Below, in pieces: positions 1 to 51,000 of a stretch of DNA of 51,000 nucleotides. Under the pieces are notes generated by a model. The model was not told the origin of the DNA and searched no databases. It was given only the letters and a program-made list of their open reading frames with translations. The first letter of the stretch is position 1; every line of letters starts with the position of its first letter. A program made the translations under genes and the position numbers. This stretch comes from Gammaproteobacteria bacterium (GTDB lineage: Bacteria; Pseudomonadota; Gammaproteobacteria; Steroidobacterales; Steroidobacteraceae), in the NCBI GenBank assembly GCA_028870355.1, contig JAGWPU010000102.1, positions 1 to 51,000 on the forward strand, given 5' to 3'.

Positions 1-333
1 AGCGGTGGCGGTGGCGGCGGTCATCGACGCGAGCGGCGCCCGCCGTCCGCGCACGGTGAACGGCGATCCGACGCCGCGCCCCCCCGTAGCGCCCGCGGGC
101 CAGCCGCCGCGGAGTCGCCCGACGCCCGTGCGAGCGGCGCGCCCTCACCCTCACCCTCACCCGCACCCGCACCCGCACCCGCACCGGCCGACGGATCCCC
201 GGCTGCGAGCGCCGCCGGGGAATCACCGCGGCGTCGACGGCGCCGCCGCGGGCGAGGCCGGGGCGGCCGTTCGCAGGCCCCCGACGCGACGTCCCCCGAC
301 GCGACGCCCGAGGCGACCCCGCCGGACACCTGA
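1..333 (+). CDS. C-terminal tail of a protein, probably a DEAD-box RNA helicase (RhlB-like); 5' truncated
   Basis: The frame is open from the first base to a TGA at 331-333 and gives 110 residues of low complexity: a Gly run, Arg-rich patches, a Pro-Ser/Pro-Ala repeat and a final Arg/Gly stretch (RRRRRRRGRGRGGR). Arg/Gly-rich basic tails of this kind end gammaproteobacterial RhlB-type RNA helicases, where they contact RNA and partner proteins. The catalytic domains lie outside the window, so the family call is an inference from composition alone. A ribonuclease or another RNA-binding protein with a basic tail is also possible. It converges with the HAD gene that follows, with only 8 bases between the stops. 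Confidence 0.5.
   Translation, partial: SGGGGGGHRRERRPPSAHGERRSDAAPPRSARGPAAAESPDARASGAPSPSPSPAPAPAPAPADGSPAASAAGESPRRRRRRRGRGRGGRSQAPDATSPDATPEATPPDT
142..183. repeat. Hexanucleotide tandem repeat (3 x CCCTCA, 4 x CCCGCA)
   Basis: Seven adjacent 6-base units lie in frame with the truncated coding region and encode Pro-Ser then Pro-Ala dipeptides. Because the unit is a multiple of three, slippage would change the linker length without a frameshift. It is a coding microsatellite in a disordered tail, not a CRISPR or an origin. Confidence 0.85.
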
Positions 334-341
334 CGCTCGGC

Positions 342-1004
342 TCACAGCAGGTCGAGCACGCGATCGATGCCGGTGAACGGCCCGGTGTCCTTCGGACCGC
401 GGCGCGTGTCCGGCCGGCGCACCGCGCGCAGGCAGCCAATACCATGGCGGCGAGCGCTCTCGAGCACCGGCAGGCTGTCGTCCACGAACAGTGTCCGCGA
501 CGCATCGAAAGGCTCGAACCGGCCGAGCCGCGCCCAGAACTGTGCATGCTCCTTCGGCGCGCCGACCGGGTGCGAGGAATACACCGCGTGGAAGTGGCGC
601 GTCAGCGCGACGCGCTCGTCCTTGATCGCGAGCGTCTCGGGGTGCGCGTTGGTGACGAGCACGACGCGCTTGCCGAGGGCGCGGAGCCGCGACAGGAATT
701 CTTCGGCGCCCGGCAGGTAGCGAACCTCGTCGGCGACCGCGCGCTTGAGCGCGCGCACGTCCAGATCGAGCGCGCGCGTCCAGTGATCGATGCAGTACCA
801 GTCCATCGTCCCGGCAACCGCGCGGAATTTCGGCTCGAGCAGTGCACAGGACGCGGATTCGGTCAGACCGTGCCGAACCGCGTAGTGCCGCGGGATCAGC
901 TCGCGCCAGAACCATTCGTCGAACGCAAGGTCCAGCAAGGTCCCGTCCATGTCGAGGAACACGGTCTCGATCGAGACCCAATCGACTGCGGCAGCGGTCG
1001 GCAT
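342..1004 (-). CDS. yrfG: HAD-superfamily phosphatase, YrfG-like (GMP/IMP nucleotidase)
   Basis: The 220-residue protein has the HAD motifs in order: FLDMDGTLLDL near residue 10 (nucleophile Asp and acid Asp), VTNAH in the middle, a Lys before the last motif (GAPK) and VDDS for magnesium binding. Overall layout and length fit YrfG, a cytoplasmic phosphatase acting on purine mononucleotides. The start at 1004 (MPTAAAVDW) is chosen because earlier in-frame starts would run into the divergent cysQ gene, leaving a 19-base spacer here. That spacer is too short for two separate full promoters, so promoter elements must overlap coding sequence. Substrate assignment is by family resemblance. Confidence 0.82.
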   Translation of the reverse strand: MPTAAAVDWVSIETVFLDMDGTLLDLAFDEWFWRELIPRHYAVRHGLTESASCALLEPKFRAVAGTMDWYCIDHWTRALDLDVRALKRAVADEVRYLPGAEEFLSRLRALGKRVVLVTNAHPETLAIKDERVALTRHFHAVYSSHPVGAPKEHAQFWARLGRFEPFDASRTLFVDDSLPVLESARRHGIGCLRAVRRPDTRRGPKDTGPFTGIDRVLDLL

Positions 1005-1023
1005 TGCGGCTATCATAGCGGCG

Positions 1024-1809
1024 ATGAACGACTTATCCGCGCTCGCCGCCGCCTTGCGACCGGTCGTCGCCGAGGCCGGCGCGGCGATCATGCGTGTGTA
1101 CGACGGCGATTTCGCGGTGCGCCGGAAGGCCGACGATACGCCGCTGACCCTGGCCGACCTGGAATCGCAGCGCGTCCTGCTCGAGGGCCTGTCGCGGCTC
1201 AGCCCCGGCGTACCGGTACTCTCGGAGGAAGCCGCTCACGCGGCCTGGTCCGAGCGCAGCCGGTGGCCCGAATGCTGGCTCGTCGATCCCCTCGACGGCA
1301 CGCGCGAATTCGTGAAGCGCAACGGCGAGTTCACGGTCAACGTCGCGCTCGTCGTCGAGCACGAACCCGTGCTCGGCATCGTCGCCGCACCGGCGCTCGG
1401 CCTCACCTACTGGGGTGCGGTCGGACTCGGCGCCTTCCGCGCGCGCGGCAACGACGCCGCGGCGCGGATTCACGTGGCTCCGCGACACGTCCCGATCCGC
1501 ATCGTCGGCAGCCGCTCGCATTCGACCCCGCAGACGGACGCCTATCTGCAGCGCTTCCCGAGTTACGACCTGACCGCGATCGGCAGCTCCCTGAAATTCT
1601 GCGTCGTCGCCGAAGGCGCGGCCGACCTGTACCCGCGTTTCGGTCCGACCAGCGAATGGGACACGGCGGCCGGCCAGGCCGTGCTGGAGGCGGCCGGCGG
1701 CCACGTCACGCGGCCGGACGGCCATCGACTGCGCTACAACTGCCGCGAGTCCTTGCTGAACGGGGATTTCCTCGCATTCAGCGATCCGGCGGTGCTCCCG
1801 CCGGCCTGA
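1024..1809 (+). CDS. cysQ: 3'(2'),5'-bisphosphate nucleotidase CysQ
   Basis: The 261-residue protein is an inositol-monophosphatase-fold enzyme that hydrolyses PAP (adenosine 3',5'-bisphosphate), a by-product of sulfate assimilation and sulfotransfer. Metal-binding motifs are present: the SEE motif near 68-70, WLVDPLDGTREF at about 85-96 (Asp88 and Asp91 positions) and WDTAAGQAVLEAAGG towards the C-terminus. Length matches the family. It starts at ATG 1024, divergent from the yrfG-like gene. Its TGA lies in the stem of a hairpin shared with the convergent unknown gene. Confidence 0.92.
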   Translation: MNDLSALAAALRPVVAEAGAAIMRVYDGDFAVRRKADDTPLTLADLESQRVLLEGLSRLSPGVPVLSEEAAHAAWSERSRWPECWLVDPLDGTREFVKRNGEFTVNVALVVEHEPVLGIVAAPALGLTYWGAVGLGAFRARGNDAAARIHVAPRHVPIRIVGSRSHSTPQTDAYLQRFPSYDLTAIGSSLKFCVVAEGAADLYPRFGPTSEWDTAAGQAVLEAAGGHVTRPDGHRLRYNCRESLLNGDFLAFSDPAVLPPA

Positions 1810-1826
1810 GGCCGGCAGCCTCAGGC
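1804..1826. terminator. Bidirectional hairpin holding both stop codons
   Basis: GCCTGAGGC (1804-1812) and GCCTCAGGC (1818-1826) form a perfect 9-base-pair stem with a 5-base loop. The cysQ stop TGA lies in the left arm and the stop of the convergent unknown gene in the right arm. No T-run follows, so it may act as a blocking or RNA-stabilising hairpin, not a full intrinsic terminator. Confidence 0.6.
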
Positions 1827-2201
1827 GTTGCCCGCCGGCTCGCAGAACTGCAGGGTCGCGTCGAGCAGGGCCGGGATGTCGAATACGACCTCGTCGTCGG
1901 CCATGGTCAGCGGGGCGACCCCGGCGGCCGCGATCAACGCGACCGGCAGATGGATCTGATCCCTGCGCCGGCCGGTCCAGCGATCGACCCGCGCGTCGCC
2001 GAAGGCCCGATTGAGCGCAGTCCAGCGCAGCTCGGCTGCCCGGGCGACGGGCGAGTCGCTGGCGGCTCCGTTCGCCAACCTCGCCGCACCGCTGTCGGCG
2101 GCGGTGGCGTCGGCGCGGGCGACCATCAGCGTTTGGACGTACTGCAGCATCTCGATCGGATCGACCCGCACGGCGAGATCGGTTCGATGGTCGTTCGGCA
2201 T
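1821..2201 (-). CDS. Hypothetical protein, 126 residues
   Basis: I do not recognise this protein. It begins MPNDHRTDLAVRVDPIEMLQ and is soluble, without signal peptide, membrane segment or cysteine motif apart from one Cys near the end (LQFCEPAGNA). The middle is rich in Ala and Arg, with mixed helix-forming sequence. It is convergent with cysQ and divergent from the PHP-domain gene. Third codon positions are strongly G/C as in its neighbours, which supports real coding, but no motif supports a function. Confidence 0.55.
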   Translation of the reverse strand: MPNDHRTDLAVRVDPIEMLQYVQTLMVARADATAADSGAARLANGAASDSPVARAAELRWTALNRAFGDARVDRWTGRRRDQIHLPVALIAAAGVAPLTMADDEVVFDIPALLDATLQFCEPAGNA

Positions 2202-2328
2202 GCTCGAGGCCCCTCCGAGGGTTCAGATGATTCCGGTACGAAGCCGACATGGGGACGCCCCGGCAAAATATCCAGGCCCGGCCCGCAACCGGCGGCCGGA
2301 GCGGCCCCGTTTGCCGTACAGTGCCCCG

Positions 2329-3174
2329 ATGATCGACCTGCACAGTCATTCGACCTGCTCCGACGGCGCGTTGCCACCGGCGCAGCTCCTCGAACGCGCG
2401 GCCGCGGCCGGCCTGCGGGCGCTCGCGCTGACCGACCACGACACGACCGCAGGCCTCGAGGAGGCGGCCGCGGCCGCGCGCACGCACCGGATCCGGCTCG
2501 TCCCCGGGATCGAATTCTCCGCGGCCTGGCGATCTCAGTCGATCCACGTGCTCGGGCTGTGGATCGATCCCGACGCCGCGGTGCTGCGCACCGCGGTCGC
2601 CGCTCAGCTCGACCGCCGCCGGCGCCGGATCCGTGCGATCTGCGAGCGCCTGACGCACAAGGGCCTGCCCGGGGATCGTCTGCTCGCGATGGTCGAGGCA
2701 CGCGCGACCCTGCCGACCCGGGCGCACCTCGCCGATGCGCTGGTCGAGGCCGGCTGCGTGCGCGAGCCGCGCGATGCGTTCCGGGTCCATCTCGGACGCG
2801 GGCGGGCGGCCCATGTGGCCGCCGACTGGCCGACGCTCACCGAGATCGTCGGCTGGATCGTTGCCGCCGGCGGGACGGCGTCGCTCGCGCACCCGACCCG
2901 GTACCCGTTGTCGGCGACTGCACGGAATCGACTGCTCACCGACTTTCGTGACGCCGGCGGCCGCGCGCTCGAGATCGGCTGCGGCGGTAATGCGGCGCAT
3001 CACCTCGACGCCTGCGCCGCACTCGCCCGACGATACGGGCTCGACGCCACCGTCGGCTCGGATTTCCACGGGCCGCGCATGCCGTGGAATCCCCTCGGCC
3101 GCTTGGCTAAGCTACCGGACGGTGTGATCCCGGCGTGGCGAGGTCGCGGAATCGGCGACGACGAGGACGGTTGA
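2329..3174 (+). CDS. rnm: PHP-domain phosphoesterase, RNase AM / YciV type (5'-3' exonuclease)
   Basis: The protein has 281 residues and starts MIDLHSHSTCSDGAL, the first PHP metal-binding motif (HSHS). Further ligands appear in ALTDHDTTAGL (about 36-46), VPGIEFSA (about 58-65), SLAHPTRYPL (about 187-196) and GSDFHGP (about 245-251). Order and length fit the YciV family, which trims 5' ends of ribosomal RNA and degrades short oligonucleotides using a trimetal site. The ATG at 2329 is chosen because it places the HSHS motif at the extreme N-terminus as in the family. The ydcH-like gene follows after 6 bases, suggesting co-transcription. Confidence 0.85.
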   Translation: MIDLHSHSTCSDGALPPAQLLERAAAAGLRALALTDHDTTAGLEEAAAAARTHRIRLVPGIEFSAAWRSQSIHVLGLWIDPDAAVLRTAVAAQLDRRRRRIRAICERLTHKGLPGDRLLAMVEARATLPTRAHLADALVEAGCVREPRDAFRVHLGRGRAAHVAADWPTLTEIVGWIVAAGGTASLAHPTRYPLSATARNRLLTDFRDAGGRALEIGCGGNAAHHLDACAALARRYGLDATVGSDFHGPRMPWNPLGRLAKLPDGVIPAWRGRGIGDDEDG

Positions 3175-3180
3175 GCGCCC

Positions 3181-3405
3181 GTGAGCGAAGACGACGACAA
3201 CGTCGACACCGACCTGTTCAGGAACATCGAGCGCTTGCGCCAGTTGCGCATCGAGCACCGCGATCTCGATGACGTGATCTCGCGCCTGACGCTCGACTTC
3301 CGGGTGGACGAGTTGCAAATGAAGCGGCTGAAGAAGCGCAAACTGATGCTGAAGGATCAGATCGCGCGGCTCGAGAGCCAGCTGATCCCCGATCTGAACG
3401 CATGA
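3181..3405 (+). CDS. YdcH-like DUF465 small coiled-coil protein
   Basis: The 74-residue protein begins at GTG 3181 and is charged and helical, with a C-terminal half rich in Lys (QMKRLKKRKLMLKDQIARLE) typical of the DUF465/YdcH family. These short cytoplasmic proteins form antiparallel coiled coils, and their molecular role is not established. Its stop overlaps the start of arfB by 4 bases (ATGA), so the two are translationally coupled. The link with a ribosome-rescue gene is worth noting but does not by itself prove a shared role. Confidence 0.8.
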   Translation: MSEDDDNVDTDLFRNIERLRQLRIEHRDLDDVISRLTLDFRVDELQMKRLKKRKLMLKDQIARLESQLIPDLNA

Positions 3406-3809
3406 GCCGCTCGACGATCCCGGAACGCGATATCGAATGGACCTTCGTCCGCTCCTGCGGGCCGGGCGGGCAGAACGTGAACAAGGTCGCGAGCACCGCG
3501 CAGCTGCGCTTCCTGCTCGCGACGAACGCGACGCTCCCGCCCGAGGTGAAGCAACGGCTGCGGCGCCTCGCAGGCCGGCGGCTCACCGATGACGGCAGCA
3601 TCGTGATCATCGCGCGCGGCGAACGCAGCCAGGAACGCAATCGCCGCGCAGCCCTCGAGCGGCTCGAGGATCTCGTCGACCGCGCGCGGATCGAGCCGAA
3701 GCCGCGGCGTCGAACCCAGCCGACCCGGGCGTCGAAGGAACGGCGGCTCGAGGCGAAGCGGCGGCAGGGCGCCTCGAAGCGCGACCGCACCGGCGGCGCC
3801 TGGGACTGA
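3402..3809 (+). CDS. arfB: Peptidyl-tRNA hydrolase ArfB (YaeJ), ribosome rescue factor
   Basis: The 135-residue protein carries the release-factor GGQ motif early (SCGPGGQNVNKV, GGQ at about 22-24), followed by the compact domain 3 fold and a basic C-terminal tail rich in Arg and Lys. This is the ArfB pattern: the tail enters the empty mRNA channel of a stalled ribosome while GGQ hydrolyses the peptidyl-tRNA. Length matches the family (about 140). Its ATG overlaps the stop of the ydcH-like gene. It converges with plsB across a strong hairpin. Confidence 0.93.
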   Translation: MSRSTIPERDIEWTFVRSCGPGGQNVNKVASTAQLRFLLATNATLPPEVKQRLRRLAGRRLTDDGSIVIIARGERSQERNRRAALERLEDLVDRARIEPKPRRRTQPTRASKERRLEAKRRQGASKRDRTGGAWD

Positions 3810-3840
3810 GCCGCGCGCCACCGGGCCGGCGGCGCGCGGC
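3810..3840. terminator. Bidirectional hairpin between arfB and plsB
   Basis: GCCGCGCGCC (3810-3819) and GGCGCGCGGC (3831-3840) form a perfect 10-base-pair stem around an 11-base loop. It fills the 32-base gap between two convergent genes. There is no T-run on either side, so it is a candidate, not a certain, terminator. Confidence 0.6.
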
Positions 3841-3841
3841 C

Positions 3842-6307
3842 TCAGCCCGAAGTGACCTGCAGGATGCTGTGCCGGATCTGTTCCGAGAGCACGATCTGCG
3901 CGTCGACCGCGACCGCGGTGAGCGCCTCGTCGAAATGCAGCGTGCCATCCTCGCCCGTCCGCACGACGCCGCGCCGGCGCAGCAGCTCGAGGAAGTTGCG
4001 GAACATCGCCTTGTCGAAGAACTCCGGCGACTCGAGCCCGTAGAGCAGGGTCATGCGCTGCGCGGTCAAGCGGCACCGCTCCTCGAGCGCCTGCTGACCG
4101 ATGCGGCCGCTCCCGGCGCGCAGCAGCAACGCGATCGCGAGATAGTAGCGCTCGACCGTCTGGATCGTCGCGGCCGCGAGCCACGACAGGCGCACCGCTT
4201 CGGCGGTCGCCGGCGCCGGCCGGTGCCACTCGTCGCGGTCGGGCGTCGCGCTCAGCAGGCCGAGCCCGGCCAGCACCTCGAGCACGCGCAGCGCGTAGTC
4301 GCCGACATCGTCCTCGCTCCACCGCAGGAACAGTTCCGCGGCGATATACGGATAGATCCGCGACAACAGCCGCAGGATGTCCGTGGTCCGCATGCTCGCG
4401 TTGCCGAGGAAACAGCAGGCGAGCAGCGACGGGACCGCGAGCAGATGCAGGGTGTTGTTGCGGTAATAGGTCGCGAGCAGCGCCCGGTCGGACGTCATCG
4501 ACAGGATGTCGCCGAGAGGATGGCTGCGCCGCTCGAGCAGCCCGAACTCCTCGGCGTACGCGATCATCTGCGCGCCGCTCGCCGCGGTCACCGTGACCAT
4601 CGCCCCATACGGCGCATCGCGCAACAACTGCCGGTACAGATCGAGTTGCGCGGCGAGGTCGGCTTCCGCGGACGCCTGGCGCGGCGTCGCGAGCAGCGCG
4701 GTCGCGACCAGGTTGATCGGCGTCACGGCCGCGGCGGCGTTGATCCCGGTCACGATGCGCCGCGCGAGCTCACCGACCGCGGCACCGAGCCCTTCGAATC
4801 GCGGCTCCTCGCCGCCGGCCGCACGCTCCCGCCAGCGCGGGTCGTGGGCGTTCAGCACGGCCTCGAGCGCAATCGGCTCGCCGAGATTCACGTGAACCTC
4901 GCCGAAGCGCTGGCGTAGCGCCGGCACGGCCTTCAACAGGCTGGCGACGCTCTCCTTGCGCTTCGGGCGTCCCGCGAGTTCGCTGAGGTAGGTCTCCCCC
5001 TCGACGATGCGCTCGTACCCGAAGTACACGGGGACGAAGGCCACCGGACGCCGCGGATCCTGCAGGTAGCCCTGCACCGTCATCGACAGCATGCCGGTGC
5101 GTGGCGGCAGGAGCCGTCCGGTGCGGCTACGCCCTCCTTCGATGAAATATTCGAGCGGATGCCCGCGCGACAGCATCAGGCCGAGGTACTGCTTGAACAC
5201 CGACGCGTACAGGGCGTCGCCCTTGAACGAGCGCCTCAGGAAGAACGCACCCCCCTTGCGCAGGAATCGGCCGACGACCGGCATGTCCAGGTTCACGCCG
5301 GCCGCAATGTGCGGAACCGCGAACCCCTTGTGGTAGATCACGTAGGAGAGCAGCAGATAGTCCATATGGCTGCGATGACAGGGAACGTAGACGATCTCGG
5401 TGCCGTCGCCGATCTCCTGCAAGCGCTCCACGTGACGGAACGTGACGCCGTCGTACAGACGATTCCAGAGCCAGCCGAGCACCAGCGACATGAAGCCGAC
5501 GAACGTCTGCGAGTAGTTCGCGGCGATCTCGTCCACACAGCGCTTGGCGGCGAGGATCGCTGCCCGCCGCGAGAGGCCACGCGCACGCGCCTCGGCGCGG
5601 ATCGCGACCCGCACCGCGCGCGCCGCGAGCACCCGCGCGACGATCGTGCGCCGATGCGACAGGTCCGGGCCGATCGTCGAGGTGCGTTGCGCGCGCAGCG
5701 CCGTGCGCAGCGACCGCACGATGCGTCGCGCGACGGCGGCGCTCTCCGCCTCGCCTTGCATCGCTGCGCGCAGCGACACCGGCTCGCCGACGTGCAGCAG
5801 CGTGTTGCGGCCGTTGAACAGGATCGTGAGGAGCCGGCGGACGCGCCCGACGAGACTCCAGGTCTCGGTGAACGGCAGCCGCCACCAGCTCGATTCCTTC
5901 GCGGCCGCGCGCCCCCAGAACACCGCGACGGGCACGAGATCGACGTCGAACGCCGGATCGGCGGCGACCGCGCTCATCAGGTGCACCAGGGTGCGGGGCG
6001 GCCGGCGGTCGACGCGGCCGCGCAGCAGCCCGACGCGGCGCTCGAGCTCGAAGTGCGCCTGTTCGGTCCGGATCCCGCCGACCAGGAGCCGGCGACTCGG
6101 CCGCGGCAGGTTCAATCGGCCGCAAACCAGTCCGAGCACCGCCAGGTCGCTCTGAGCGTCGCGCTCGAGCACGTAGCACACCGGACGATCGGCCGCCGCG
6201 AGCGCGGCGGCCGCGGAATCCGGCTTCACCGCGACCTTGACCCACGCGACCAGGATCTTGCGCACCAGCCATTGCCAGGCCCGGCCGAGGCCCCACGGAG
6301 AACGCAA
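3842..6307 (-). CDS. plsB: Glycerol-3-phosphate acyltransferase PlsB
   Basis: The 821-residue protein matches the length of gammaproteobacterial PlsB, which acylates sn-glycerol 3-phosphate at position 1 at the inner membrane, the first step of phospholipid synthesis. The acyltransferase signature HX4D is seen at HRSHMDY (His311, Asp316). It is followed by FFLRRSFKGDALYASVF and FIEGGRSRTGRLLPPRTG, the glycerol-phosphate-binding blocks, and VAFVPVYFGYERIVEG. The start at 6307 leaves about 80 bases to the divergent DUF2059 gene. No frameshift or missing block was noticed. Confidence 0.96.
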   Translation of the reverse strand: MRSPWGLGRAWQWLVRKILVAWVKVAVKPDSAAAALAAADRPVCYVLERDAQSDLAVLGLVCGRLNLPRPSRRLLVGGIRTEQAHFELERRVGLLRGRVDRRPPRTLVHLMSAVAADPAFDVDLVPVAVFWGRAAAKESSWWRLPFTETWSLVGRVRRLLTILFNGRNTLLHVGEPVSLRAAMQGEAESAAVARRIVRSLRTALRAQRTSTIGPDLSHRRTIVARVLAARAVRVAIRAEARARGLSRRAAILAAKRCVDEIAANYSQTFVGFMSLVLGWLWNRLYDGVTFRHVERLQEIGDGTEIVYVPCHRSHMDYLLLSYVIYHKGFAVPHIAAGVNLDMPVVGRFLRKGGAFFLRRSFKGDALYASVFKQYLGLMLSRGHPLEYFIEGGRSRTGRLLPPRTGMLSMTVQGYLQDPRRPVAFVPVYFGYERIVEGETYLSELAGRPKRKESVASLLKAVPALRQRFGEVHVNLGEPIALEAVLNAHDPRWRERAAGGEEPRFEGLGAAVGELARRIVTGINAAAAVTPINLVATALLATPRQASAEADLAAQLDLYRQLLRDAPYGAMVTVTAASGAQMIAYAEEFGLLERRSHPLGDILSMTSDRALLATYYRNNTLHLLAVPSLLACCFLGNASMRTTDILRLLSRIYPYIAAELFLRWSEDDVGDYALRVLEVLAGLGLLSATPDRDEWHRPAPATAEAVRLSWLAAATIQTVERYYLAIALLLRAGSGRIGQQALEERCRLTAQRMTLLYGLESPEFFDKAMFRNFLELLRRRGVVRTGEDGTLHFDEALTAVAVDAQIVLSEQIRHSILQVTSG

Positions 6308-6389
6308 GCTCGCTCACTCCTCGGTTCGGTCAGCCCGCCGAGCGCAGAGTGTACAATCGCCCCGCTCCCAGCGTCACCCGGAGATCACG

Positions 6390-7277
6390 ATGGCCAGGAC
6401 CCTGTCATTCCTCCTGTTATTCGGCCTGTCGGCGACCGCGCTCGCGGCGCCGTCCACCGTCAGCATCGACATGGCGGGGCGGGTCTATCTCGCCGCCGGC
6501 TTGCGGGAGCAGGTCTCCGCATCGCTCGACGGGATGCCCGAGAGGTTGCGTCGGATGTTCCTGTCCGAGTCGCACGGCAAGCTCGACGCCGCGCGCCTCG
6601 AGGCGGTGACCGCGGCCGCGAAGCGCACGTTCCGGATCGACGTGTTCGAGCCGTCCGCGCTCGCCGCGTTCGCCGCGCACCTCGATCCGGCGGCGGTCCA
6701 GCAGGCGCTCGCGTTCCTCGCAAGCCCGACCGGCCGACGCATGGTCGCCGCCGACGTCGCGCTCGCGAAGCTCGACCCGGCAGCGACCGACGCGATCGCG
6801 AACGGCAAGCTCGCCGCGGCGGCGACGCCGCAGCGCGCAGCACTCTTTCAGCGGATCGCGACCACGACACGCGCGACCGATTCGGCGGCCGAGGTGTACA
6901 TGACGATGGGCCGATCGCTCGCCGTGGGCAAGGCGATGGGCTACGGGCTCGACCTGAAGGAGGCGCGCGCGAGCGTCGGCAAGAAGACGCCACCGCCGGC
7001 GGATCTGCTGAAGAGCCTGGCGGTTCCGCTCGAGCGGTACGTCGCGTACGACTATCGCGATCTCAGTGACGCGGATTTGCGCAGCATGCTGGCGTTCTTC
7101 GATTCCCCTGCCGGAAAGACCTACGTGAACGCGTCGATCGCCGCGTTGACGGCCGGCTATCGGTCGATGAGCCGTCGCTGCGGCGAGCGGATCGGCGAGA
7201 GCTGGCGGGAGATCGCGCGCAGCGAGGCGCAGGACTCGGCGGTATCGACGCCGAACCCGCCGCGGCCGAACCCGTAG
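6390..7277 (+). CDS. DUF2059-type exported protein
   Basis: The 295-residue protein starts at ATG 6390 with a purine-rich GGAG stretch just upstream. Residues 1-19 form a signal peptide ending AALAAP-like (ATALAAPS). The body has two similar helical halves, each with a phrase of the type ALAFLASPTGRRM and MLAFFDSPAGKTY. This Phe-x-(A/D)-SP-x-G pattern is typical of DUF2059 domains of unknown function, so the protein looks like an internal duplication. The Pro-rich C-terminus (TPNPPRPNP) is probably disordered. Predicted location is the periplasm. Confidence 0.78.
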   Translation: MARTLSFLLLFGLSATALAAPSTVSIDMAGRVYLAAGLREQVSASLDGMPERLRRMFLSESHGKLDAARLEAVTAAAKRTFRIDVFEPSALAAFAAHLDPAAVQQALAFLASPTGRRMVAADVALAKLDPAATDAIANGKLAAAATPQRAALFQRIATTTRATDSAAEVYMTMGRSLAVGKAMGYGLDLKEARASVGKKTPPPADLLKSLAVPLERYVAYDYRDLSDADLRSMLAFFDSPAGKTYVNASIAALTAGYRSMSRRCGERIGESWREIARSEAQDSAVSTPNPPRPNP

Positions 7278-7281
7278 CGCC

Positions 7282-7797
7282 TCAGCCCGGCCCGAGGGAC
7301 TCGAGGAACGCCCGCAACAGCCGTCCGATCTCGGGAATCCGGTCCTGCAGCCGATGATCGGAGTCCAGCAGGTGCAACTCGGCGCGGTGCTCTCGGGCCC
7401 AGCGGATGCTGTGGTCGACCGGGACGATCTCGTCGCGCCAGCCGTGCACGATCGCGGCCGGACAGCCGCAGTCCCGTGGCGTATGGGCCTCGAAGCCGGG
7501 CATGTAGAACGCCGGCGCGAGCAGGAACAGCCCGCGCGCGCCGAGCGCGCGCGCGGCGGCCGCCGACACGTGTCCGCCGAGGCTCGACCCGACGAGCACG
7601 ATCGGGGGGGCATGGCCACGGCCGATCTCGATCAGCCGGGCGACGCGAGCGCACGGATCCTCGATCCCGCGGTAGTCGACCGATTCGACGGCGTCCCCGA
7701 GGTCGCGCACGACCGCCGCGAGCGCGGTGATCTTCGCGCCCCAGGGTCCGCTCTCCTTCCCGTGCGAGAAGATCACGGTGCGTGCGGTCGGCGTCAT
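7282..7797 (-). CDS. Alpha/beta-hydrolase family protein
   Basis: The 171-residue protein has FSHGKESGPWGAK (oxyanion-hole region) near the start, the nucleophile elbow GSSLGG at about 69-74 (Ser71 position) and an Asp/His pair later (HGWRDEIVP and DSDHRL). This fits a small cytoplasmic esterase or thioesterase of the YqiA/dienelactone-hydrolase-like group; the substrate is unknown. The ATG at 7797 is preceded by CGGGGAA at a suitable distance. Starts at 7821 (ATG) and 7827 (TTG) are alternatives. It lies 39 bases behind the tail-sheath gene and may be co-transcribed. Confidence 0.8.
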   Translation of the reverse strand: MTPTARTVIFSHGKESGPWGAKITALAAVVRDLGDAVESVDYRGIEDPCARVARLIEIGRGHAPPIVLVGSSLGGHVSAAAARALGARGLFLLAPAFYMPGFEAHTPRDCGCPAAIVHGWRDEIVPVDHSIRWAREHRAELHLLDSDHRLQDRIPEIGRLLRAFLESLGPG

Positions 7798-7836
7798 CGA
7801 ATCGATTCCCCGCGGCGACATCCGCAACGACCGCGC

Positions 7837-9447
7837 TCAGCCCTCGAGACGGCTCGCGAGGCGATCGACCCATTCGATCTGCTCGGGCGTGAAGCGTGCG
7901 TCGCGCCAGCGATTCACGGTCACCGGTTGCGCGTCGCCGCCCGCGGGCGTCTGCACGATTCGGTAGGCATGGAATTCACCCGCGCGCGCCGCCGCGAGGC
8001 CCACGAGGAACGTCAGGCCGCGCGCCGCGGCGTTCAGGCTCTCGTCGCAGACGACGAAATACGCATCGTCCGGCCCGCGGCCCCGGAAAGCGCCGCTGCG
8101 ATACAGATCGCCCAGGAATTCCCGCACCTGGGCGTCGATCGTCGCGAACGCCGCCGCACCGGAATCGGCGGTCGCCGCCCAGCGAGTCCCCTGCACGAGG
8201 CAATTCAGAATGTAGGAGTGCGTCCGGCGCGGCGCGAGATAGCGGAAATCCGCGACGCTTCCCGCGGCGAGCGTGCGCGGCCGTTCCCCACGGCGCAGCG
8301 CCGGACGTAGCGACAGCAACGCGTTCACCCCGTGGGTGCGCAACCGGATGCGCTGGGCCTCGGTGATCAGGCACGCCGGCTTGTAACCCGGACGGAGCAC
8401 CGGCTCGAGGCTCTCTTCCGGTTCCTCCCAGGGCGGCATCCGCCCATCCCGGCGCGCGAGCATCCCGGCGACGGCACCGCCGGGTGCGAACGTCTCGAAG
8501 CGCCCGCGCAACTTGTCGTAGGCGAGCACGCGCGGGAAGAACATCGTCGCGTTCTCGCTCTGGAATCCCCAGGCATCGAATCCCTCGATCGCATCGTCGG
8601 CGGTCTGCCAGGCCTGCGGCGGATCGACGATCAGCAGGGCCCGGCGGCGACGGCAGAACCGCTCGGCGACCAGCCAGGTCGCGAGGCCGACGTCCCGGTC
8701 GCGCGCGAGCGGTGGCACGTACAGCAGGTCGAACGACTCGGCGTCGTCGAGCGCGAACAGGCCGGTGCGCTCGGCTTCGCTCCCGATCAGGTCGTAATCG
8801 GTCAAGGGCGCGCCATCGTCGCCGTCCGCGTTCGAGCCGATCCAACCGGTCGCGAGGCCGTTGTCGGCATCGATCGTGCGCGCGGGTCTCGAGGCCGGCG
8901 GTCCGCCGACGACACGTACCAGCGCCGAGCGCGCGAGCGCTTCGGTCACGAAGCGCGGCCCGTCGGACGCGCGGATCGACAGCCGACGGTGGATCTCCTG
9001 ATCCTCGACGTGCAGCGAACCCTGCGCGCGCACGCGCTGGACCGTCAGGTTGAACGCGGCGGGATCGTCCGCCGGCAGGTTGTCGTAGTCGATGCAGACC
9101 CTGAGGAACTCGCGGGTACCCGGGCGCACCGCGCGCAGCTCGAGGCGACGGCCGTCACCGGTCGGCAAGGTCACGGTCGCGCCGCGCGCACCGTTGGCGA
9201 CCCGGACGACGATCGCCTCGCGACCGCCGTTGTCGAAGAATTGCTCGATCGCATAGCCGAGCGAGCTTGGTTGCCACAGGCCGCCGAACAGGCTCTGGAA
9301 CTGCGCGAAGCCCGTGACCCGGACGGGCTGATCGACCGGCCCACGCAAGGTGCGGCCGACGAACGCGGCTCGGCCGGTGGGCAGGCGCAGGATCGACGGT
9401 TGCGGACTGCGCTCCTCGCCGAGCCGTGGACTCGGTTCACTCGACAT
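7837..9447 (-). CDS. Orphan contractile-tail sheath protein (phage / eCIS type)
   Basis: The 536-residue protein has the sheath N-terminal pattern, a Pro-rich start then FVGRTLRGPVDQPVRVTGF and FQSLFGG with AIEQFFDNGG, where insertion and docking arms lie. The C-terminal sheath domain shows RRTHSYILNCLVQGTRW, VREFLGDLYRSGAF and AYFVVCDESLN, blocks shared by tail sheaths of myophages and extracellular contractile injection systems. Sheath subunits polymerise around a tail tube and contract to drive it. Here no tube, baseplate, spike or ATPase gene is present within at least 7 kb on either side, so it is an orphan. Base composition matches neighbours, so recent phage entry is not indicated. A domesticated scaffold role is possible but unproven. 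Confidence 0.82.
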   Translation of the reverse strand: MSSEPSPRLGEERSPQPSILRLPTGRAAFVGRTLRGPVDQPVRVTGFAQFQSLFGGLWQPSSLGYAIEQFFDNGGREAIVVRVANGARGATVTLPTGDGRRLELRAVRPGTREFLRVCIDYDNLPADDPAAFNLTVQRVRAQGSLHVEDQEIHRRLSIRASDGPRFVTEALARSALVRVVGGPPASRPARTIDADNGLATGWIGSNADGDDGAPLTDYDLIGSEAERTGLFALDDAESFDLLYVPPLARDRDVGLATWLVAERFCRRRRALLIVDPPQAWQTADDAIEGFDAWGFQSENATMFFPRVLAYDKLRGRFETFAPGGAVAGMLARRDGRMPPWEEPEESLEPVLRPGYKPACLITEAQRIRLRTHGVNALLSLRPALRRGERPRTLAAGSVADFRYLAPRRTHSYILNCLVQGTRWAATADSGAAAFATIDAQVREFLGDLYRSGAFRGRGPDDAYFVVCDESLNAAARGLTFLVGLAAARAGEFHAYRIVQTPAGGDAQPVTVNRWRDARFTPEQIEWVDRLASRLEG

Positions 9448-9487
9448 CGCCTATCCCTCGATCCTCGTGGGCGCTCGTGGAACTCTA

Positions 9488-10168
9488 TCACAACGCCGCG
9501 AGGCTGCCATCGCGGCGCTTGAATCGCGGCGCGAGCACGATCCCGGTGAGAAAGCCGCCGATGTGCGCGAGAAACGCGACGCCGCCGTCATGGCCCGCGA
9601 AGTGGCTCACGAGTTGCACGAGGAACCACAGCAACAGGAGCAGCATCGCGGGCACGCGCATCGTCGTGAAGAAGAACGGCAACACCACGAGGGTGAGCAC
9701 GCGCGCGCGGGGGAACGTGACGAAATACGCGCCGAGGACGCCGGAGATCGCCCCGCTCGCGCCGATGATCGGATAGGCCGAATCCGGGGTCGCGAGGCCC
9801 TGCGCGAGGAACGCCGCGATCCCGCAGCCGAGATAGAACGCGAGGAACCGCACCGGCCCCATGTAGTCCTCGACCGATGCGCCGAAGATCCACAGGAACA
9901 GCACGTTGCCGAGCAGATGCATCCAGCTCGCGTGCAGGAACATCGCGGTGAAGACCGTCACGTAGCGCGGGACCCAGACGAGATCGGGCGGCAGCCGGGC
10001 GACGCCGAACACGACTGCCGGAATCGCACCGAGCGCATCGACGGCGCGGCGCGCGGCGAGCGCGTCGAGCGAGGATTGCCACAGGAAGACCGCGAAACAC
10101 AGCGCGATCAGGCCGGCGGTGACATAGGGTCGGGAGGACGACCGACTGTCGTCCTGGAGCGGGATCAT
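9488..10168 (-). CDS. Rhomboid-family intramembrane serine protease
   Basis: The 226-residue protein has about six hydrophobic segments. The catalytic serine lies in GASGAISG, the partner histidine in the last membrane helix (FLAHIGGFLTG), and HASWMHLLGNVLFLWIFG provides the conserved HxxxN block. Rhomboids cleave membrane helices within the bilayer. The ATG at 10168 overlaps the stop of the upstream 45-residue gene (ATGA), indicating coupled translation with the envelope unit that starts at the L,D-transpeptidase. Natural substrates cannot be told from sequence. Confidence 0.9.
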   Translation of the reverse strand: MIPLQDDSRSSSRPYVTAGLIALCFAVFLWQSSLDALAARRAVDALGAIPAVVFGVARLPPDLVWVPRYVTVFTAMFLHASWMHLLGNVLFLWIFGASVEDYMGPVRFLAFYLGCGIAAFLAQGLATPDSAYPIIGASGAISGVLGAYFVTFPRARVLTLVVLPFFFTTMRVPAMLLLLLWFLVQLVSHFAGHDGGVAFLAHIGGFLTGIVLAPRFKRRDGSLAAL

Positions 10169-10302
10169 CCGTTCGGCCGCTGCTCGTCGCGCCGCTGCGG
10201 CCGCTCCTCGAGTCGACGATCCCGTTCGAGCCGCGCTTGTTCGGCCTCGGCCGCCTTGCGCGCCATCTCGTCGAGCATGATCTTCATCCACTCACTGATC
10301 AT
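10165..10302 (-). CDS. 45-residue charged small protein
   Basis: This short frame begins MISEWMKIMLDEMARKAAEA and ends in an Arg/Glu/Gln-rich tail (QRRDEQRPNG). It starts at 10302 overlapping the stop of the M1-like gene by ATGA, and its own TGA overlaps the rhomboid ATG in the same way. Two precise 4-base overlaps strongly suggest it is translated. It looks like a single amphipathic helix with a basic-acidic tail and has no signal or membrane segment. Function is unknown; a regulatory or adaptor peptide for the neighbouring membrane protease is a guess. Confidence 0.68.
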   Translation of the reverse strand: MISEWMKIMLDEMARKAAEAEQARLERDRRLEERPQRRDEQRPNG

Positions 10303-12233
10303 TTCGTCCGCTCCGCCGGATCCCGACCGACGATCGCGCCGATGCGCGCCGCGGCGAGCGGATCATAGCCGGCTCGCGCGCGGGAATACACCCGGTGCGC
10401 GAGCGCCGCGCCGTCCGGCGAGGCGACGAGCGCCGCGTAGATCGGCGCGAGCAGATCGAGCCGTCCGCCGGCCTCGAGATAGGCGGACGCGGCCTCGATC
10501 CCGCGCGGATAGCGGTTCTCGATCGCGACCTGCAGCCACGCGCTCTGCGCGTGCGGGGGCAGTACGCGCATCGGACGATACGCCGCGTCGAGGCGGGCGA
10601 GCCGTGCGGCGCCGACCGGCGCCGGCAGGCCTTCGAGGAAATATCGCCACTGCGGCTCGGACCAGTGGCGCGCGCCGAGCGCATCGGTTCGAATGCGGCC
10701 GGCGAGCCAGCCCGAGCGCACCGCGTCCACCGCGCGCAGCGTGGCCGCGTCCGGCAGCGCGACGGCGCTCGGCACACCCGGCGCGTGCAGCCACTCGGTG
10801 AGATCGACGCGGCGGATCGCGGATCGGTTCGGATCGATCAGGCGATGCACGAGGGACTGCTCGAACCGCGCGGTGCCGGCCGGGCGTCCCGCCGCTGCCG
10901 CGAACCAGCGACGCGCGAACGCGTCGAACCGCGATCGGCCGACGCTCGCGGCGAGCGTCTCGAAGAACAGGCGTCCCTTCTCCCGCGCGAGACGGCTGGA
11001 GCCGACGTCGCCGGCTCGGCCGACCGCGCCCCCGGCGCAAGCACGATCGAGCGGCGGCGAGTCCGCGAGCGATGCGCGCTGCTCGAGGTAGGCGAGCGTG
11101 TCGAGGACCGCGGCGTTCGGCGCGCCGTACAACTCGGCCGCGACGCGGCTCTGCGCGTACGCCGCGAACGCCCGCCCGATCCAGGCGTCGGCGCGGGTCG
11201 CGGGCTCGAGGTCATCCTGGCCCGCGGCGAACGGCAGCCGCGCCGCAAGCGGCACCGGGTCGCGCGTTCGGTCGAACAGCGTCGGCGACAGCAGGCTGAG
11301 GCCGGGCGCCGCGAGCGTGCGAAACGCAAATGCGGCGGGCATCACCACGAAATCCCGCCGCGCGCCGGCGCTCACGCCGAGCAGGCGGTCGCCGGCCGCG
11401 CGCACGGCCGGATACTCGCGCAGCGCGCGCGCCGGGCCGTGCGCACTCCAGCCCGGCGCATAGACCCCGGCACGATCGTCGATCGCCGCGAATTTCAGAT
11501 CGCCGACGACCAGGTCGAGTTGCGACGGCGCGAGCGCGCGCCGGGTGATCAGGCCGTGCGCGGCGGCGCGCTTCGAGGTCGGTGCGAAGGGGTGCTTTGC
11601 GGACGGATCCGCGGCATCGCTCAGCAGTGCGACCATGTCCGACGGCGTCCGCAGGCGCAGTACCACGCGGACGCGCGCGCGCGGACTATCCTGCAACGGG
11701 ATCCAGCTGCGTGCGCCGAACGGCTGCGACAACGCGTAGAGGATCCTCGGCCCGCGGCCACCGGCGCGCGCCGTGGTCCAGTTCAAACCGGGGGCGCGCG
11801 GCGAGGTCTCGTACTCGATCCGGAAAGTCTCCTTGGCCGCATCCGACCGCGGCACGTCGATGATCAGCGCGGTACCGTCGATCGGATCCGGGACCCCGAG
11901 GCGGAACGGACGGCTGACCCAGAACGGTGCGATCGCTTCCGGGGCGCCATAGGTCGCTCGCGTCAGCTCGGCGACCTCGAAGATCCGCAAGCCGTGGGTA
12001 TCGAGCACCAGGTGATTGGCCGAGGGATCCTGCCGGCGCACCGTGAGTACCGCGGTGCCGCGCAGCTGATGCGACGCGAAGTCGGCATCGAGGTCGAGCG
12101 CGACCCGGGTGACCCGGAACGCGTCGAGATTCGCATAGGAGTGCTCCGTCCGGCTCCCGGCCGGCGCCGACCGCGACGGGCTCGCGACGCAGAACGCGAG
12201 GACGGCGATTGCGAGCGCGCGCCGGGGACTCAA
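10299..12233 (-). CDS. M1-family aminopeptidase homologue lacking the zinc site (pseudo-peptidase)
   Basis: The 644-residue protein starts at TTG 12233, overlapping the stop of the L,D-transpeptidase (TTGA). A signal peptide occupies about residues 1-23. The N-terminal beta domain is recognisably M1/leukotriene-A4-hydrolase-like, including FGARSWIPLQDSPRARVRV (about 172-190) and GDLKFAAIDDRAGVYAP (about 244-260). Where HEXXH should stand (about 330-336) the sequence reads LAARLPFAAG, the GxMEN exopeptidase motif is replaced near 304-313, and the second zinc glutamate is lost at WIGRAFAAY (351-359). The C-terminal helical domain is kept. It is therefore probably a periplasmic binding or scaffold protein, not a peptidase. 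Confidence 0.85.
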   Translation of the reverse strand: MSPRRALAIAVLAFCVASPSRSAPAGSRTEHSYANLDAFRVTRVALDLDADFASHQLRGTAVLTVRRQDPSANHLVLDTHGLRIFEVAELTRATYGAPEAIAPFWVSRPFRLGVPDPIDGTALIIDVPRSDAAKETFRIEYETSPRAPGLNWTTARAGGRGPRILYALSQPFGARSWIPLQDSPRARVRVVLRLRTPSDMVALLSDAADPSAKHPFAPTSKRAAAHGLITRRALAPSQLDLVVGDLKFAAIDDRAGVYAPGWSAHGPARALREYPAVRAAGDRLLGVSAGARRDFVVMPAAFAFRTLAAPGLSLLSPTLFDRTRDPVPLAARLPFAAGQDDLEPATRADAWIGRAFAAYAQSRVAAELYGAPNAAVLDTLAYLEQRASLADSPPLDRACAGGAVGRAGDVGSSRLAREKGRLFFETLAASVGRSRFDAFARRWFAAAAGRPAGTARFEQSLVHRLIDPNRSAIRRVDLTEWLHAPGVPSAVALPDAATLRAVDAVRSGWLAGRIRTDALGARHWSEPQWRYFLEGLPAPVGAARLARLDAAYRPMRVLPPHAQSAWLQVAIENRYPRGIEAASAYLEAGGRLDLLAPIYAALVASPDGAALAHRVYSRARAGYDPLAAARIGAIVGRDPAERTK

Positions 12234-13465
12234 TGTCCGGACGGCGGCGTCGCCGCGGGGGGCGCCTTCTTGTGCGAGGTGCCGATGCCAGTCAGTTCGT
12301 CGTAGGTCTTGGTGCTGATCGACAGCTGCTCGGCGCCGTTCCAGTTCGAGCCTTTCGGCACCGTGTCGGCGACGAGCGGCGCCTGCGCGATGATCGCATC
12401 GACCCCGGGCTCGTGCTGCGCGATCGCGACGGGGAGTCCCCGCGGCGAGTGCACCATCGCGACGACGCGGCTCCAGTCGACCCGCAGGCCGCGCCGGATC
12501 GCCGCGCGGCCCGCCGGCGTATGCAGCGCTCGCTTGAGCATCTGGCGCCGCTCCACGGTCCAGTTCAGCCGGCGGTAGCCCTTCAGCGGCCTGAACGCCT
12601 CCATGTACAGGTGACCGTCGCGCCAGCCGAACACGTACGGCTGATTGACGACGGTGACCCTCGTACCGACCGGGATCAGGTGGAAGAACTGCTTGATGTC
12701 TTCCGGGTACAGGTGCATGCACCCGTGGCTCACGCGCATCCCGACGCCGTAGGGCTTGTCGGTCCCGTGGATCAGGTAGCCCGGCCAGCCGAGCTGGAAC
12801 ATGTACAGGCCGAGCGGATTGTCGTCGCCCGCCGGAACGACCGCGGGCAGTGGATCGCCCTCTTTCGCGTGCTCCGCGCGAATCGACTTCGGAACGATCC
12901 ACACGGGGTTCCTCTGCCGGCCGATGATACGGGTCGTCCCCTCGGGCGTCTTCCAGGCCACGCGACCGATACCGATCGGGTGGGTATAGACGATCTGCGG
13001 TTGGCCCCGCCGATGCGGCGGGAAATAGAAGATCCGCATCGCCGCGAGATTGATCACGACGCCCCGATGCGGCGCCTCCGGCAGGATGAACCGCGTCGGC
13101 ACCACGACCACGCGACCGACCCCGGGCAGCCACGGGTCGACGCCGGGATTCGCGAGCGTGATCTCGTCGTACCCCACGTCGAAGCGTCGCGCGACGTCCG
13201 AGAGCGTGTCGTGCTTCCCGATCGTGGTCCGCTGCACGTAGCCGACGACGTCATCGGTCGGGCTCTTGAGCACGAAGCGGTCGAGCGCAACCGGGGTCGG
13301 CAACGTCGGCGCAGGCGCCGGCGCAGCCACGGCCGGCGCGACGTCGGCGCGCTGATCGGGCGCGGGCGGCGGCCGGAACAACGAGCACGCCGCGGCGCTC
13401 GCGCCCGCGATCAGGATCGCGAGGACTCGAATCATCGGCGACACGGTTCGGTTCGGCGGCTTCAT
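12230..13465 (-). CDS. L,D-transpeptidase (ErfK/YbiS/YcfS family) lipoprotein with LysM-like region
   Basis: From ATG 13465 the protein has 411 residues. A hydrophobic N-terminus ends in GASAAAC, a lipobox-like site that suggests lipidation, followed by a Pro/Ala-rich linker. A LysM-like segment (KHDTLSDVARRFDVGYDEITLAN) binds peptidoglycan. The YkuD catalytic domain contains HGTDKPYGVGMRVSHGCMHL, with the conserved His and nucleophilic Cys. Such enzymes make 3-3 crosslinks or attach lipoproteins to meso-diaminopimelate. A start at ATG 13435 would also keep the signal. It heads the coupled unit with the M1-like, 45-residue and rhomboid genes. Confidence 0.9.
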   Translation of the reverse strand: MKPPNRTVSPMIRVLAILIAGASAAACSLFRPPPAPDQRADVAPAVAAPAPAPTLPTPVALDRFVLKSPTDDVVGYVQRTTIGKHDTLSDVARRFDVGYDEITLANPGVDPWLPGVGRVVVVPTRFILPEAPHRGVVINLAAMRIFYFPPHRRGQPQIVYTHPIGIGRVAWKTPEGTTRIIGRQRNPVWIVPKSIRAEHAKEGDPLPAVVPAGDDNPLGLYMFQLGWPGYLIHGTDKPYGVGMRVSHGCMHLYPEDIKQFFHLIPVGTRVTVVNQPYVFGWRDGHLYMEAFRPLKGYRRLNWTVERRQMLKRALHTPAGRAAIRRGLRVDWSRVVAMVHSPRGLPVAIAQHEPGVDAIIAQAPLVADTVPKGSNWNGAEQLSISTKTYDELTGIGTSHKKAPPAATPPSGH

Positions 13466-13544
13466 AGGCGACAGCGTGGCAATCGGTGGACCTGCGGCAG
13501 CATTCAACCCCTCGGGAACTTCGAATTATCTCAATAAATCAACG

Positions 13545-14054
13545 TCATAGCAATGCAGGCTGATTGGGCAGCTCGCCGCCCGCCCGATCCCCGGCGCATT
13601 CGACGGACGGGTAATGGCGCGACAGCAGCGCCCCCACCGCATCGATGCCCGCGATCGCGCCGTCGCGAAACCGCCCCTCACGGAAATATCCCTCCATCAA
13701 CCGGCAGACCGCTTCCCACTCCGGCGGTCGCACCCGGTCCGACAATCCGCGGTCCGCGACGATCTCGACGGTTCGCTCCGCCCACAGGACATAGATCAGT
13801 ACGCCGTTGTTCCGTTCCGTGTCCCAGACGCGGAGCGAGGAAAAAGTCTCCAGCGCGCGCTCCCGGGAGGACACGCGACGCCACAGGTGCGTCGACGGCA
13901 ACGCCGTCTCGACCGCGAAGCGGATCTGGCCCGCGTGGTTGCGCTCGGCGCGCGCGATCGCCGCTTCGATCGCCGCGAGCGTCCGTTTGGAGAACGCGAG
14001 GCGGGTCCGCCAGTGGGGTGTGAGCAGGTGCCTGAACCAACGGGCCACCGTCAT
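13545..14054 (-). CDS. TPM-domain protein
   Basis: The 169-residue protein starts at ATG 14054, whose first base is shared with the stop of the upstream TPM gene (TGATG). It carries a TPM (TLP18.3/Psb32/MOLO-1) domain: AIARAERNHAGQIRFAVE, RNNGVLIYVLWAERTVEIVAD and MEGYFREGRFRDGAIAGI, ending at the AGDRAGGELP region. TPM domains are found in thylakoid repair phosphatases and bacterial membrane-associated proteins. No signal peptide is evident. With the preceding TPM and LemA genes it forms a common lemA-tpm-tpm operon of unclear cell-envelope function. Confidence 0.85.
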   Translation of the reverse strand: MTVARWFRHLLTPHWRTRLAFSKRTLAAIEAAIARAERNHAGQIRFAVETALPSTHLWRRVSSRERALETFSSLRVWDTERNNGVLIYVLWAERTVEIVADRGLSDRVRPPEWEAVCRLMEGYFREGRFRDGAIAGIDAVGALLSRHYPSVECAGDRAGGELPNQPALL

Positions 14055-14959
14055 CACCAGCTCCCCGAGGCGCCACCGCCCCCGAAGCCACCGCCGCCGC
14101 CCCCGAAGCCACCGCCGCCCCCGAAGCCACCGCCGCCGAACCCACCGCCAAAAGGTCCGCCCCAGCCGCCGAAGCCCCCCCAGCCACCCCAGCCGCCGCC
14201 GTTCGACCATCCAGGTCCCGCGCCGAGCAGCATCGCGAAGCCGAAGGCCAGCGCCCCGGCGCCGACGCCGACCAGCAGCAGGTGACTCAGGCCCCAGGCG
14301 AGCGCGCCGACGAGGCCACCGGTCGCGATCGAGCCGGGCAGGCGACCGACCAGCGCGTGCAGCATCCGGGCGCCGACGAACACCACGATCAACAGCAGCG
14401 GGAACAGTCCCTGCAGTCCGCGCTGGCGCTCGGCCGTCCAGCGGCGATCGGGCGGCGGCAAGGGCTCGCCGTTGATCACCGCGATCATCCGCGAGACCCC
14501 GGCCTCGACGCCGCCGTCGAAGTCACCGGCGCGAAAGTGCGGGGCGATCGTATCCAGCACGATCCGGTTCGCGATCGCATCGGGCAATATGCCCTCGAGT
14601 CCGTAACCGACCTCGATGCGCACCCGGCGGTCGTCCTTCGCGATCAGCAGGATCGCACCGTCGTCGACGCCCTTGCGGCCGAGCTTCCACGCGTCGGCGA
14701 CGCGGATCCCGTACTGGGCGATGTCCTCGGGCTGGGTCGTCGGGACCATCAGCACCGCGATCTGGGTGCCCTTGCGGGCCTCGAACGCGGCCAGCTGCCG
14801 TTCGACCCGCGCGACCGTCGCACCGGACAAGGTCCCCGTCAGGTCGACCACCCGGCCGGTCAACGGCGGAACCGGCACCCTCGCGACCGCGACGCCGGCG
14901 ACGAGTACGCTACCCAGTGCGAGCGCCGCGAACGCGCGCCGCCGAGGCCGGTCGCTCAC
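14054..14959 (-). CDS. TPM-domain membrane protein with glycine-rich tail (YgcG family)
   Basis: The 301-residue protein has a signal peptide (about 1-26), a periplasmic TPM domain (VVDLTGTLSGATVARVERQL, GTQIAVLMVPTT, WKLGRKGVDDGAILLIAKDD, VEVGYGLEG-type block), two hydrophobic segments near 190-250 and a strongly Gly-rich C-terminus made of GGFGGGG-like units ending GGGASGSW. This layout is the standard YgcG form, where the tail is probably extended and flexible in the cytoplasm or periplasm. The repeated GGC/GGG codons make this DNA stretch highly skewed. It lies 19 bases after lemA. Confidence 0.9.
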   Translation of the reverse strand: MSDRPRRRAFAALALGSVLVAGVAVARVPVPPLTGRVVDLTGTLSGATVARVERQLAAFEARKGTQIAVLMVPTTQPEDIAQYGIRVADAWKLGRKGVDDGAILLIAKDDRRVRIEVGYGLEGILPDAIANRIVLDTIAPHFRAGDFDGGVEAGVSRMIAVINGEPLPPPDRRWTAERQRGLQGLFPLLLIVVFVGARMLHALVGRLPGSIATGGLVGALAWGLSHLLLVGVGAGALAFGFAMLLGAGPGWSNGGGWGGWGGFGGWGGPFGGGFGGGGFGGGGGFGGGGGGFGGGGASGSW

Positions 14960-14978
14960 CGCCGCGATCCTCCCGCGA

Positions 14979-15587
14979 TCATGGCGTCGAGGCGGCGGAA
15001 CCGAAATCGACGGTCGGCGGCTTCGCGATCGACGCCTCGTTCTCGACCGAGAAGTTCGGGCGCGGCTTGTAGCCGAACGCCTTCGCGGTCAGGTTCTCCG
15101 GGAACGATCGCACGGTCGTGTTGTACGCCTGAACCGCCTGGATGTACCGGTGACGCGCGACGGCGATCCGGTTCTCGGTCCCCTCGACCTCGGCCTGGAG
15201 ATCCAGGAAGTTCTGATTCGACTTCAACTGCGGGTAGTTCTCCGTGACGACCAGCAGTCGCGACAGCGCGCTGGTCAGCTCCCCTTGCGCCGCCTCGAAC
15301 TTCTTGAACGCGACCGGGTCGTCGACCAGGGCGGGCGTCGCCTGGATCGAGCCGACCTTCGCGCGCGCCTCGGTGACCGCGACCAGCACCTGCCGCTCCT
15401 GGTTCGCGTAGCCCTTGACCGTGTTCACGAGGTTCGGGATCAGATCGGCGCGGCGCTGGTACTGGTTCAGCACTTCCGACCACGCGGACTTCACGCGTTC
15501 GTCCTGACTCTGGATCTTGTTGTAGCCGCACCCGACGAGCAGCACGCCCGCCAGAACGACCAGGATCAATCGCGATCGGTTCCCCAT
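14979..15587 (-). CDS. LemA-family lipoprotein
   Basis: The 202-residue protein starts with a signal sequence ending in the lipobox LVGC (Cys20), so it should be lipidated. The LemA fold follows: long helices with WSEVLNQYQRRADLIPNLVNTV, VLVAVTEARAKV, LVVTENYPQLKSNQNFLDLQ and EGTENRIAVARHRYIQAVQAYN, the signature blocks of the family. LemA proteins are four-helix bundles of unknown role, frequently encoded beside TPM/YgcG genes as here. It is first in a three-gene minus-strand operon. Confidence 0.93.
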   Translation of the reverse strand: MGNRSRLILVVLAGVLLVGCGYNKIQSQDERVKSAWSEVLNQYQRRADLIPNLVNTVKGYANQERQVLVAVTEARAKVGSIQATPALVDDPVAFKKFEAAQGELTSALSRLLVVTENYPQLKSNQNFLDLQAEVEGTENRIAVARHRYIQAVQAYNTTVRSFPENLTAKAFGYKPRPNFSVENEASIAKPPTVDFGSAASTP

Positions 15588-15674
15588 GCGTTCCCTCCTC
15601 GAATCGGTGCGGCGATCGCGCGAAACGGTGCGCGCCGATCAGTCTAGCATCTCGGTCGGCTCGGGCCGCAGGGC

Positions 15675-15706
15675 AAAAAAAAGCCCCGAGAGAATCGCTC
15701 GGGGCT
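15675..15706 (-). terminator. Strong intrinsic terminator of the 65-residue gene
   Basis: On the minus strand AGCCCCGAG and CTCGGGGCT form a 9-base-pair stem (15698-15706 with 15682-15690) with a 7-base loop. An 8-base T-run follows (plus-strand A-run 15675-15682). This is a textbook Rho-independent terminator for the small gene ending at 15754, and it insulates lemA. Confidence 0.93.
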
Positions 15707-15714
15707 GGGGAAGT

Positions 15715-15745
15715 GCGGGTCTCACCGAAGGGAAGCGAGACCCGC
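15715..15745 (-). other. Second hairpin just before the terminator
   Basis: GCGGGTCTC (15715-15723) pairs with GAGACCCGC (15737-15745), giving a perfect 9-base-pair stem with a 13-base loop. It lies between the stop of the 65-residue gene and the terminator stem. It has no T-run of its own, so a role in 3'-end stability or as a tandem terminator is possible. Confidence 0.6.
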
Positions 15746-15753
15746 CAGGGGAT

Positions 15754-15951
15754 TCAGTGCAAGCGCTGCCACTGCAGGATCTGGATCGCCGACTCCTCGA
15801 GGTCGAAGCTGCGCGCGAGCACGCGCGCGATCTCACGTTCGCCCTCGCGCGGCTCGAGCCGTCCGAGCAATTCGACGATCCCGCGGTACTCGCTGTTCTC
15901 GGCGGCGCCGTCCTGCTGCGCGATGAAATGGGTGTAGTACTTGATGCCCAT
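15754..15951 (-). CDS. Small protein of 65 residues, unknown
   Basis: The protein begins MGIKYYTHFIAQQDGAAENS, continues with acidic helical sequence (EYRGIVELLGRLEPREGERE) and ends ESAIQILQWQRLH. It is soluble, lacks Cys, and resembles no family I can name. It stands alone with its own strong terminator and a short upstream region shared with the divergent greB. That arrangement suggests a separately and perhaps highly transcribed small gene. The ATG at 15951 is the only good start. Confidence 0.7.
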   Translation of the reverse strand: MGIKYYTHFIAQQDGAAENSEYRGIVELLGRLEPREGEREIARVLARSFDLEESAIQILQWQRLH

Positions 15952-16066
15952 GCGCGACTAGCTTAAGGTCCGACCGATCGCAGCTGCCGTGAGCGGTTGC
16001 TCAATCACCCGTCCACCGATGGGACGCCGGTCACGTTCTCGGCGTCCGCCCGGGGGTTCCCGCACC

Positions 16067-16585
16067 GTGTCCCGATATCGCCCGCCGGCAGCGCCGGCCT
16101 CGAAGTACATCACGCCGGAAGGCGCACGGCGCCTGCGCGAGGAACTGCACCAGCTCTGGCAGGTCGAGCGGCCGGTCGTCACCCAGGCCGTCGCGGCGGC
16201 GGCGGCGCAAGGCGATCGCTCGGAGAACGCCGAGTACACCTACGGGAAGAAGCGCCTGCACGAGATCCTTCGCCGCGTACGCTTCCTGCGCAAGCGCCTC
16301 GAGGGGATCACGATCGTCGATACCCGCGCGGCCGGGGTGCGCCGCGATCCGGGTCGGGTCTACTTCGGCGCGTGGGTGCGCGTCGAGGACGAGCACGGAG
16401 AGCGGCGCTGGCACCGGATCGTCGGCCCGGACGAGTTCGACATGGCGGCCGATTACGTGAGCATGGATTCCCCGCTCGGGCGCGCGTTGCTGCGGCGCGC
16501 GCTCGACGAGGAGGTCACCGTCGCGCTGCCCGCGGGGCTGCGCCGCCTGACGATCGTCGAGATCCGCTACGACCCGCCGACCTGA
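16067..16585 (+). CDS. greB: Transcription elongation factor GreB
   Basis: The 172-residue protein has an N-terminal coiled coil (YITPEGARRLREELHQLW, then GDRSENAEYTYGKKRLHEI with the acidic tip motif that enters the RNA-polymerase secondary channel) and a C-terminal FKBP-like domain (RIVGPDEFDMAADYVSMDSPLGRALL). The RRVRFLRKRL basic patch and YGKK favour GreB over GreA. GreB triggers cleavage of backtracked RNA. The GTG at 16067 gives the normal length and is preceded by a G-rich stretch at 16052-16056; upstream in-frame sequence is Arg-rich and unlike GreB. Confidence 0.93.
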   Translation: MSRYRPPAAPASKYITPEGARRLREELHQLWQVERPVVTQAVAAAAAQGDRSENAEYTYGKKRLHEILRRVRFLRKRLEGITIVDTRAAGVRRDPGRVYFGAWVRVEDEHGERRWHRIVGPDEFDMAADYVSMDSPLGRALLRRALDEEVTVALPAGLRRLTIVEIRYDPPT

Positions 16586-16615
16586 ACCGCTCGCGGGCCA
16601 TCCGCTGCTCGCCGA

Positions 16616-18034
16616 TCACACCACCCGGACGTTCTTGAACTGCCAGGGATCGTCGAGATCGAGATCCTCCGGAAACAGTTCGCCGCGGCGCTCGAGCGGG
16701 TTCCAGTCGGTATACCGGCCGACGAGCGGGCCGAGATAGGGTCCGCAGATCTCGAGCGGCCGCTCGAAGTCCATCTCGTCGGGCTCGACGATCCCGCGGT
16801 CGGGATTCTCGATCGCCCAGATCAGGCCCGCGAGCGCCGCCGCGGTGACCTGCAGGCTCGTCGCGCTGTTGTGGGGCGCGAGACGGCGTGCCTCCTCGAT
16901 CGACAACTGCGATCCGTACCAGTAGGCATTCTTCGCGTGCCCCGCGAGCAGCACGCCGAGCTCGTCCACCCCGGAGACGATCTCGTCCATCAGGATGCGC
17001 TTGCGATCCTGGATCCGCCAGTTGCGTCCCGCGAGTTCGTGGACCGACAGCACCGCGTCGTCGCACGGATGGTACGCATAATGCGAGGTCGGCCGGTAGA
17101 CGACACGCCCCTGGTCCTCGACGGTGTAGTAGTCGGCGAGCGAGATCGCTTCCGAGTGCGTGATCAGGAACCCGTGGAAGCAGCCCGCGTCGGGCGTCCA
17201 GGTCCGCACCCGCGTGCTCGCGCCCGGCCGGTTCAGGTAGATCGCGCAACCGGACCCACGGCGATGGCGTCCGCCGTCGACCGGGAAGTGCCGTTCGTGC
17301 GTTCCCCAGCCGAGTTCGGCCGGTTGCGACCCCTCGCTCACGAATCCGTCGACCGACCACGTGTTCACGAACTCCCCGACCCGCTTCGGCACGCCGGCGA
17401 CCTGCGTATCGCGTTCCGCGACGTGGATGACCTTGATCCCGAGCCGCTGCGCGAGCCGCGCCCACGCCGCGCGGTCGCGGGGTTGCGCGACGCGCACGCC
17501 GGTATCGGCGGCGATGTTGAGCAGGGCCCGCTTGACGAGGTGCGACACCATCCCGGGGTTCGCACCATGGGTGAGCACCGCGGTCGGACCGCCGCGGAAA
17601 CCCTGGCGCAGCGCGAGCGCATCCTCGCGCAACGCGTAGTTGCTGCGGTTCTCGACCGAGAGCGCGGGATCGAAATAGCCCCCAGCCCACGGCTCGATGC
17701 AGGTGTCGAGGTAGAGCGCGCCGCGCTCGCGCGCGAAGCGAACCAGCGCGATGCTCGACACGTCGACCGAGAGGTTCAGCAGGAAGTCGCCGGCGCCGAG
17801 CTGCGGCTCGAGCACGCTGCGAAAGTTCGCCTCGGTGAGCGGCGTCACGAGGTATCGCGCGCCATAGCGTTCGGCCTCCTCACGCCCGGTCTCGTCCGCG
17901 GTCACGATCAGGATCCGCTCGGCGCGGATCCCGACGTGCCGCAGGATCAGCGGCAGCACGCCCTGACCGATGCTGCCGAACCCGACGAACACGATCTTGC
18001 CGCCGAATGTCACGTGCACTGCGTTATCGCTCAT
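16616..18034 (-). CDS. hss: Homospermidine synthase
   Basis: The 472-residue protein opens with the Rossmann motif FVGFGSIGQGVLPLIL and continues with blocks typical of bacterial homospermidine synthase (NLSVDVSSIALVRFARERGALYLDTCIEPW, GANPGMVSHLVKRALL, LINHSEA-like FLITHSEAISLADYY, LAGHAKNAYWYGSQLS). The enzyme makes homospermidine from putrescine by NAD-dependent aminobutyl transfer. Length equals that of characterised bacterial enzymes. The gene stands alone between greB (convergent) and the GST gene (same strand, 76 bases upstream). Polyamine use is less typical of gammaproteobacteria than of alphaproteobacteria. Confidence 0.93.
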   Translation of the reverse strand: MSDNAVHVTFGGKIVFVGFGSIGQGVLPLILRHVGIRAERILIVTADETGREEAERYGARYLVTPLTEANFRSVLEPQLGAGDFLLNLSVDVSSIALVRFARERGALYLDTCIEPWAGGYFDPALSVENRSNYALREDALALRQGFRGGPTAVLTHGANPGMVSHLVKRALLNIAADTGVRVAQPRDRAAWARLAQRLGIKVIHVAERDTQVAGVPKRVGEFVNTWSVDGFVSEGSQPAELGWGTHERHFPVDGGRHRRGSGCAIYLNRPGASTRVRTWTPDAGCFHGFLITHSEAISLADYYTVEDQGRVVYRPTSHYAYHPCDDAVLSVHELAGRNWRIQDRKRILMDEIVSGVDELGVLLAGHAKNAYWYGSQLSIEEARRLAPHNSATSLQVTAAALAGLIWAIENPDRGIVEPDEMDFERPLEICGPYLGPLVGRYTDWNPLERRGELFPEDLDLDDPWQFKNVRVV

Positions 18035-18110
18035 GATGCCTCGTTCGCCTCAAGAATTCGCCCGTCGGTTCATCGCAGGTGCGCAGCGTACCCGGCGCCA
18101 TGCGGTGGGC

Positions 18111-18776
18111 TCAAGAGCCGCGCCAGTGCGGCGGGCAGGTCTTCGCATAGTTCGGCAGGGCCTCGATGCGCTCGATCCAGCGGGCGAGCGCCGGATAATT
18201 CCGTTCGAGCGGCAGGAAGCGCGCGCCGAGTTCGGCCGCCTCGGTGCGCCCGAGCGCGCGCAGCAGGAGTTTCAGCCACGGGAAGATCACCATGTCCGCG
18301 GCCGAATAACGCTCGCCGACGATCCAGTGCTCCTTGCTGAGCCGCGCCTCGAGCGTGCGCGCCTCGCGCGCGACGGTGTGCATCGCGTCGGTCGTCGCCG
18401 GATCTCCCGGCGCGACCGGGCCCGCGAACACCGCATCGACGATGCGCTGCGCGGCGGGCTCCGCGTACGCCTGGAACTCGCAGATCACCCGCATGATCAC
18501 ACCCGCTTCCTCGGGACCGGCGCCGAAGATCGGCCGCTCCGGGTAGCGCGCATCGAGGTAATAGAGTACCGCGAGCGACTCGAAGACCACGTAGTCGCCG
18601 TCCGTGAGCACCGGCAGCCGGCCCCGCGGATTCAGCTTGAGCATCGGTGGCGACTGGTGCTCTTGCTTGTCGAATTGCAGCAGCCGGGATTCGTACGGCA
18701 GCCGCTTGTGCTCGAGCGCGAGCAGCACGCGCCACGAGAAGGGGCTGCCGCTCCCCCAGTACAACGTGAGTCCCAT
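18111..18776 (-). CDS. Glutathione S-transferase family protein
   Basis: The 221-residue protein has the thioredoxin-like N-terminal domain (MGLTLYWGSGSPFSWRVLLA, with a Ser at the usual active position, then LNPRGRLPVLTDGDYVVFES with the cis-Pro and the glutathione-binding Glu-Ser). An all-helical C-terminal domain follows (RYSAADMVIFPWLKLLLR, the N-capping Ser-x-x-Asp motif). Substrate is unknown. The start at 18776 is chosen because it gives the canonical beginning; longer starts overlap the divergent rhodanese promoter region. Confidence 0.88.
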   Translation of the reverse strand: MGLTLYWGSGSPFSWRVLLALEHKRLPYESRLLQFDKQEHQSPPMLKLNPRGRLPVLTDGDYVVFESLAVLYYLDARYPERPIFGAGPEEAGVIMRVICEFQAYAEPAAQRIVDAVFAGPVAPGDPATTDAMHTVAREARTLEARLSKEHWIVGERYSAADMVIFPWLKLLLRALGRTEAAELGARFLPLERNYPALARWIERIEALPNYAKTCPPHWRGS

Positions 18777-18831
18777 GCGCGCGGATTGTAACGGATGAAC
18801 CGCCGCGGCCACCTTGCGCTAAGCTGCGCCG

Positions 18832-19689
18832 ATGGAATGGCGCCCATTGATCGATGCGGCCGCGCTCGCGCAGCGTCTCGGCGACGGCCGTACCGTACCG
18901 ATCGATTGTCGTTTCGACCTGGCCCGTCCGAGCGCGGGCCGCGAGGTTTATCGAGCGGGTCACGTCCCCGGCGCTCGCTACGCGAGCCTCGACGAGGATC
19001 TGTCCGCGCCGGTGACCGTCGGCAGCGGCCGCCATCCGCTGCCCGATCCGGGGCGCTTCGCAGCCTGGATCGCGAGCCTCGGCGTCGGCGAAGGCACCGA
19101 GGTCGTCGCCTACGACGAGGCCGGCGGCGCTTTCGCCGCGCGCCTGTGGTGGATGCTTCGCTGGATCGGCCACGAGCGGGTCGCGGTGCTCGACGGCGGC
19201 TACGCCGCCTGGCTCGCGGCCGGGGGCGCGGTCGAGACCGGCGAGCCGGCGCCGCCGGCGCCGGCGAGCTTGCGCGCCCGACCGGACGCGGCGGCGCTGC
19301 TGACGACCGCCGAGGTCGAGCAGGCGCTCAGGGATCCGCGGCGCGTGCTCGTCGATGCGCGCGCGCCGGAACGATTCACCGGCGCGGTCGAACCCCTCGA
19401 CCGCGTCGCCGGCCACGTGCCCGGTGCGCGCAATCATCCGTTCACGCGCAATCTCGGACCGGACCGCAGATTCCTCGACGCGGCGGAACTGCGCCGGCGC
19501 TGGATCGACTTCCTGCGCGGGGCGTCGCCCGCCGCGGTGATCGCGATGTGCGGATCGGGCGTCACCGCGTGCCACAACCTGCTCGCGCTCGAGATCGCGG
19601 GCTTGCACGGCGCGAAGCTCTACCCCGGCTCCTTCAGCGAATGGGTCGCGGACCCCGCCCGACCCGTCGCGACCGGCGACGAGGGCTGA
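18832..19689 (+). CDS. Two-domain rhodanese / thiosulfate or 3-mercaptopyruvate sulfurtransferase
   Basis: The 285-residue protein has two rhodanese domains. The inactive N-terminal one contains HVPGARYASLDEDLSAP and VVAYDEAGG; the active C-terminal one contains VLVDARAPERF, HVPGARNHPF and the catalytic loop CGSGVTAC. CGSGVTA is shared by SseA-type mercaptopyruvate sulfurtransferases and some thiosulfate sulfurtransferases. No signal peptide is present, so it is cytoplasmic. In an organism with TusA, DsrE and sHdr it could supply persulfide sulfur, but it lies 24 kb from those genes. Confidence 0.9.
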   Translation: MEWRPLIDAAALAQRLGDGRTVPIDCRFDLARPSAGREVYRAGHVPGARYASLDEDLSAPVTVGSGRHPLPDPGRFAAWIASLGVGEGTEVVAYDEAGGAFAARLWWMLRWIGHERVAVLDGGYAAWLAAGGAVETGEPAPPAPASLRARPDAAALLTTAEVEQALRDPRRVLVDARAPERFTGAVEPLDRVAGHVPGARNHPFTRNLGPDRRFLDAAELRRRWIDFLRGASPAAVIAMCGSGVTACHNLLALEIAGLHGAKLYPGSFSEWVADPARPVATGDEG

Positions 19690-19953
19690 GCGCGCGAGCC
19701 TCGCGACACGCGAAAATCGCTGGTTTGCCAACCTTGACACCCTGGCGTAGCATCCGGCGAAGGTTCGTTCTCTAGATCATTTAGCGGGCGTTCGGGAAGG
19801 GCTGCCCGCTCGATTGGATAGTGTACGGCCGAAGGGTCAGCCCGATGCCGCGCCTCGCGGGATCGGGTTGCGTGTTGGAGCGGCGCGGGAGCGGACTCGA
19901 CGATGAGAATCGAGACCGAGCGCCATGCGCCCACTGCTAGAGAGACCAGTTGA
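19690..19953 (+). other. Long non-coding leader before the RRM gene
   Basis: This 264-base gap contains no convincing gene. AGCGGGC (19783-19789) and GCCCGCT (19804-19810) form a 7-base-pair hairpin, and the stretch 19761-19783 is relatively AT-rich. TTGACA occurs at 19734 but without a matching -10 element at normal spacing. The length and hairpin would fit a structured 5' untranslated region of the RNA-binding protein gene. Confidence 0.4.
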
Positions 19954-20250
19954 ATGACGACGATCTACGTTGGCAACCTGCCGTTCTCGGCGACGGAAGA
20001 CGAGGTTCGTAGCCTGTTCGAGCGCTACGGCAAAGTCGAGTCCGTGAAGATGATCAACGATCGCGAGACGGGACGTCCCCGGGGATTCGCGTTCGTCGAC
20101 ATGTCCGCGAGCGACGCGCAGAACGCGATTCAACAGACCAACGGCTTTCAGATGGGGGGTCGACCGCTACGAGTCAACGAAGCGCAGGAACGCGCGCCGC
20201 GTCCGAAGCCGATGGGCGGCGGTGGCGGCGGCGGACCGCGCCGCTGGTGA
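19954..20250 (+). CDS. RRM-domain RNA-binding protein with glycine-rich tail
   Basis: The 98-residue protein is a single RNA recognition motif: RNP2 is IYVGNLPF (4-11) and RNP1 is RGFAFVDM (43-50), both complete with aromatic RNA-stacking residues. A short tail reads GGGGGGGPRRW. Proteins of this size with Gly-rich tails are found in cyanobacteria and several proteobacteria, often cold-induced. The preceding long leader is compatible with such control. A strong hairpin array follows the gene. Confidence 0.95.
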   Translation: MTTIYVGNLPFSATEDEVRSLFERYGKVESVKMINDRETGRPRGFAFVDMSASDAQNAIQQTNGFQMGGRPLRVNEAQERAPRPKPMGGGGGGGPRRW

Positions 20251-20256
20251 TCGAGT

Positions 20257-20330
20257 CTCCCGCGGCCCGGTGACGGGCCGCGGGAGCGGGGACTCGGCGG
20301 GGGGAGCGAGTCCCGTTCGAACGGCTTTTT
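20257..20330 (+). terminator. Tandem hairpins and T-run after the RRM gene
   Basis: CTCCCGCGGCCCG (20257-20269) and CGGGCCGCGGGAG (20274-20286) form a perfect 13-base-pair stem with loop GTGA. A second stem, GGGACTCG (20289-20296) with CGAGTCCC (20307-20314), follows, and a run of five or more T begins near 20325. This should terminate the RRM transcript; the opposite strand carries the end of the helicase gene. Confidence 0.85.
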
Positions 20331-20364
20331 CTCGAGCGGCGCAACGGCGTCGAGCGGTCGCTCG

Positions 20365-22455
20365 TTACCAGAGTGCGTTCATTCTCGCGACGACGTCGAC
20401 CATCGGTCCGTCACCCGGCATCGACGCGTCGAGCACCGTCGGCGGGGTCATCGAGATCTGCTCGAAGCACGCGAGCACCGCGTCGGTCAGGAAACGGCTC
20501 TTCGCGCCGTAGACGTGGGCATCGCCGGTCCGCGACTGCTGCGTGATCGCGTAGCGCAACGGCGCGCACAGATGCAGCTCGTTCCGCGCACGCGTGATCG
20601 CAACGTAGAGGAGCCGCCGCTCCTCGTCGAGCGCCTCGGGCTTGCCCGCGGCGAATTCCGACGGGAAGTTGCCGTCAGCGACGTTCAGCACGAACACCTG
20701 GTCCCACTCCTGGCCTTTCGCCGAATGGATCGTCGACAGCACGACGTAGTCCTCGTCCTTCGAGGCGTCCCGCGACCAATCCCCGGTCGCCGCGGGCGGA
20801 TCGAGCGCGAGCTCGCTCAGGAACCGCTCGCGCGTCGCGTACCGCGTGGAGAGCTGTTCGAGCTGTTCGAGATCGCCGAGGCGGACCCGCGACGCCTCGT
20901 AGAGCCGATCGAGTTGCGGCTCGTACCACCGGCGCGCCAGACCGACCTGACCCGGCCACGGGGTGTTCGGGTCGGCGAGCGCGCGCAGCACGTCGCAAAA
21001 TCCGGCGAAATCGATCCGCGCTGATGGCGGCGCGGCGAACGTGGCGAGCGCGCCGATCGAATGCTCGCGGGCCTCGAGGTGCGCGAGCGCACGTTGCGCG
21101 ATCGCCGGCCCGATCCCGGGCAGCAGCTTCAGCACCCGGAAGCCGGACACCGCGTTGCGCGGATTGTCCGCGAAGCGCAGCACCGACAGCAGGTCCTTCA
21201 CGTGGGCCGCGTCGAGGAACTTGAGCCCGCCGTATTTCACGAACGGGATCCGGCGGCGCGCGAGCTCGACCTCGAGCACGTCGCTGTGGTGGGAGCTGCG
21301 AAAGAGCACCGCGTTGCGCCGGAGCGCGACGCCGCTCTCGCGCGCGGCGAGGATCCGGTCGGCGACGTACGTCGCCTGCGCGACCGCGTCGTCCAGTACC
21401 ACGTACCGCGGCTTCTGCGAGGAGCGGCGCCCGCCGCCGAGCACCTTGCGGTGCTGGCGCTCGCCCTCCGCGATCAATGCGTTGGCCGCATCGAGGATCG
21501 GCTGGGTCGATCGATAGTTCTCGGTGAGCAGGATCACCTCGGCCCGCGGCCGGTAGTGATCGGGGAAGCCGAGGATGTTGTCGACCGACGCGGCGCGGAA
21601 CGAGTAGATGGCCTGCGCGTCGTCGCCGACGACGGTGACGCCGGCGCCGTCCGGCTTCAGCGCCTGCAGGATCTCGCCCTGCAGACGACTCGTGTCCTGG
21701 AATTCGTCGACCAGCAGATGATCGAACCGCTGCCCGAGGTCGCGCGCGAGCGCCTCGCTCTGCATCATCGCGTGCCAGCACAGCAGCAGATCGTCGAAGT
21801 CGAGGACGTGGAGGCGCTGCTTGCGCAGCACGTACGCCCGGAACAGGCCGCGCAGATCCTCTTCCCGGTCGGCGGCCCACGGGTGCAGGTCCGCGATCGC
21901 GCGCGCGAGCGGCCAGCCGGTGTTCACCCGATAGCTGTAGATCGCCAGACAGCTGTCCTTGCGCGGGAAGCGCCGCTCCTGCCGCGACAGGCCGAGTTCC
22001 TCGCGCAGCACGTCGATCAGATCGGCGGCGTCGGAGCGATCGAGCACGGTGAACGCCGGATCGAGGCCGAGTTGTCGCGCATAGAGCCGCAGGATCCGGT
22101 TGCCGATCGAATGGAACGTCCCTGCCCAGCCGAGGCGCGCGGCGAGCGCGCGCGCCGCGGCGCCGCCCGGCGTCTGTGCGGCGGTCTCGGCGAGAATCGC
22201 CTCGGTGCGCCGGACCATTTCCTGGGCGGCGCGGCGCGTGAACGTCAGCATCAGGATCCGCGCCGGATCGACGCCCTGCGTCACCAAGTGGGCGACCCGA
22301 TGCGCGAGCGTCGCGGTCTTGCCGGTACCGGCCCCGGCGACGATCAGCAAGGGGCCGGCGTGGAAACCGCCCGCGGGTCCGGGGGCGCCATGGGTGGCCG
22401 CCTGACGCTGCGCGGGATTCAGGCGATCGAACGCACGCGGTGTCGGCGAGCCCAT
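20365..22455 (-). CDS. UvrD/Rep/PcrA-family superfamily 1 DNA helicase
   Basis: The 696-residue protein has SF1A helicase motifs in order: Q-motif LNPAQRQAA (12-20), Walker A AGAGTGKTATL, motif Ia MLTFTRRAAQEM, motif II LLVDEFQDT, motif III GDDAQAIYSFRAA, motif IV LTENYRSTQPIL, motif V STIHSAKGQEWDQVFVLNVADG and motif VI LLYVAITRARNELHL. It is shorter than UvrD and lacks a UvrD-like C-terminal extension, so it may be a paralogue. Motors of this type unwind DNA 3' to 5'. It starts close to the divergent Nudix gene. Confidence 0.93.
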   Translation of the reverse strand: MGSPTPRAFDRLNPAQRQAATHGAPGPAGGFHAGPLLIVAGAGTGKTATLAHRVAHLVTQGVDPARILMLTFTRRAAQEMVRRTEAILAETAAQTPGGAAARALAARLGWAGTFHSIGNRILRLYARQLGLDPAFTVLDRSDAADLIDVLREELGLSRQERRFPRKDSCLAIYSYRVNTGWPLARAIADLHPWAADREEDLRGLFRAYVLRKQRLHVLDFDDLLLCWHAMMQSEALARDLGQRFDHLLVDEFQDTSRLQGEILQALKPDGAGVTVVGDDAQAIYSFRAASVDNILGFPDHYRPRAEVILLTENYRSTQPILDAANALIAEGERQHRKVLGGGRRSSQKPRYVVLDDAVAQATYVADRILAARESGVALRRNAVLFRSSHHSDVLEVELARRRIPFVKYGGLKFLDAAHVKDLLSVLRFADNPRNAVSGFRVLKLLPGIGPAIAQRALAHLEAREHSIGALATFAAPPSARIDFAGFCDVLRALADPNTPWPGQVGLARRWYEPQLDRLYEASRVRLGDLEQLEQLSTRYATRERFLSELALDPPAATGDWSRDASKDEDYVVLSTIHSAKGQEWDQVFVLNVADGNFPSEFAAGKPEALDEERRLLYVAITRARNELHLCAPLRYAITQQSRTGDAHVYGAKSRFLTDAVLACFEQISMTPPTVLDASMPGDGPMVDVVARMNALW

Positions 22456-22511
22456 CGGGCGACTATACTGGAGCCCCTGTACGGATATCCAGATCCGCCG
22501 ACGGAGCGACG

Positions 22512-23045
22512 ATGCGCAAACCGACCCCGATCGAGACCCTGGAGCGGCACCGCGGGCGCGTGGTCCAGCTGCTGACCGCCCGCCTGCAGGCGACGAATGG
22601 GCAGATCTACGAGCACGATCTGGTGCGCCATCCCGGCGCCGCCGCGGTCGTGGCGCTCGATGCCGCGGGTCGCGTCTGCCTGGTCCGGCAGTATCGTCTG
22701 GGAGTCGACGATTTCCTGTGGGAAGTCCCGGCCGGCAAGCTCGATCGGAGCGAGCCGCCGGACGCGTGCGCGGTCCGGGAGCTGCGCGAGGAAACCGGGA
22801 TCACCGCGGCGCGCTGGACCCCGCTCGGGCGCTACGTCCCCGCGCCCGCGATCCTCACCGAGGTGATCCACCTGTATCTCGCGCAGGATCTCGAGATCGG
22901 CGAGAGCGCGCCGGAGGCCGACGAGGAACTCGAGCTGCGCTGGATCGATCTCGACGAGGCGATCGAGCAGGTCGCGAACGGGTCGATCGACGACGGCAAG
23001 ACCGCGCTCGCGCTGCTGCGCGCGCGGCATCGGCGCCGAATGTGA
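22512..23045 (+). CDS. Nudix hydrolase, ADP-ribose pyrophosphatase type
   Basis: The 177-residue protein carries a Nudix box: the GKLDRSEPPDACAVRELREETG segment fits GX5EX7REUXEEXGU in spacing except that the first Glu position falls in SEPP. It is preceded by LVRQYRLGVDDFLWEVPAGK, which is typical of ADP-sugar pyrophosphatases. The enzyme probably hydrolyses ADP-ribose to AMP and ribose 5-phosphate. The ATG at 22512 gives the standard length. This is of interest because an ADP-ribosylglycohydrolase-like protein is encoded at 26,405. Confidence 0.9.
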   Translation: MRKPTPIETLERHRGRVVQLLTARLQATNGQIYEHDLVRHPGAAAVVALDAAGRVCLVRQYRLGVDDFLWEVPAGKLDRSEPPDACAVRELREETGITAARWTPLGRYVPAPAILTEVIHLYLAQDLEIGESAPEADEELELRWIDLDEAIEQVANGSIDDGKTALALLRARHRRRM

Positions 23046-23111
23046 CGGCCAGCAAGAATCGCCGATCCACCGCTTGACATATTCGAGTGCCGGATCGCTA
23101 ACTTCCGCCTC

Positions 23112-23510
23112 ATGAGCAAGGGTTCGAACACGCCACCGAAGTCCGCGGGTGCCGCGCGTCCGAAGGCCCCGCGGTCGCCGGACGACCCGAGCGGCCGCGT
23201 GCGTTTCGACGACCGCGGCAACGCCGTCTGGGAATGGGCGACGTCGACCGGCGCGTTCGGGCGCGACGTCTCGAGCGATCAGCTGCGCCGGCTCGAACAT
23301 CCGGGTCTCGCGATCCTCGACGAAGGCCCGCCGACCGCCCCGGGCGTCCGGGCGAATCCCCAGGGTGCGACGCGCGGCTACGACCCTTACGACAGCGGTC
23401 ACCTCGCGAAACCTCGGGTCCGCAAACCGAAGAAGGACCTGCGCAAGCTGTCGGACTGGATCTCGCTACGACGACGCGTCACCGCGACCAAGGGCAAGGG
23501 CGAGCGCTGA
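23112..23510 (+). CDS. Hypothetical basic protein, 132 residues
   Basis: The protein starts MSKGSNTPPKSAGAARPKAP with a Pro/Lys-rich disordered N-terminus. The central part reads GRVRFDDRGNAVWEWATSTG and LRRLEHPGLAILDEGP, and the C-terminus is rich in Lys and Arg (KPRVRKPKKDLRKLSDWISL). I recognise no domain of known function. The central phrase has the look of a conserved proteobacterial hypothetical family. It is convergent with the HAD gene, 10 bases apart. Confidence 0.7.
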   Translation: MSKGSNTPPKSAGAARPKAPRSPDDPSGRVRFDDRGNAVWEWATSTGAFGRDVSSDQLRRLEHPGLAILDEGPPTAPGVRANPQGATRGYDPYDSGHLAKPRVRKPKKDLRKLSDWISLRRRVTATKGKGER

Positions 23511-23520
23511 CGCGCGCCCG

Positions 23521-24192
23521 TCAGCCGATCTCCTCGAGGCTCGTGATCGTGCGGGCCGGTGGCTCGAGCTCCGCGGGCCACGGCCTCCCCTCCCGGTTGA
23601 TCCACACCGCCTGCACCCCGGCGCGGCGGGCACCGTCGACGTCCGCGAACGGATCGTCGCCGACGTGCAGGATGTCCGCGGGCGCGACCCCGGCGCGTGC
23701 GGCGAGTGCGGCGAACATCCGCGGATCCGGCTTCGCCGCGCCGACCGATTGCGCGTGCACGTGTCCGGCGAAGAAGGCCGCGATCCCGCACCGTTCGAGG
23801 TTCGCGTTCCCGTTGCTGAGTGCGTACAGCGGTCGACGCTCGCTGAGCCTCGCGAGTGCGGGCCGGACGTCCGCGTAACAGGTCACCCGGTTGCGCGCCG
23901 CGTAGAAGACCTCGAACGCGCGATCCGCCGCCGACGCCTCGTAGCCGGCCGCGACCAGCATCTGCGCGAGCGAATGCACCCGCACGAACGTCATGTCGTG
24001 GCCGCGCTCGGGGAAGCGCGCAGCGACCTCGGCGCGCAATGCGCGCATCGACTCGATGCTGTGGCGGGCCGCGGCCCGCGGATGGCGTTCGCACAACCAC
24101 GCCCACAGGTCGGACTCGGCCGCCTCGATCACCGGGGCGATCGGCCACAGCGTGTCGTCGAGATCGAAGCTGACCACCGGCGGCAGGCTCAC
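23521..24192 (-). CDS. HAD-IA family hydrolase
   Basis: HAD motifs are clear: SFDLDDTLWPI (nucleophile and acid Asp, about 8-18), ALSNGNANLERCG (motif II Ser), the Lys in GAAKPDPRMF (motif III) and LHVGDDPFADVDGARRAGV (motif IV). A helical cap lies between motifs I and II. These are phosphatases of phosphorylated metabolites or dehalogenases; the substrate is unknown. GTG 24192 gives a start just before the first motif; ATG at 24255 or 24264 would add an Arg-rich extension. It is the last gene of the operon that begins at 30,247. Confidence 0.85.
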   Translation of the reverse strand: MSLPPVVSFDLDDTLWPIAPVIEAAESDLWAWLCERHPRAAARHSIESMRALRAEVAARFPERGHDMTFVRVHSLAQMLVAAGYEASAADRAFEVFYAARNRVTCYADVRPALARLSERRPLYALSNGNANLERCGIAAFFAGHVHAQSVGAAKPDPRMFAALAARAGVAPADILHVGDDPFADVDGARRAGVQAVWINREGRPWPAELEPPARTITSLEEIG

Positions 24193-24268
24193 CGTCGTCT
24201 CGTTGCGAAGGCGGGAAGACCCCTGCGCGACGCCACGGTGCCCACGCCCGGCCATCCCGCGCATCGGC

Positions 24269-25303
24269 TCAGACCTGCTCGGCCCGCCAGGCGGCCGGGT
24301 AGTTCGCGCCGAGGGTCACGATCCGGCGCAGGAGATCCGCGTAGGCGATGCCGGCGCTCAGCGCCGACTGCGCGAAGTCCTCGCTCGCCGACAGATTCGG
24401 ATTCGCATTCGCCTCGAGCACGAACAGCTCGCCGTCCTCGCGGAGCCGGAAGTCCATCCGGGCGTAGCCGCTCAGGTGCAGCGCGCGGAAGATCCGCCGG
24501 GTCATCTGCTCGAGCCGCTGCACCGTCGCCTCCGGCAGATCCTTCGCCGCCGCGGTGCTGATCCCGTACTTCTGCTGGTAGCGGCGATCCCACTTGACCT
24601 TGCGCGTTGCGATCGCCGGCAGGTTCACCGGTAGCGTGCCGAAGGTCATTTCCCAGATCGGCAGCACCGTGAGCCGATCGTTGCCGAGCACGCCGACGTA
24701 GAGTTCGCGGCCCTCGACGTACTCCTCGACGAGCGCATCGGAATGGGTCTGCGTGTGGATGAACTCGATCCGTTCGGCGAGTTGCCGCGGATCCTCGACC
24801 ACCGACGCGTGCGCGATCCCGAGCGAGGCGTCCTCGGTCGAGGACTTCACGAACAGCGGGAAACGCAGTCGCCGGGGCACGCGCGGCCGGCGGCCCCGCG
24901 GGAACACCATGAATTGCGGCGTCGGTATGCGATGGTAGGTGAGCAGCTGCTTCGACAGCACCTTGTCCCGCGACAGCAGCATCCCGCGCGGATTGCAGCC
25001 GGTGTACGGCTGGCGCATCAGCTCGAGGAACGCGACGACGTGCTGATCGTAGGTCACGATGCCGTTGAATTCCTCGAGGAGGTTGAACGCGATGTCCGGC
25101 TGCCACTCGAGGATCGCCGCGCGCAACTCCGACAGGCTGTCGCTGATCCCGAGGGGCCGCACGTCGTGACCCGCGGCGCGCAGCTGCGAGATCACGTCGA
25201 ACTCGGTACGCCACTCGTCGATCTCCTGCGGCGTCGATCCCTCGAGCGAGTTCGGCGGAACCAGCGTCGAGTGCACGAGCACGAGCACGCGCAGGCGCTT
25301 CAC
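24269..25303 (-). CDS. ATP-grasp ligase, D-alanine-D-alanine ligase-like
   Basis: The 344-residue protein begins at GTG 25303, overlapping the stop of the upstream peptidase (GTGA). It has an N-terminal pre-ATP-grasp domain (LRVLVLVHSTLVPP), a central ATP-binding part (LLSRDKVLSKQLLTYHRIPTP, FPLFVKSSTEDASLGIAHAS, ALVEEYVEGRELYVGVLG) and the metal-binding end (GYARMDFRLREDGELFVLEANANPNL). These residues fit an active carboxylate-amine ligase. It is probably not the housekeeping Ddl; coupling with a zinc peptidase suggests a peptide- or amino-acid-ligating role. Confidence 0.85.
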   Translation of the reverse strand: MKRLRVLVLVHSTLVPPNSLEGSTPQEIDEWRTEFDVISQLRAAGHDVRPLGISDSLSELRAAILEWQPDIAFNLLEEFNGIVTYDQHVVAFLELMRQPYTGCNPRGMLLSRDKVLSKQLLTYHRIPTPQFMVFPRGRRPRVPRRLRFPLFVKSSTEDASLGIAHASVVEDPRQLAERIEFIHTQTHSDALVEEYVEGRELYVGVLGNDRLTVLPIWEMTFGTLPVNLPAIATRKVKWDRRYQQKYGISTAAAKDLPEATVQRLEQMTRRIFRALHLSGYARMDFRLREDGELFVLEANANPNLSASEDFAQSALSAGIAYADLLRRIVTLGANYPAAWRAEQV

Positions 25304-26361
25304 AGGGCGACCCGCGGCAGCTGCCGCTCCTCGTAGGATTCCGCGAGCCGGGCGATCAACCACGCGAGCTGGGTCCGCAGTTCGCGGCGCGGGCCGTGCA
25401 CGCGCAGATCGAGCGTCTCGCAGCGCGCGATCACGAGGCGCAGGACCTGTCGCACCAGATAATCGCCGAACGCGCCGGAGCGGACGAGCTGACGGCGCAG
25501 CGGATTCGCGAGGTCCCGGATCGCGTGGGCCGCGTTCGGCGCGGTGCGCCGGGCCGGCGTCGCGGTGAATATCTTCAGCAGCAGATCGTCCGCGGCCAAG
25601 CGCCGAGGAGCCTTCAGGCTCGCGCGCTTGTACGCGTAGTGCGCGCGCAGCGTGCGCGGATTCTCGGCGAGGTCCTCGACGTGCCGACGATCGACCACCG
25701 GCGGCGCGGTGGCGCCGATCTCGGCGATCAATCCATCGATGAACTCCAGCTTGCGCAGCGCCGGCCAGTCCGCGTAGTCGACGCGCCAGCCGGACCGCGG
25801 TTGCAGCCAGACCGCGAACGTTTCGGCAAAGTCCTCGGTCGGGTGGGCCTGCGCGTACCAGTCACCGAGATGCTGCACGTAGCGCCGGCTCCCTGGCCGC
25901 GGTCGGTAGCTGTGCGGATACGGCAGGGATGCCGGTCCGAAGACTTCGCGCCAGCGGCGGCGCCGTCGCAGACGGTACGCACTGTCGATCGCGTGCCCGG
26001 TCTCGTGGCGCAGGATGCGCATCAGGAATTGGCGGTTCCCGCCCTCGACCTCACCGGTGAAGCGGCGCTCCAAACGTGCGAGCCGCGGATGCGCCAGGTA
26101 GAACGGGATCGCGATGCCCGGCACGCCGTCCGGCGAGAACCACTCCTCGGCGAGCCAGCAGTGGGGCCGGAACCGGATGTGGCGGCGCGCGAGTTCGGCG
26201 TAGAGCCTCTCGATCGCCTCCTCGAGCACCGTCCCGGTGATCGACAGGCCGAGGTCGCAGAACCGCAGGCTGAGGAGTTGCTCGTCGTCGAGCCGCTCCC
26301 AGGCGCGCGCGCGCGCGGACGCGGCGCGATCGGCGGGACGGCGGAGCGAGGACTTCGGCAC
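25300..26361 (-). CDS. Putative zinc metallopeptidase (HETGH)
   Basis: From GTG 26361 the protein has 353 residues. The zinc-binding motif HETGH is at about 119-123 (LMRILRHETGHAIDSAYRL) and a third ligand is likely in HPTEDFAETFAVWLQP further on, giving a gluzincin-like pattern. There is no signal peptide, so it should act in the cytoplasm. Its stop is shared with the ATP-grasp start. The combination of zinc peptidase and ATP-grasp ligase recurs in proteobacteria, but I know of no established function. The start is uncertain, as no ribosome-binding site is visible. Confidence 0.75.
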   Translation of the reverse strand: MPKSSLRRPADRAASARARAWERLDDEQLLSLRFCDLGLSITGTVLEEAIERLYAELARRHIRFRPHCWLAEEWFSPDGVPGIAIPFYLAHPRLARLERRFTGEVEGGNRQFLMRILRHETGHAIDSAYRLRRRRRWREVFGPASLPYPHSYRPRPGSRRYVQHLGDWYAQAHPTEDFAETFAVWLQPRSGWRVDYADWPALRKLEFIDGLIAEIGATAPPVVDRRHVEDLAENPRTLRAHYAYKRASLKAPRRLAADDLLLKIFTATPARRTAPNAAHAIRDLANPLRRQLVRSGAFGDYLVRQVLRLVIARCETLDLRVHGPRRELRTQLAWLIARLAESYEERQLPRVAL

Positions 26362-26404
26362 CAGGAAAATTATAGGCGGCGTGCGCACGCGGCGCACGGG
26401 GTGC

Positions 26405-27877
26405 TCAGGACTTCGGCGCGAGCGCGGCCGCGAGCAGCCGGTCGGCCATTTCGCGCAGCGCCGCCGCACGCCGGATCGCACCGCGCCAGGCCGCCGGGAT
26501 CGCCTCGATCCCCCACAAGGCCCCTGCGAGCTGTCCATACAACGCGCCGGCCAGATCGGCGTCCCCGCCGCGGTTCACGATCGCGAGCAGCCCGTCGCGA
26601 AACCCGCCACCGCTCAGCACCGTGGCCGTCGCGAGACGCAGCGCCGCGAACGGATCGACGCCGGAAGGGAACGGCAGCGCGCTCGGCGCCGGCCGCGCGT
26701 CGGGGCCGAGCACCACGTCGAGGATCCCCGGCGGCGCGGCGGCGTGCTCGATCCAGAATTCGCGCGCGGTCGCGAGCAGGGTTTCGCGACGCGCGCCGTG
26801 CAGCGCGGCGAGCATCAGCGCGGCGTGCGCGATCGCGGCGTGCCGCACCGGAATCGAGGCGTCGGTCACCGCCGCGGCCGCCGCGGATCCGGCGAACACC
26901 CGCGACGGATCCGACGCGGCGAACAGTGCGACGATGCCGGCGCGCACGATCGCCTCCGGTCCGCCCTCGACCGGCGCGGACCGCTGCAGCGAGGCCGCGA
27001 CCGCAGCCGTGATGCCGACGCAGTGTCCCGTGCTGCTGCACTCGCCGTGACGTTGCCAGCGGCGGTAGCGCGCGCGCTGATCGTCCTCCTCGAACGCGTC
27101 GGTCGACAGGAGGCTCTCCGCCAGACACAGGCTCATCGAGGTGTCGTCGGTCCACGCGCCGGGCGGCAGCTGCCAGTGACCGCCACCGACGAAGCCCGTG
27201 ATCGGTGCGAACGAGCCCGGTCGTCGATACTGCGTCGACGCGCCGAGGGCATCGCCGCAGGCGAGGCCGATCACGCCGCCGTGATAGCGCGAGCGCAGTC
27301 GGCCGACGAGCGCAAGATCCAGCACGTCCACGGCGGCCTCGTCCGCCGCACCCGGATCGCTCCAGGTCTCGACGCAGCGACGCTGCGCCTCGTTCTCCGG
27401 TTCGCCCATCGCCTCGTCCGCGCCGGCGGCGACGCACGCGGCGATCCACGCGCGTCTCGCACGCTCGAGCGCGGCGTCGCTCGCCTCGCCCTGCCGGCGC
27501 AGCCAGCAACCGGCGACCGCAACGAGGCGGCCCGCGTCATCGCCCGCGTGCAGGTACACCCGGTGCCCGACTTCGAGCGCTCGACCGACGTAATCCAGGG
27601 TCTCGGCCATCGCGACCGACGTCGCCGGCACCTCGCCGCGACCGATCGCCCGCCGTACGTAGATCACGTAGCGCCCGTCGTCGGCGCGCGACGTGGGCAG
27701 GCGATGATCGTACGGGGCGCATTCGCCGGCGCGCGTCAGATCGATGAAATAGCTGATGCCCGCATCGAGCAGCGCCGCGATGCGCGCCTCCACGCCACCG
27801 GCGGCGGCCGGATGATCCCCGAGCAGCAGGCGGCCGGGCTCGAGCCAGGCGCTGCGCGGCGGCGATACCGACTCCAC
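26405..27877 (-). CDS. Fusion of a degenerate protein-phosphatase-like domain and an ADP-ribosylglycohydrolase
   Basis: The 490-residue protein starts at GTG 27877, 5 bases after ttcA. Residues 1-130 resemble a dual-specificity/tyrosine-phosphatase domain, but the P-loop reads HAGDDAGR (110-117) where CX5R needs a cysteine: Cys111 is Ala while Arg117 remains. From about residue 205 an ADP-ribosylglycohydrolase (DraG/ARH-like) domain follows, with GDALGAS, AWTDDTSMSLCLAESLL and NRGGDADLAGALYGQLAGALWG, which supply the two magnesium-binding clusters. It should remove ADP-ribose from protein or another acceptor. The N-domain is probably a phosphate-binding or inactive module. Confidence 0.85.
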   Translation of the reverse strand: MESVSPPRSAWLEPGRLLLGDHPAAAGGVEARIAALLDAGISYFIDLTRAGECAPYDHRLPTSRADDGRYVIYVRRAIGRGEVPATSVAMAETLDYVGRALEVGHRVYLHAGDDAGRLVAVAGCWLRRQGEASDAALERARRAWIAACVAAGADEAMGEPENEAQRRCVETWSDPGAADEAAVDVLDLALVGRLRSRYHGGVIGLACGDALGASTQYRRPGSFAPITGFVGGGHWQLPPGAWTDDTSMSLCLAESLLSTDAFEEDDQRARYRRWQRHGECSSTGHCVGITAAVAASLQRSAPVEGGPEAIVRAGIVALFAASDPSRVFAGSAAAAAVTDASIPVRHAAIAHAALMLAALHGARRETLLATAREFWIEHAAAPPGILDVVLGPDARPAPSALPFPSGVDPFAALRLATATVLSGGGFRDGLLAIVNRGGDADLAGALYGQLAGALWGIEAIPAAWRGAIRRAAALREMADRLLAAALAPKS

Positions 27878-27882
27878 GGCGC

Positions 27883-28743
27883 TCAGAACAGAGGCTCCTC
27901 GGGTTGCGCGTCGAGAGGCTCGTCGAGGGTCGGCGACTCCTCGGCACCGGGACCGGCGGCGCGCCGGCGCGCATCGATTCCCGCGAAGTCGAACGCGGCC
28001 GGATCGGCGAGCTGCGAGAGCGCGACGTGGCGCAGGCTCGAGAAGATCGATTCGACCCGTCCCGGGTGCTCCCGCTCCCAGCCGGCGAGCAGCTGCTTGA
28101 CCGCGATGCGCTGGGAATTCGGCTGCGAGCCGCACAGCGTGCACGGGATGATCGGGAACCGCCGCGCGGCGGCGTAGCGCACGATCAATCGCTCCGGTAC
28201 GTAGCACAGCGGGCGGATCACGACGTGTCGCCGGTCCTCGCTCAGCAGCTTCGGTGGCATCGCCTTCAGGCGACCCCCGTGGAACAGATTCAGGAACAGC
28301 GTCTCGACGAGATCGTCGCGATGGTGTCCGAGCGCGATCTTGGTGACGCCGTTCTCGGCGGCGAACCGGTACAGCGCGCCCCGGCGCAGCCGCGAGCACA
28401 GGCCGCACATCGTCTTGCCGTCCGGGATCACGCGTTTGACGACGGCGTACGTGTTCTGCTCGATGATGTGGTAACGCACGCCGAGACCGTCGAGATAGCG
28501 CGGCAACACCTCGGCGGGGAAGCCCGGCTGCTTCTGATCGAGATTCACCGCGAGCAACTCGAAACGGACCGGAGCGTTCCTCTGCAGGCTGAGCAGCAGG
28601 TCGAGCATCGTGTACGAGTCCTTGCCGCCCGACAGGCACACCATCACCCGATCGCCATCGGCGATCATCTGGTAGTCCTCGATCGCCTTGCCGACGAGGC
28701 CTCGGAGCCGCGACTGCAGCCGCTTGAAGTTGCCCGACGTCAC
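27883..28743 (-). CDS. ttcA: tRNA 2-thiocytidine synthetase TtcA
   Basis: The 286-residue protein has the PP-loop SGGKDSY (38-44) for adenylation and the iron-sulfur cysteine pairs in [10 protein letters not shown] and [12 protein letters not shown]. TtcA adds sulfur to cytidine 32 of certain tRNAs using an oxygen-sensitive [4Fe-4S] cluster. It starts at GTG 28743, 4 bases behind the M32 carboxypeptidase. The C-terminal tail after FAGIDARRR is acidic and variable. Confidence 0.96.
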
Positions 28744-28747
28744 GCGC

Positions 28748-30247
28748 TCAACTCGCCTCGAGGTACTTCGCTTCCAGGCAGCGCAGGTAGGCCGCGGCCG
28801 ACAGGGGTTTGCCGGTCGCGTGCTGGATGAGTTCCTTCAGCGGCAGACGCGCCCCGACCCCGTGCACGTGATCCCGCAGCCATTCGAGCACGCCAGCGAA
28901 CTGGCCCGCTGCGATCTCCTCGTCGAGCGCAGGACGCTCCCCGCGCAGCGCCTCGTACAGCTGGCCGGCGATCACCGCCCCGAGCGCATACGACGGAAAG
29001 TAGCCGAAATGCCCGACGGCCCAGTGGATGTCCTGGAGACAGCCGTCGACGTCGCTTCCCGGGCGCAGCCCGAGTCGCTGGTCGAGCGCCTCGTTCCACG
29101 CCGCCGGCAGGTCCGCGACCGCGAGTGCGCCGTCGAGGATCCGCTTCTCGAGGTCGTAGCGGGCCATGATGTGCACCGGATAGGTCAGCTCGTCGGCGTC
29201 CATACGGATCGGTGCGCGGCGGACTCGAATCAGGTGCCGATAGAGGTTCTCGTCCTGCCACTCCGGACCCATCACCTGCAGGTGCTTCTCCAGCAGGGGC
29301 CGCAGGTATTTCACGAAGGCCCGCCCGCGGCACAGGTTCATCTCGAACAACAGCGACTGGCTCTCCTCGAGCGCGAGTCCGCGGTCCTGGCCGACCGGCT
29401 GATCGAGCCAGGGCTGCGGCAGCCCGAGGTCGTACAGCGCATGACCGGTTTCGTGCACCGCGCCGAGCAGCCCGGTGAAGGGGTCGGCGACGTCGATCCG
29501 GGTGGTGATGCGGATGTCACCCGGCACGCCCTCGGTGAACGGATGCTCGCTCTCGTCGAGCCGGCCGCGTTCGAACGGGAACCCCATCGCCTTCAGCACG
29601 TCGACGATCAGCTGGCGCTGCCGTCCGACCGTGAACTTGCCCTCGATCGGCAGCGGTGGCTGGGTCGACTGCAGTTCGATCGCCTGATGGATCAGGCCCG
29701 GGAGTTTTCGCGACAGCGACTTGAAGATCGTTTCGATGTCGGCGGTCGTGATCCCCGGGGTGAAGGCGTCGACCAGCGCATCGTACGGCGCGAGGCCGCG
29801 CGCCTGGCCGACGAGCGCGGCCTTGTCCCTCACGAGGTGCACGACTTCGGTCAGATACGGTGCGAAGACCTTGAAGTCGCCGGCCTTGCGCGCTTCGACC
29901 CAGAAGACCTCGGCGCGCGCAGTTGCCTTCGCGAGCCGGGCGACCAGCGACGGCGGCGTCGCGATCGCGTGGTCGCGCTGGCGGCGCATCTCGCGCAGGT
30001 TCGCACGCGCCCAGTCGTCGAGTTGCGAGGCGCCCGCCTCGGCCCGCTCGAGCAGGCGCGCGACCTTCGGCGTGGTCAACAGCGCATGGTGTTCCGTCTC
30101 GAGCGCCGCGAGCTGCTCGCCACGCACCTCGGCGCTGCCGCGAGGCATCATCACCGCCGCGTCCCAGCGCAGCAGCGACAGCGCGCCGCGGAACGCGTGC
30201 AGGCGTCGAAACTCTTGCTCGAGTTGCTGGTAAGGGGTCAACGCCAT
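28748..30247 (-). CDS. Carboxypeptidase Taq (M32 family)
   Basis: The 499-residue protein matches M32 metallocarboxypeptidases in length and has the zinc motif HETGH in [15 protein letters not shown], preceded by the M32 block [15 protein letters not shown] and followed by [16 protein letters not shown] with the third ligand Glu, and [13 protein letters not shown]. It removes C-terminal residues from peptides in the cytoplasm. It is the first gene of the minus-strand operon continuing with ttcA, the ARH fusion, the zinc peptidase, the ATP-grasp ligase and the HAD gene. Confidence 0.95.
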
Positions 30248-30395
30248 GAGATCGGATCCGGCTCGCCGCGCGGACCATCGCGCAATGGTCCCCGGGGGAC
30301 GACTGCGGGTCGCGGCGGTCTTTCGCCGCCCAGTGTACCAGAGCGCTGCCCCCGGAACCCGCCCGGACAGCGATTAGTTCATTTGAATCAGGAAG

Positions 30396-30917
30396 TTAAT
30401 GACTTCCCACGGGCGTTCGGCAGGGCATCGCGCACAGGTCGCGCAGCGGCAGGGTCCCGCGCTCGTGGAACGGCAGCGAATGGAACAGGGGCAGATCGAG
30501 ACGCACGACGCCGTCGAGCTCGTAGGGGATCGTCGCCGTCGATCGACCGAGGCGCGGCGCGAGCGCCGCCATCCCTGCGGCCAGGTTCGCGCTCACGGTC
30601 ATCTGAAAGCGCGCAGCGCCCATCGGCGGGATGATGAATGGACGCAGCGAGGTGCCGCTCGCGACCTGTTCGCCGCCGAGGCGCAGGCGCGCGCGCACCC
30701 GCTCGATCGGCAACGCATGGGCGTTCGGATTGTCGATTCGCAGGTCGAGACGGAAATCCTGCTGGAACAGATTGCCGCCGAGCAGCTCGATGCCGGTGAG
30801 CGTGAGCCGCGGCGTCGCGACCCGCGGCGCGAGCGTCGAACACGCGGACAGGACAATCGCCGCGATCGCACAGGCTCCGGCGCCCACCGCGCGGCGGCGG
30901 CGTGGCACAATCGGCAT
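30396..30917 (-). CDS. LEA type 2 / WHy-domain lipoprotein
   Basis: The 173-residue protein has a signal sequence ending in the lipobox LSAC (IAAIVLSACSTLAP), so it is a probable lipoprotein. The rest is a beta-sandwich of the LEA-14/WHy kind (GIELLGGNLFQQDFRLDLRIDNPNA, the IDNPN motif, and IPYELDGVVRLDLP). Such proteins may protect against desiccation or bind membrane lipids. The TAA stop sits inside a small inverted repeat (GGAAGT/ACTTCC, 30391-30407). Start at ATG 30917; GTG 30944 is possible. Confidence 0.8.
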   Translation of the reverse strand: MPIVPRRRRAVGAGACAIAAIVLSACSTLAPRVATPRLTLTGIELLGGNLFQQDFRLDLRIDNPNAHALPIERVRARLRLGGEQVASGTSLRPFIIPPMGAARFQMTVSANLAAGMAALAPRLGRSTATIPYELDGVVRLDLPLFHSLPFHERGTLPLRDLCAMPCRTPVGSH

Positions 30918-30952
30918 CGGCACGGGCGTGACGTCGAGGTTCACTGCAGAGG

Positions 30953-31555
30953 ATGATACCGAGAATTCCCGGCGACATCGCTGTCGCCAAACGCCTACGC
31001 TCGCGGCGCGTCCCGCACCCGCTCCTCCTCGCCGCAGGACTGCTCGCCGCCGCCGCGCTCGCGAATGCGTCCGCGATTCGCGTCGCGCGCGCGACGATCC
31101 CGGTGTGCTTGCCGGGTGGGCACGGCTATCTGCGCGCGCGGATCGGCGGCTCGATCGACGCGAACCTGCACTGGCCGAACCGCGGCACCTGGTGCGCCGG
31201 GGAGCCGAAGCTCGACCCGTCCGGCATACGCATGAGTTTTCGGCGCGCGAGCGGCGCGCGGCCGCGCCTGCTGTTCCTGTTCGGCCTGACCGGCGTGCGC
31301 GAGGGGGCACCGCTGCGCGAGGGGCGACTCAACCTCACGGTAATCGACGAGAGCGACGGCCGGGTATTCGGCACGCTCGGCGATCGGCGCTGCACGATCG
31401 ACTCGTTGACGCAGCGACGCCTCGCGGCGGCGCACACCTACCGGGTCGAGGTGCACGGCTTCTGCACGGAACCCGCTCGCGCGATTCACGGCCGCGGCGA
31501 GATCCTGGTCAGTCGCTTCGATTTCGCGGGCCCGGTGAATTATGCGGCTCGCTGA
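30953..31555 (+). CDS. Secreted hypothetical protein, 200 residues
   Basis: The protein has a basic N-terminus followed by a hydrophobic stretch (LLLAAGLLAAAALANASA), a plausible signal peptide. The mature part contains four spaced cysteines (IPVCLPGG, GTWCAGEP, DRRCTID, HGFCTEP), which could form two disulfides, and beta-rich sequence. I do not recognise the family. Its end overlaps the DUF192 gene start by 14 bases, so the two are likely co-expressed. Confidence 0.68.
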   Translation: MIPRIPGDIAVAKRLRSRRVPHPLLLAAGLLAAAALANASAIRVARATIPVCLPGGHGYLRARIGGSIDANLHWPNRGTWCAGEPKLDPSGIRMSFRRASGARPRLLFLFGLTGVREGAPLREGRLNLTVIDESDGRVFGTLGDRRCTIDSLTQRRLAAAHTYRVEVHGFCTEPARAIHGRGEILVSRFDFAGPVNYAAR

Positions 31556-32063
31556 CGCGCGCACGATCCGGGCGCGCACGCGGGCCGGGCTCGCCGGCCC
31601 GATCCTCGCGCTGCTCGCACTGCTCGCGGGCACCGTCACGCCACGGGCCGTCCGCGCGGCTGCGCCAGAACCGCTGTCGGCGTTCCCGCACAGCGTGCTC
31701 GCGATCCGCACCGCGGCGGGGCAGGTCATCGATTTTCGCATCTGGATCGCGAACACGCCTCAACGAGCCGAGCAAGGCTTGATGTTCGTGCGCGATCTCG
31801 CCGCGCACGACGGCATGCTGTTCCCGTTCCCGCAGGAGCAGCCGGTCGTGATGTGGATGAAGAACACCTACGTGCCGCTCGACATGCTCTTCGTCGACGC
31901 GCACGGCCGGATCGCGGCGATCACGCGGCGCGCGCAACCGCTGTCGCGCGACCTGATCTATGCGCCCGCGGGGACCCGCGCGGTCGTCGAGCTGCAGGGC
32001 GGGGTCTGCGATCGGCTCGGGATCCGGGTCGGCGATCACGCCCTCTCGAACGCGCTCCCGTAG
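31542..32063 (+). CDS. DUF192-family exported protein
   Basis: The 173-residue protein carries an N-terminal signal segment (LALLALLAGTVTPRAVRAAA) and the DUF192 core: RIWIANTPQRAEQGLMFV, MLFPFPQEQPVVMWMKNTYVPLDMLFVD and AVVELQGGVCDRLGIRVGD. The phrase WMKNT-PLDM is diagnostic of this family of small beta-barrel-like proteins, whose role is unknown. It is probably periplasmic. Confidence 0.9.
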   Translation: MRLADARTIRARTRAGLAGPILALLALLAGTVTPRAVRAAAPEPLSAFPHSVLAIRTAAGQVIDFRIWIANTPQRAEQGLMFVRDLAAHDGMLFPFPQEQPVVMWMKNTYVPLDMLFVDAHGRIAAITRRAQPLSRDLIYAPAGTRAVVELQGGVCDRLGIRVGDHALSNALP

Positions 32064-32203
32064 CCGCCACCCCCGGGGGTCTCGATCTCGCACTCGCCGC
32101 CCTCGCGCCGAGTCGCCTCATCGTTGCTCGCCTGCGCCCGCTTCGCCGCCCCGTTTGTTATCGTAGGGCCCCCGACGCCCGATGAGCGGCACGACGCCCC
32201 GCG

Positions 32204-33439
32204 ATGTCCTCGACTGCGCCCCGTTCCAGACCACCGACGTCCGCGAAGCCCGTTCCGCGGCGCCGCCGATGGCCACGTGCGATCCGGCGTCCGGCGCGCC
32301 TGCGCGCGTTCGAGCGCGCGTTCGAGCGCGCCGCCCCCGCGCTCGCGGCGCTGCTCGCCGCGCTGTGCGGCGCGCTGGCGATCCGTCCTTACGCCACGCC
32401 GATGCTCGCTGCGCTCGCCGTCGTCGGGAATCGCCGCGCCGGCGCGATCGATCTCGCCGCCTTTCCGCACGTGATCGTCGGGTCCGCGCTCGCGCTGATG
32501 TCGTTCGGCCTGCTGCTGCGCACGCGCATCGCATGGGTGATCGCGTTGCTGCTCGGTGCATTCGTCGCCGCGCTGTCCTGGCGGAGCGCGCAGACGCCGA
32601 CGCTGGTGTTCTGGGCCGCCGCGCTGCTGATCGTCGTGCTGCTCGTGCACGCGCGACGTTTCGATCGCAGCAACCTCGCGGCGAGCTCGCTGTTCGCACT
32701 GCTGAGCGTCGGCACCCTGCTGCTGTACGGGGTGCTCGGCTCGTTGTGGTTCGGCGCCGGCTACGCGCCGGCGATACGCGATCTGCCGACCGCGTTCTAT
32801 TATACGATCGAGACGATGTCGACGGTCGGCTACGGCGACATCCTGCCGCGCACGACCGAGGCTCGGATGTTCACCGTGTCGATGATCGTGCTCGGCATCA
32901 CGGTATTCGCGACGACGCTGTCGGTCGTGATCGGGCCGCTGGTCGGCGGCAGCATCAAGCGCGCACTCGAGGGTCGCATGCAGAGCAAGCAACGCACCGG
33001 GCACTTCGTGATCATCGGCACCTCGGCGCTCGCGTACGCGCTCTGGAAGCAGCTCGAGTCGCGCGGCGCGGCGGTCACGGTGATCGCGCCGCCCGACCGG
33101 CCATCGCCCTACCCGCCGGAGGCGGACGTGATCACCGGCGACCCGAACCGCAACGAGGTGCTCGAGACCGCTGGCGTGCCGCAGGCCCGCGCGGTGCTGA
33201 CCTTGCGCGACGACGACGCGGAGAACGCGTTCGCGGTGCTCGCCGTCAAGGAAATCGCGCCGCAGGTGAAGACGATCGCCGGCGTGAACGATGCACGGCA
33301 CCTCGGCAAGATCCGGCGGGTGCAGCCGGACATGCTGTTCGCGCCCCAGGTGCTCGGGAGCGACCTGCTGGTGCGGGCCTTGTTCAACGAACCGATCGAC
33401 AAGGACACGGTCGACCAGCTGCTGTTCGCCCGCAGCTGA
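32204..33439 (+). CDS. kch: Voltage-gated potassium channel Kch
   Basis: The 411-residue protein has about six membrane segments, a pore loop with selectivity filter STVGYGD (TMSTVGYGDILP), and a C-terminal RCK/TrkA-N domain (HFVIIGTSALAYALWKQL and VLTLRDDDAENAFAVLAVKE). Domain order, length and local phrases (TAFYYTIETMSTVGYGD, GITVFATTLS) match enterobacterial Kch closely. It regulates potassium flux across the inner membrane. The ATG at 32204 gives the expected length, although the first 40 residues are Arg- and Pro-rich. Confidence 0.93.
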   Translation: MSSTAPRSRPPTSAKPVPRRRRWPRAIRRPARLRAFERAFERAAPALAALLAALCGALAIRPYATPMLAALAVVGNRRAGAIDLAAFPHVIVGSALALMSFGLLLRTRIAWVIALLLGAFVAALSWRSAQTPTLVFWAAALLIVVLLVHARRFDRSNLAASSLFALLSVGTLLLYGVLGSLWFGAGYAPAIRDLPTAFYYTIETMSTVGYGDILPRTTEARMFTVSMIVLGITVFATTLSVVIGPLVGGSIKRALEGRMQSKQRTGHFVIIGTSALAYALWKQLESRGAAVTVIAPPDRPSPYPPEADVITGDPNRNEVLETAGVPQARAVLTLRDDDAENAFAVLAVKEIAPQVKTIAGVNDARHLGKIRRVQPDMLFAPQVLGSDLLVRALFNEPIDKDTVDQLLFARS

Positions 33440-33458
33440 CGAGCGGAGGCCGGCGGCG

Positions 33459-34307
33459 ATGACGCATCGACCACAACCCGTCGGGGCGACCACGGTCCGT
33501 GCGAGCACGGCCCTCGCCGCCGCGCTCGCACTCGCGACGCTCGCCGCCTGGCGGACCGCGCTCGCGGGCCCGCCGTTCCTCACCGACGATCCGGAGCCCG
33601 TCGACTATCATCACAGCGAGTTCTACGTGTTCGCGACCGACGACCAGACCGCGGGCGGCAAGAGCGTCGCGCTGCCGGCGTTCGAGTACAACTATGGAAT
33701 CTTGCCGGAAACGCAGTTCCATCTCGTCGTGCCCTACGCGGAATCGATCCCGCGCGGCGGTCCGAGCGCCTCGGGGATCGGTGACGTCGAGGTCGGGATC
33801 AAGTTTCGGCTGTTCGACGAGACCGCCGACCGGCCACAGGTGGGGATCTTCCCGATGGCGGAACTGCCGACCGGCGCTGCGCGTGCGGGTCTCGGCAACG
33901 GTCGAACCTGGTGGCGCCTGCCGATCTGGGCACAGAAGACGCTGGGGCCGTGGGTGACCTACGGCGGCGGCGGCTACGTCGTCAATCACGCGCCCGGGCA
34001 GCGCAGCTATGCGTTCGCCGGCTGGCTCGTGCAGCGCGACGTCGGACCGAAGTGGACGCTCGGTGCGGAACTGTTCGACCAGGGCGCGGACGTCGTCGCG
34101 GGACGCGGCCGGACGATCCTGAACGTCGGCGGCTACTATAATTTCACGCCGACCTTCAATTTGCTCTTCAGCGCAGGTCGCAGCGTCGCGGGTGCGATGC
34201 ACACGGTCGCGTATCTCGGCCTGTACTGGACCTGGGGCCGCGCACGGCACGATGCCTCGGCGGCGTCGACCGGCGCGCCGCCGCGCTGGTCGCTCGCGCG
34301 CCGCTGA
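33459..34307 (+). CDS. Outer-membrane beta-barrel protein (MetA-pathway / transporter-like)
   Basis: The 282-residue protein has a signal peptide (to about residue 36, TALAGPPF) and starts the mature part with PFLTDDPEPVDYHHSEFYVF, a phrase common to the 'transporter' outer-membrane family related to Phenol_MetA_deg. Alternating beta strands follow (ETQFHLVVPYAE, GIGDVEVGIKFRLF, WVTYGGGGYVVNH, TFNLLFSAGRSV, TVAYLGLYWTWG). It may form a small barrel; the ligand is unknown. It lies 19 bases after kch. Confidence 0.75.
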   Translation: MTHRPQPVGATTVRASTALAAALALATLAAWRTALAGPPFLTDDPEPVDYHHSEFYVFATDDQTAGGKSVALPAFEYNYGILPETQFHLVVPYAESIPRGGPSASGIGDVEVGIKFRLFDETADRPQVGIFPMAELPTGAARAGLGNGRTWWRLPIWAQKTLGPWVTYGGGGYVVNHAPGQRSYAFAGWLVQRDVGPKWTLGAELFDQGADVVAGRGRTILNVGGYYNFTPTFNLLFSAGRSVAGAMHTVAYLGLYWTWGRARHDASAASTGAPPRWSLARR

Positions 34308-34317
34308 TCGACCACGG

Positions 34318-34332
34318 CCGGCGATTCGCCGG
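34318..34332. terminator. Small hairpin between convergent genes
   Basis: CCGGCG (34318-34323) and CGCCGG (34327-34332) form a stem with loop ATT in the gap between the outer-membrane protein gene and the lysR gene. No T-run is present, so confidence is limited. Confidence 0.35.
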
Positions 34333-34376
34333 ACTCCGCGAACCGTCCGCACGCCGCCGCCGACCGCGCGGGCCGC

Positions 34377-35297
34377 TCAAGGCCCCCGGGACGGCTCGGC
34401 GCGCGCGGTCGTCTCGCGCAGGATCTCGGCGAGGCGCCGCGCACCGGGTCCCGCGTAGTCCGGATCGGGAATGATCAGGTACAGCTCGACCCGCCGCTCA
34501 CCCCCCTCGCGCAGCGGCAGCGGCATCAGCGCGCCGCTCGCGAGCTCGTCGCGGATCATCTCGTCGGGATACCACGCGAAGCCGAGCCCAAGCTGCACCG
34601 CGCGGATCGCGGTCGCCTTGTGGCTCACCGTCCAGCGCCGCTCCGCGCCGAGCCACCCGGAGTCCCGGTGCCGGCGCAACCCGGAGTCGCGGATCACCAA
34701 CTGCCGATGGGCGCGCAGATCCTGATAGGTGATCGGGCGACCGAGCGCGTGCAGGGGATGCGTCGGCGCCGCGACCGCGACGAAGCGCAGCGCAATCAGC
34801 GGGTCTCCGACGAACCCCGGCGGTACGATCGGGCCGATCGCCAGATCCACCTGACGCTGCGTCAAGGCGTCCTCGGTACCGCCGAGCACCGTCTCGTGCA
34901 GTTCGATCCGCATCGCCGGCCGCTCGCCCGCGAACGCGCGCAAGGCCTCGAGCAGCAACCAGGTCGGGAACACGACGTCGACCGCGAGCCGCAGCTCGGG
35001 CTCCCAGCCGGCGGCGAGCGTCGCCGCCGCCGCCTCGAGCGCGAGGGCCTCTTCGGTGAGCGCGCGGGCGCGCCGTACCAGCAACTGGCCGGTCGGGGTC
35101 AGCACGGCCTTGCGTCCCTGGATCTCGAACGCCTTGAGGCCGAGCACCGCCTCGAGCTTCTGGACCGCGTAGGTCACCGCGGACTGGCTCTTGTGCAGCC
35201 GCGCGGCCGCGGCCGCGTAGCCGCCGGCTTCGACGACCGCGATCAGGGTTCGCCATTGCTCGAGGGTGATTCGCGCATGGCTTGCAGAGGGCTTCAT
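34377..35297 (-). CDS. LysR-family transcriptional regulator
   Basis: The 306-residue protein has an N-terminal winged helix-turn-helix (LEQWRTLIAVVEAGGYAAAAARLHKSQSAVTYAVQKLEAVLG spanning about 12-53) and a periplasmic-binding-like effector domain. It is divergent from doxX-pirin, the arrangement seen for YhaJ beside pirin-like YhaK in enterobacteria, so it probably controls these two genes in response to an aromatic or electrophilic compound (inference). A 7-base-arm palindrome lies directly upstream of its start codon. Confidence 0.92.
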   Translation of the reverse strand: MKPSASHARITLEQWRTLIAVVEAGGYAAAAARLHKSQSAVTYAVQKLEAVLGLKAFEIQGRKAVLTPTGQLLVRRARALTEEALALEAAAATLAAGWEPELRLAVDVVFPTWLLLEALRAFAGERPAMRIELHETVLGGTEDALTQRQVDLAIGPIVPPGFVGDPLIALRFVAVAAPTHPLHALGRPITYQDLRAHRQLVIRDSGLRRHRDSGWLGAERRWTVSHKATAIRAVQLGLGFAWYPDEMIRDELASGALMPLPLREGGERRVELYLIIPDPDYAGPGARRLAEILRETTARAEPSRGP

Positions 35298-35298
35298 A

Positions 35299-35319
35299 TA
35301 TCTATAATTCTGATAGATA
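35299..35319. promoter_or_regulatory. Palindromic LysR operator candidate (TATCTAT-N7-ATAGATA)
   Basis: TATCTAT (35299-35305) and ATAGATA (35313-35319) are perfect inverted arms around 7 bases, with the T-N11-A core expected for LysR-type regulators. It lies 2 bases upstream of the lysR ATG, in a strongly AT-rich spacer that contrasts with the surrounding sequence. It probably mediates autoregulation and control of doxX. Confidence 0.78.
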
Positions 35320-35429
35320 ATCCGAACAAAATCGACTTTTATAACGATTAAATCAATAGTTAAATGGCTTCACCGCCAGGATCGGCGGCCACTTCCAACG
35401 GGCCCCAGAGGGGCCAGGAGCGACAGACA

Positions 35430-35816
35430 ATGAGTTCATGGCAAAAGTCGGCGGACCTCGGGGGCCGCATCCTGCTGGTGATCCTGTTCGTGCTCGCCGG
35501 CGTCTCGAAGATCGGGGGCTACGCGGGCACTCAGGCCTACATGCAATCGGCCGGCGTCCCGGGCGCGCTGTTGCCGCTCGTGATCCTGACCGAGATCGGC
35601 GGCAGCGTGCTGATCGTGCTCGGCCTGTGGACACGGCTCGCGGCGTTCCTGCTCGCCGGGTTCAGCCTGCTCGCCGGCGCGATCTTTCATCACGCGATCG
35701 GCGACGAGATCCAGCAGCTGATGCTGCTGAAGGACATCGCGATCGCCGGCGGATTCCTCGTGCTGGTCGCGCACGGCGCCGGGCCGTGGAGCCTCGATGC
35801 GCGCCGCGGTCGCTGA
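35430..35816 (+). CDS. DoxX-family membrane protein
   Basis: The 128-residue protein has four hydrophobic helices and DoxX features: LGGRILLVILFVLAGVSKIGGY at the start and AYMQSAGVPGALLPLVILTEIGGSVLIVLG. An AGGAG ribosome-binding site lies just upstream of ATG 35430. DoxX proteins are small inner-membrane proteins linked to redox or quinone chemistry; here the pirin and LysR context suggests quinone or aromatic stress. It overlaps the pirin gene by 20 bases. Confidence 0.87.
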   Translation: MSSWQKSADLGGRILLVILFVLAGVSKIGGYAGTQAYMQSAGVPGALLPLVILTEIGGSVLIVLGLWTRLAAFLLAGFSLLAGAIFHHAIGDEIQQLMLLKDIAIAGGFLVLVAHGAGPWSLDARRGR

Positions 35817-36684
35817 GCGCGGCGTCGCGCGGATCGTCCCGTCGGTCGCCGCATCCGACGGAGCCGGCGTGAAGCTGCGCCGCAGCCTCGGCAGCGCGCC
35901 GTCGCTGCGCGTCGATCCGTTCCTGATGCTCGATGAATTCGGCACGGACAATCCGGACGACTACATCGCGGGATTTCCGCCGCACCCGCACCGCGGATTC
36001 GAGACGGTGACGTACATGATCGACGGTCACATGCAGCACCGCGACCACCTCGGCAATGTCGGTGATCTCGGGCCGGGCGGCGTTCAGTGGATGTGCGCCG
36101 GGCGCGGCGTGATCCATTCCGAGATGCCGCGGCAGTCCGAGGGCCGGATGCGCGGCTTCCAGCTGTGGATCAATCTGCCGGCGGCGGAGAAGATGAAGCC
36201 CGCGAGCTATCGGGACATCCCGGCGGCGGACATCCCGATCGCGGCCCTCCCCGGGGGCGGGCAGGTGAAAGTGATCGCGGGCGCGATCCAGATCGCGGAT
36301 CGGCGCGTCGAGGGCCCGATCAACGGCCTCGCGGCGAAGCTCTCGACCGACCCGCTGTACCTCGACCTCGAGTTGCCGCCGGGTGGCGAGTTCACGCAGC
36401 CGCTGCCGGCAGGCCATGCCGCGTTCCTCTATCCGTACGAAGGCGACGCGACGGTGCGGACCGCGACCGGTGCCCGGGCGGTGCCGCTCCAGGCGGCCGC
36501 GGTGCTCGACGCGGCCGGCGGGGTCGTGACCTGCATCGCGGGACCCCGTGGTCTGCGGGCGCTGCTGCTCGCGGCGCAGCCGATCGGCGAGCCGGTCGTG
36601 CAGCATGGTCCCTTCGTGATGAACACCCGCGAGGAAATCGAGCGCGCGATCGCCGACTATCAGGCCGGCCGGCTCACGGCCTGA
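35797..36684 (+). CDS. Pirin-family bicupin protein
   Basis: The 295-residue protein contains the pirin metal-binding block PPHPHRGFETVTYMIDGHMQHRD and VQWMCAGRGVIHSEMP, giving the His/His/His/Glu iron site in the N-terminal cupin. The C-terminal cupin includes LELPPGGEFTQPLPAGHAAFLY. Pirins such as YhiF/YhaK-like proteins can act as quercetin dioxygenases or redox sensors; the substrate cannot be told. It is co-transcribed with doxX. Confidence 0.92.
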   Translation: MRAAVAERGVARIVPSVAASDGAGVKLRRSLGSAPSLRVDPFLMLDEFGTDNPDDYIAGFPPHPHRGFETVTYMIDGHMQHRDHLGNVGDLGPGGVQWMCAGRGVIHSEMPRQSEGRMRGFQLWINLPAAEKMKPASYRDIPAADIPIAALPGGGQVKVIAGAIQIADRRVEGPINGLAAKLSTDPLYLDLELPPGGEFTQPLPAGHAAFLYPYEGDATVRTATGARAVPLQAAAVLDAAGGVVTCIAGPRGLRALLLAAQPIGEPVVQHGPFVMNTREEIERAIADYQAGRLTA

Positions 36685-36709
36685 TCCTGCGAGGGTCCGT
36701 AACCGCCTA

Positions 36710-36735
36710 CGCGGGATCCCGTATGGGATCCCGCG
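36710..36735. terminator. Perfect hairpin between pirin and hydrogenase genes
   Basis: CGCGGGATCCC (36710-36720) pairs with GGGATCCCGCG (36725-36735) across a GTAT loop, an 11-base-pair stem. It lies 26 bases after the pirin stop. There is no T-run; it may end the pirin transcript or protect the 5' end of the hydrogenase mRNA. Confidence 0.55.
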
Positions 36736-36810
36736 GTCGGGCGGGCGACTATCGTCAGGCGACGGAATCCCCCGGCTCTGCCGGAACCAGCTCAGGAAGG
36801 GAAACCGGCT

Positions 36811-37356
36811 ATGGCTGTCGGCATCGCGACGACCCAGGTCTTGGTGCTGGGTCTCGGGAATGTGTTGCTGACCGACGATGGGGTCGGCATCCACGTGATC
36901 CGCGCGCTCGAGCGGACGCTGAACGGGAGGTCCCGGCCGCCCGCGGTGACGCTGTGCGACGGCGGGACCCTCGGCCTCAATCTCCTGTTCGAACTCGACT
37001 CGGCCGACGCGCTGATCGCCGTCGACGCGATGGATCTCGGGGCACCGCCGGGCACCGTGCGCGCGTTCGATCACGCGGCGCTCGACGCGAGGCTCTCCGG
37101 CAAGCGCGGCAGCGTTCACGAACTCGCGCTCGCCGACTTGCTCGCAGCGGCCGAACTGACCGGCCGCCGGCCATCGCGACGCGCGCTCGTCGCGATCCAG
37201 CCCGGATCGACCGATTGGGGGCTCGACCCGACCGCTGCGGTCGCCGCCGCGATTCCCGGGGCCTGCCGACTCATCCAGGACCTGCTCGAGGAGTGGGGAG
37301 ACTGCCCTGACGTCCCGCGGGATGCGGGCTGCGGCGCACGACGCGCGGAGGCTTGA
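36811..37356 (+). CDS. hynD: Hydrogenase maturation protease (HyaD/HynD type)
   Basis: The 181-residue protein has the endopeptidase motifs: LGLGNVLLTDDGVGIHVI with the nickel-sensing Asp/Glu positions, DGGTLGLNLL, AVDAMDLG and later GSTDWGL. It removes the C-terminal peptide of the large subunit after nickel insertion, which agrees with the extension seen on HynL. The ATG at 36811 follows a GGAAGGG ribosome-binding site. It precedes hynS and is the first gene of the hydrogenase operon; no other hyp genes are in the window. Confidence 0.88.
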   Translation: MAVGIATTQVLVLGLGNVLLTDDGVGIHVIRALERTLNGRSRPPAVTLCDGGTLGLNLLFELDSADALIAVDAMDLGAPPGTVRAFDHAALDARLSGKRGSVHELALADLLAAAELTGRRPSRRALVAIQPGSTDWGLDPTAAVAAAIPGACRLIQDLLEEWGDCPDVPRDAGCGARRAEA

Positions 37357-37360
37357 GGAC

Positions 37361-38419
37361 ATGACGGACCAACGAACGATCGGCGAACTGCTCGCGCAGC
37401 GCGGGATCTCGCGCCGCGCCCTGTTGAAGTACGGCGCCTACCTCGGTGCGTTGATGGCCCTGCCGTCCTGGCAGTCGCGCGCGCTCGCCGAAGGTCTGGC
37501 GAACGCCCGACGCCAGTCGGTGATCTGGCTGAGCTTCCAGGAATGCACCGGCTGCACCGAATCGCTGACGCGCTCGTTCGCGCCGACGATCGAGCACCTG
37601 ATCTTCGACCTGATCTCGCTCGACTATCACGAGACCCTGCAGGCGGTATCCGGGTTCGCCGCGGAGGCGGCCCGGCGGGAGGCGATGCGGGCGAACGCCG
37701 GGAAGTACGTCGTCGTCGTCGACGGCTCGGTCCCGACCAAGGACGGCGGCGTCTATGCGACGATCGCCGGCAAGACCAATCTCGAGATCCTGCGCGAGAC
37801 GGCCGCGCAGGCCCTCGCCCTGATCTCGGTCGGCACCTGCGCCTCGTTCGGCGGAATACCGCACGCCGACCCGAACCCGACCGGCGCGGTGCCGGTCTCC
37901 GAGATCATCACCGACAAACCGCTGATCAACATCTCCGGTTGTCCCCCGATTCCCGAGGCGATGGCCGGGACGATCGCGTACCTGATCACTTTCGGGAAGC
38001 TCCCCGATCTCGACGAGCTGAAGCGTCCGAAATCGTTCTTCGGCGAGACGATTCACGACCGCTGCTATCGGCGTCCGTTCTACGACAAGGGCCTGTTCGC
38101 GAAGAGCTTCGACGACGAGGGCGCACGTCGCGGCTGGTGCCTGTACGAGCTCGGCTGCAAGGGGCCGGTGACCTACAACGCCTGTCCGACGGTGAAGTGG
38201 AACGGCGGCGTGTCGTTCCCGATCCAGTCGGGGCACGGGTGTCTCGGGTGCTCGGAGCCGAACTTCTGGGACAAGGGCGGCTTCTATCGTCCGTTGTCGG
38301 CGAACACCGGCAGCCTCGGCAAATCGGTCGGCGCCGCGGCAGCGGTCGGCGTCGGGGTCGGGGTCGCGAGCGCGATGCTCGCGCGGCACCGCAAGAACAC
38401 CGCTTCCCGGGGAGAGTGA
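37361..38419 (+). CDS. hynS: Isp-type [NiFe] hydrogenase small subunit
   Basis: The 352-residue protein begins with a Tat signal: the twin-arginine SRRALLKYGAYLGALMALP at about 21-39. Cysteine motifs for the three iron-sulfur clusters follow: EC-TGC (QECTGCTES), SVGTCASFGG, GCPPIPEAM, and the distal HDRCYRR, LYELGCKGPVTYNACP, GHGCLGCSEPNFWDKGG. The C-terminus has a hydrophobic helix (VGAAAAVGVGVGVASAM) that anchors it in the membrane. It transfers electrons from the NiFe site to Isp1. It starts 4 bases after the maturation protease. Confidence 0.95.
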   Translation: MTDQRTIGELLAQRGISRRALLKYGAYLGALMALPSWQSRALAEGLANARRQSVIWLSFQECTGCTESLTRSFAPTIEHLIFDLISLDYHETLQAVSGFAAEAARREAMRANAGKYVVVVDGSVPTKDGGVYATIAGKTNLEILRETAAQALALISVGTCASFGGIPHADPNPTGAVPVSEIITDKPLINISGCPPIPEAMAGTIAYLITFGKLPDLDELKRPKSFFGETIHDRCYRRPFYDKGLFAKSFDDEGARRGWCLYELGCKGPVTYNACPTVKWNGGVSFPIQSGHGCLGCSEPNFWDKGGFYRPLSANTGSLGKSVGAAAAVGVGVGVASAMLARHRKNTASRGE

Positions 38420-38420
38420 T

Positions 38421-39080
38421 ATGGACTTGCTGGATTTCGCGAGGGGACCGGCGCTCACCGCCGCGCTCAGCGTGTTCGTGTTCGGCGTCGCCTGGCGCCT
38501 CCTGTCGCTCTTCCTGCTGCCATGGGCGCGGGATCCGTCGCCGCGCCGCGCAGACGCGCGCCCGGCCTGGGTCGGGGCGGTCCGGGGGTTCGCCCGGCAC
38601 TTGTGGCCGCGCAAGCCGTTCGCGCGGGCCTCGATGCTCACGACCGTGAACGGCTACGTGATGCACCTCGGGCTCGCGATCGTGTTCTTCGGGCTCGCGC
38701 AGCACATCCTGTTCCTGCGCGGGCTGTTCGGCATCGCCTGGCCGAACCTGCCGAGCGGCCTGATCTCCGGCGTCGCCGTGGTCACGCTCGGCTCGCTCGC
38801 GCTCGCGCTCGCGCGCCGGCTGACCCATCCGGTGCTGCGGCTGATCTCGACGTTCAACGATTATTTCACATGGCTCGTGACGTTCCTGCCGATCGCGACC
38901 GGGCTGCTCGCGGTGAGCCACCTCGGCGCGCCGTATCCGACGCTGCTCGCGGTGCACTTGCTGAGCGTATCGCTGCTGCTGATCTGGTTCCCGTTCGGGA
39001 AGTTGATGCACGCATTCCTCGTCTTCGTGACCCGCAGCGAGACCGGAATCGCCTATAACCGCAGGGGAGTCGTACTGTGA
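38421..39080 (+). CDS. isp1: Isp1, membrane b-type cytochrome subunit of hydrogenase
   Basis: The 219-residue protein has about five membrane helices with histidines suited to heme b binding (NGYVMHLGLAIVFFGLAQHILF and AVHLLSVSLLLIWFPFGKLMHAFLVF). It resembles NarI/DsrM-type cytochromes and sits between HynS and HynL as in Allochromatium-type operons. It should pass electrons from the periplasmic hydrogenase to the cytoplasmic Isp2. The start follows hynS after one base and the stop overlaps hynL by GTGA. Confidence 0.88.
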   Translation: MDLLDFARGPALTAALSVFVFGVAWRLLSLFLLPWARDPSPRRADARPAWVGAVRGFARHLWPRKPFARASMLTTVNGYVMHLGLAIVFFGLAQHILFLRGLFGIAWPNLPSGLISGVAVVTLGSLALALARRLTHPVLRLISTFNDYFTWLVTFLPIATGLLAVSHLGAPYPTLLAVHLLSVSLLLIWFPFGKLMHAFLVFVTRSETGIAYNRRGVVL

Positions 39081-40843
39081 GCGACGCAGCGAACGCGAAG
39101 ATCGTCGTCGATCCGATCACCCGCATCGAAGGGCACCTGCGCATCGAGGCCGAGACCGATGCGAACGGCTCGATCGTGAGCGCGATGAGCTCCGGCACGA
39201 TGGTCCGGGGCATCGAGCTGATCCTGCGCGGACGCGATCCGCGCGACGCCTGGGCGTTCGCCCAGCGCATCTGCGGCGTATGCACCCTGGTCCACGGCAT
39301 CGCATCGGTCCGGGCGGTCGAGTCGGCACTGAACTACCCGATCCCGGCGAACGCCCAGCTCATCCGCAATCTGATGATCGCCGCGCAGTTCGTGCACGAC
39401 CACGTGATGCACTTCTACCACCTGCACGCACTCGACTGGGTCGACGTGGTCTCGGCGTTGAAGGCCGATCCGGCGGCTGCGTCGAAGCTCGCGCAATCGA
39501 TCTCGACGTATCCGAAGTCGAGCCCCGGCTACTTCTCGGACACGCAGACGAAACTCAGGAACTTCGTCGATTCCGGGCAACTCGGGATCTTTGCGAACGG
39601 CTTCTGGGGCAATCCGGGCTACAAGCTGCCGCCTGAAGCGAACCTGATGGCGGTCGCCCACTATCTGGAGGCGCTGGAGTGGCAGCGCGAGGTCGTGCAG
39701 ATCCACACGATCCTCGGCGGCAAGAACCCCCATCCGAACTTCCTCGTCGGCGGCGCTCCGTCACCGATCAGCATCGACACGCCGGGCGCCGGCGGCACCG
39801 CCGCGACCGCACTCGACCTCGCCGGTCTGGAGAGGATCGCGAGCGTGATCGAGCGCATGCGCGCGTTCGTCGATCAGGTCTACCTGCCGGATACTCTTGC
39901 GATCGCCTCGTTCTACAAGGACTGGTTCCAGCGCGGCGAGGGCATCGGCAACTTCCTGACCTACGGCGACTTCCCCGAGAAGGGGATGAACGACCCGGCG
40001 AGCTGGCTGATCCCGTCCGGCGCGATCCTCGGCCGCGATCTCACGCAGATCCATCCGATCGATCTCGCCGATCCCCGCGAGGTCCAGGAGTTCGTTGCGC
40101 ATTCCTGGTACGACTACGCGGGCGGCAAGACCGAAGGGCTGCATCCCTACGAGGGCGAGACACGGCTGCACTACTCGGGTCCGAAGCCGCCGTACGAGCA
40201 TCTCGACGTCGCCGAGAGCTACTCGTGGCTGAAGTCGCCGCGCTGGAAGGGCAAGGCGATGGAAGTCGGCCCGCTCGCGCGCGTGCTGATGCTCTACGCG
40301 AGGGGACACGAGCCGACGAAGGCGCTCGCCGACCGCGCGCTCAAGCAGCTCGACCTGCCGCTCGCCGCGATGTTCTCGACGATGGGACGCACCGCCGCCC
40401 GCACGCTCGAGAGCAAGATCATCGCCGACCAGATGAGCGTCTGGCATGGCCACCTGACGGCGAACATCAAGCGCGGCGACCTCTCGGTGCACAACCCCGC
40501 GATGTGGGATCCGTCGACGTGGCCGGCGAAGGCGCGCGGCGTCGGCTTCACCGAGGCCCCGCGCGGCGCGCTCGCGCACTGGATCGTGATCCAGGACGGG
40601 AAGATCGACAACTACCAGGCGGTCGTGCCCTCGACCTGGAACGCCGGCCCGCGCGATCCGGCCGGGCAGCCGGGTCCGTACGAAGCGGCGCTGATGGACC
40701 GCCACACGGTCTACGATCCCGCGCAGCCGCTCGAGATCCAGCGCACGGTCCACAGCTTCGACCCCTGCATCGCGTGCGCGGTGCACGTCGTCGGTGCGGA
40801 TGAACGGCTGTCGTTCGGCATCCGCAGGAGCGCCCGATCATGA
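39077..40843 (+). CDS. hynL: Isp-type [NiFe] hydrogenase large subunit
   Basis: The 588-residue protein has the two NiFe-ligand pairs: RICGVCTLVHG near residues 69-79 and DPCIACAVH near the C-terminus, followed by about 18 residues (VVGADERLSFGIRRSARS) that the maturation protease should remove after His. Other family blocks are VDPITRIEGHLRIEAE at the start and PKSSPGYFSDT. The Cys spacing marks uptake-type group 1 enzymes (Isp group). Starts at GTG 39077. Confidence 0.96.
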   Translation: MSDAANAKIVVDPITRIEGHLRIEAETDANGSIVSAMSSGTMVRGIELILRGRDPRDAWAFAQRICGVCTLVHGIASVRAVESALNYPIPANAQLIRNLMIAAQFVHDHVMHFYHLHALDWVDVVSALKADPAAASKLAQSISTYPKSSPGYFSDTQTKLRNFVDSGQLGIFANGFWGNPGYKLPPEANLMAVAHYLEALEWQREVVQIHTILGGKNPHPNFLVGGAPSPISIDTPGAGGTAATALDLAGLERIASVIERMRAFVDQVYLPDTLAIASFYKDWFQRGEGIGNFLTYGDFPEKGMNDPASWLIPSGAILGRDLTQIHPIDLADPREVQEFVAHSWYDYAGGKTEGLHPYEGETRLHYSGPKPPYEHLDVAESYSWLKSPRWKGKAMEVGPLARVLMLYARGHEPTKALADRALKQLDLPLAAMFSTMGRTAARTLESKIIADQMSVWHGHLTANIKRGDLSVHNPAMWDPSTWPAKARGVGFTEAPRGALAHWIVIQDGKIDNYQAVVPSTWNAGPRDPAGQPGPYEAALMDRHTVYDPAQPLEIQRTVHSFDPCIACAVHVVGADERLSFGIRRSARS

Positions 40844-42105
40844 GCACCGCGATCGATCTGAAGGCCGCGACCCGCACGTTCCTCGCCCAGACCGAAGGCC
40901 ATCTCGCGACCTACCTCGAGGGGTGCGTGCACTGCGGCGCCTGCGCGGATGCCTGCCACTTCTACGCCGCGTCGGGCGATCCGCGTCACACCCCGGCGTA
41001 CAAGCTGTTCCCGATCGCCAAGGCCTACCGCAACCACAAGTTCCCGTTCGGCTGGTTCGGCTTCGCGCGCCCGATCGGCGAGCGCGACCTCCGGGAGTGG
41101 GAAGAGTTGCTGTTCGACACCTGCACGATGTGCGGTCGCTGCACGATGATCTGCCCGATGGGCATCGACATCGCCTCGATCGTCGGGGGTGCACGACGGG
41201 CCTTCGTCGCCGCGGGGCTCGGTCCCGCCGATCTGCTCGCCGCGGCCGACAACTCACGCGACCACGGGAGCCCGCTCGGCGTGACCGCGGACAAGCTTCG
41301 CGACCGCATCGCCTGGATCGCCGACGACAACGAGGTGACGATCCCGCTGGACGAGCCGAAGGCGGACGTGCTGCTGACGCTCTCCTCGGTCGAGACGATG
41401 AAATACCCGAAGTCGGTCGCGGCGATGGCGAAGCTCCTGAACCACGCCGGGGTCTCCTGGACGCTCTCCACGAAGGGCTACGAGGCGACGAACTTCGGCT
41501 ACCTCGCCGGCAAGGGCGTGATCGCGAAGACGATGGTCGAGCGTATCGTCGCCGCCGCCGAGAGCGTCGGTGCGAAGACCGTCGTGATCCCCGAGTGCGG
41601 GCACGCGTATGGGGTGCTGCGCTGGTCCGCCGCCGCGATGCTCGGCCGGCCCCTGCCGTTCCAGGTGCTGCACATCTCCGAGTTCCTCGCGCACCTGAAG
41701 CGCGACGGGAAGCTCAGGCTCACACCATTCGAGGAGCCGATCACCTATCACGACCCCTGTCAGGTCTCGCGGCGCGGCGGCGCGACCGCCGATGCGCGCG
41801 AGGTGCTGCGCGACTTCGCGCGCGATCTTCGCGAGATGACGCCGACCGGAGACGAGAACTGGTGCTGCGGCGGCGGCGGCGGCGTCCAGGCGATCGGCCG
41901 GGCGGCACCGCTGCGCTATCAGGTGTTCAAGCTCAAGATGGAACAGGTCGAGCGCACCGGCGCTAAGACGATGGTGTCCGCGTGCTCGAATTGCCGCCTG
42001 ACGATGGACGAGAGCAAGGCGCACTGGCAATGGCAGGGCGGCATCGACAGCCTGGTCGAGATCGTCGCCGACCATCTCGTCGAGGAGTCCCCGAAGGCCC
42101 AGTGA
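40840..42105 (+). CDS. isp2: Isp2, HdrD-like iron-sulfur subunit
   Basis: The 421-residue protein has two ferredoxin motifs, CVHCGACADAC (29-39) and CTMCGRCTMICP (about 94-105), and a C-terminal CCG domain (HDPCQVSRRGG, NWCCGGGGG, SACSNCR). The N-terminal CCG-like domain (VLLTLSSVETMKYPKS) has lost its cysteines, so one noncubane cluster may remain. It resembles heterodisulfide-reductase HdrD and DsrK. It is cytoplasmic, bound to Isp1. It overlaps hynL by ATGA. Adjacency with an sHdr cluster 8 kb on raises the idea of electron exchange with sulfur compounds. Confidence 0.92.
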   Translation: MSTAIDLKAATRTFLAQTEGHLATYLEGCVHCGACADACHFYAASGDPRHTPAYKLFPIAKAYRNHKFPFGWFGFARPIGERDLREWEELLFDTCTMCGRCTMICPMGIDIASIVGGARRAFVAAGLGPADLLAAADNSRDHGSPLGVTADKLRDRIAWIADDNEVTIPLDEPKADVLLTLSSVETMKYPKSVAAMAKLLNHAGVSWTLSTKGYEATNFGYLAGKGVIAKTMVERIVAAAESVGAKTVVIPECGHAYGVLRWSAAAMLGRPLPFQVLHISEFLAHLKRDGKLRLTPFEEPITYHDPCQVSRRGGATADAREVLRDFARDLREMTPTGDENWCCGGGGGVQAIGRAAPLRYQVFKLKMEQVERTGAKTMVSACSNCRLTMDESKAHWQWQGGIDSLVEIVADHLVEESPKAQ

Positions 42106-42151
42106 CCGCGGGCGCAGACCGGGCCGCACGTCCCGCGCGCGCGGTCGTTCG

Positions 42152-42589
42152 CTAGGCCGAGACCACCTCGCCCGCGAACTCGCGCTCCGCGGCGATCGAG
42201 TTCGCGACCAGACAATCGCGATCCGCCTTGTCGAGGAGCCGCCGCGCCTTTGCCGCATCCGCACCGGCCGCGATGGTCAAGGTCGCGGTCGTGCGAAGCC
42301 GCGAGAACCGCAACTGGCGATCGACGCGGTCGAGCACGCCCTCGACCCGGCACTCGAGCCGCAGCCAGCCGAACATCGACGCGGCACTGACCGCGCGGAA
42401 GGTGAGCACGAAGCAGTTCGCGATCGCCGCCGGCAGCAGGGTCTCCGGCGACCACTGTGCGCCGGTGCCGCCGAACTGTGCCGACGGACCCGCGGCGATC
42501 GTCGCGAGACCGGGGGAGCTCACCGCAACGTCCCCGGACTGCCCGGCCTCGGCGGATGCACGATAGACGTGTGGGAACGGCTCGATCAT
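42152..42589 (-). CDS. OsmC-family protein
   Basis: The 145-residue protein has the OsmC fold blocks: AQWSPETLLPAAIANCFVLTFRAV with the first catalytic Cys and KARRLLDKADRDCLVANSI with the second. OsmC/Ohr proteins are thiol-dependent peroxidases; a few act on persulfides, which may be relevant here (inference). It lies 10 bases after the FadL gene stop on the same strand, in the set with dsrE and tusA. Confidence 0.9.
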   Translation of the reverse strand: MIEPFPHVYRASAEAGQSGDVAVSSPGLATIAAGPSAQFGGTGAQWSPETLLPAAIANCFVLTFRAVSAASMFGWLRLECRVEGVLDRVDRQLRFSRLRTTATLTIAAGADAAKARRLLDKADRDCLVANSIAAEREFAGEVVSA

Positions 42590-42599
42590 CGACGCGGCA

Positions 42600-43964
42600 C
42601 TAGCGCGGCCAGGCGTACGCGAAATCCAGGATGTACTGGTGCATCCGCAGGGAGATCGTCTGCGTCGGATCGAACGAGTTCGGGCCGCTGACCGTCTTCT
42701 CCGGCGCATAGGTGAACGCCATGTCGAACTCCCCGCGATCCGCGAGGTGCCGGATGAATCCGACCGCGATGTGATCCTCGACGACGCCGGGCGCGAGGAT
42801 GTTGAAGGTCGCCTGTGAGCTCGGAACCGGCTGTCGGGCGTGGCTGAAGCCGAACCGGCCGGTCCAGTCCTCGTCGATCTCCCAGCTGACGCCGAGCTTG
42901 ATCACGGTCATGTCGCGCCAGCCGAACCCCGGTCCGGACGCGCCGCCGAGGCAGTCCTGCAGATTCAGCCCCGGAGCGCCGGTCGTCGGGCAGGAGAACA
43001 GGTTCGCGATCGGATTGCTGACGGACGGCACGTCGCTGTACCAGATCTTCTGGACGTCCACGTCGAATGCGACCGGGGGCACCGGCTTGTAGGTCACGCC
43101 GATGGTCGCGTTCGCCGGAATGTCGAAGCCGCCGTGCTGCGCGAACAGGTCGGCGTACTTGGTGAGCCGCGACATGAACATCTTGGTCGTGTACGACGCC
43201 GCGGCGCTGAACTCGGGCACTGGCCGCCATTCGACGCCGAGCGATGCCCCGCCGCCGTAGGACATGTCGGCGCCGTTGTTGGTGAGCGCCGTCGGCATCA
43301 CGGTGCCGCCGCTCGCGGCGAAGGTCTCGGTGTAGGGCGCGAAATTCCCGAGGCCCCGCGCGACGAAACGCTGCATCGCGATGATCGCCGACGCGCCAAC
43401 CGAGAGCTGCCGGTCGAGCAACGCGTGCGCGAAGGTGAAGTTCAGGAACCCTTGCATCAGATCGACGCCCGCGGTTCCGGCGCCGTACGTCCCCGGCAAG
43501 GTGACCGGCGCGGCGCCCGGCCCCGGCGCGAACGTCGCGGTGCCGCCCTGCCACACGGTGTTCATGCCGCCGCGCGCATAGAACGCGACGGCGACGCTGT
43601 CGGACGGATCGAGCTGCCAGTTGGCCGCGATATAGGGGATCGGGAACAGCTTGTCGCCGCTGTTGATCGAGTTCGGCCCGATCGTGAACGCGCCACCATG
43701 ACCGTTCGCGAGGCTCGGCGAGGTCGAATAGCTGCGGTCCGGACTGAACAGCGACAGTCCGACCTCGAGGCGGTCCGGGACGAACGCGAGGCCCGCTGGA
43801 TTCGTCGCGATGACCATCACTTCCTCGGGATCGGCGCTGCCCGCACCGGCGAGGCCATCGCTCTTCACGCCGACGCCGTCGGTCAGATAGCCGTTCGTCG
43901 CCTGGGCGACGCCCGCCGCAAGCACCGTCATCGACACGACGACCTTGGGTAGCCAGTGTTTCAT
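42600..43964 (-). CDS. FadL/OmpP1-family outer-membrane channel
   Basis: The 454-residue protein has a signal peptide (AAGVAQATNG) followed by the N-terminal hatch of the FadL family: GYLTDGVGVKSDGLAGAGSA, with EEVMVIATNPAGLAFVPDRLEVGLSLF. Beta strands of a barrel follow to the terminal aromatic-rich strand FAYAWPR. FadL barrels admit hydrophobic molecules. Position in a set with TusA and DsrE suggests import of hydrophobic sulfur or organosulfur substrates (inference); fatty acid uptake is the family default. Confidence 0.88.
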   Translation of the reverse strand: MKHWLPKVVVSMTVLAAGVAQATNGYLTDGVGVKSDGLAGAGSADPEEVMVIATNPAGLAFVPDRLEVGLSLFSPDRSYSTSPSLANGHGGAFTIGPNSINSGDKLFPIPYIAANWQLDPSDSVAVAFYARGGMNTVWQGGTATFAPGPGAAPVTLPGTYGAGTAGVDLMQGFLNFTFAHALLDRQLSVGASAIIAMQRFVARGLGNFAPYTETFAASGGTVMPTALTNNGADMSYGGGASLGVEWRPVPEFSAAASYTTKMFMSRLTKYADLFAQHGGFDIPANATIGVTYKPVPPVAFDVDVQKIWYSDVPSVSNPIANLFSCPTTGAPGLNLQDCLGGASGPGFGWRDMTVIKLGVSWEIDEDWTGRFGFSHARQPVPSSQATFNILAPGVVEDHIAVGFIRHLADRGEFDMAFTYAPEKTVSGPNSFDPTQTISLRMHQYILDFAYAWPR

Positions 43965-44036
43965 CGCCGCACCTCCGTGTTGCACGGCTCCGTGACAGAG
44001 AACTCGATCGCCGGTCAGCCCTCGCGGCGCATCCGA

Positions 44037-44264
44037 TCAGGCGGACTTGCGCAACACGAACCGATAGACGTTTCCCTCGGTGCTCGACTCGACCAATTCG
44101 TTGCCGGTGGTGCGACAGAACGCCTCGAAGTCCTTGACCGAACCCGGATCGGTCGCGAGCACCTCGAGCGTTCCGCCGGCGCCGAGCGTCTGCAGCGCCT
44201 TCTTCGCGCGCAGGATCGGCAGCGGGCAGTTCAGGCCTTTCGCATCGAGTGTCTGGTCCGCCAT
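44037..44264 (-). CDS. tusA: TusA-family sulfur carrier protein
   Basis: The 75-residue protein contains the conserved CPxP motif in GLNCPLPILRAKKAL, whose Cys carries a persulfide, and the C-terminal beta strands VYRFVLRKSA. TusA is a central sulfur shuttle in sulfur oxidisers. It lies 36 bases after the DsrE gene, an arrangement common in sHdr- and rDsr-containing organisms. In this role sulfur passes between rhodanese, DsrE and TusA toward sHdr. Confidence 0.95.
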   Translation of the reverse strand: MADQTLDAKGLNCPLPILRAKKALQTLGAGGTLEVLATDPGSVKDFEAFCRTTGNELVESSTEGNVYRFVLRKSA

Positions 44265-44300
44265 CGTGCAATCTCCGCCGCGGCGCCACGCCGCGGGACG

Positions 44301-44804
44301 TCAAATGAACAGGTTGATTTCCGATTGCGTCGCGACGTCGATATAGGTCGCCGCGCCGCCGAGTTCCGGCCCCTCGATCATGTCCTTCAGCGTGTAGTCG
44401 AACAGATCCATCGTCATCTGGCACGCGATCATGCGTATGCCGGATTCGACCGCGAGCCCGCGCAGGTCCTCGATGGTCGCGACGCCCTTCTTGCGCATCA
44501 GACGGGTCATCATCGTCGACGCGGCCGCGTCGACGCCCGGGATCATCGAGGCGAGGTTCGGCATGCCCATGTGCATCCCCGCCACCGGCATCTTCATCGC
44601 CGGATTGCCGAGCGGCGAGAGTTGCAGGTCCAGGTTCTTCAGCAACAGGGGCAGACCGTAGAAGGTGAAGAACATCGTGACGTCGAGCCCCATCGCCGCG
44701 GCGGTGGTCGCCAGGATGAACGGGGGATACGCCCAGTCGAGCGTGCCCTTGGTGACGATGATCGACATGCGCTTGGCGCGCCGCTCGGAACCTGTGTCAG
44801 CCAT
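44301..44804 (-). CDS. dsrE3A: DsrE3A-like sulfurtransferase
   Basis: The 167-residue protein belongs to the DsrE/DsrF/DrsH fold: MSIIVTKGTLDWAYPPFILATTAAAMG, TMFFTFYGLPLL, and a C-terminal active Cys in GIRMIACQMTMDLFD. The methionine-rich middle (AMKMPVAGMHMGMP) is typical of the DsrE3A group, which trades sulfur with TusA. The start at 44804 follows a strong GAGGGGGA ribosome-binding site, so the longer N-terminus is preferred over MSIIV at 44768. Confidence 0.88.
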   Translation of the reverse strand: MADTGSERRAKRMSIIVTKGTLDWAYPPFILATTAAAMGLDVTMFFTFYGLPLLLKNLDLQLSPLGNPAMKMPVAGMHMGMPNLASMIPGVDAAASTMMTRLMRKKGVATIEDLRGLAVESGIRMIACQMTMDLFDYTLKDMIEGPELGGAATYIDVATQSEINLFI

Positions 44805-44843
44805 CTGTCCCCCTCAGGCTCGCGTCGATTGTCGCCCGAACAT

Positions 44844-44868
44844 AGCAAATCCGGAGCAAATAGCCAAT
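44844..44868. repeat. Three near-identical 7-base direct repeats
   Basis: AGCAAAT at 44844-44850, AGCAAAT at 44855-44861 and AGCCAAT at 44862-44868 lie in the divergent spacer. The first two are 11 bases apart, about one helical turn. Such spacing can fit a DNA-binding protein on one face. Confidence 0.55.
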
Positions 44869-44880
44869 GATTCTATTAGC
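44863..44880. promoter_or_regulatory. Imperfect palindrome GCCAAT-N6-ATTAGC
   Basis: The arms GCCAAT (44863-44868) and ATTAGC (44875-44880) match in five of six positions as inverted repeat. The right arm ATTAGC also forms the left arm of the palindrome before the second DsrE gene (50326). A shared regulator is possible. Confidence 0.5.
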
Positions 44881-44887
44881 GTGCACG

Positions 44888-44909
44888 CATATGAGGATAA
44901 GATCATATG
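44888..44909. promoter_or_regulatory. Perfect palindrome CATATGA-N8-TCATATG
   Basis: CATATGA (44888-44894) and TCATATG (44903-44909) form perfect 7-base arms with an 8-base spacer in the divergent region between dsrE3A and the deacetylase-family gene. Inverted repeats with 8-base spacers are used by persulfide-sensing ArsR-type regulators such as SqrR, so an ArsR-like operator (for example sHdrR) is a reasonable inference. No regulator gene is present here. Confidence 0.7.
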
Positions 44910-44995
44910 GAGGGCCTTGCATCCGCGGTTCCCCTGCTCCGATAGCGCCCGCCGCGATCCGGGGAATACGGGCCGAACCGCGGCCGGGACGGACG

Positions 44996-46108
44996 ATGCG
45001 ACGATCGACGATCTTCATCGGCAGCGGTACGTGGGACACGCCCGGCTTCGGCGATGCCCATCCGCTCGCGATCCCGCGGGTCGCCAGCGTCGTCCGCCTG
45101 TGCGAAGCGCTCGGGTGGCTCCCGCCGGAGGCGTTTCGCGCGAGCCCGCACGCGTCGATCGCCGAACTCGCGAGCTTCCATTCCGCGGCGTACGTCGCTG
45201 CGCTCGCGGAAGCCGACGCCACCGGGATCGCGCGCGTCGAGATCCGCGAGCGCTTCGGGATCGGCACGCGCGAGAATCCGCTGTTCCCCGGCGTCTTCGC
45301 TCGTGCAGCGGCGGCGGTCGGGGGCTCGCGGCTCGCGGCGGACCTCGCGATGCGCGGTCACCTGTGCTTCCACCCGGAAGGCGGCACCCACCACGGAAGG
45401 CCGGATCGCGCGAGCGGCTTCTGCTACTTCAACGATCCGGTGTTCGCGGTCCGCCGGTTCCTCGAACGCGGCGTGGACCCGGTGCTCTACGTCGACCTCG
45501 ATGCGCATCACGGCGACGGCGTGCAGGACGCGTTTCGCGACGAGCCACGGGTGCACACGGTCTCGATCCACGAACGGGGCCGCTGGCCGTACACCGGGGC
45601 CGCGACGGATCGGGGCGGCGGCCGATCGTGGAATTTCCCGGTCCCGGCGGGCTTCCACGACGCGGAGCTGGAGCTGTTGATGCGCGAGGCGGTGCTGCGG
45701 ATCGCCGCGCGGATCGCGCCGGCGGGGGTCGTGATCGTCTGTGGCACCGACGGGCTCGCCGGCGACCCGCTGTCCGGGCTCGCGCTCGGCAACAGCGCGC
45801 TCTGGGATGCGGTGCTTGCGTTGGTCGCGGTGGCACCGGCCGCGGTGGTGCTCGGCGGCGGCGGCTACAATCCGTGGACGCTCGCCCGCGCCTGGACCGG
45901 GTTGTGGGCGCGGCTCAGCGGTCGGGCAATTCCGGAGTCGCTCCCCGACGCCGCGCGGCAAGTCCTTGCGAACCTCGGGTGCGACCTGATTGACGAGGAT
46001 CGGATCGATCCGGCATGGTTGACCACGCTCGCCGATGCGCCGCGCCCGGGAGCGGTGCGGGCCGAGGTCCGCGGTCTCGTTCCGGATTGGGAGGCTGTCA
46101 CGACGTGA
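44996..46108 (+). CDS. Histone-deacetylase / acetoin-utilisation family zinc hydrolase
   Basis: The 370-residue protein keeps every catalytic element of class I/II deacetylases: the His-His dyad in EGGTHHGRP (132-133), GFCYFND (141-147), zinc ligands Asp169 and His171 in DLDAHHGDG, a third ligand Asp252 in CGTDGLAGDPL, and the GGGGYN loop carrying the transition-state Tyr. It should remove acyl groups from lysines, polyamines or other amines. Its stop overlaps the lipS1 start (GTGA), tying it to lipoate assembly. The start at ATG 44996 gives the normal N-terminus. Confidence 0.9.
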   Translation: MRRSTIFIGSGTWDTPGFGDAHPLAIPRVASVVRLCEALGWLPPEAFRASPHASIAELASFHSAAYVAALAEADATGIARVEIRERFGIGTRENPLFPGVFARAAAAVGGSRLAADLAMRGHLCFHPEGGTHHGRPDRASGFCYFNDPVFAVRRFLERGVDPVLYVDLDAHHGDGVQDAFRDEPRVHTVSIHERGRWPYTGAATDRGGGRSWNFPVPAGFHDAELELLMREAVLRIAARIAPAGVVIVCGTDGLAGDPLSGLALGNSALWDAVLALVAVAPAAVVLGGGGYNPWTLARAWTGLWARLSGRAIPESLPDAARQVLANLGCDLIDEDRIDPAWLTTLADAPRPGAVRAEVRGLVPDWEAVTT

Positions 46109-47178
46109 CGAACTGGGTCGACGCGCTCGCACAGATCGAGGAACTCGACCAGGCGCCCATCGACGCCGCGCTCGTCGCCGATCTCGAGGCCCGTGCCACG
46201 ACCGTGCGCGGACGGCCGATCCGGTTCTCGACGCCGACGTTCAAGGATTACGCGAGCACGGAGCTGCGCGGGTGCTCGAAGAACAGCTTTCCGGCGTTCT
46301 CGATCACCGGCGCGGCCTGCGCGCTGGACTGCGAGCACTGCCGCGCGAAGATCCTCGCGCCGATGCTGCCCGCGACCTCGCCGGAGATGCTCGATCGCAA
46401 GGTCCGCGAACTGATCGCGACGCAGGACCTGCGCGGCTTCCTGCTGTCGGGAGGCTCGAACCGACGCAACGAGATCCCCTATCGACGCTTCTACCCGGTC
46501 GTCGAGCGGCTGAAGCGCGACCATCCGGACCTGCAGATCGCGATCCACACCGCGCTCACCGACCTCGGCGGCGCCCGCGCGATGGAGGCGGCGGGCGTCG
46601 ACGTGGCGATGCTCGACGTGATCGGCGCCGAGGAGACGATCCGCGACGTCTACCATCTGGACCGCCCGGTCGCTGACTTCGAAGCGACGCTGGAGGCGCT
46701 GTGCGCGACCTCGATGGCGGTGACCCCGCACGTCGTGATCGGCCTGCATTTCGGCCGGATCCTCGGCGAGCGGACCGCGATCGACATCGTCGCCCGCCAC
46801 CCGGTCACGAATCTGGTGCTGGTCGTCGTGATGCCGTTCTACGCGACGCCCGGCACGTTCCGCCCCCCTGCGGCCGAGGACGTCGGGCGGATCTTCGCCG
46901 AGGCGCGGCGCCGGCTGCCGGACCGCAAGGTGCTGCTCGGCTGTGCGCGGCCGCCGGGCATGCACAAGCGCGTGACCGACGCGTACGCCGTGCTCGCCGG
47001 CCTCGACGGAATCGCGTTCCCGGCGGACGGCGCGGTCGCGGTCGCCCGGGCGATCGGCCGGCCTTACGAGCAGCAGAACGCGTGCTGTTCCATCAAGATC
47101 GGCGAACCCGCGCGCCGCGCGGGCGCCTGCAGTTCGATCGGGGCCACCGCGGCTCCGGACGGAGGAGTCCTCGCATGA
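46105..47178 (+). CDS. lipS1: LipS1, radical SAM lipoate synthase component
   Basis: The 357-residue protein has the radical-SAM cluster motif CX3CX2C at Cys72, Cys76 and Cys79 (ACALDCEHCRAK), the GGSNRRNE-like 'GGE' region and a Cys-containing C-terminus (EQQNACCSIK). Family, size and neighbours match LipS1, which with LipS2 inserts sulfur into octanoyl chains. It starts at GTG 46105 and ends overlapping lipS2 by ATGA. The paired LipS1/LipS2 system is known from sHdr sulfur oxidisers. Confidence 0.86.
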   Translation: MTNWVDALAQIEELDQAPIDAALVADLEARATTVRGRPIRFSTPTFKDYASTELRGCSKNSFPAFSITGAACALDCEHCRAKILAPMLPATSPEMLDRKVRELIATQDLRGFLLSGGSNRRNEIPYRRFYPVVERLKRDHPDLQIAIHTALTDLGGARAMEAAGVDVAMLDVIGAEETIRDVYHLDRPVADFEATLEALCATSMAVTPHVVIGLHFGRILGERTAIDIVARHPVTNLVLVVVMPFYATPGTFRPPAAEDVGRIFAEARRRLPDRKVLLGCARPPGMHKRVTDAYAVLAGLDGIAFPADGAVAVARAIGRPYEQQNACCSIKIGEPARRAGACSSIGATAAPDGGVLA

Positions 47179-48443
47179 GTTGCATCGAACCGTCACGCGC
47201 AGCGGCGAACGCCGGGCCGGCGGCAGCCACCGATCACAACGGCTTCGCGGCGATGCAGCCGCGCGCGCCGGCACCGACACCGCCGCAGAGGCGCAACGGC
47301 GCACGAGTGAAGAGCGCCGACGAGCGGCCGAACGGCGTGTACCTGCCGAACAACAACCTGCTCGCGCCGCACATGCGCTCGCCGGACTACGTGCAGATGT
47401 CGACCGCGGCCGCGATGACGCTCGGGATCATGCCGGGCCGGATGCATCGCTGCGGCTGCACCCGCTGCCTGAACCTGTTGCTCACCTATCCGGAAGGGTG
47501 CCGCGCGAACTGCGCGTACTGCGGGCTCGCGCGCCACCGCGAGGCCGAGCGAGACTATGCCGATCGCAACTTCATCCGCGTCGACTGGCCGGCCGTGCCG
47601 CTCGAGCAGGTGATCGACATCGTCGCGCGCGATCCGGCCGCCAGTCCGTTCCACCGGATGTGCATCTCGATGATCACCCATCCGCGGTCCGACGCCGACA
47701 CCGTCGCGGTGCTCGACGCGTGGACGCGCCGGATCGACCCGGCCGCGATTCCGGTGTCGATCCTGTCGAACCCGACGACGATGGAGCGCGCGGACGTCGT
47801 GCGCCTGAAGGACTTGGGCGCGGAGATCTTCACCGTCGCGCTCGACGCGGCGACGCCGGCGATCTTCGAGCGGACTCGCGGCAAGGGCGTGCAGTCTCCG
47901 CACAAGTGGGAGAAGTACTGGGAGATCCTGCTCGCGGCGCGCGACGTGTTCGGCCCGGGGAAATTCGGGACCCACGTGATCATCGGGATGGGCGAGACCG
48001 AGTCCGAGGCGCTCGCGCTGGTGCAGCGCGTCGTCGACCTCGGCGGCCACAGCCACCTGTTCTGCTTCTTCCCGGAGCGCGGTTCGCTGATGGATCATCT
48101 GCCGGCGACCCCCCGCGACCAGTGGCGGCGCGTGCAACTCGCGCGGTATCTGATCGATTACGCCGGCGCCCGCGTCGAGCAGATGCGCTTCGACGAGCAA
48201 GGCCGGGTCGCCGACTACGGCGTGCCGGCGGGCGAGCTCGAGCGGATCATCGGCGAGGGCGTCGCGTTCCGCACCTCCGGCTGCCCGGGCAAGTTCCGCG
48301 ACGACGTGTCGGCCTGCGACCGGCCCTACGGCGACTCGCCGCCGAGCAACATCGCGAGCTACCCGTTCCAGCCGAACGCACGCGACCTCAAGCGCATCCG
48401 CCGACAGCTCGGCGTGCGCGCGCGCGATCCCGAGGAGGCATGA
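47175..48443 (+). CDS. lipS2: LipS2, radical SAM lipoate synthase component
   Basis: The 422-residue protein has the radical-SAM motif at Cys109, Cys113 and Cys116 (GCRANCAYCGLAR) and an extra cysteine group CGCTRC (93-98) just before it that may bind an auxiliary cluster. A low-complexity Ala/Pro-rich N-terminus of about 50 residues precedes the conserved part (VYLPNNNLLAPHMRSPDYVQM). A GGAGGAG site precedes ATG 47175. It overlaps the ligase gene by ATGA. Together with LipS1 it should form lipoate from octanoate. Confidence 0.86.
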   Translation: MSCIEPSRAAANAGPAAATDHNGFAAMQPRAPAPTPPQRRNGARVKSADERPNGVYLPNNNLLAPHMRSPDYVQMSTAAAMTLGIMPGRMHRCGCTRCLNLLLTYPEGCRANCAYCGLARHREAERDYADRNFIRVDWPAVPLEQVIDIVARDPAASPFHRMCISMITHPRSDADTVAVLDAWTRRIDPAAIPVSILSNPTTMERADVVRLKDLGAEIFTVALDAATPAIFERTRGKGVQSPHKWEKYWEILLAARDVFGPGKFGTHVIIGMGETESEALALVQRVVDLGGHSHLFCFFPERGSLMDHLPATPRDQWRRVQLARYLIDYAGARVEQMRFDEQGRVADYGVPAGELERIIGEGVAFRTSGCPGKFRDDVSACDRPYGDSPPSNIASYPFQPNARDLKRIRRQLGVRARDPEEA

Positions 48444-49519
48444 GCGCGCGCTTTCGGGTCGTCGACGCGGGGCTCCAGGAGGGCCGCTACAACATCGCGC
48501 TGGACCAAGCGATGCTCGAGCTGCATCAGACCGGCGCGATCCCCGATTCGGTGCGATTCATCCACTTCCAGCCGAGCGCGCTCGTCGGGCGACATCAGGC
48601 GCTGTCGCAGGAAGTGGATCTCGAGTACTGCCGCCGCCACGGCATCGGCGTCGGCCGACGCATCACCGGCGGCGGGGCGATCTATCTCGACGAGGGGCAG
48701 CTCGGCTGGGCGCTCGTGTTCAGCCGTCGCACGCTCGGCGCCGCGACGCTCCCGGACGTCGCGCGCCGGATCTGCGAAGCCGCGGCGCAGGGATTGAGCC
48801 GTTTCGGCGTCGATGCCCGGTTCCGGCCGCGCAACGACATCGAGGTCGACGGCCGCAAGCTGAGCGGCACCGGGGGATTCTTCGACGGCGAATCGTTGAT
48901 CTACCAGGGCACGGTGCTCGTCGATCTCGACCCGGCCGCGATGCTCGGCGCGCTGCGGATCCCGCAGGCGAAGCTCGCGAAGCGAGGTCTCGATTCCGCG
49001 GCGGCCCGGATCGTCACGCTGCGCGAGTTGCTCGCGGGCGCGACGCCGGCGATGCCTGCGGTCGAGGAGGCCTTGCTCGCCGGCTTCGAACAGGCGCTCG
49101 GCCTGGAGTTCGAACGCGCCGCGCCGAGCGATGCCGAGCAGCGGCTCGCGCAGCGTCTCTACGCCGAGTCGATCGGGCGCGAGGCGTTCGTCGCCGAGAT
49201 CGATGCGCCGCCGCGGGGTCGCGGGGTGCGGGTGGGAACCCACGCAGCTCCGGGCGGCACGATCACGGTGTACCTGCGCTGCGAAGGCGACCCGGCGCGC
49301 CGGATCGGGCACGCGCTGATCACCGGCGACTTCTTCGTCGCGCCCCCGCGAATGATCTACGACCTCGAAGCGCAACTGCGCGGCACCCCGGTCGAGGACG
49401 CGGCGGCGAGCGTCGATGCATTCTTCGCGGCGCGCCCCGCCGGCACCGCGACGGTCGGGGCGGCCGACTTCCGGCAGGCGATCGAGGCCGCGCTCGCGAC
49501 ACCGCCGGGTACCGGCTGA
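48440..49519 (+). CDS. Lipoate:protein ligase of the sLpl(AB) type
   Basis: The 359-residue protein contains the BPL/LplA fold: a lipoyl-AMP-binding RRITGGGAIYLDEG (where classical LplA has RRxxGGGxVxHD) and the catalytic Lys in DGRKLSGTGGFFDG. A C-terminal accessory domain (about 260-340, THAAPGGTITVYL, and LITGDFFVAPP) is like LplB, so it is a bipartite ligase. Lipoate ligases of this kind attach lipoate or octanoate to the lipoate-binding protein of sHdr systems. An AGGAGG site directly precedes ATG 48440. Confidence 0.88.
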   Translation: MSARFRVVDAGLQEGRYNIALDQAMLELHQTGAIPDSVRFIHFQPSALVGRHQALSQEVDLEYCRRHGIGVGRRITGGGAIYLDEGQLGWALVFSRRTLGAATLPDVARRICEAAAQGLSRFGVDARFRPRNDIEVDGRKLSGTGGFFDGESLIYQGTVLVDLDPAAMLGALRIPQAKLAKRGLDSAAARIVTLRELLAGATPAMPAVEEALLAGFEQALGLEFERAAPSDAEQRLAQRLYAESIGREAFVAEIDAPPRGRGVRVGTHAAPGGTITVYLRCEGDPARRIGHALITGDFFVAPPRMIYDLEAQLRGTPVEDAAASVDAFFAARPAGTATVGAADFRQAIEAALATPPGTG

Positions 49520-49535
49520 GCGGCGCCGAGCGCAC

Positions 49536-50297
49536 ATGAACGACCGGATCCGCACGCTGGCGGTGATCCAGCACGACTCGGCCGAGTATCTCGGTCTGAT
49601 CGAGGATCATCTCGAGGGCCGCCGGATCCGCTTTCGCTATTTCCGGCCGTTCACGACCGACGGCCGACTCCCCGGATCGGCCGAGCGCGCGGATGGCCTC
49701 GTGCTGCTCGGGGCTGGTCCCTGGGGCGGCGCACCGGGACCCCACCGCCTGCCGACGTTCGAGCCGGAAGTCGCCCTCACGGCCGATGCACTCGCGCGCG
49801 GCGTTCCCATCCTCGCGATCGGGCTCGGCGCGCTGATCCTGTGCGTCGCGGGCGGCGGCACGGTGGAGTCCGCGCCGCTGTCCTTCGAGATCGACCTTGC
49901 CGAACGCACCGCGGCCGACGCGCTCGACGGCTACCTGCCCGAGCGCTTCCCGTCGATCCGCTACGGCCGCGACCGGCCGCACCTGCCTCCGGCGGCGCGG
50001 GTGCTCGCGGTCGACGCGACACGACGACCGGCGCTGTTCCGGATCGGCGCCCGCGCGTTCGGCTTCGCCGGCCACCCCGGCATCAAGACCGCGATGATCG
50101 AGGATCTGATCATGGAATTCCCCGAGTCGCCGCCCGACCCCGGGCCCGCGCTCGCGCGGCTGCGCACGATGAACGCCGCGATCGAGGGCGCGCTGGTGCC
50201 GACGATGACCGGTCTGGTGCGCTGCCTGGGATGGATGGAACCGGACGGCCCGGGGCCCGAGCCGGGCTCCGTGGAAGCCCGCAGCGCGCCCGGGTAG
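49536..50297 (+). CDS. Class I glutamine-amidotransferase-like protein with Cys replaced
   Basis: The 253-residue protein has the GATase1 fold blocks: GLVLLGAGPWGG, PILAIGLGA (91-99) and FGFAGHPGIKT. The nucleophile position of the usual GICLGA is Gly96, and the His/Glu pair is reduced to FAGHPG, so glutaminase activity is unlikely. It lies 16 bases after the ligase gene and 90 bases before dsrE. A non-catalytic binding role in the sulfur/lipoate pathway is possible. I could not assign a function. Confidence 0.75.
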   Translation: MNDRIRTLAVIQHDSAEYLGLIEDHLEGRRIRFRYFRPFTTDGRLPGSAERADGLVLLGAGPWGGAPGPHRLPTFEPEVALTADALARGVPILAIGLGALILCVAGGGTVESAPLSFEIDLAERTAADALDGYLPERFPSIRYGRDRPHLPPAARVLAVDATRRPALFRIGARAFGFAGHPGIKTAMIEDLIMEFPESPPDPGPALARLRTMNAAIEGALVPTMTGLVRCLGWMEPDGPGPEPGSVEARSAPG

Positions 50298-50325
50298 ACC
50301 GCGCTTGCGCACGCGAACGAAGTAC

Positions 50326-50341
50326 ATTAGCCTCGGCTAAT
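50326..50341. promoter_or_regulatory. Perfect palindrome ATTAGCC-TC-GGCTAAT
   Basis: A 16-base near-perfect inverted repeat with 7-base arms and a 2-base centre lies in the 90-base spacer before the dsrE-sHdr genes. It shares the half-site ATTAGC with the divergent spacer near 44,875. It could be an operator, or the stem of a short terminator/attenuator. Confidence 0.6.
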
Positions 50342-50387
50342 ACCTCGAGGAGCGGCCCGGCTTGCCGGGAAGCGGGGGAGAGTTCGA

Positions 50388-50765
50388 GTGGCGACGAAGC
50401 TGTTGATCGTGATGGCGAACACCGATCTTCGCAACGGCGAGGAACTCGGCGCGCCGATATTCCAGGCGACCGTCGCCGCGGCGATGGAATTCGAGGTCGA
50501 GGTCGTTTGCACCGCAACGTCCGGCCGGCTGCTGAAGAAGGGCGTCGCCGAGACGCTGTTCGTGAAGCCGGGATCGCCGAAGTCGGTTCTCGACTTCATC
50601 AAGGACGCCCACGAAGCGGGCGTGAAGTTCTACTGCTGCTCGCCGAACCTCGATCTGTTTCACATGACCGAGGCGGACCTGATCCCCGAATGCGCGGGGA
50701 TCGTCGGCGGTGCCTATCTGATCGAACGCGTGATGAGCGACGAGTACAAAGTCCTGACCTACTGA
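50388..50765 (+). CDS. DsrE-family small sulfur-transfer protein
   Basis: The 125-residue protein begins at GTG 50388 after a GGGGGAGAG ribosome-binding site. It shows the DsrE fold (LLIVMANTDLRNGEELGAP, AAAMEFEVEVVCTATSG, KFYCCSPNLDLFHM) with a Cys pair in YCCSPNL in the position used by DsrE-type sulfurtransferases, and it ends AYLIERVMSDEYKVLTY. It directly precedes sHdrC1. It is a different DsrE subgroup from that at 44,301. Confidence 0.87.
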   Translation: MATKLLIVMANTDLRNGEELGAPIFQATVAAAMEFEVEVVCTATSGRLLKKGVAETLFVKPGSPKSVLDFIKDAHEAGVKFYCCSPNLDLFHMTEADLIPECAGIVGGAYLIERVMSDEYKVLTY

Positions 50766-50792
50766 CCCCGCCGACCGCGTGAGGGGGCGTGC

Positions 50793-51000
50793 ATGACTGG
50801 CGTGACCGCGACGACGCGCGTACAGGAGTTCATCGGCGATCCGCTCGCCGGCACCACGCCCGTGGCCCGCGAGAAGCTCGAGGAGATCTTCCGGGACATC
50901 CAGGCGGACCTGCGCTTCGATCACGAGCTGAACGGGTGCCTGAACTGCGGGATCTGCACCGCGACCTGCCCTTCGGCGCATTACTACGACTACAGCCCGC
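50793..51000 (+). CDS. hdrC1: sHdrC1 iron-sulfur protein, partial (runs off the window)
   Basis: Only 69 residues are present. They begin MTGVTATTRVQEFIGDPLAG and contain a ferredoxin motif CLNCGICTATCP (49-60: Cys49, 52, 55, 59). A GAGGGGG site lies upstream of ATG 50793. The position after dsrE and the lipoate genes matches the first gene of sulfur-oxidising Hdr (sHdr) clusters, whose order is C1-B1-A-hyp-C2-B2. The remainder lies outside the window, so the subunit name is an inference from context. Confidence 0.75.
   Translation, partial: MTGVTATTRVQEFIGDPLAGTTPVAREKLEEIFRDIQADLRFDHELNGCLNCGICTATCPSAHYYDYSP

Follow-up and report, generated by a model that had tools for sequence, protein, structure and literature searches.

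What is a gene of the histone deacetylase family doing inside a lipoate and sulfur-oxidation locus? The question is raised by one end of the analyzed stretch of DNA (the window, 51,000 nucleotides), where such a gene heads a run of lipoate assembly genes and lies divergent from sulfur-carrier genes (Table 1). On gene content and order, the locus is a type I sHdr cluster for sulfur oxidation, equipped with a predicted lipoate assembly line of its own (LipS1/LipS2-sLpl). Judged from comparison with related loci, the class I-type zinc deacylase is a stable added member of this lipoate/sHdr cluster; as far as the literature searched extends, it is the locus's new, conserved one. Profile searches of the window's ORFs recovered every gene named in the first-pass annotation, with one change of name: the DsrE protein it called dsrE3A is DsrE2 according to NCBIfam. 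Its starting point of 44037 takes in tusA and the genes that follow and leaves FadL and OsmC outside.

Table 1. Features of the locus, with positions in the window and profile scores in bits.
Feature	Position	Strand	Evidence and remarks
OsmC/Ohr-family protein	42152..42589	-	PF02566 52.8; listed ORF reaches 42709
FadL/TodX-type outer-membrane fatty acid transporter	42600..43985	-	PF03349 44
tusA, sulfur carrier	44037..44264	-	PF01206 85.5
dsrE2-type sulfur carrier	44301..44804	-	PF13686 161.6; NF047629 217 (cut-off 210)
Divergent intergenic region	44805..44995		ATTAG element at 44875
Class I-type zinc deacylase (HDAC superfamily, HDLP/AcuC class)	44996..46108	+	PF00850 217.7
lipS1, radical SAM lipoyl synthase subunit	46105..47178	+	NF053742 190.4 (below curated cut-off 230)
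lipS2, radical SAM lipoyl synthase subunit	47175..48443	+	NF053743 183.8 (below cut-off 270)
sLpl(AB)-type lipoate/octanoate:protein ligase	48440..49519	+	LplA catalytic domain, PF21948 147.1 (cut-off 27)
lipX, pseudo-glutamine amidotransferase	49536..50297	+	NF005458 51.8 (cut-off 250); PF07722 weak, 20.7
Perfect inverted repeat ATTAGC-ctcg-GCTAAT	50326..50341		Upstream of dsrE3C; candidate operator
dsrE3C-type small sulfurtransferase	50388..50765	+	PF02635 26.2, PF13686 37.3; named by position
shdrC1, 5' end	50793..51000	+	HdrC-like 30.6 (cut-off 270); cut by contig end

The proposal that the locus feeds an sHdr cluster is borne out by its continuation. A 53-base overlap joins contig C121 of the same genome (locus L007, minus strand) to the end of the window and keeps the shdrC1 frame. 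Extension past 51,000 thus supplies shdrB1, A, H, C2, B2 and I, lbpA and an ArsR-type gene, with B1, A, C2 and B2 assigned by family and H and I by position only. In the relatives L058 and L059, the stretch across the contig break is intact and runs into shdrB2. Window and C121 together hold shdrC1-B1-A-H-C2-B2, the single syntenic cluster by which type I sHdr is defined (PMC11582611). LbpA, encoded beside these genes at C121:6838-7278 (GCV_H, 109.3 bits), carries an acyl-lysine motif, ESGKW, found in 103 of the 104 rows spanning the site; the sole exception is the genome's ordinary GcvH, which reads VESVKSAS. In Hyphomicrobium, sHdr sulfur oxidation requires LbpA and its ligase (PMC10332631).

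The lipoate genes are less than the complete set first described. The genes lipS1 and lipS2 overlap; there is no lipT in the locus, and none was found in the genome (91.85% complete), where the best match to the LipT-like protein of L089 scored 37 bits. This gene is frequent, not universal, being encoded by about 53% of LipS1/S2 bacteria (PMC10332631). The deacylase as a LipT replacement was rejected, since L089 has both. The four-base overlaps reported from the deacylase to the ligase were confirmed as GTGA (deacylase/lipS1, where the GTG start of lipS1 overlaps the deacylase stop codon), ATGA (lipS1/lipS2) and ATGA (lipS2/sLpl). The LipS1 and LipS2 families are the best matches of the two radical SAM proteins, in which CX3CX2C motifs were seen by eye, yet both score below cut-off; among 98 relatives, too, the LipS1 cut-off is never reached. 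Likewise, the C-terminus of sLpl scores 42.1 bits with the LplB model NF053749 (cut-off 65).

Four genes had been grouped with this pathway as new, and the deacylase is the one for which this holds: the literature searched yielded no histone-deacetylase-type enzyme tied to the lipoate metabolism of sulfur oxidizers. The amidotransferase matches the published LipX, a putative glutamine amidotransferase named within such clusters (PMC10332631) and included in the cofactor-assembly gene list (PMC11582611); a GATase1 is shown in PMC6067878. The window's protein appears dead, as its nucleophile cysteine is replaced and no cysteine occurs in the 23 rows covering that position (motif placed by eye). 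The FadL gene fits the published lipY, a putative fatty acid transporter also named within such clusters (PMC10332631). It lies beside tusA in all nine fetched loci of family f1 and was not found in the three f7 loci. The OsmC gene, with a likely start at 42589 immediately behind fadL (read by eye), is mostly a local passenger. It adjoins the locus in three of 12 fetched relatives' loci (L058, L059, L068), and one 34% match sits beside lipS1 in an alphaproteobacterium; the protein is possibly a lipoyl-dependent peroxidase.

A short ATTAG element occurs in all 13 divergent regions compared among relatives (read by eye). It is the only element in common: no long palindrome was found to be kept across these regions, and a CATATGA-N8-TCATATG repeat within the window's region is not kept in the same form. 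From this element and the ArsR-type gene, it is plausible that the divergent arms would be controlled as one regulon.

The deacylase itself has the active-site residues of its class intact. Its ORF opens at 44867, with the first 43 codons conserved in the nearest relatives only, so that translation probably starts at 44996. The best PDB match is HDLP (1c3r, 223 bits over HDLP residues 15-367), from which an arginase-deacetylase fold is predicted. Six zinc and catalytic positions are invariant in both alignments (A1, 10 rows; A2, 31 rows). In HDLP numbering, we take D168, H170 and D258 to be the zinc ligands, and the paired H131/H132 and Y297 to be the further catalytic positions. The foot-pocket motifs, xGGTHH and GGGGY, belong to the open type set out in PMC11532494. 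The closed RPP motif is missing from generic deacetylase paralogs too, 17 of the 18 read having GGGGY together with IAGLHH or IGGLHH. The pocket motif therefore allows an octanoyl group without singling it out, and was discarded as a discriminator of lip-linked copies. Separately, 13 positions with residues specific to the lip clade were found.

Comparison with related genomes shows that the neighborhood is not peculiar to the source genome. The order deacylase-lipS1-lipS2, divergent from dsrE2-tusA, recurs in 10 of the 12 relatives' loci fetched, with two of these (L061, L063) truncated farther along by a contig end. Of the other two, G039 keeps the order but has no deacylase in it, and in G012 the contig ends within the deacylase gene. 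Given these loci and the content of C121, neither a lack of downstream shdr and lbpA genes nor confinement of the linkage to one genome applies to the deacylase. Among distinct genomes with a LipS1 at least about 60% identical to the window's, 21 of 26 have the deacylase in the lipS1 cluster: 11 of 12 among the 98 relatives (window included), six of six further ones from a phylum draw and four of eight further ones from an alphaproteobacterial class draw. At most five candidates were scored per genome in the large draws, and G840 (contigs of G509) and G931 (contigs of G464) were each counted once with their duplicates. A full-length deacylase occurs in none of the 86 relatives without LipS1, a count in which G012 (72% complete), with its fragment at a contig end, is placed among those without one. 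Since the genomes are related, Fisher and binomial values on the linkage were not taken as proof. The tie between the deacylase gene and the lipoate cluster, as conserved linkage, is nevertheless well supported by these comparisons. It is not essential to the cluster, since five lipS1 genomes (G039, G862, G1057, G1092, G1220) lack a linked copy and lipS1 of H. denitrificans is not bordered by one.

The gene could be an ordinary deacetylase carried along by vertical descent and whole-cluster transfer. The linked copies do have a single source, forming one clade in a tree that includes every second non-lip locus (98/95, with two unplaced copies inside) and in another that includes every fourth (100/99, without L273 and L276); several linked copies are in neither, and L098, with its deacylase on the opposite strand some 2.3 kb from slpl, was counted as linked. 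The rest of the cluster also persists in G039 without the gene. However, among the matches listed, linked copies are retained across alpha-, beta- and gammaproteobacterial genomes, and in L248 the gene is kept despite a Sulf_transp gene between it and lipS1. A second arrangement also places relatives of the deacylase close to lipoate genes. Genomes with another LipS1 type (44-54% identical) have such a relative in 18 of 25 cases (229-290 bits, the search that also scored the L276 copy, which is overlapped by an antisense ORF). Seven of the 18 place it 8-18 kb from lipS1, near varying sets of fadL, a second LplA-like ligase and an sHdrI homologue; four of the 25 loci (L167, L169, L171, L174) have flanks no longer than about 1.5 kb. 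We regard mere carriage as quite improbable.

Our preferred reading, held tentatively and with somewhat less than even confidence, is that the deacylase erases or edits octanoyl- or lipoyl-lysine on LbpA, an inferred substrate. Octanoate, imported through FadL or synthesized by the cell itself, would be loaded by sLpl onto the lysine of the LbpA ESGK motif, after which LipS1/LipS2 would insert two sulfurs, with LipX as a putative non-catalytic partner. The deacylase would then hydrolyze the same N-epsilon-acyl-lysine bond. As an editor, it would act on wrongly acylated or unsulfurated LbpA; as an eraser, it would reset LbpA and hand the released octanoate or lipoate back to the ligase. The cluster linkage, the intact active site and the LbpA ESGKW motif favor this reading, as does Bacillus subtilis AcuC (BsAcuC), for which an octanoyl peptide was the best hydrolyzed in a two-replicate pre-screen and which is active on Gly-Lys peptides (PMC11532494). 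Counted against it are the low overall efficiency of BsAcuC on peptides, its octanoyl peptide having Lys, not Gly, before the acyl-lysine (PMC11532494); G848 (locus L125), which has a clade member and in which LipS1 was not found; an alphaproteobacterial sister clade whose fetched flanks are free of lip genes and whose two tested genomes lack LipS1; and the gene neighbors of HDLP.

Release of octanoate or lipoate could also serve salvage, the acyl-lysine of GcvH or of a 2-oxoacid dehydrogenase E2 supplying sLpl while LbpA is no substrate. Either octanoate or lipoate is attached by the ligase, in a pathway whose starting point is free octanoic acid (PMC10332631), and a fatty acid transporter gene lies in the same locus. 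The GcvH site of this genome is Val-Lys, not Gly-Lys, which counts against salvage, and we regard it as quite improbable.

AcuC-like regulation is possible, if doubtful: acetyl or short acyl groups would be removed from a lysine of sLpl, LipS1/S2, LbpA or acetyl-CoA synthetase, coupling sulfur oxidation with carbon status. Aquificota HDLP genes neighbor stress-protein genes and a gene whose product matches the CBS domain weakly (22 bits against a cut-off of 24), and AcuB contains CBS domains. The deacylase is of the same class as HDLP, HDLP and AcuC are both class I (PMC11532494), and acetyl-CoA synthetase is the known target of AcuC (PMC8556138, PMC11532494). Against this, inspection of the lip loci, as distinct from a dedicated search, revealed no acetyl-CoA synthetase or acetyltransferase, and the lipS1 overlap and conserved place in the lipoate operon suggest a partner within the operon.

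A broader proposal, which we consider unlikely, is that the HDLP/AcuC class is dedicated to lipoate metabolism in sulfur oxidizers, with octanoyl/lipoyl-LbpA hydrolysis as the natural role of Aquifex HDLP, the founding HDAC structure. In a draw of 136 Aquificota genomes, 50 have both HDLP (counted from 200 bits upward, with fragments) and LipS1, eight have one of the two and 78 have neither, a pattern that may merely follow phylogeny. The HDLP neighbors are unsupportive: searches with the window's proteins found no lipoate genes, among the matches listed, at nine named loci with flanks of varying length (one labeled Acidobacteria). For four further loci with short flanks, conserved neighbors were listed only.

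In the available parts of the sHdr-lipoate papers searched, no removal or editing step for the LbpA modification was found, and the conserved deacylase gene overlapping lipS1 is a candidate for it. The physiological roles of bacterial HDAC relatives are little understood (PMC8556138); LbpA deacylation would offer a natural-substrate hypothesis for one branch of them, testable with proteins the field already handles.

Among known systems, the closest in layout is the lipS1-lipT-lipS2-slpl(AB)-lipX-dsrE3C-shdr cluster of Hyphomicrobium denitrificans, whose order from lipS1 to shdr is repeated here with the exception of lipT (PMC10332631, PMC10451225, PMC11582611). The position of dsrE3C is the same (PMC10451225), and overlapping start and stop codons, described for such Hyphomicrobium clusters (PMC10332631), and an ArsR-type repressor gene are common to both (PMC10332631, PMC10451225). 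The window differs in its deacylase before lipS1, its lack of lipT and its divergent dsrE2-tusA-fadL; in H. denitrificans, the organism with the proven pathway, the available text places shdrR, not a deacylase gene, next to lipS1 (PMC10451225). B. subtilis AcuC (sub-cluster 2c) is a class I-type deacylase with xGGxHH and GGGY motifs (PMC11532494). It is encoded in the acu operon, targets acetyl-CoA synthetase, and is likened to the deacylase by description. The closest solved relative by sequence is HDLP of Aquifex aeolicus (1c3r, 1c3p), which has the same zinc and catalytic positions, is 33-39% identical and forms a separate clade, outside the lip clade, in both trees. Bacterial lipoamidases, of the sirtuin type or Lpa, have folds and cofactors unrelated to those of the zinc deacylase and, to our knowledge, are not encoded within lipoate operons. 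The reaction, removal of lipoyl from lysine, is what the deacylase would share with the sirtuin-type enzymes (PMC5596343) and with Enterococcus Lpa (PMC2753649).

The genes named in the first-pass annotation are all present in the window, with small corrections only, and the cluster continues beyond it. The window is the entire contig C69 and ends within shdrC1. Screening this genome for GcvH-family proteins located lbpA near an HdrB-like gene on a second, short contig (C121). The reverse complement of C121 opens with the 53 bases that close C69, and the shdrC1 frame is kept across. The annotation had proposed looking past position 51,000 for the rest of the pathway, and shdrB1, shdrA, shdrC2, shdrB2 and lbpA were found on C121. 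In two relatives (L058, L059), the stretch spanning the contig break is intact into shdrB2. With this gene content across C69 and C121, the locus fits the definition of a type I sHdr cluster excerpted from PMC11582611.

Features of the sHdr-lipoate locus and of one comparison locus
Feature	Contig or locus	Position	Description
NiFe-hydrogenase large-subunit-like gene (by eye) and Fer4/CCG protein	C69	39077-42105	just past osmC
ATTAG element (by eye)	C69	44875	in 13/13 divergent regions examined
Deacylase	C69	44996-46108 (+)	histone-deacetylase family (HDLP/AcuC class); overlaps lipS1
LipX	C69	49536-50297	GLGA at the place of the usual cysteine motif
Perfect repeat ATTAGC-ctcg-GCTAAT	C69	50326-50341	upstream of dsrE3C
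shdrC1	C69	cut at 51000	
shdrB1, shdrA, shdrC2, shdrB2, lbpA, ArsR-family gene	C121		
275-aa protein	C121	between shdrA and shdrC2	sHdrH by position
138-aa protein	C121	between shdrB2 and lbpA	sHdrI by position
OsmC-like stretch	L250	3995-4276	34% identical; directly upstream of lipS1

The ATTAG element and the ATTAGC repeat are candidate operators of the ArsR-type protein encoded on C121. The hydrogenase-like and Fer4/CCG genes keep their position in six other loci (L058-L062, L069), and locus L208 carries a hydrogenase gene, 73% identical to the window's, near lip genes.

Most of the novelty claimed for this locus is already published. Excerpts of PMC10332631 describe lipoate assembly by sLpl(AB) and LipS1/LipS2, and include in such clusters lipX (a putative glutamine amidotransferase) and lipY (a putative fatty acid transporter). 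As a result, two of the four genes presented as additions to the pathway (deacetylase, amidotransferase, FadL and OsmC) had already been named in print. The same excerpts report overlapping start and stop codons at lipS2-slpl and slpl-lipX in H. denitrificans. Passages of two further papers place lipX beside dsrE3C and shdrR beside lipS1 (PMC10451225), and show GATase1 within hdr-lbpA clusters (PMC6067878). The deacylase is the real finding; overall, this is a known cluster in a new variant form, with a testable enzyme hypothesis.

LipX looks like a pseudo-amidotransferase: at the nucleophile position, placed by eye, none of the 23 covering alignment rows has cysteine, the window included. Its start, QH-x-S-x-EYLG, is strongly conserved, and two alphaproteobacterial-type rows (L203, L204) read ELGA at the cysteine motif. 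The OsmC-like stretch of L250 belongs to an alphaproteobacterial genome with a cluster that has no deacylase; a reference title within PMC10332631 calls Ohr a lipoyl-dependent peroxidase. The lipS1 and lipS2 genes overlap in the window, and locus L089 has a LipT-like protein between them (geranylgeranyl reductase superfamily, 174.6 bits). No lipT was found in the window's genome, where the best match to that protein reached 37 bits; its absence is likely rather than certain, because the assembly is 91.85% complete.

The deacylase gene is linked to lipS1 in most genomes with the window's LipS1 type (about 60% identity or more). Among 98 relatives, 11 genomes, the window's included, have copies at 51% identity and 426 bits or above, in every case immediately upstream of lipS1. 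The next matches, at 158 bits or lower, are generic paralogs, with the exception of a fragment in G012 (59% identical). LipS1 at 177 bits or more was found in 12 of this set, namely the 11 deacylase genomes and G039. A phylum draw of 398 genomes yielded LipS1 in eight: the window's, six of the same type (61-70% identical), all with the deacylase directly upstream, and one of the other type (G462) without it there. An alphaproteobacterial class draw (385 genomes) yielded ten, two counted before; in the eight further genomes, the deacylase is adjacent to lipS1 in G1099, about 1.2 kb off in G1046, G1140 and G1218, and missing from the cluster in four. The intervening gene in G1046 (L248) encodes a Sulf_transp (SoxT-like) transporter (220 bits). 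In total, the deacylase is in the cluster in 21 of 26 genomes of this type and directly upstream in 18, so the proposed comparison of related genomes bears out its recurrence. Five genomes keep the cluster without it (G039, G862, G1057, G1092, G1220); G862 and G1092 carry a copy elsewhere, grouping with the non-lip clade. Loci L090 and L097 hold deacylase-lipS1-gap-lipS2-slpl modules with no lipX or shdr genes within the fetched flanks, and these modules may serve a different protein.

A second arrangement accompanies the other LipS1 type. Of 369 genomes drawn from the class to which the window is assigned (assumed to be Gammaproteobacteria), 26 have LipS1, and in 24 of these it is of this type (44-54% identity); G462 brings the set to 25. 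In none of the 25 does the deacylase immediately precede lipS1 (four loci having short flanks). Unexpectedly, direct search found a relative (229-290 bits) in 18, seven of which, in six families, have it 8-18 kb from lipS1; the remaining seven genomes of the set have no relative of the class or generic paralogs only. Around the relative, 20 loci (18 other-type, two alphaproteobacterial) share a recurring cluster, with families named from locus L278 alone: aldo/keto reductase (15/20), CbbQ/NorQ-type AAA protein (10/20), 853-aa-type protein (9/20), fadL (8/20), sHdrI homologue (7/20) and a second LplA-like ligase (7/20). In L262-L279 it also holds unknown proteins and is often beside lipS2. The 16 other-type copies placed in a tree form a separate clade (99/99). 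Two clades of one deacylase class thus accompany lipoate and sHdr genes, each in an arrangement of its own.

The lip-linked copies entered in the trees form one clade (98/95 in one tree, 100/99 in the other), sister to an alphaproteobacterial group with no lip genes in view. Two members lack lipS1 in view: L104 lies on a short contig, with LipS1 elsewhere in its genome, and L125 has a lip-clade deacylase, yet LipS1 was not found in its genome (G848). A named genome scan, covering the best 80 loci by similarity to HDLP and not a linkage count, added at least 11 lip-linked copies from genomes labelled alpha-, beta- and gammaproteobacterial.

We propose that the deacylase would act as an N-epsilon-acyl-lysine hydrolase, editing or erasing octanoyl or lipoyl groups on LbpA. 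Its active-site residues are intact. In excerpts of PMC11532494, an octanoyl peptide (QPKKoct) was BsAcuC's best substrate in a pre-screen, and the enzyme was also active on Gly-Lys peptides, with low overall efficiency. Octanoyl-lysine is the intermediate made by sLpl and sulfurated by LipS1/LipS2, according to the available text of PMC10332631. Of 104 alignment rows spanning the acyl-lysine of LbpA, 103 have it within ESGKW(V/A)G, as do all 59 rows from 37 non-overlapping loci; the ordinary GcvH of the window's genome reads VESVKSAS there. PMC11532494, as excerpted, also assigns an open foot pocket (xGGxHH, GGGY) to AcuC-type and long-chain enzymes. Sequence shows the gene linkage, and the proposed reaction rests on these lines of evidence. 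Several results count against the proposal: the pocket motif is not specific, the five genomes named above keep the cluster without the gene, and seven of the 25 other-type genomes have no relative of the class or generic paralogs only. No earlier mention of such a deacylase with lipoate genes was found in the literature searched, and one may exist.

By sequence, the closest relative with a solved structure is HDLP, from Aquificota. Of 136 Aquificota genomes drawn, 50 have both HDLP and LipS1, three LipS1 only, five HDLP only and 78 neither; this co-occurrence may follow phylogeny. A contig labelled Acidobacteria (L076) has a deacylase nested within Aquificaceae HDLPs, reflecting mis-binning or transfer. 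The neighbors of Aquificota HDLP differ from those described here, comprising a universal stress protein, a Cache/CBS-like protein, an aminotransferase, a symporter and gyrB, and this difference counts against the lipoate-linked reading.
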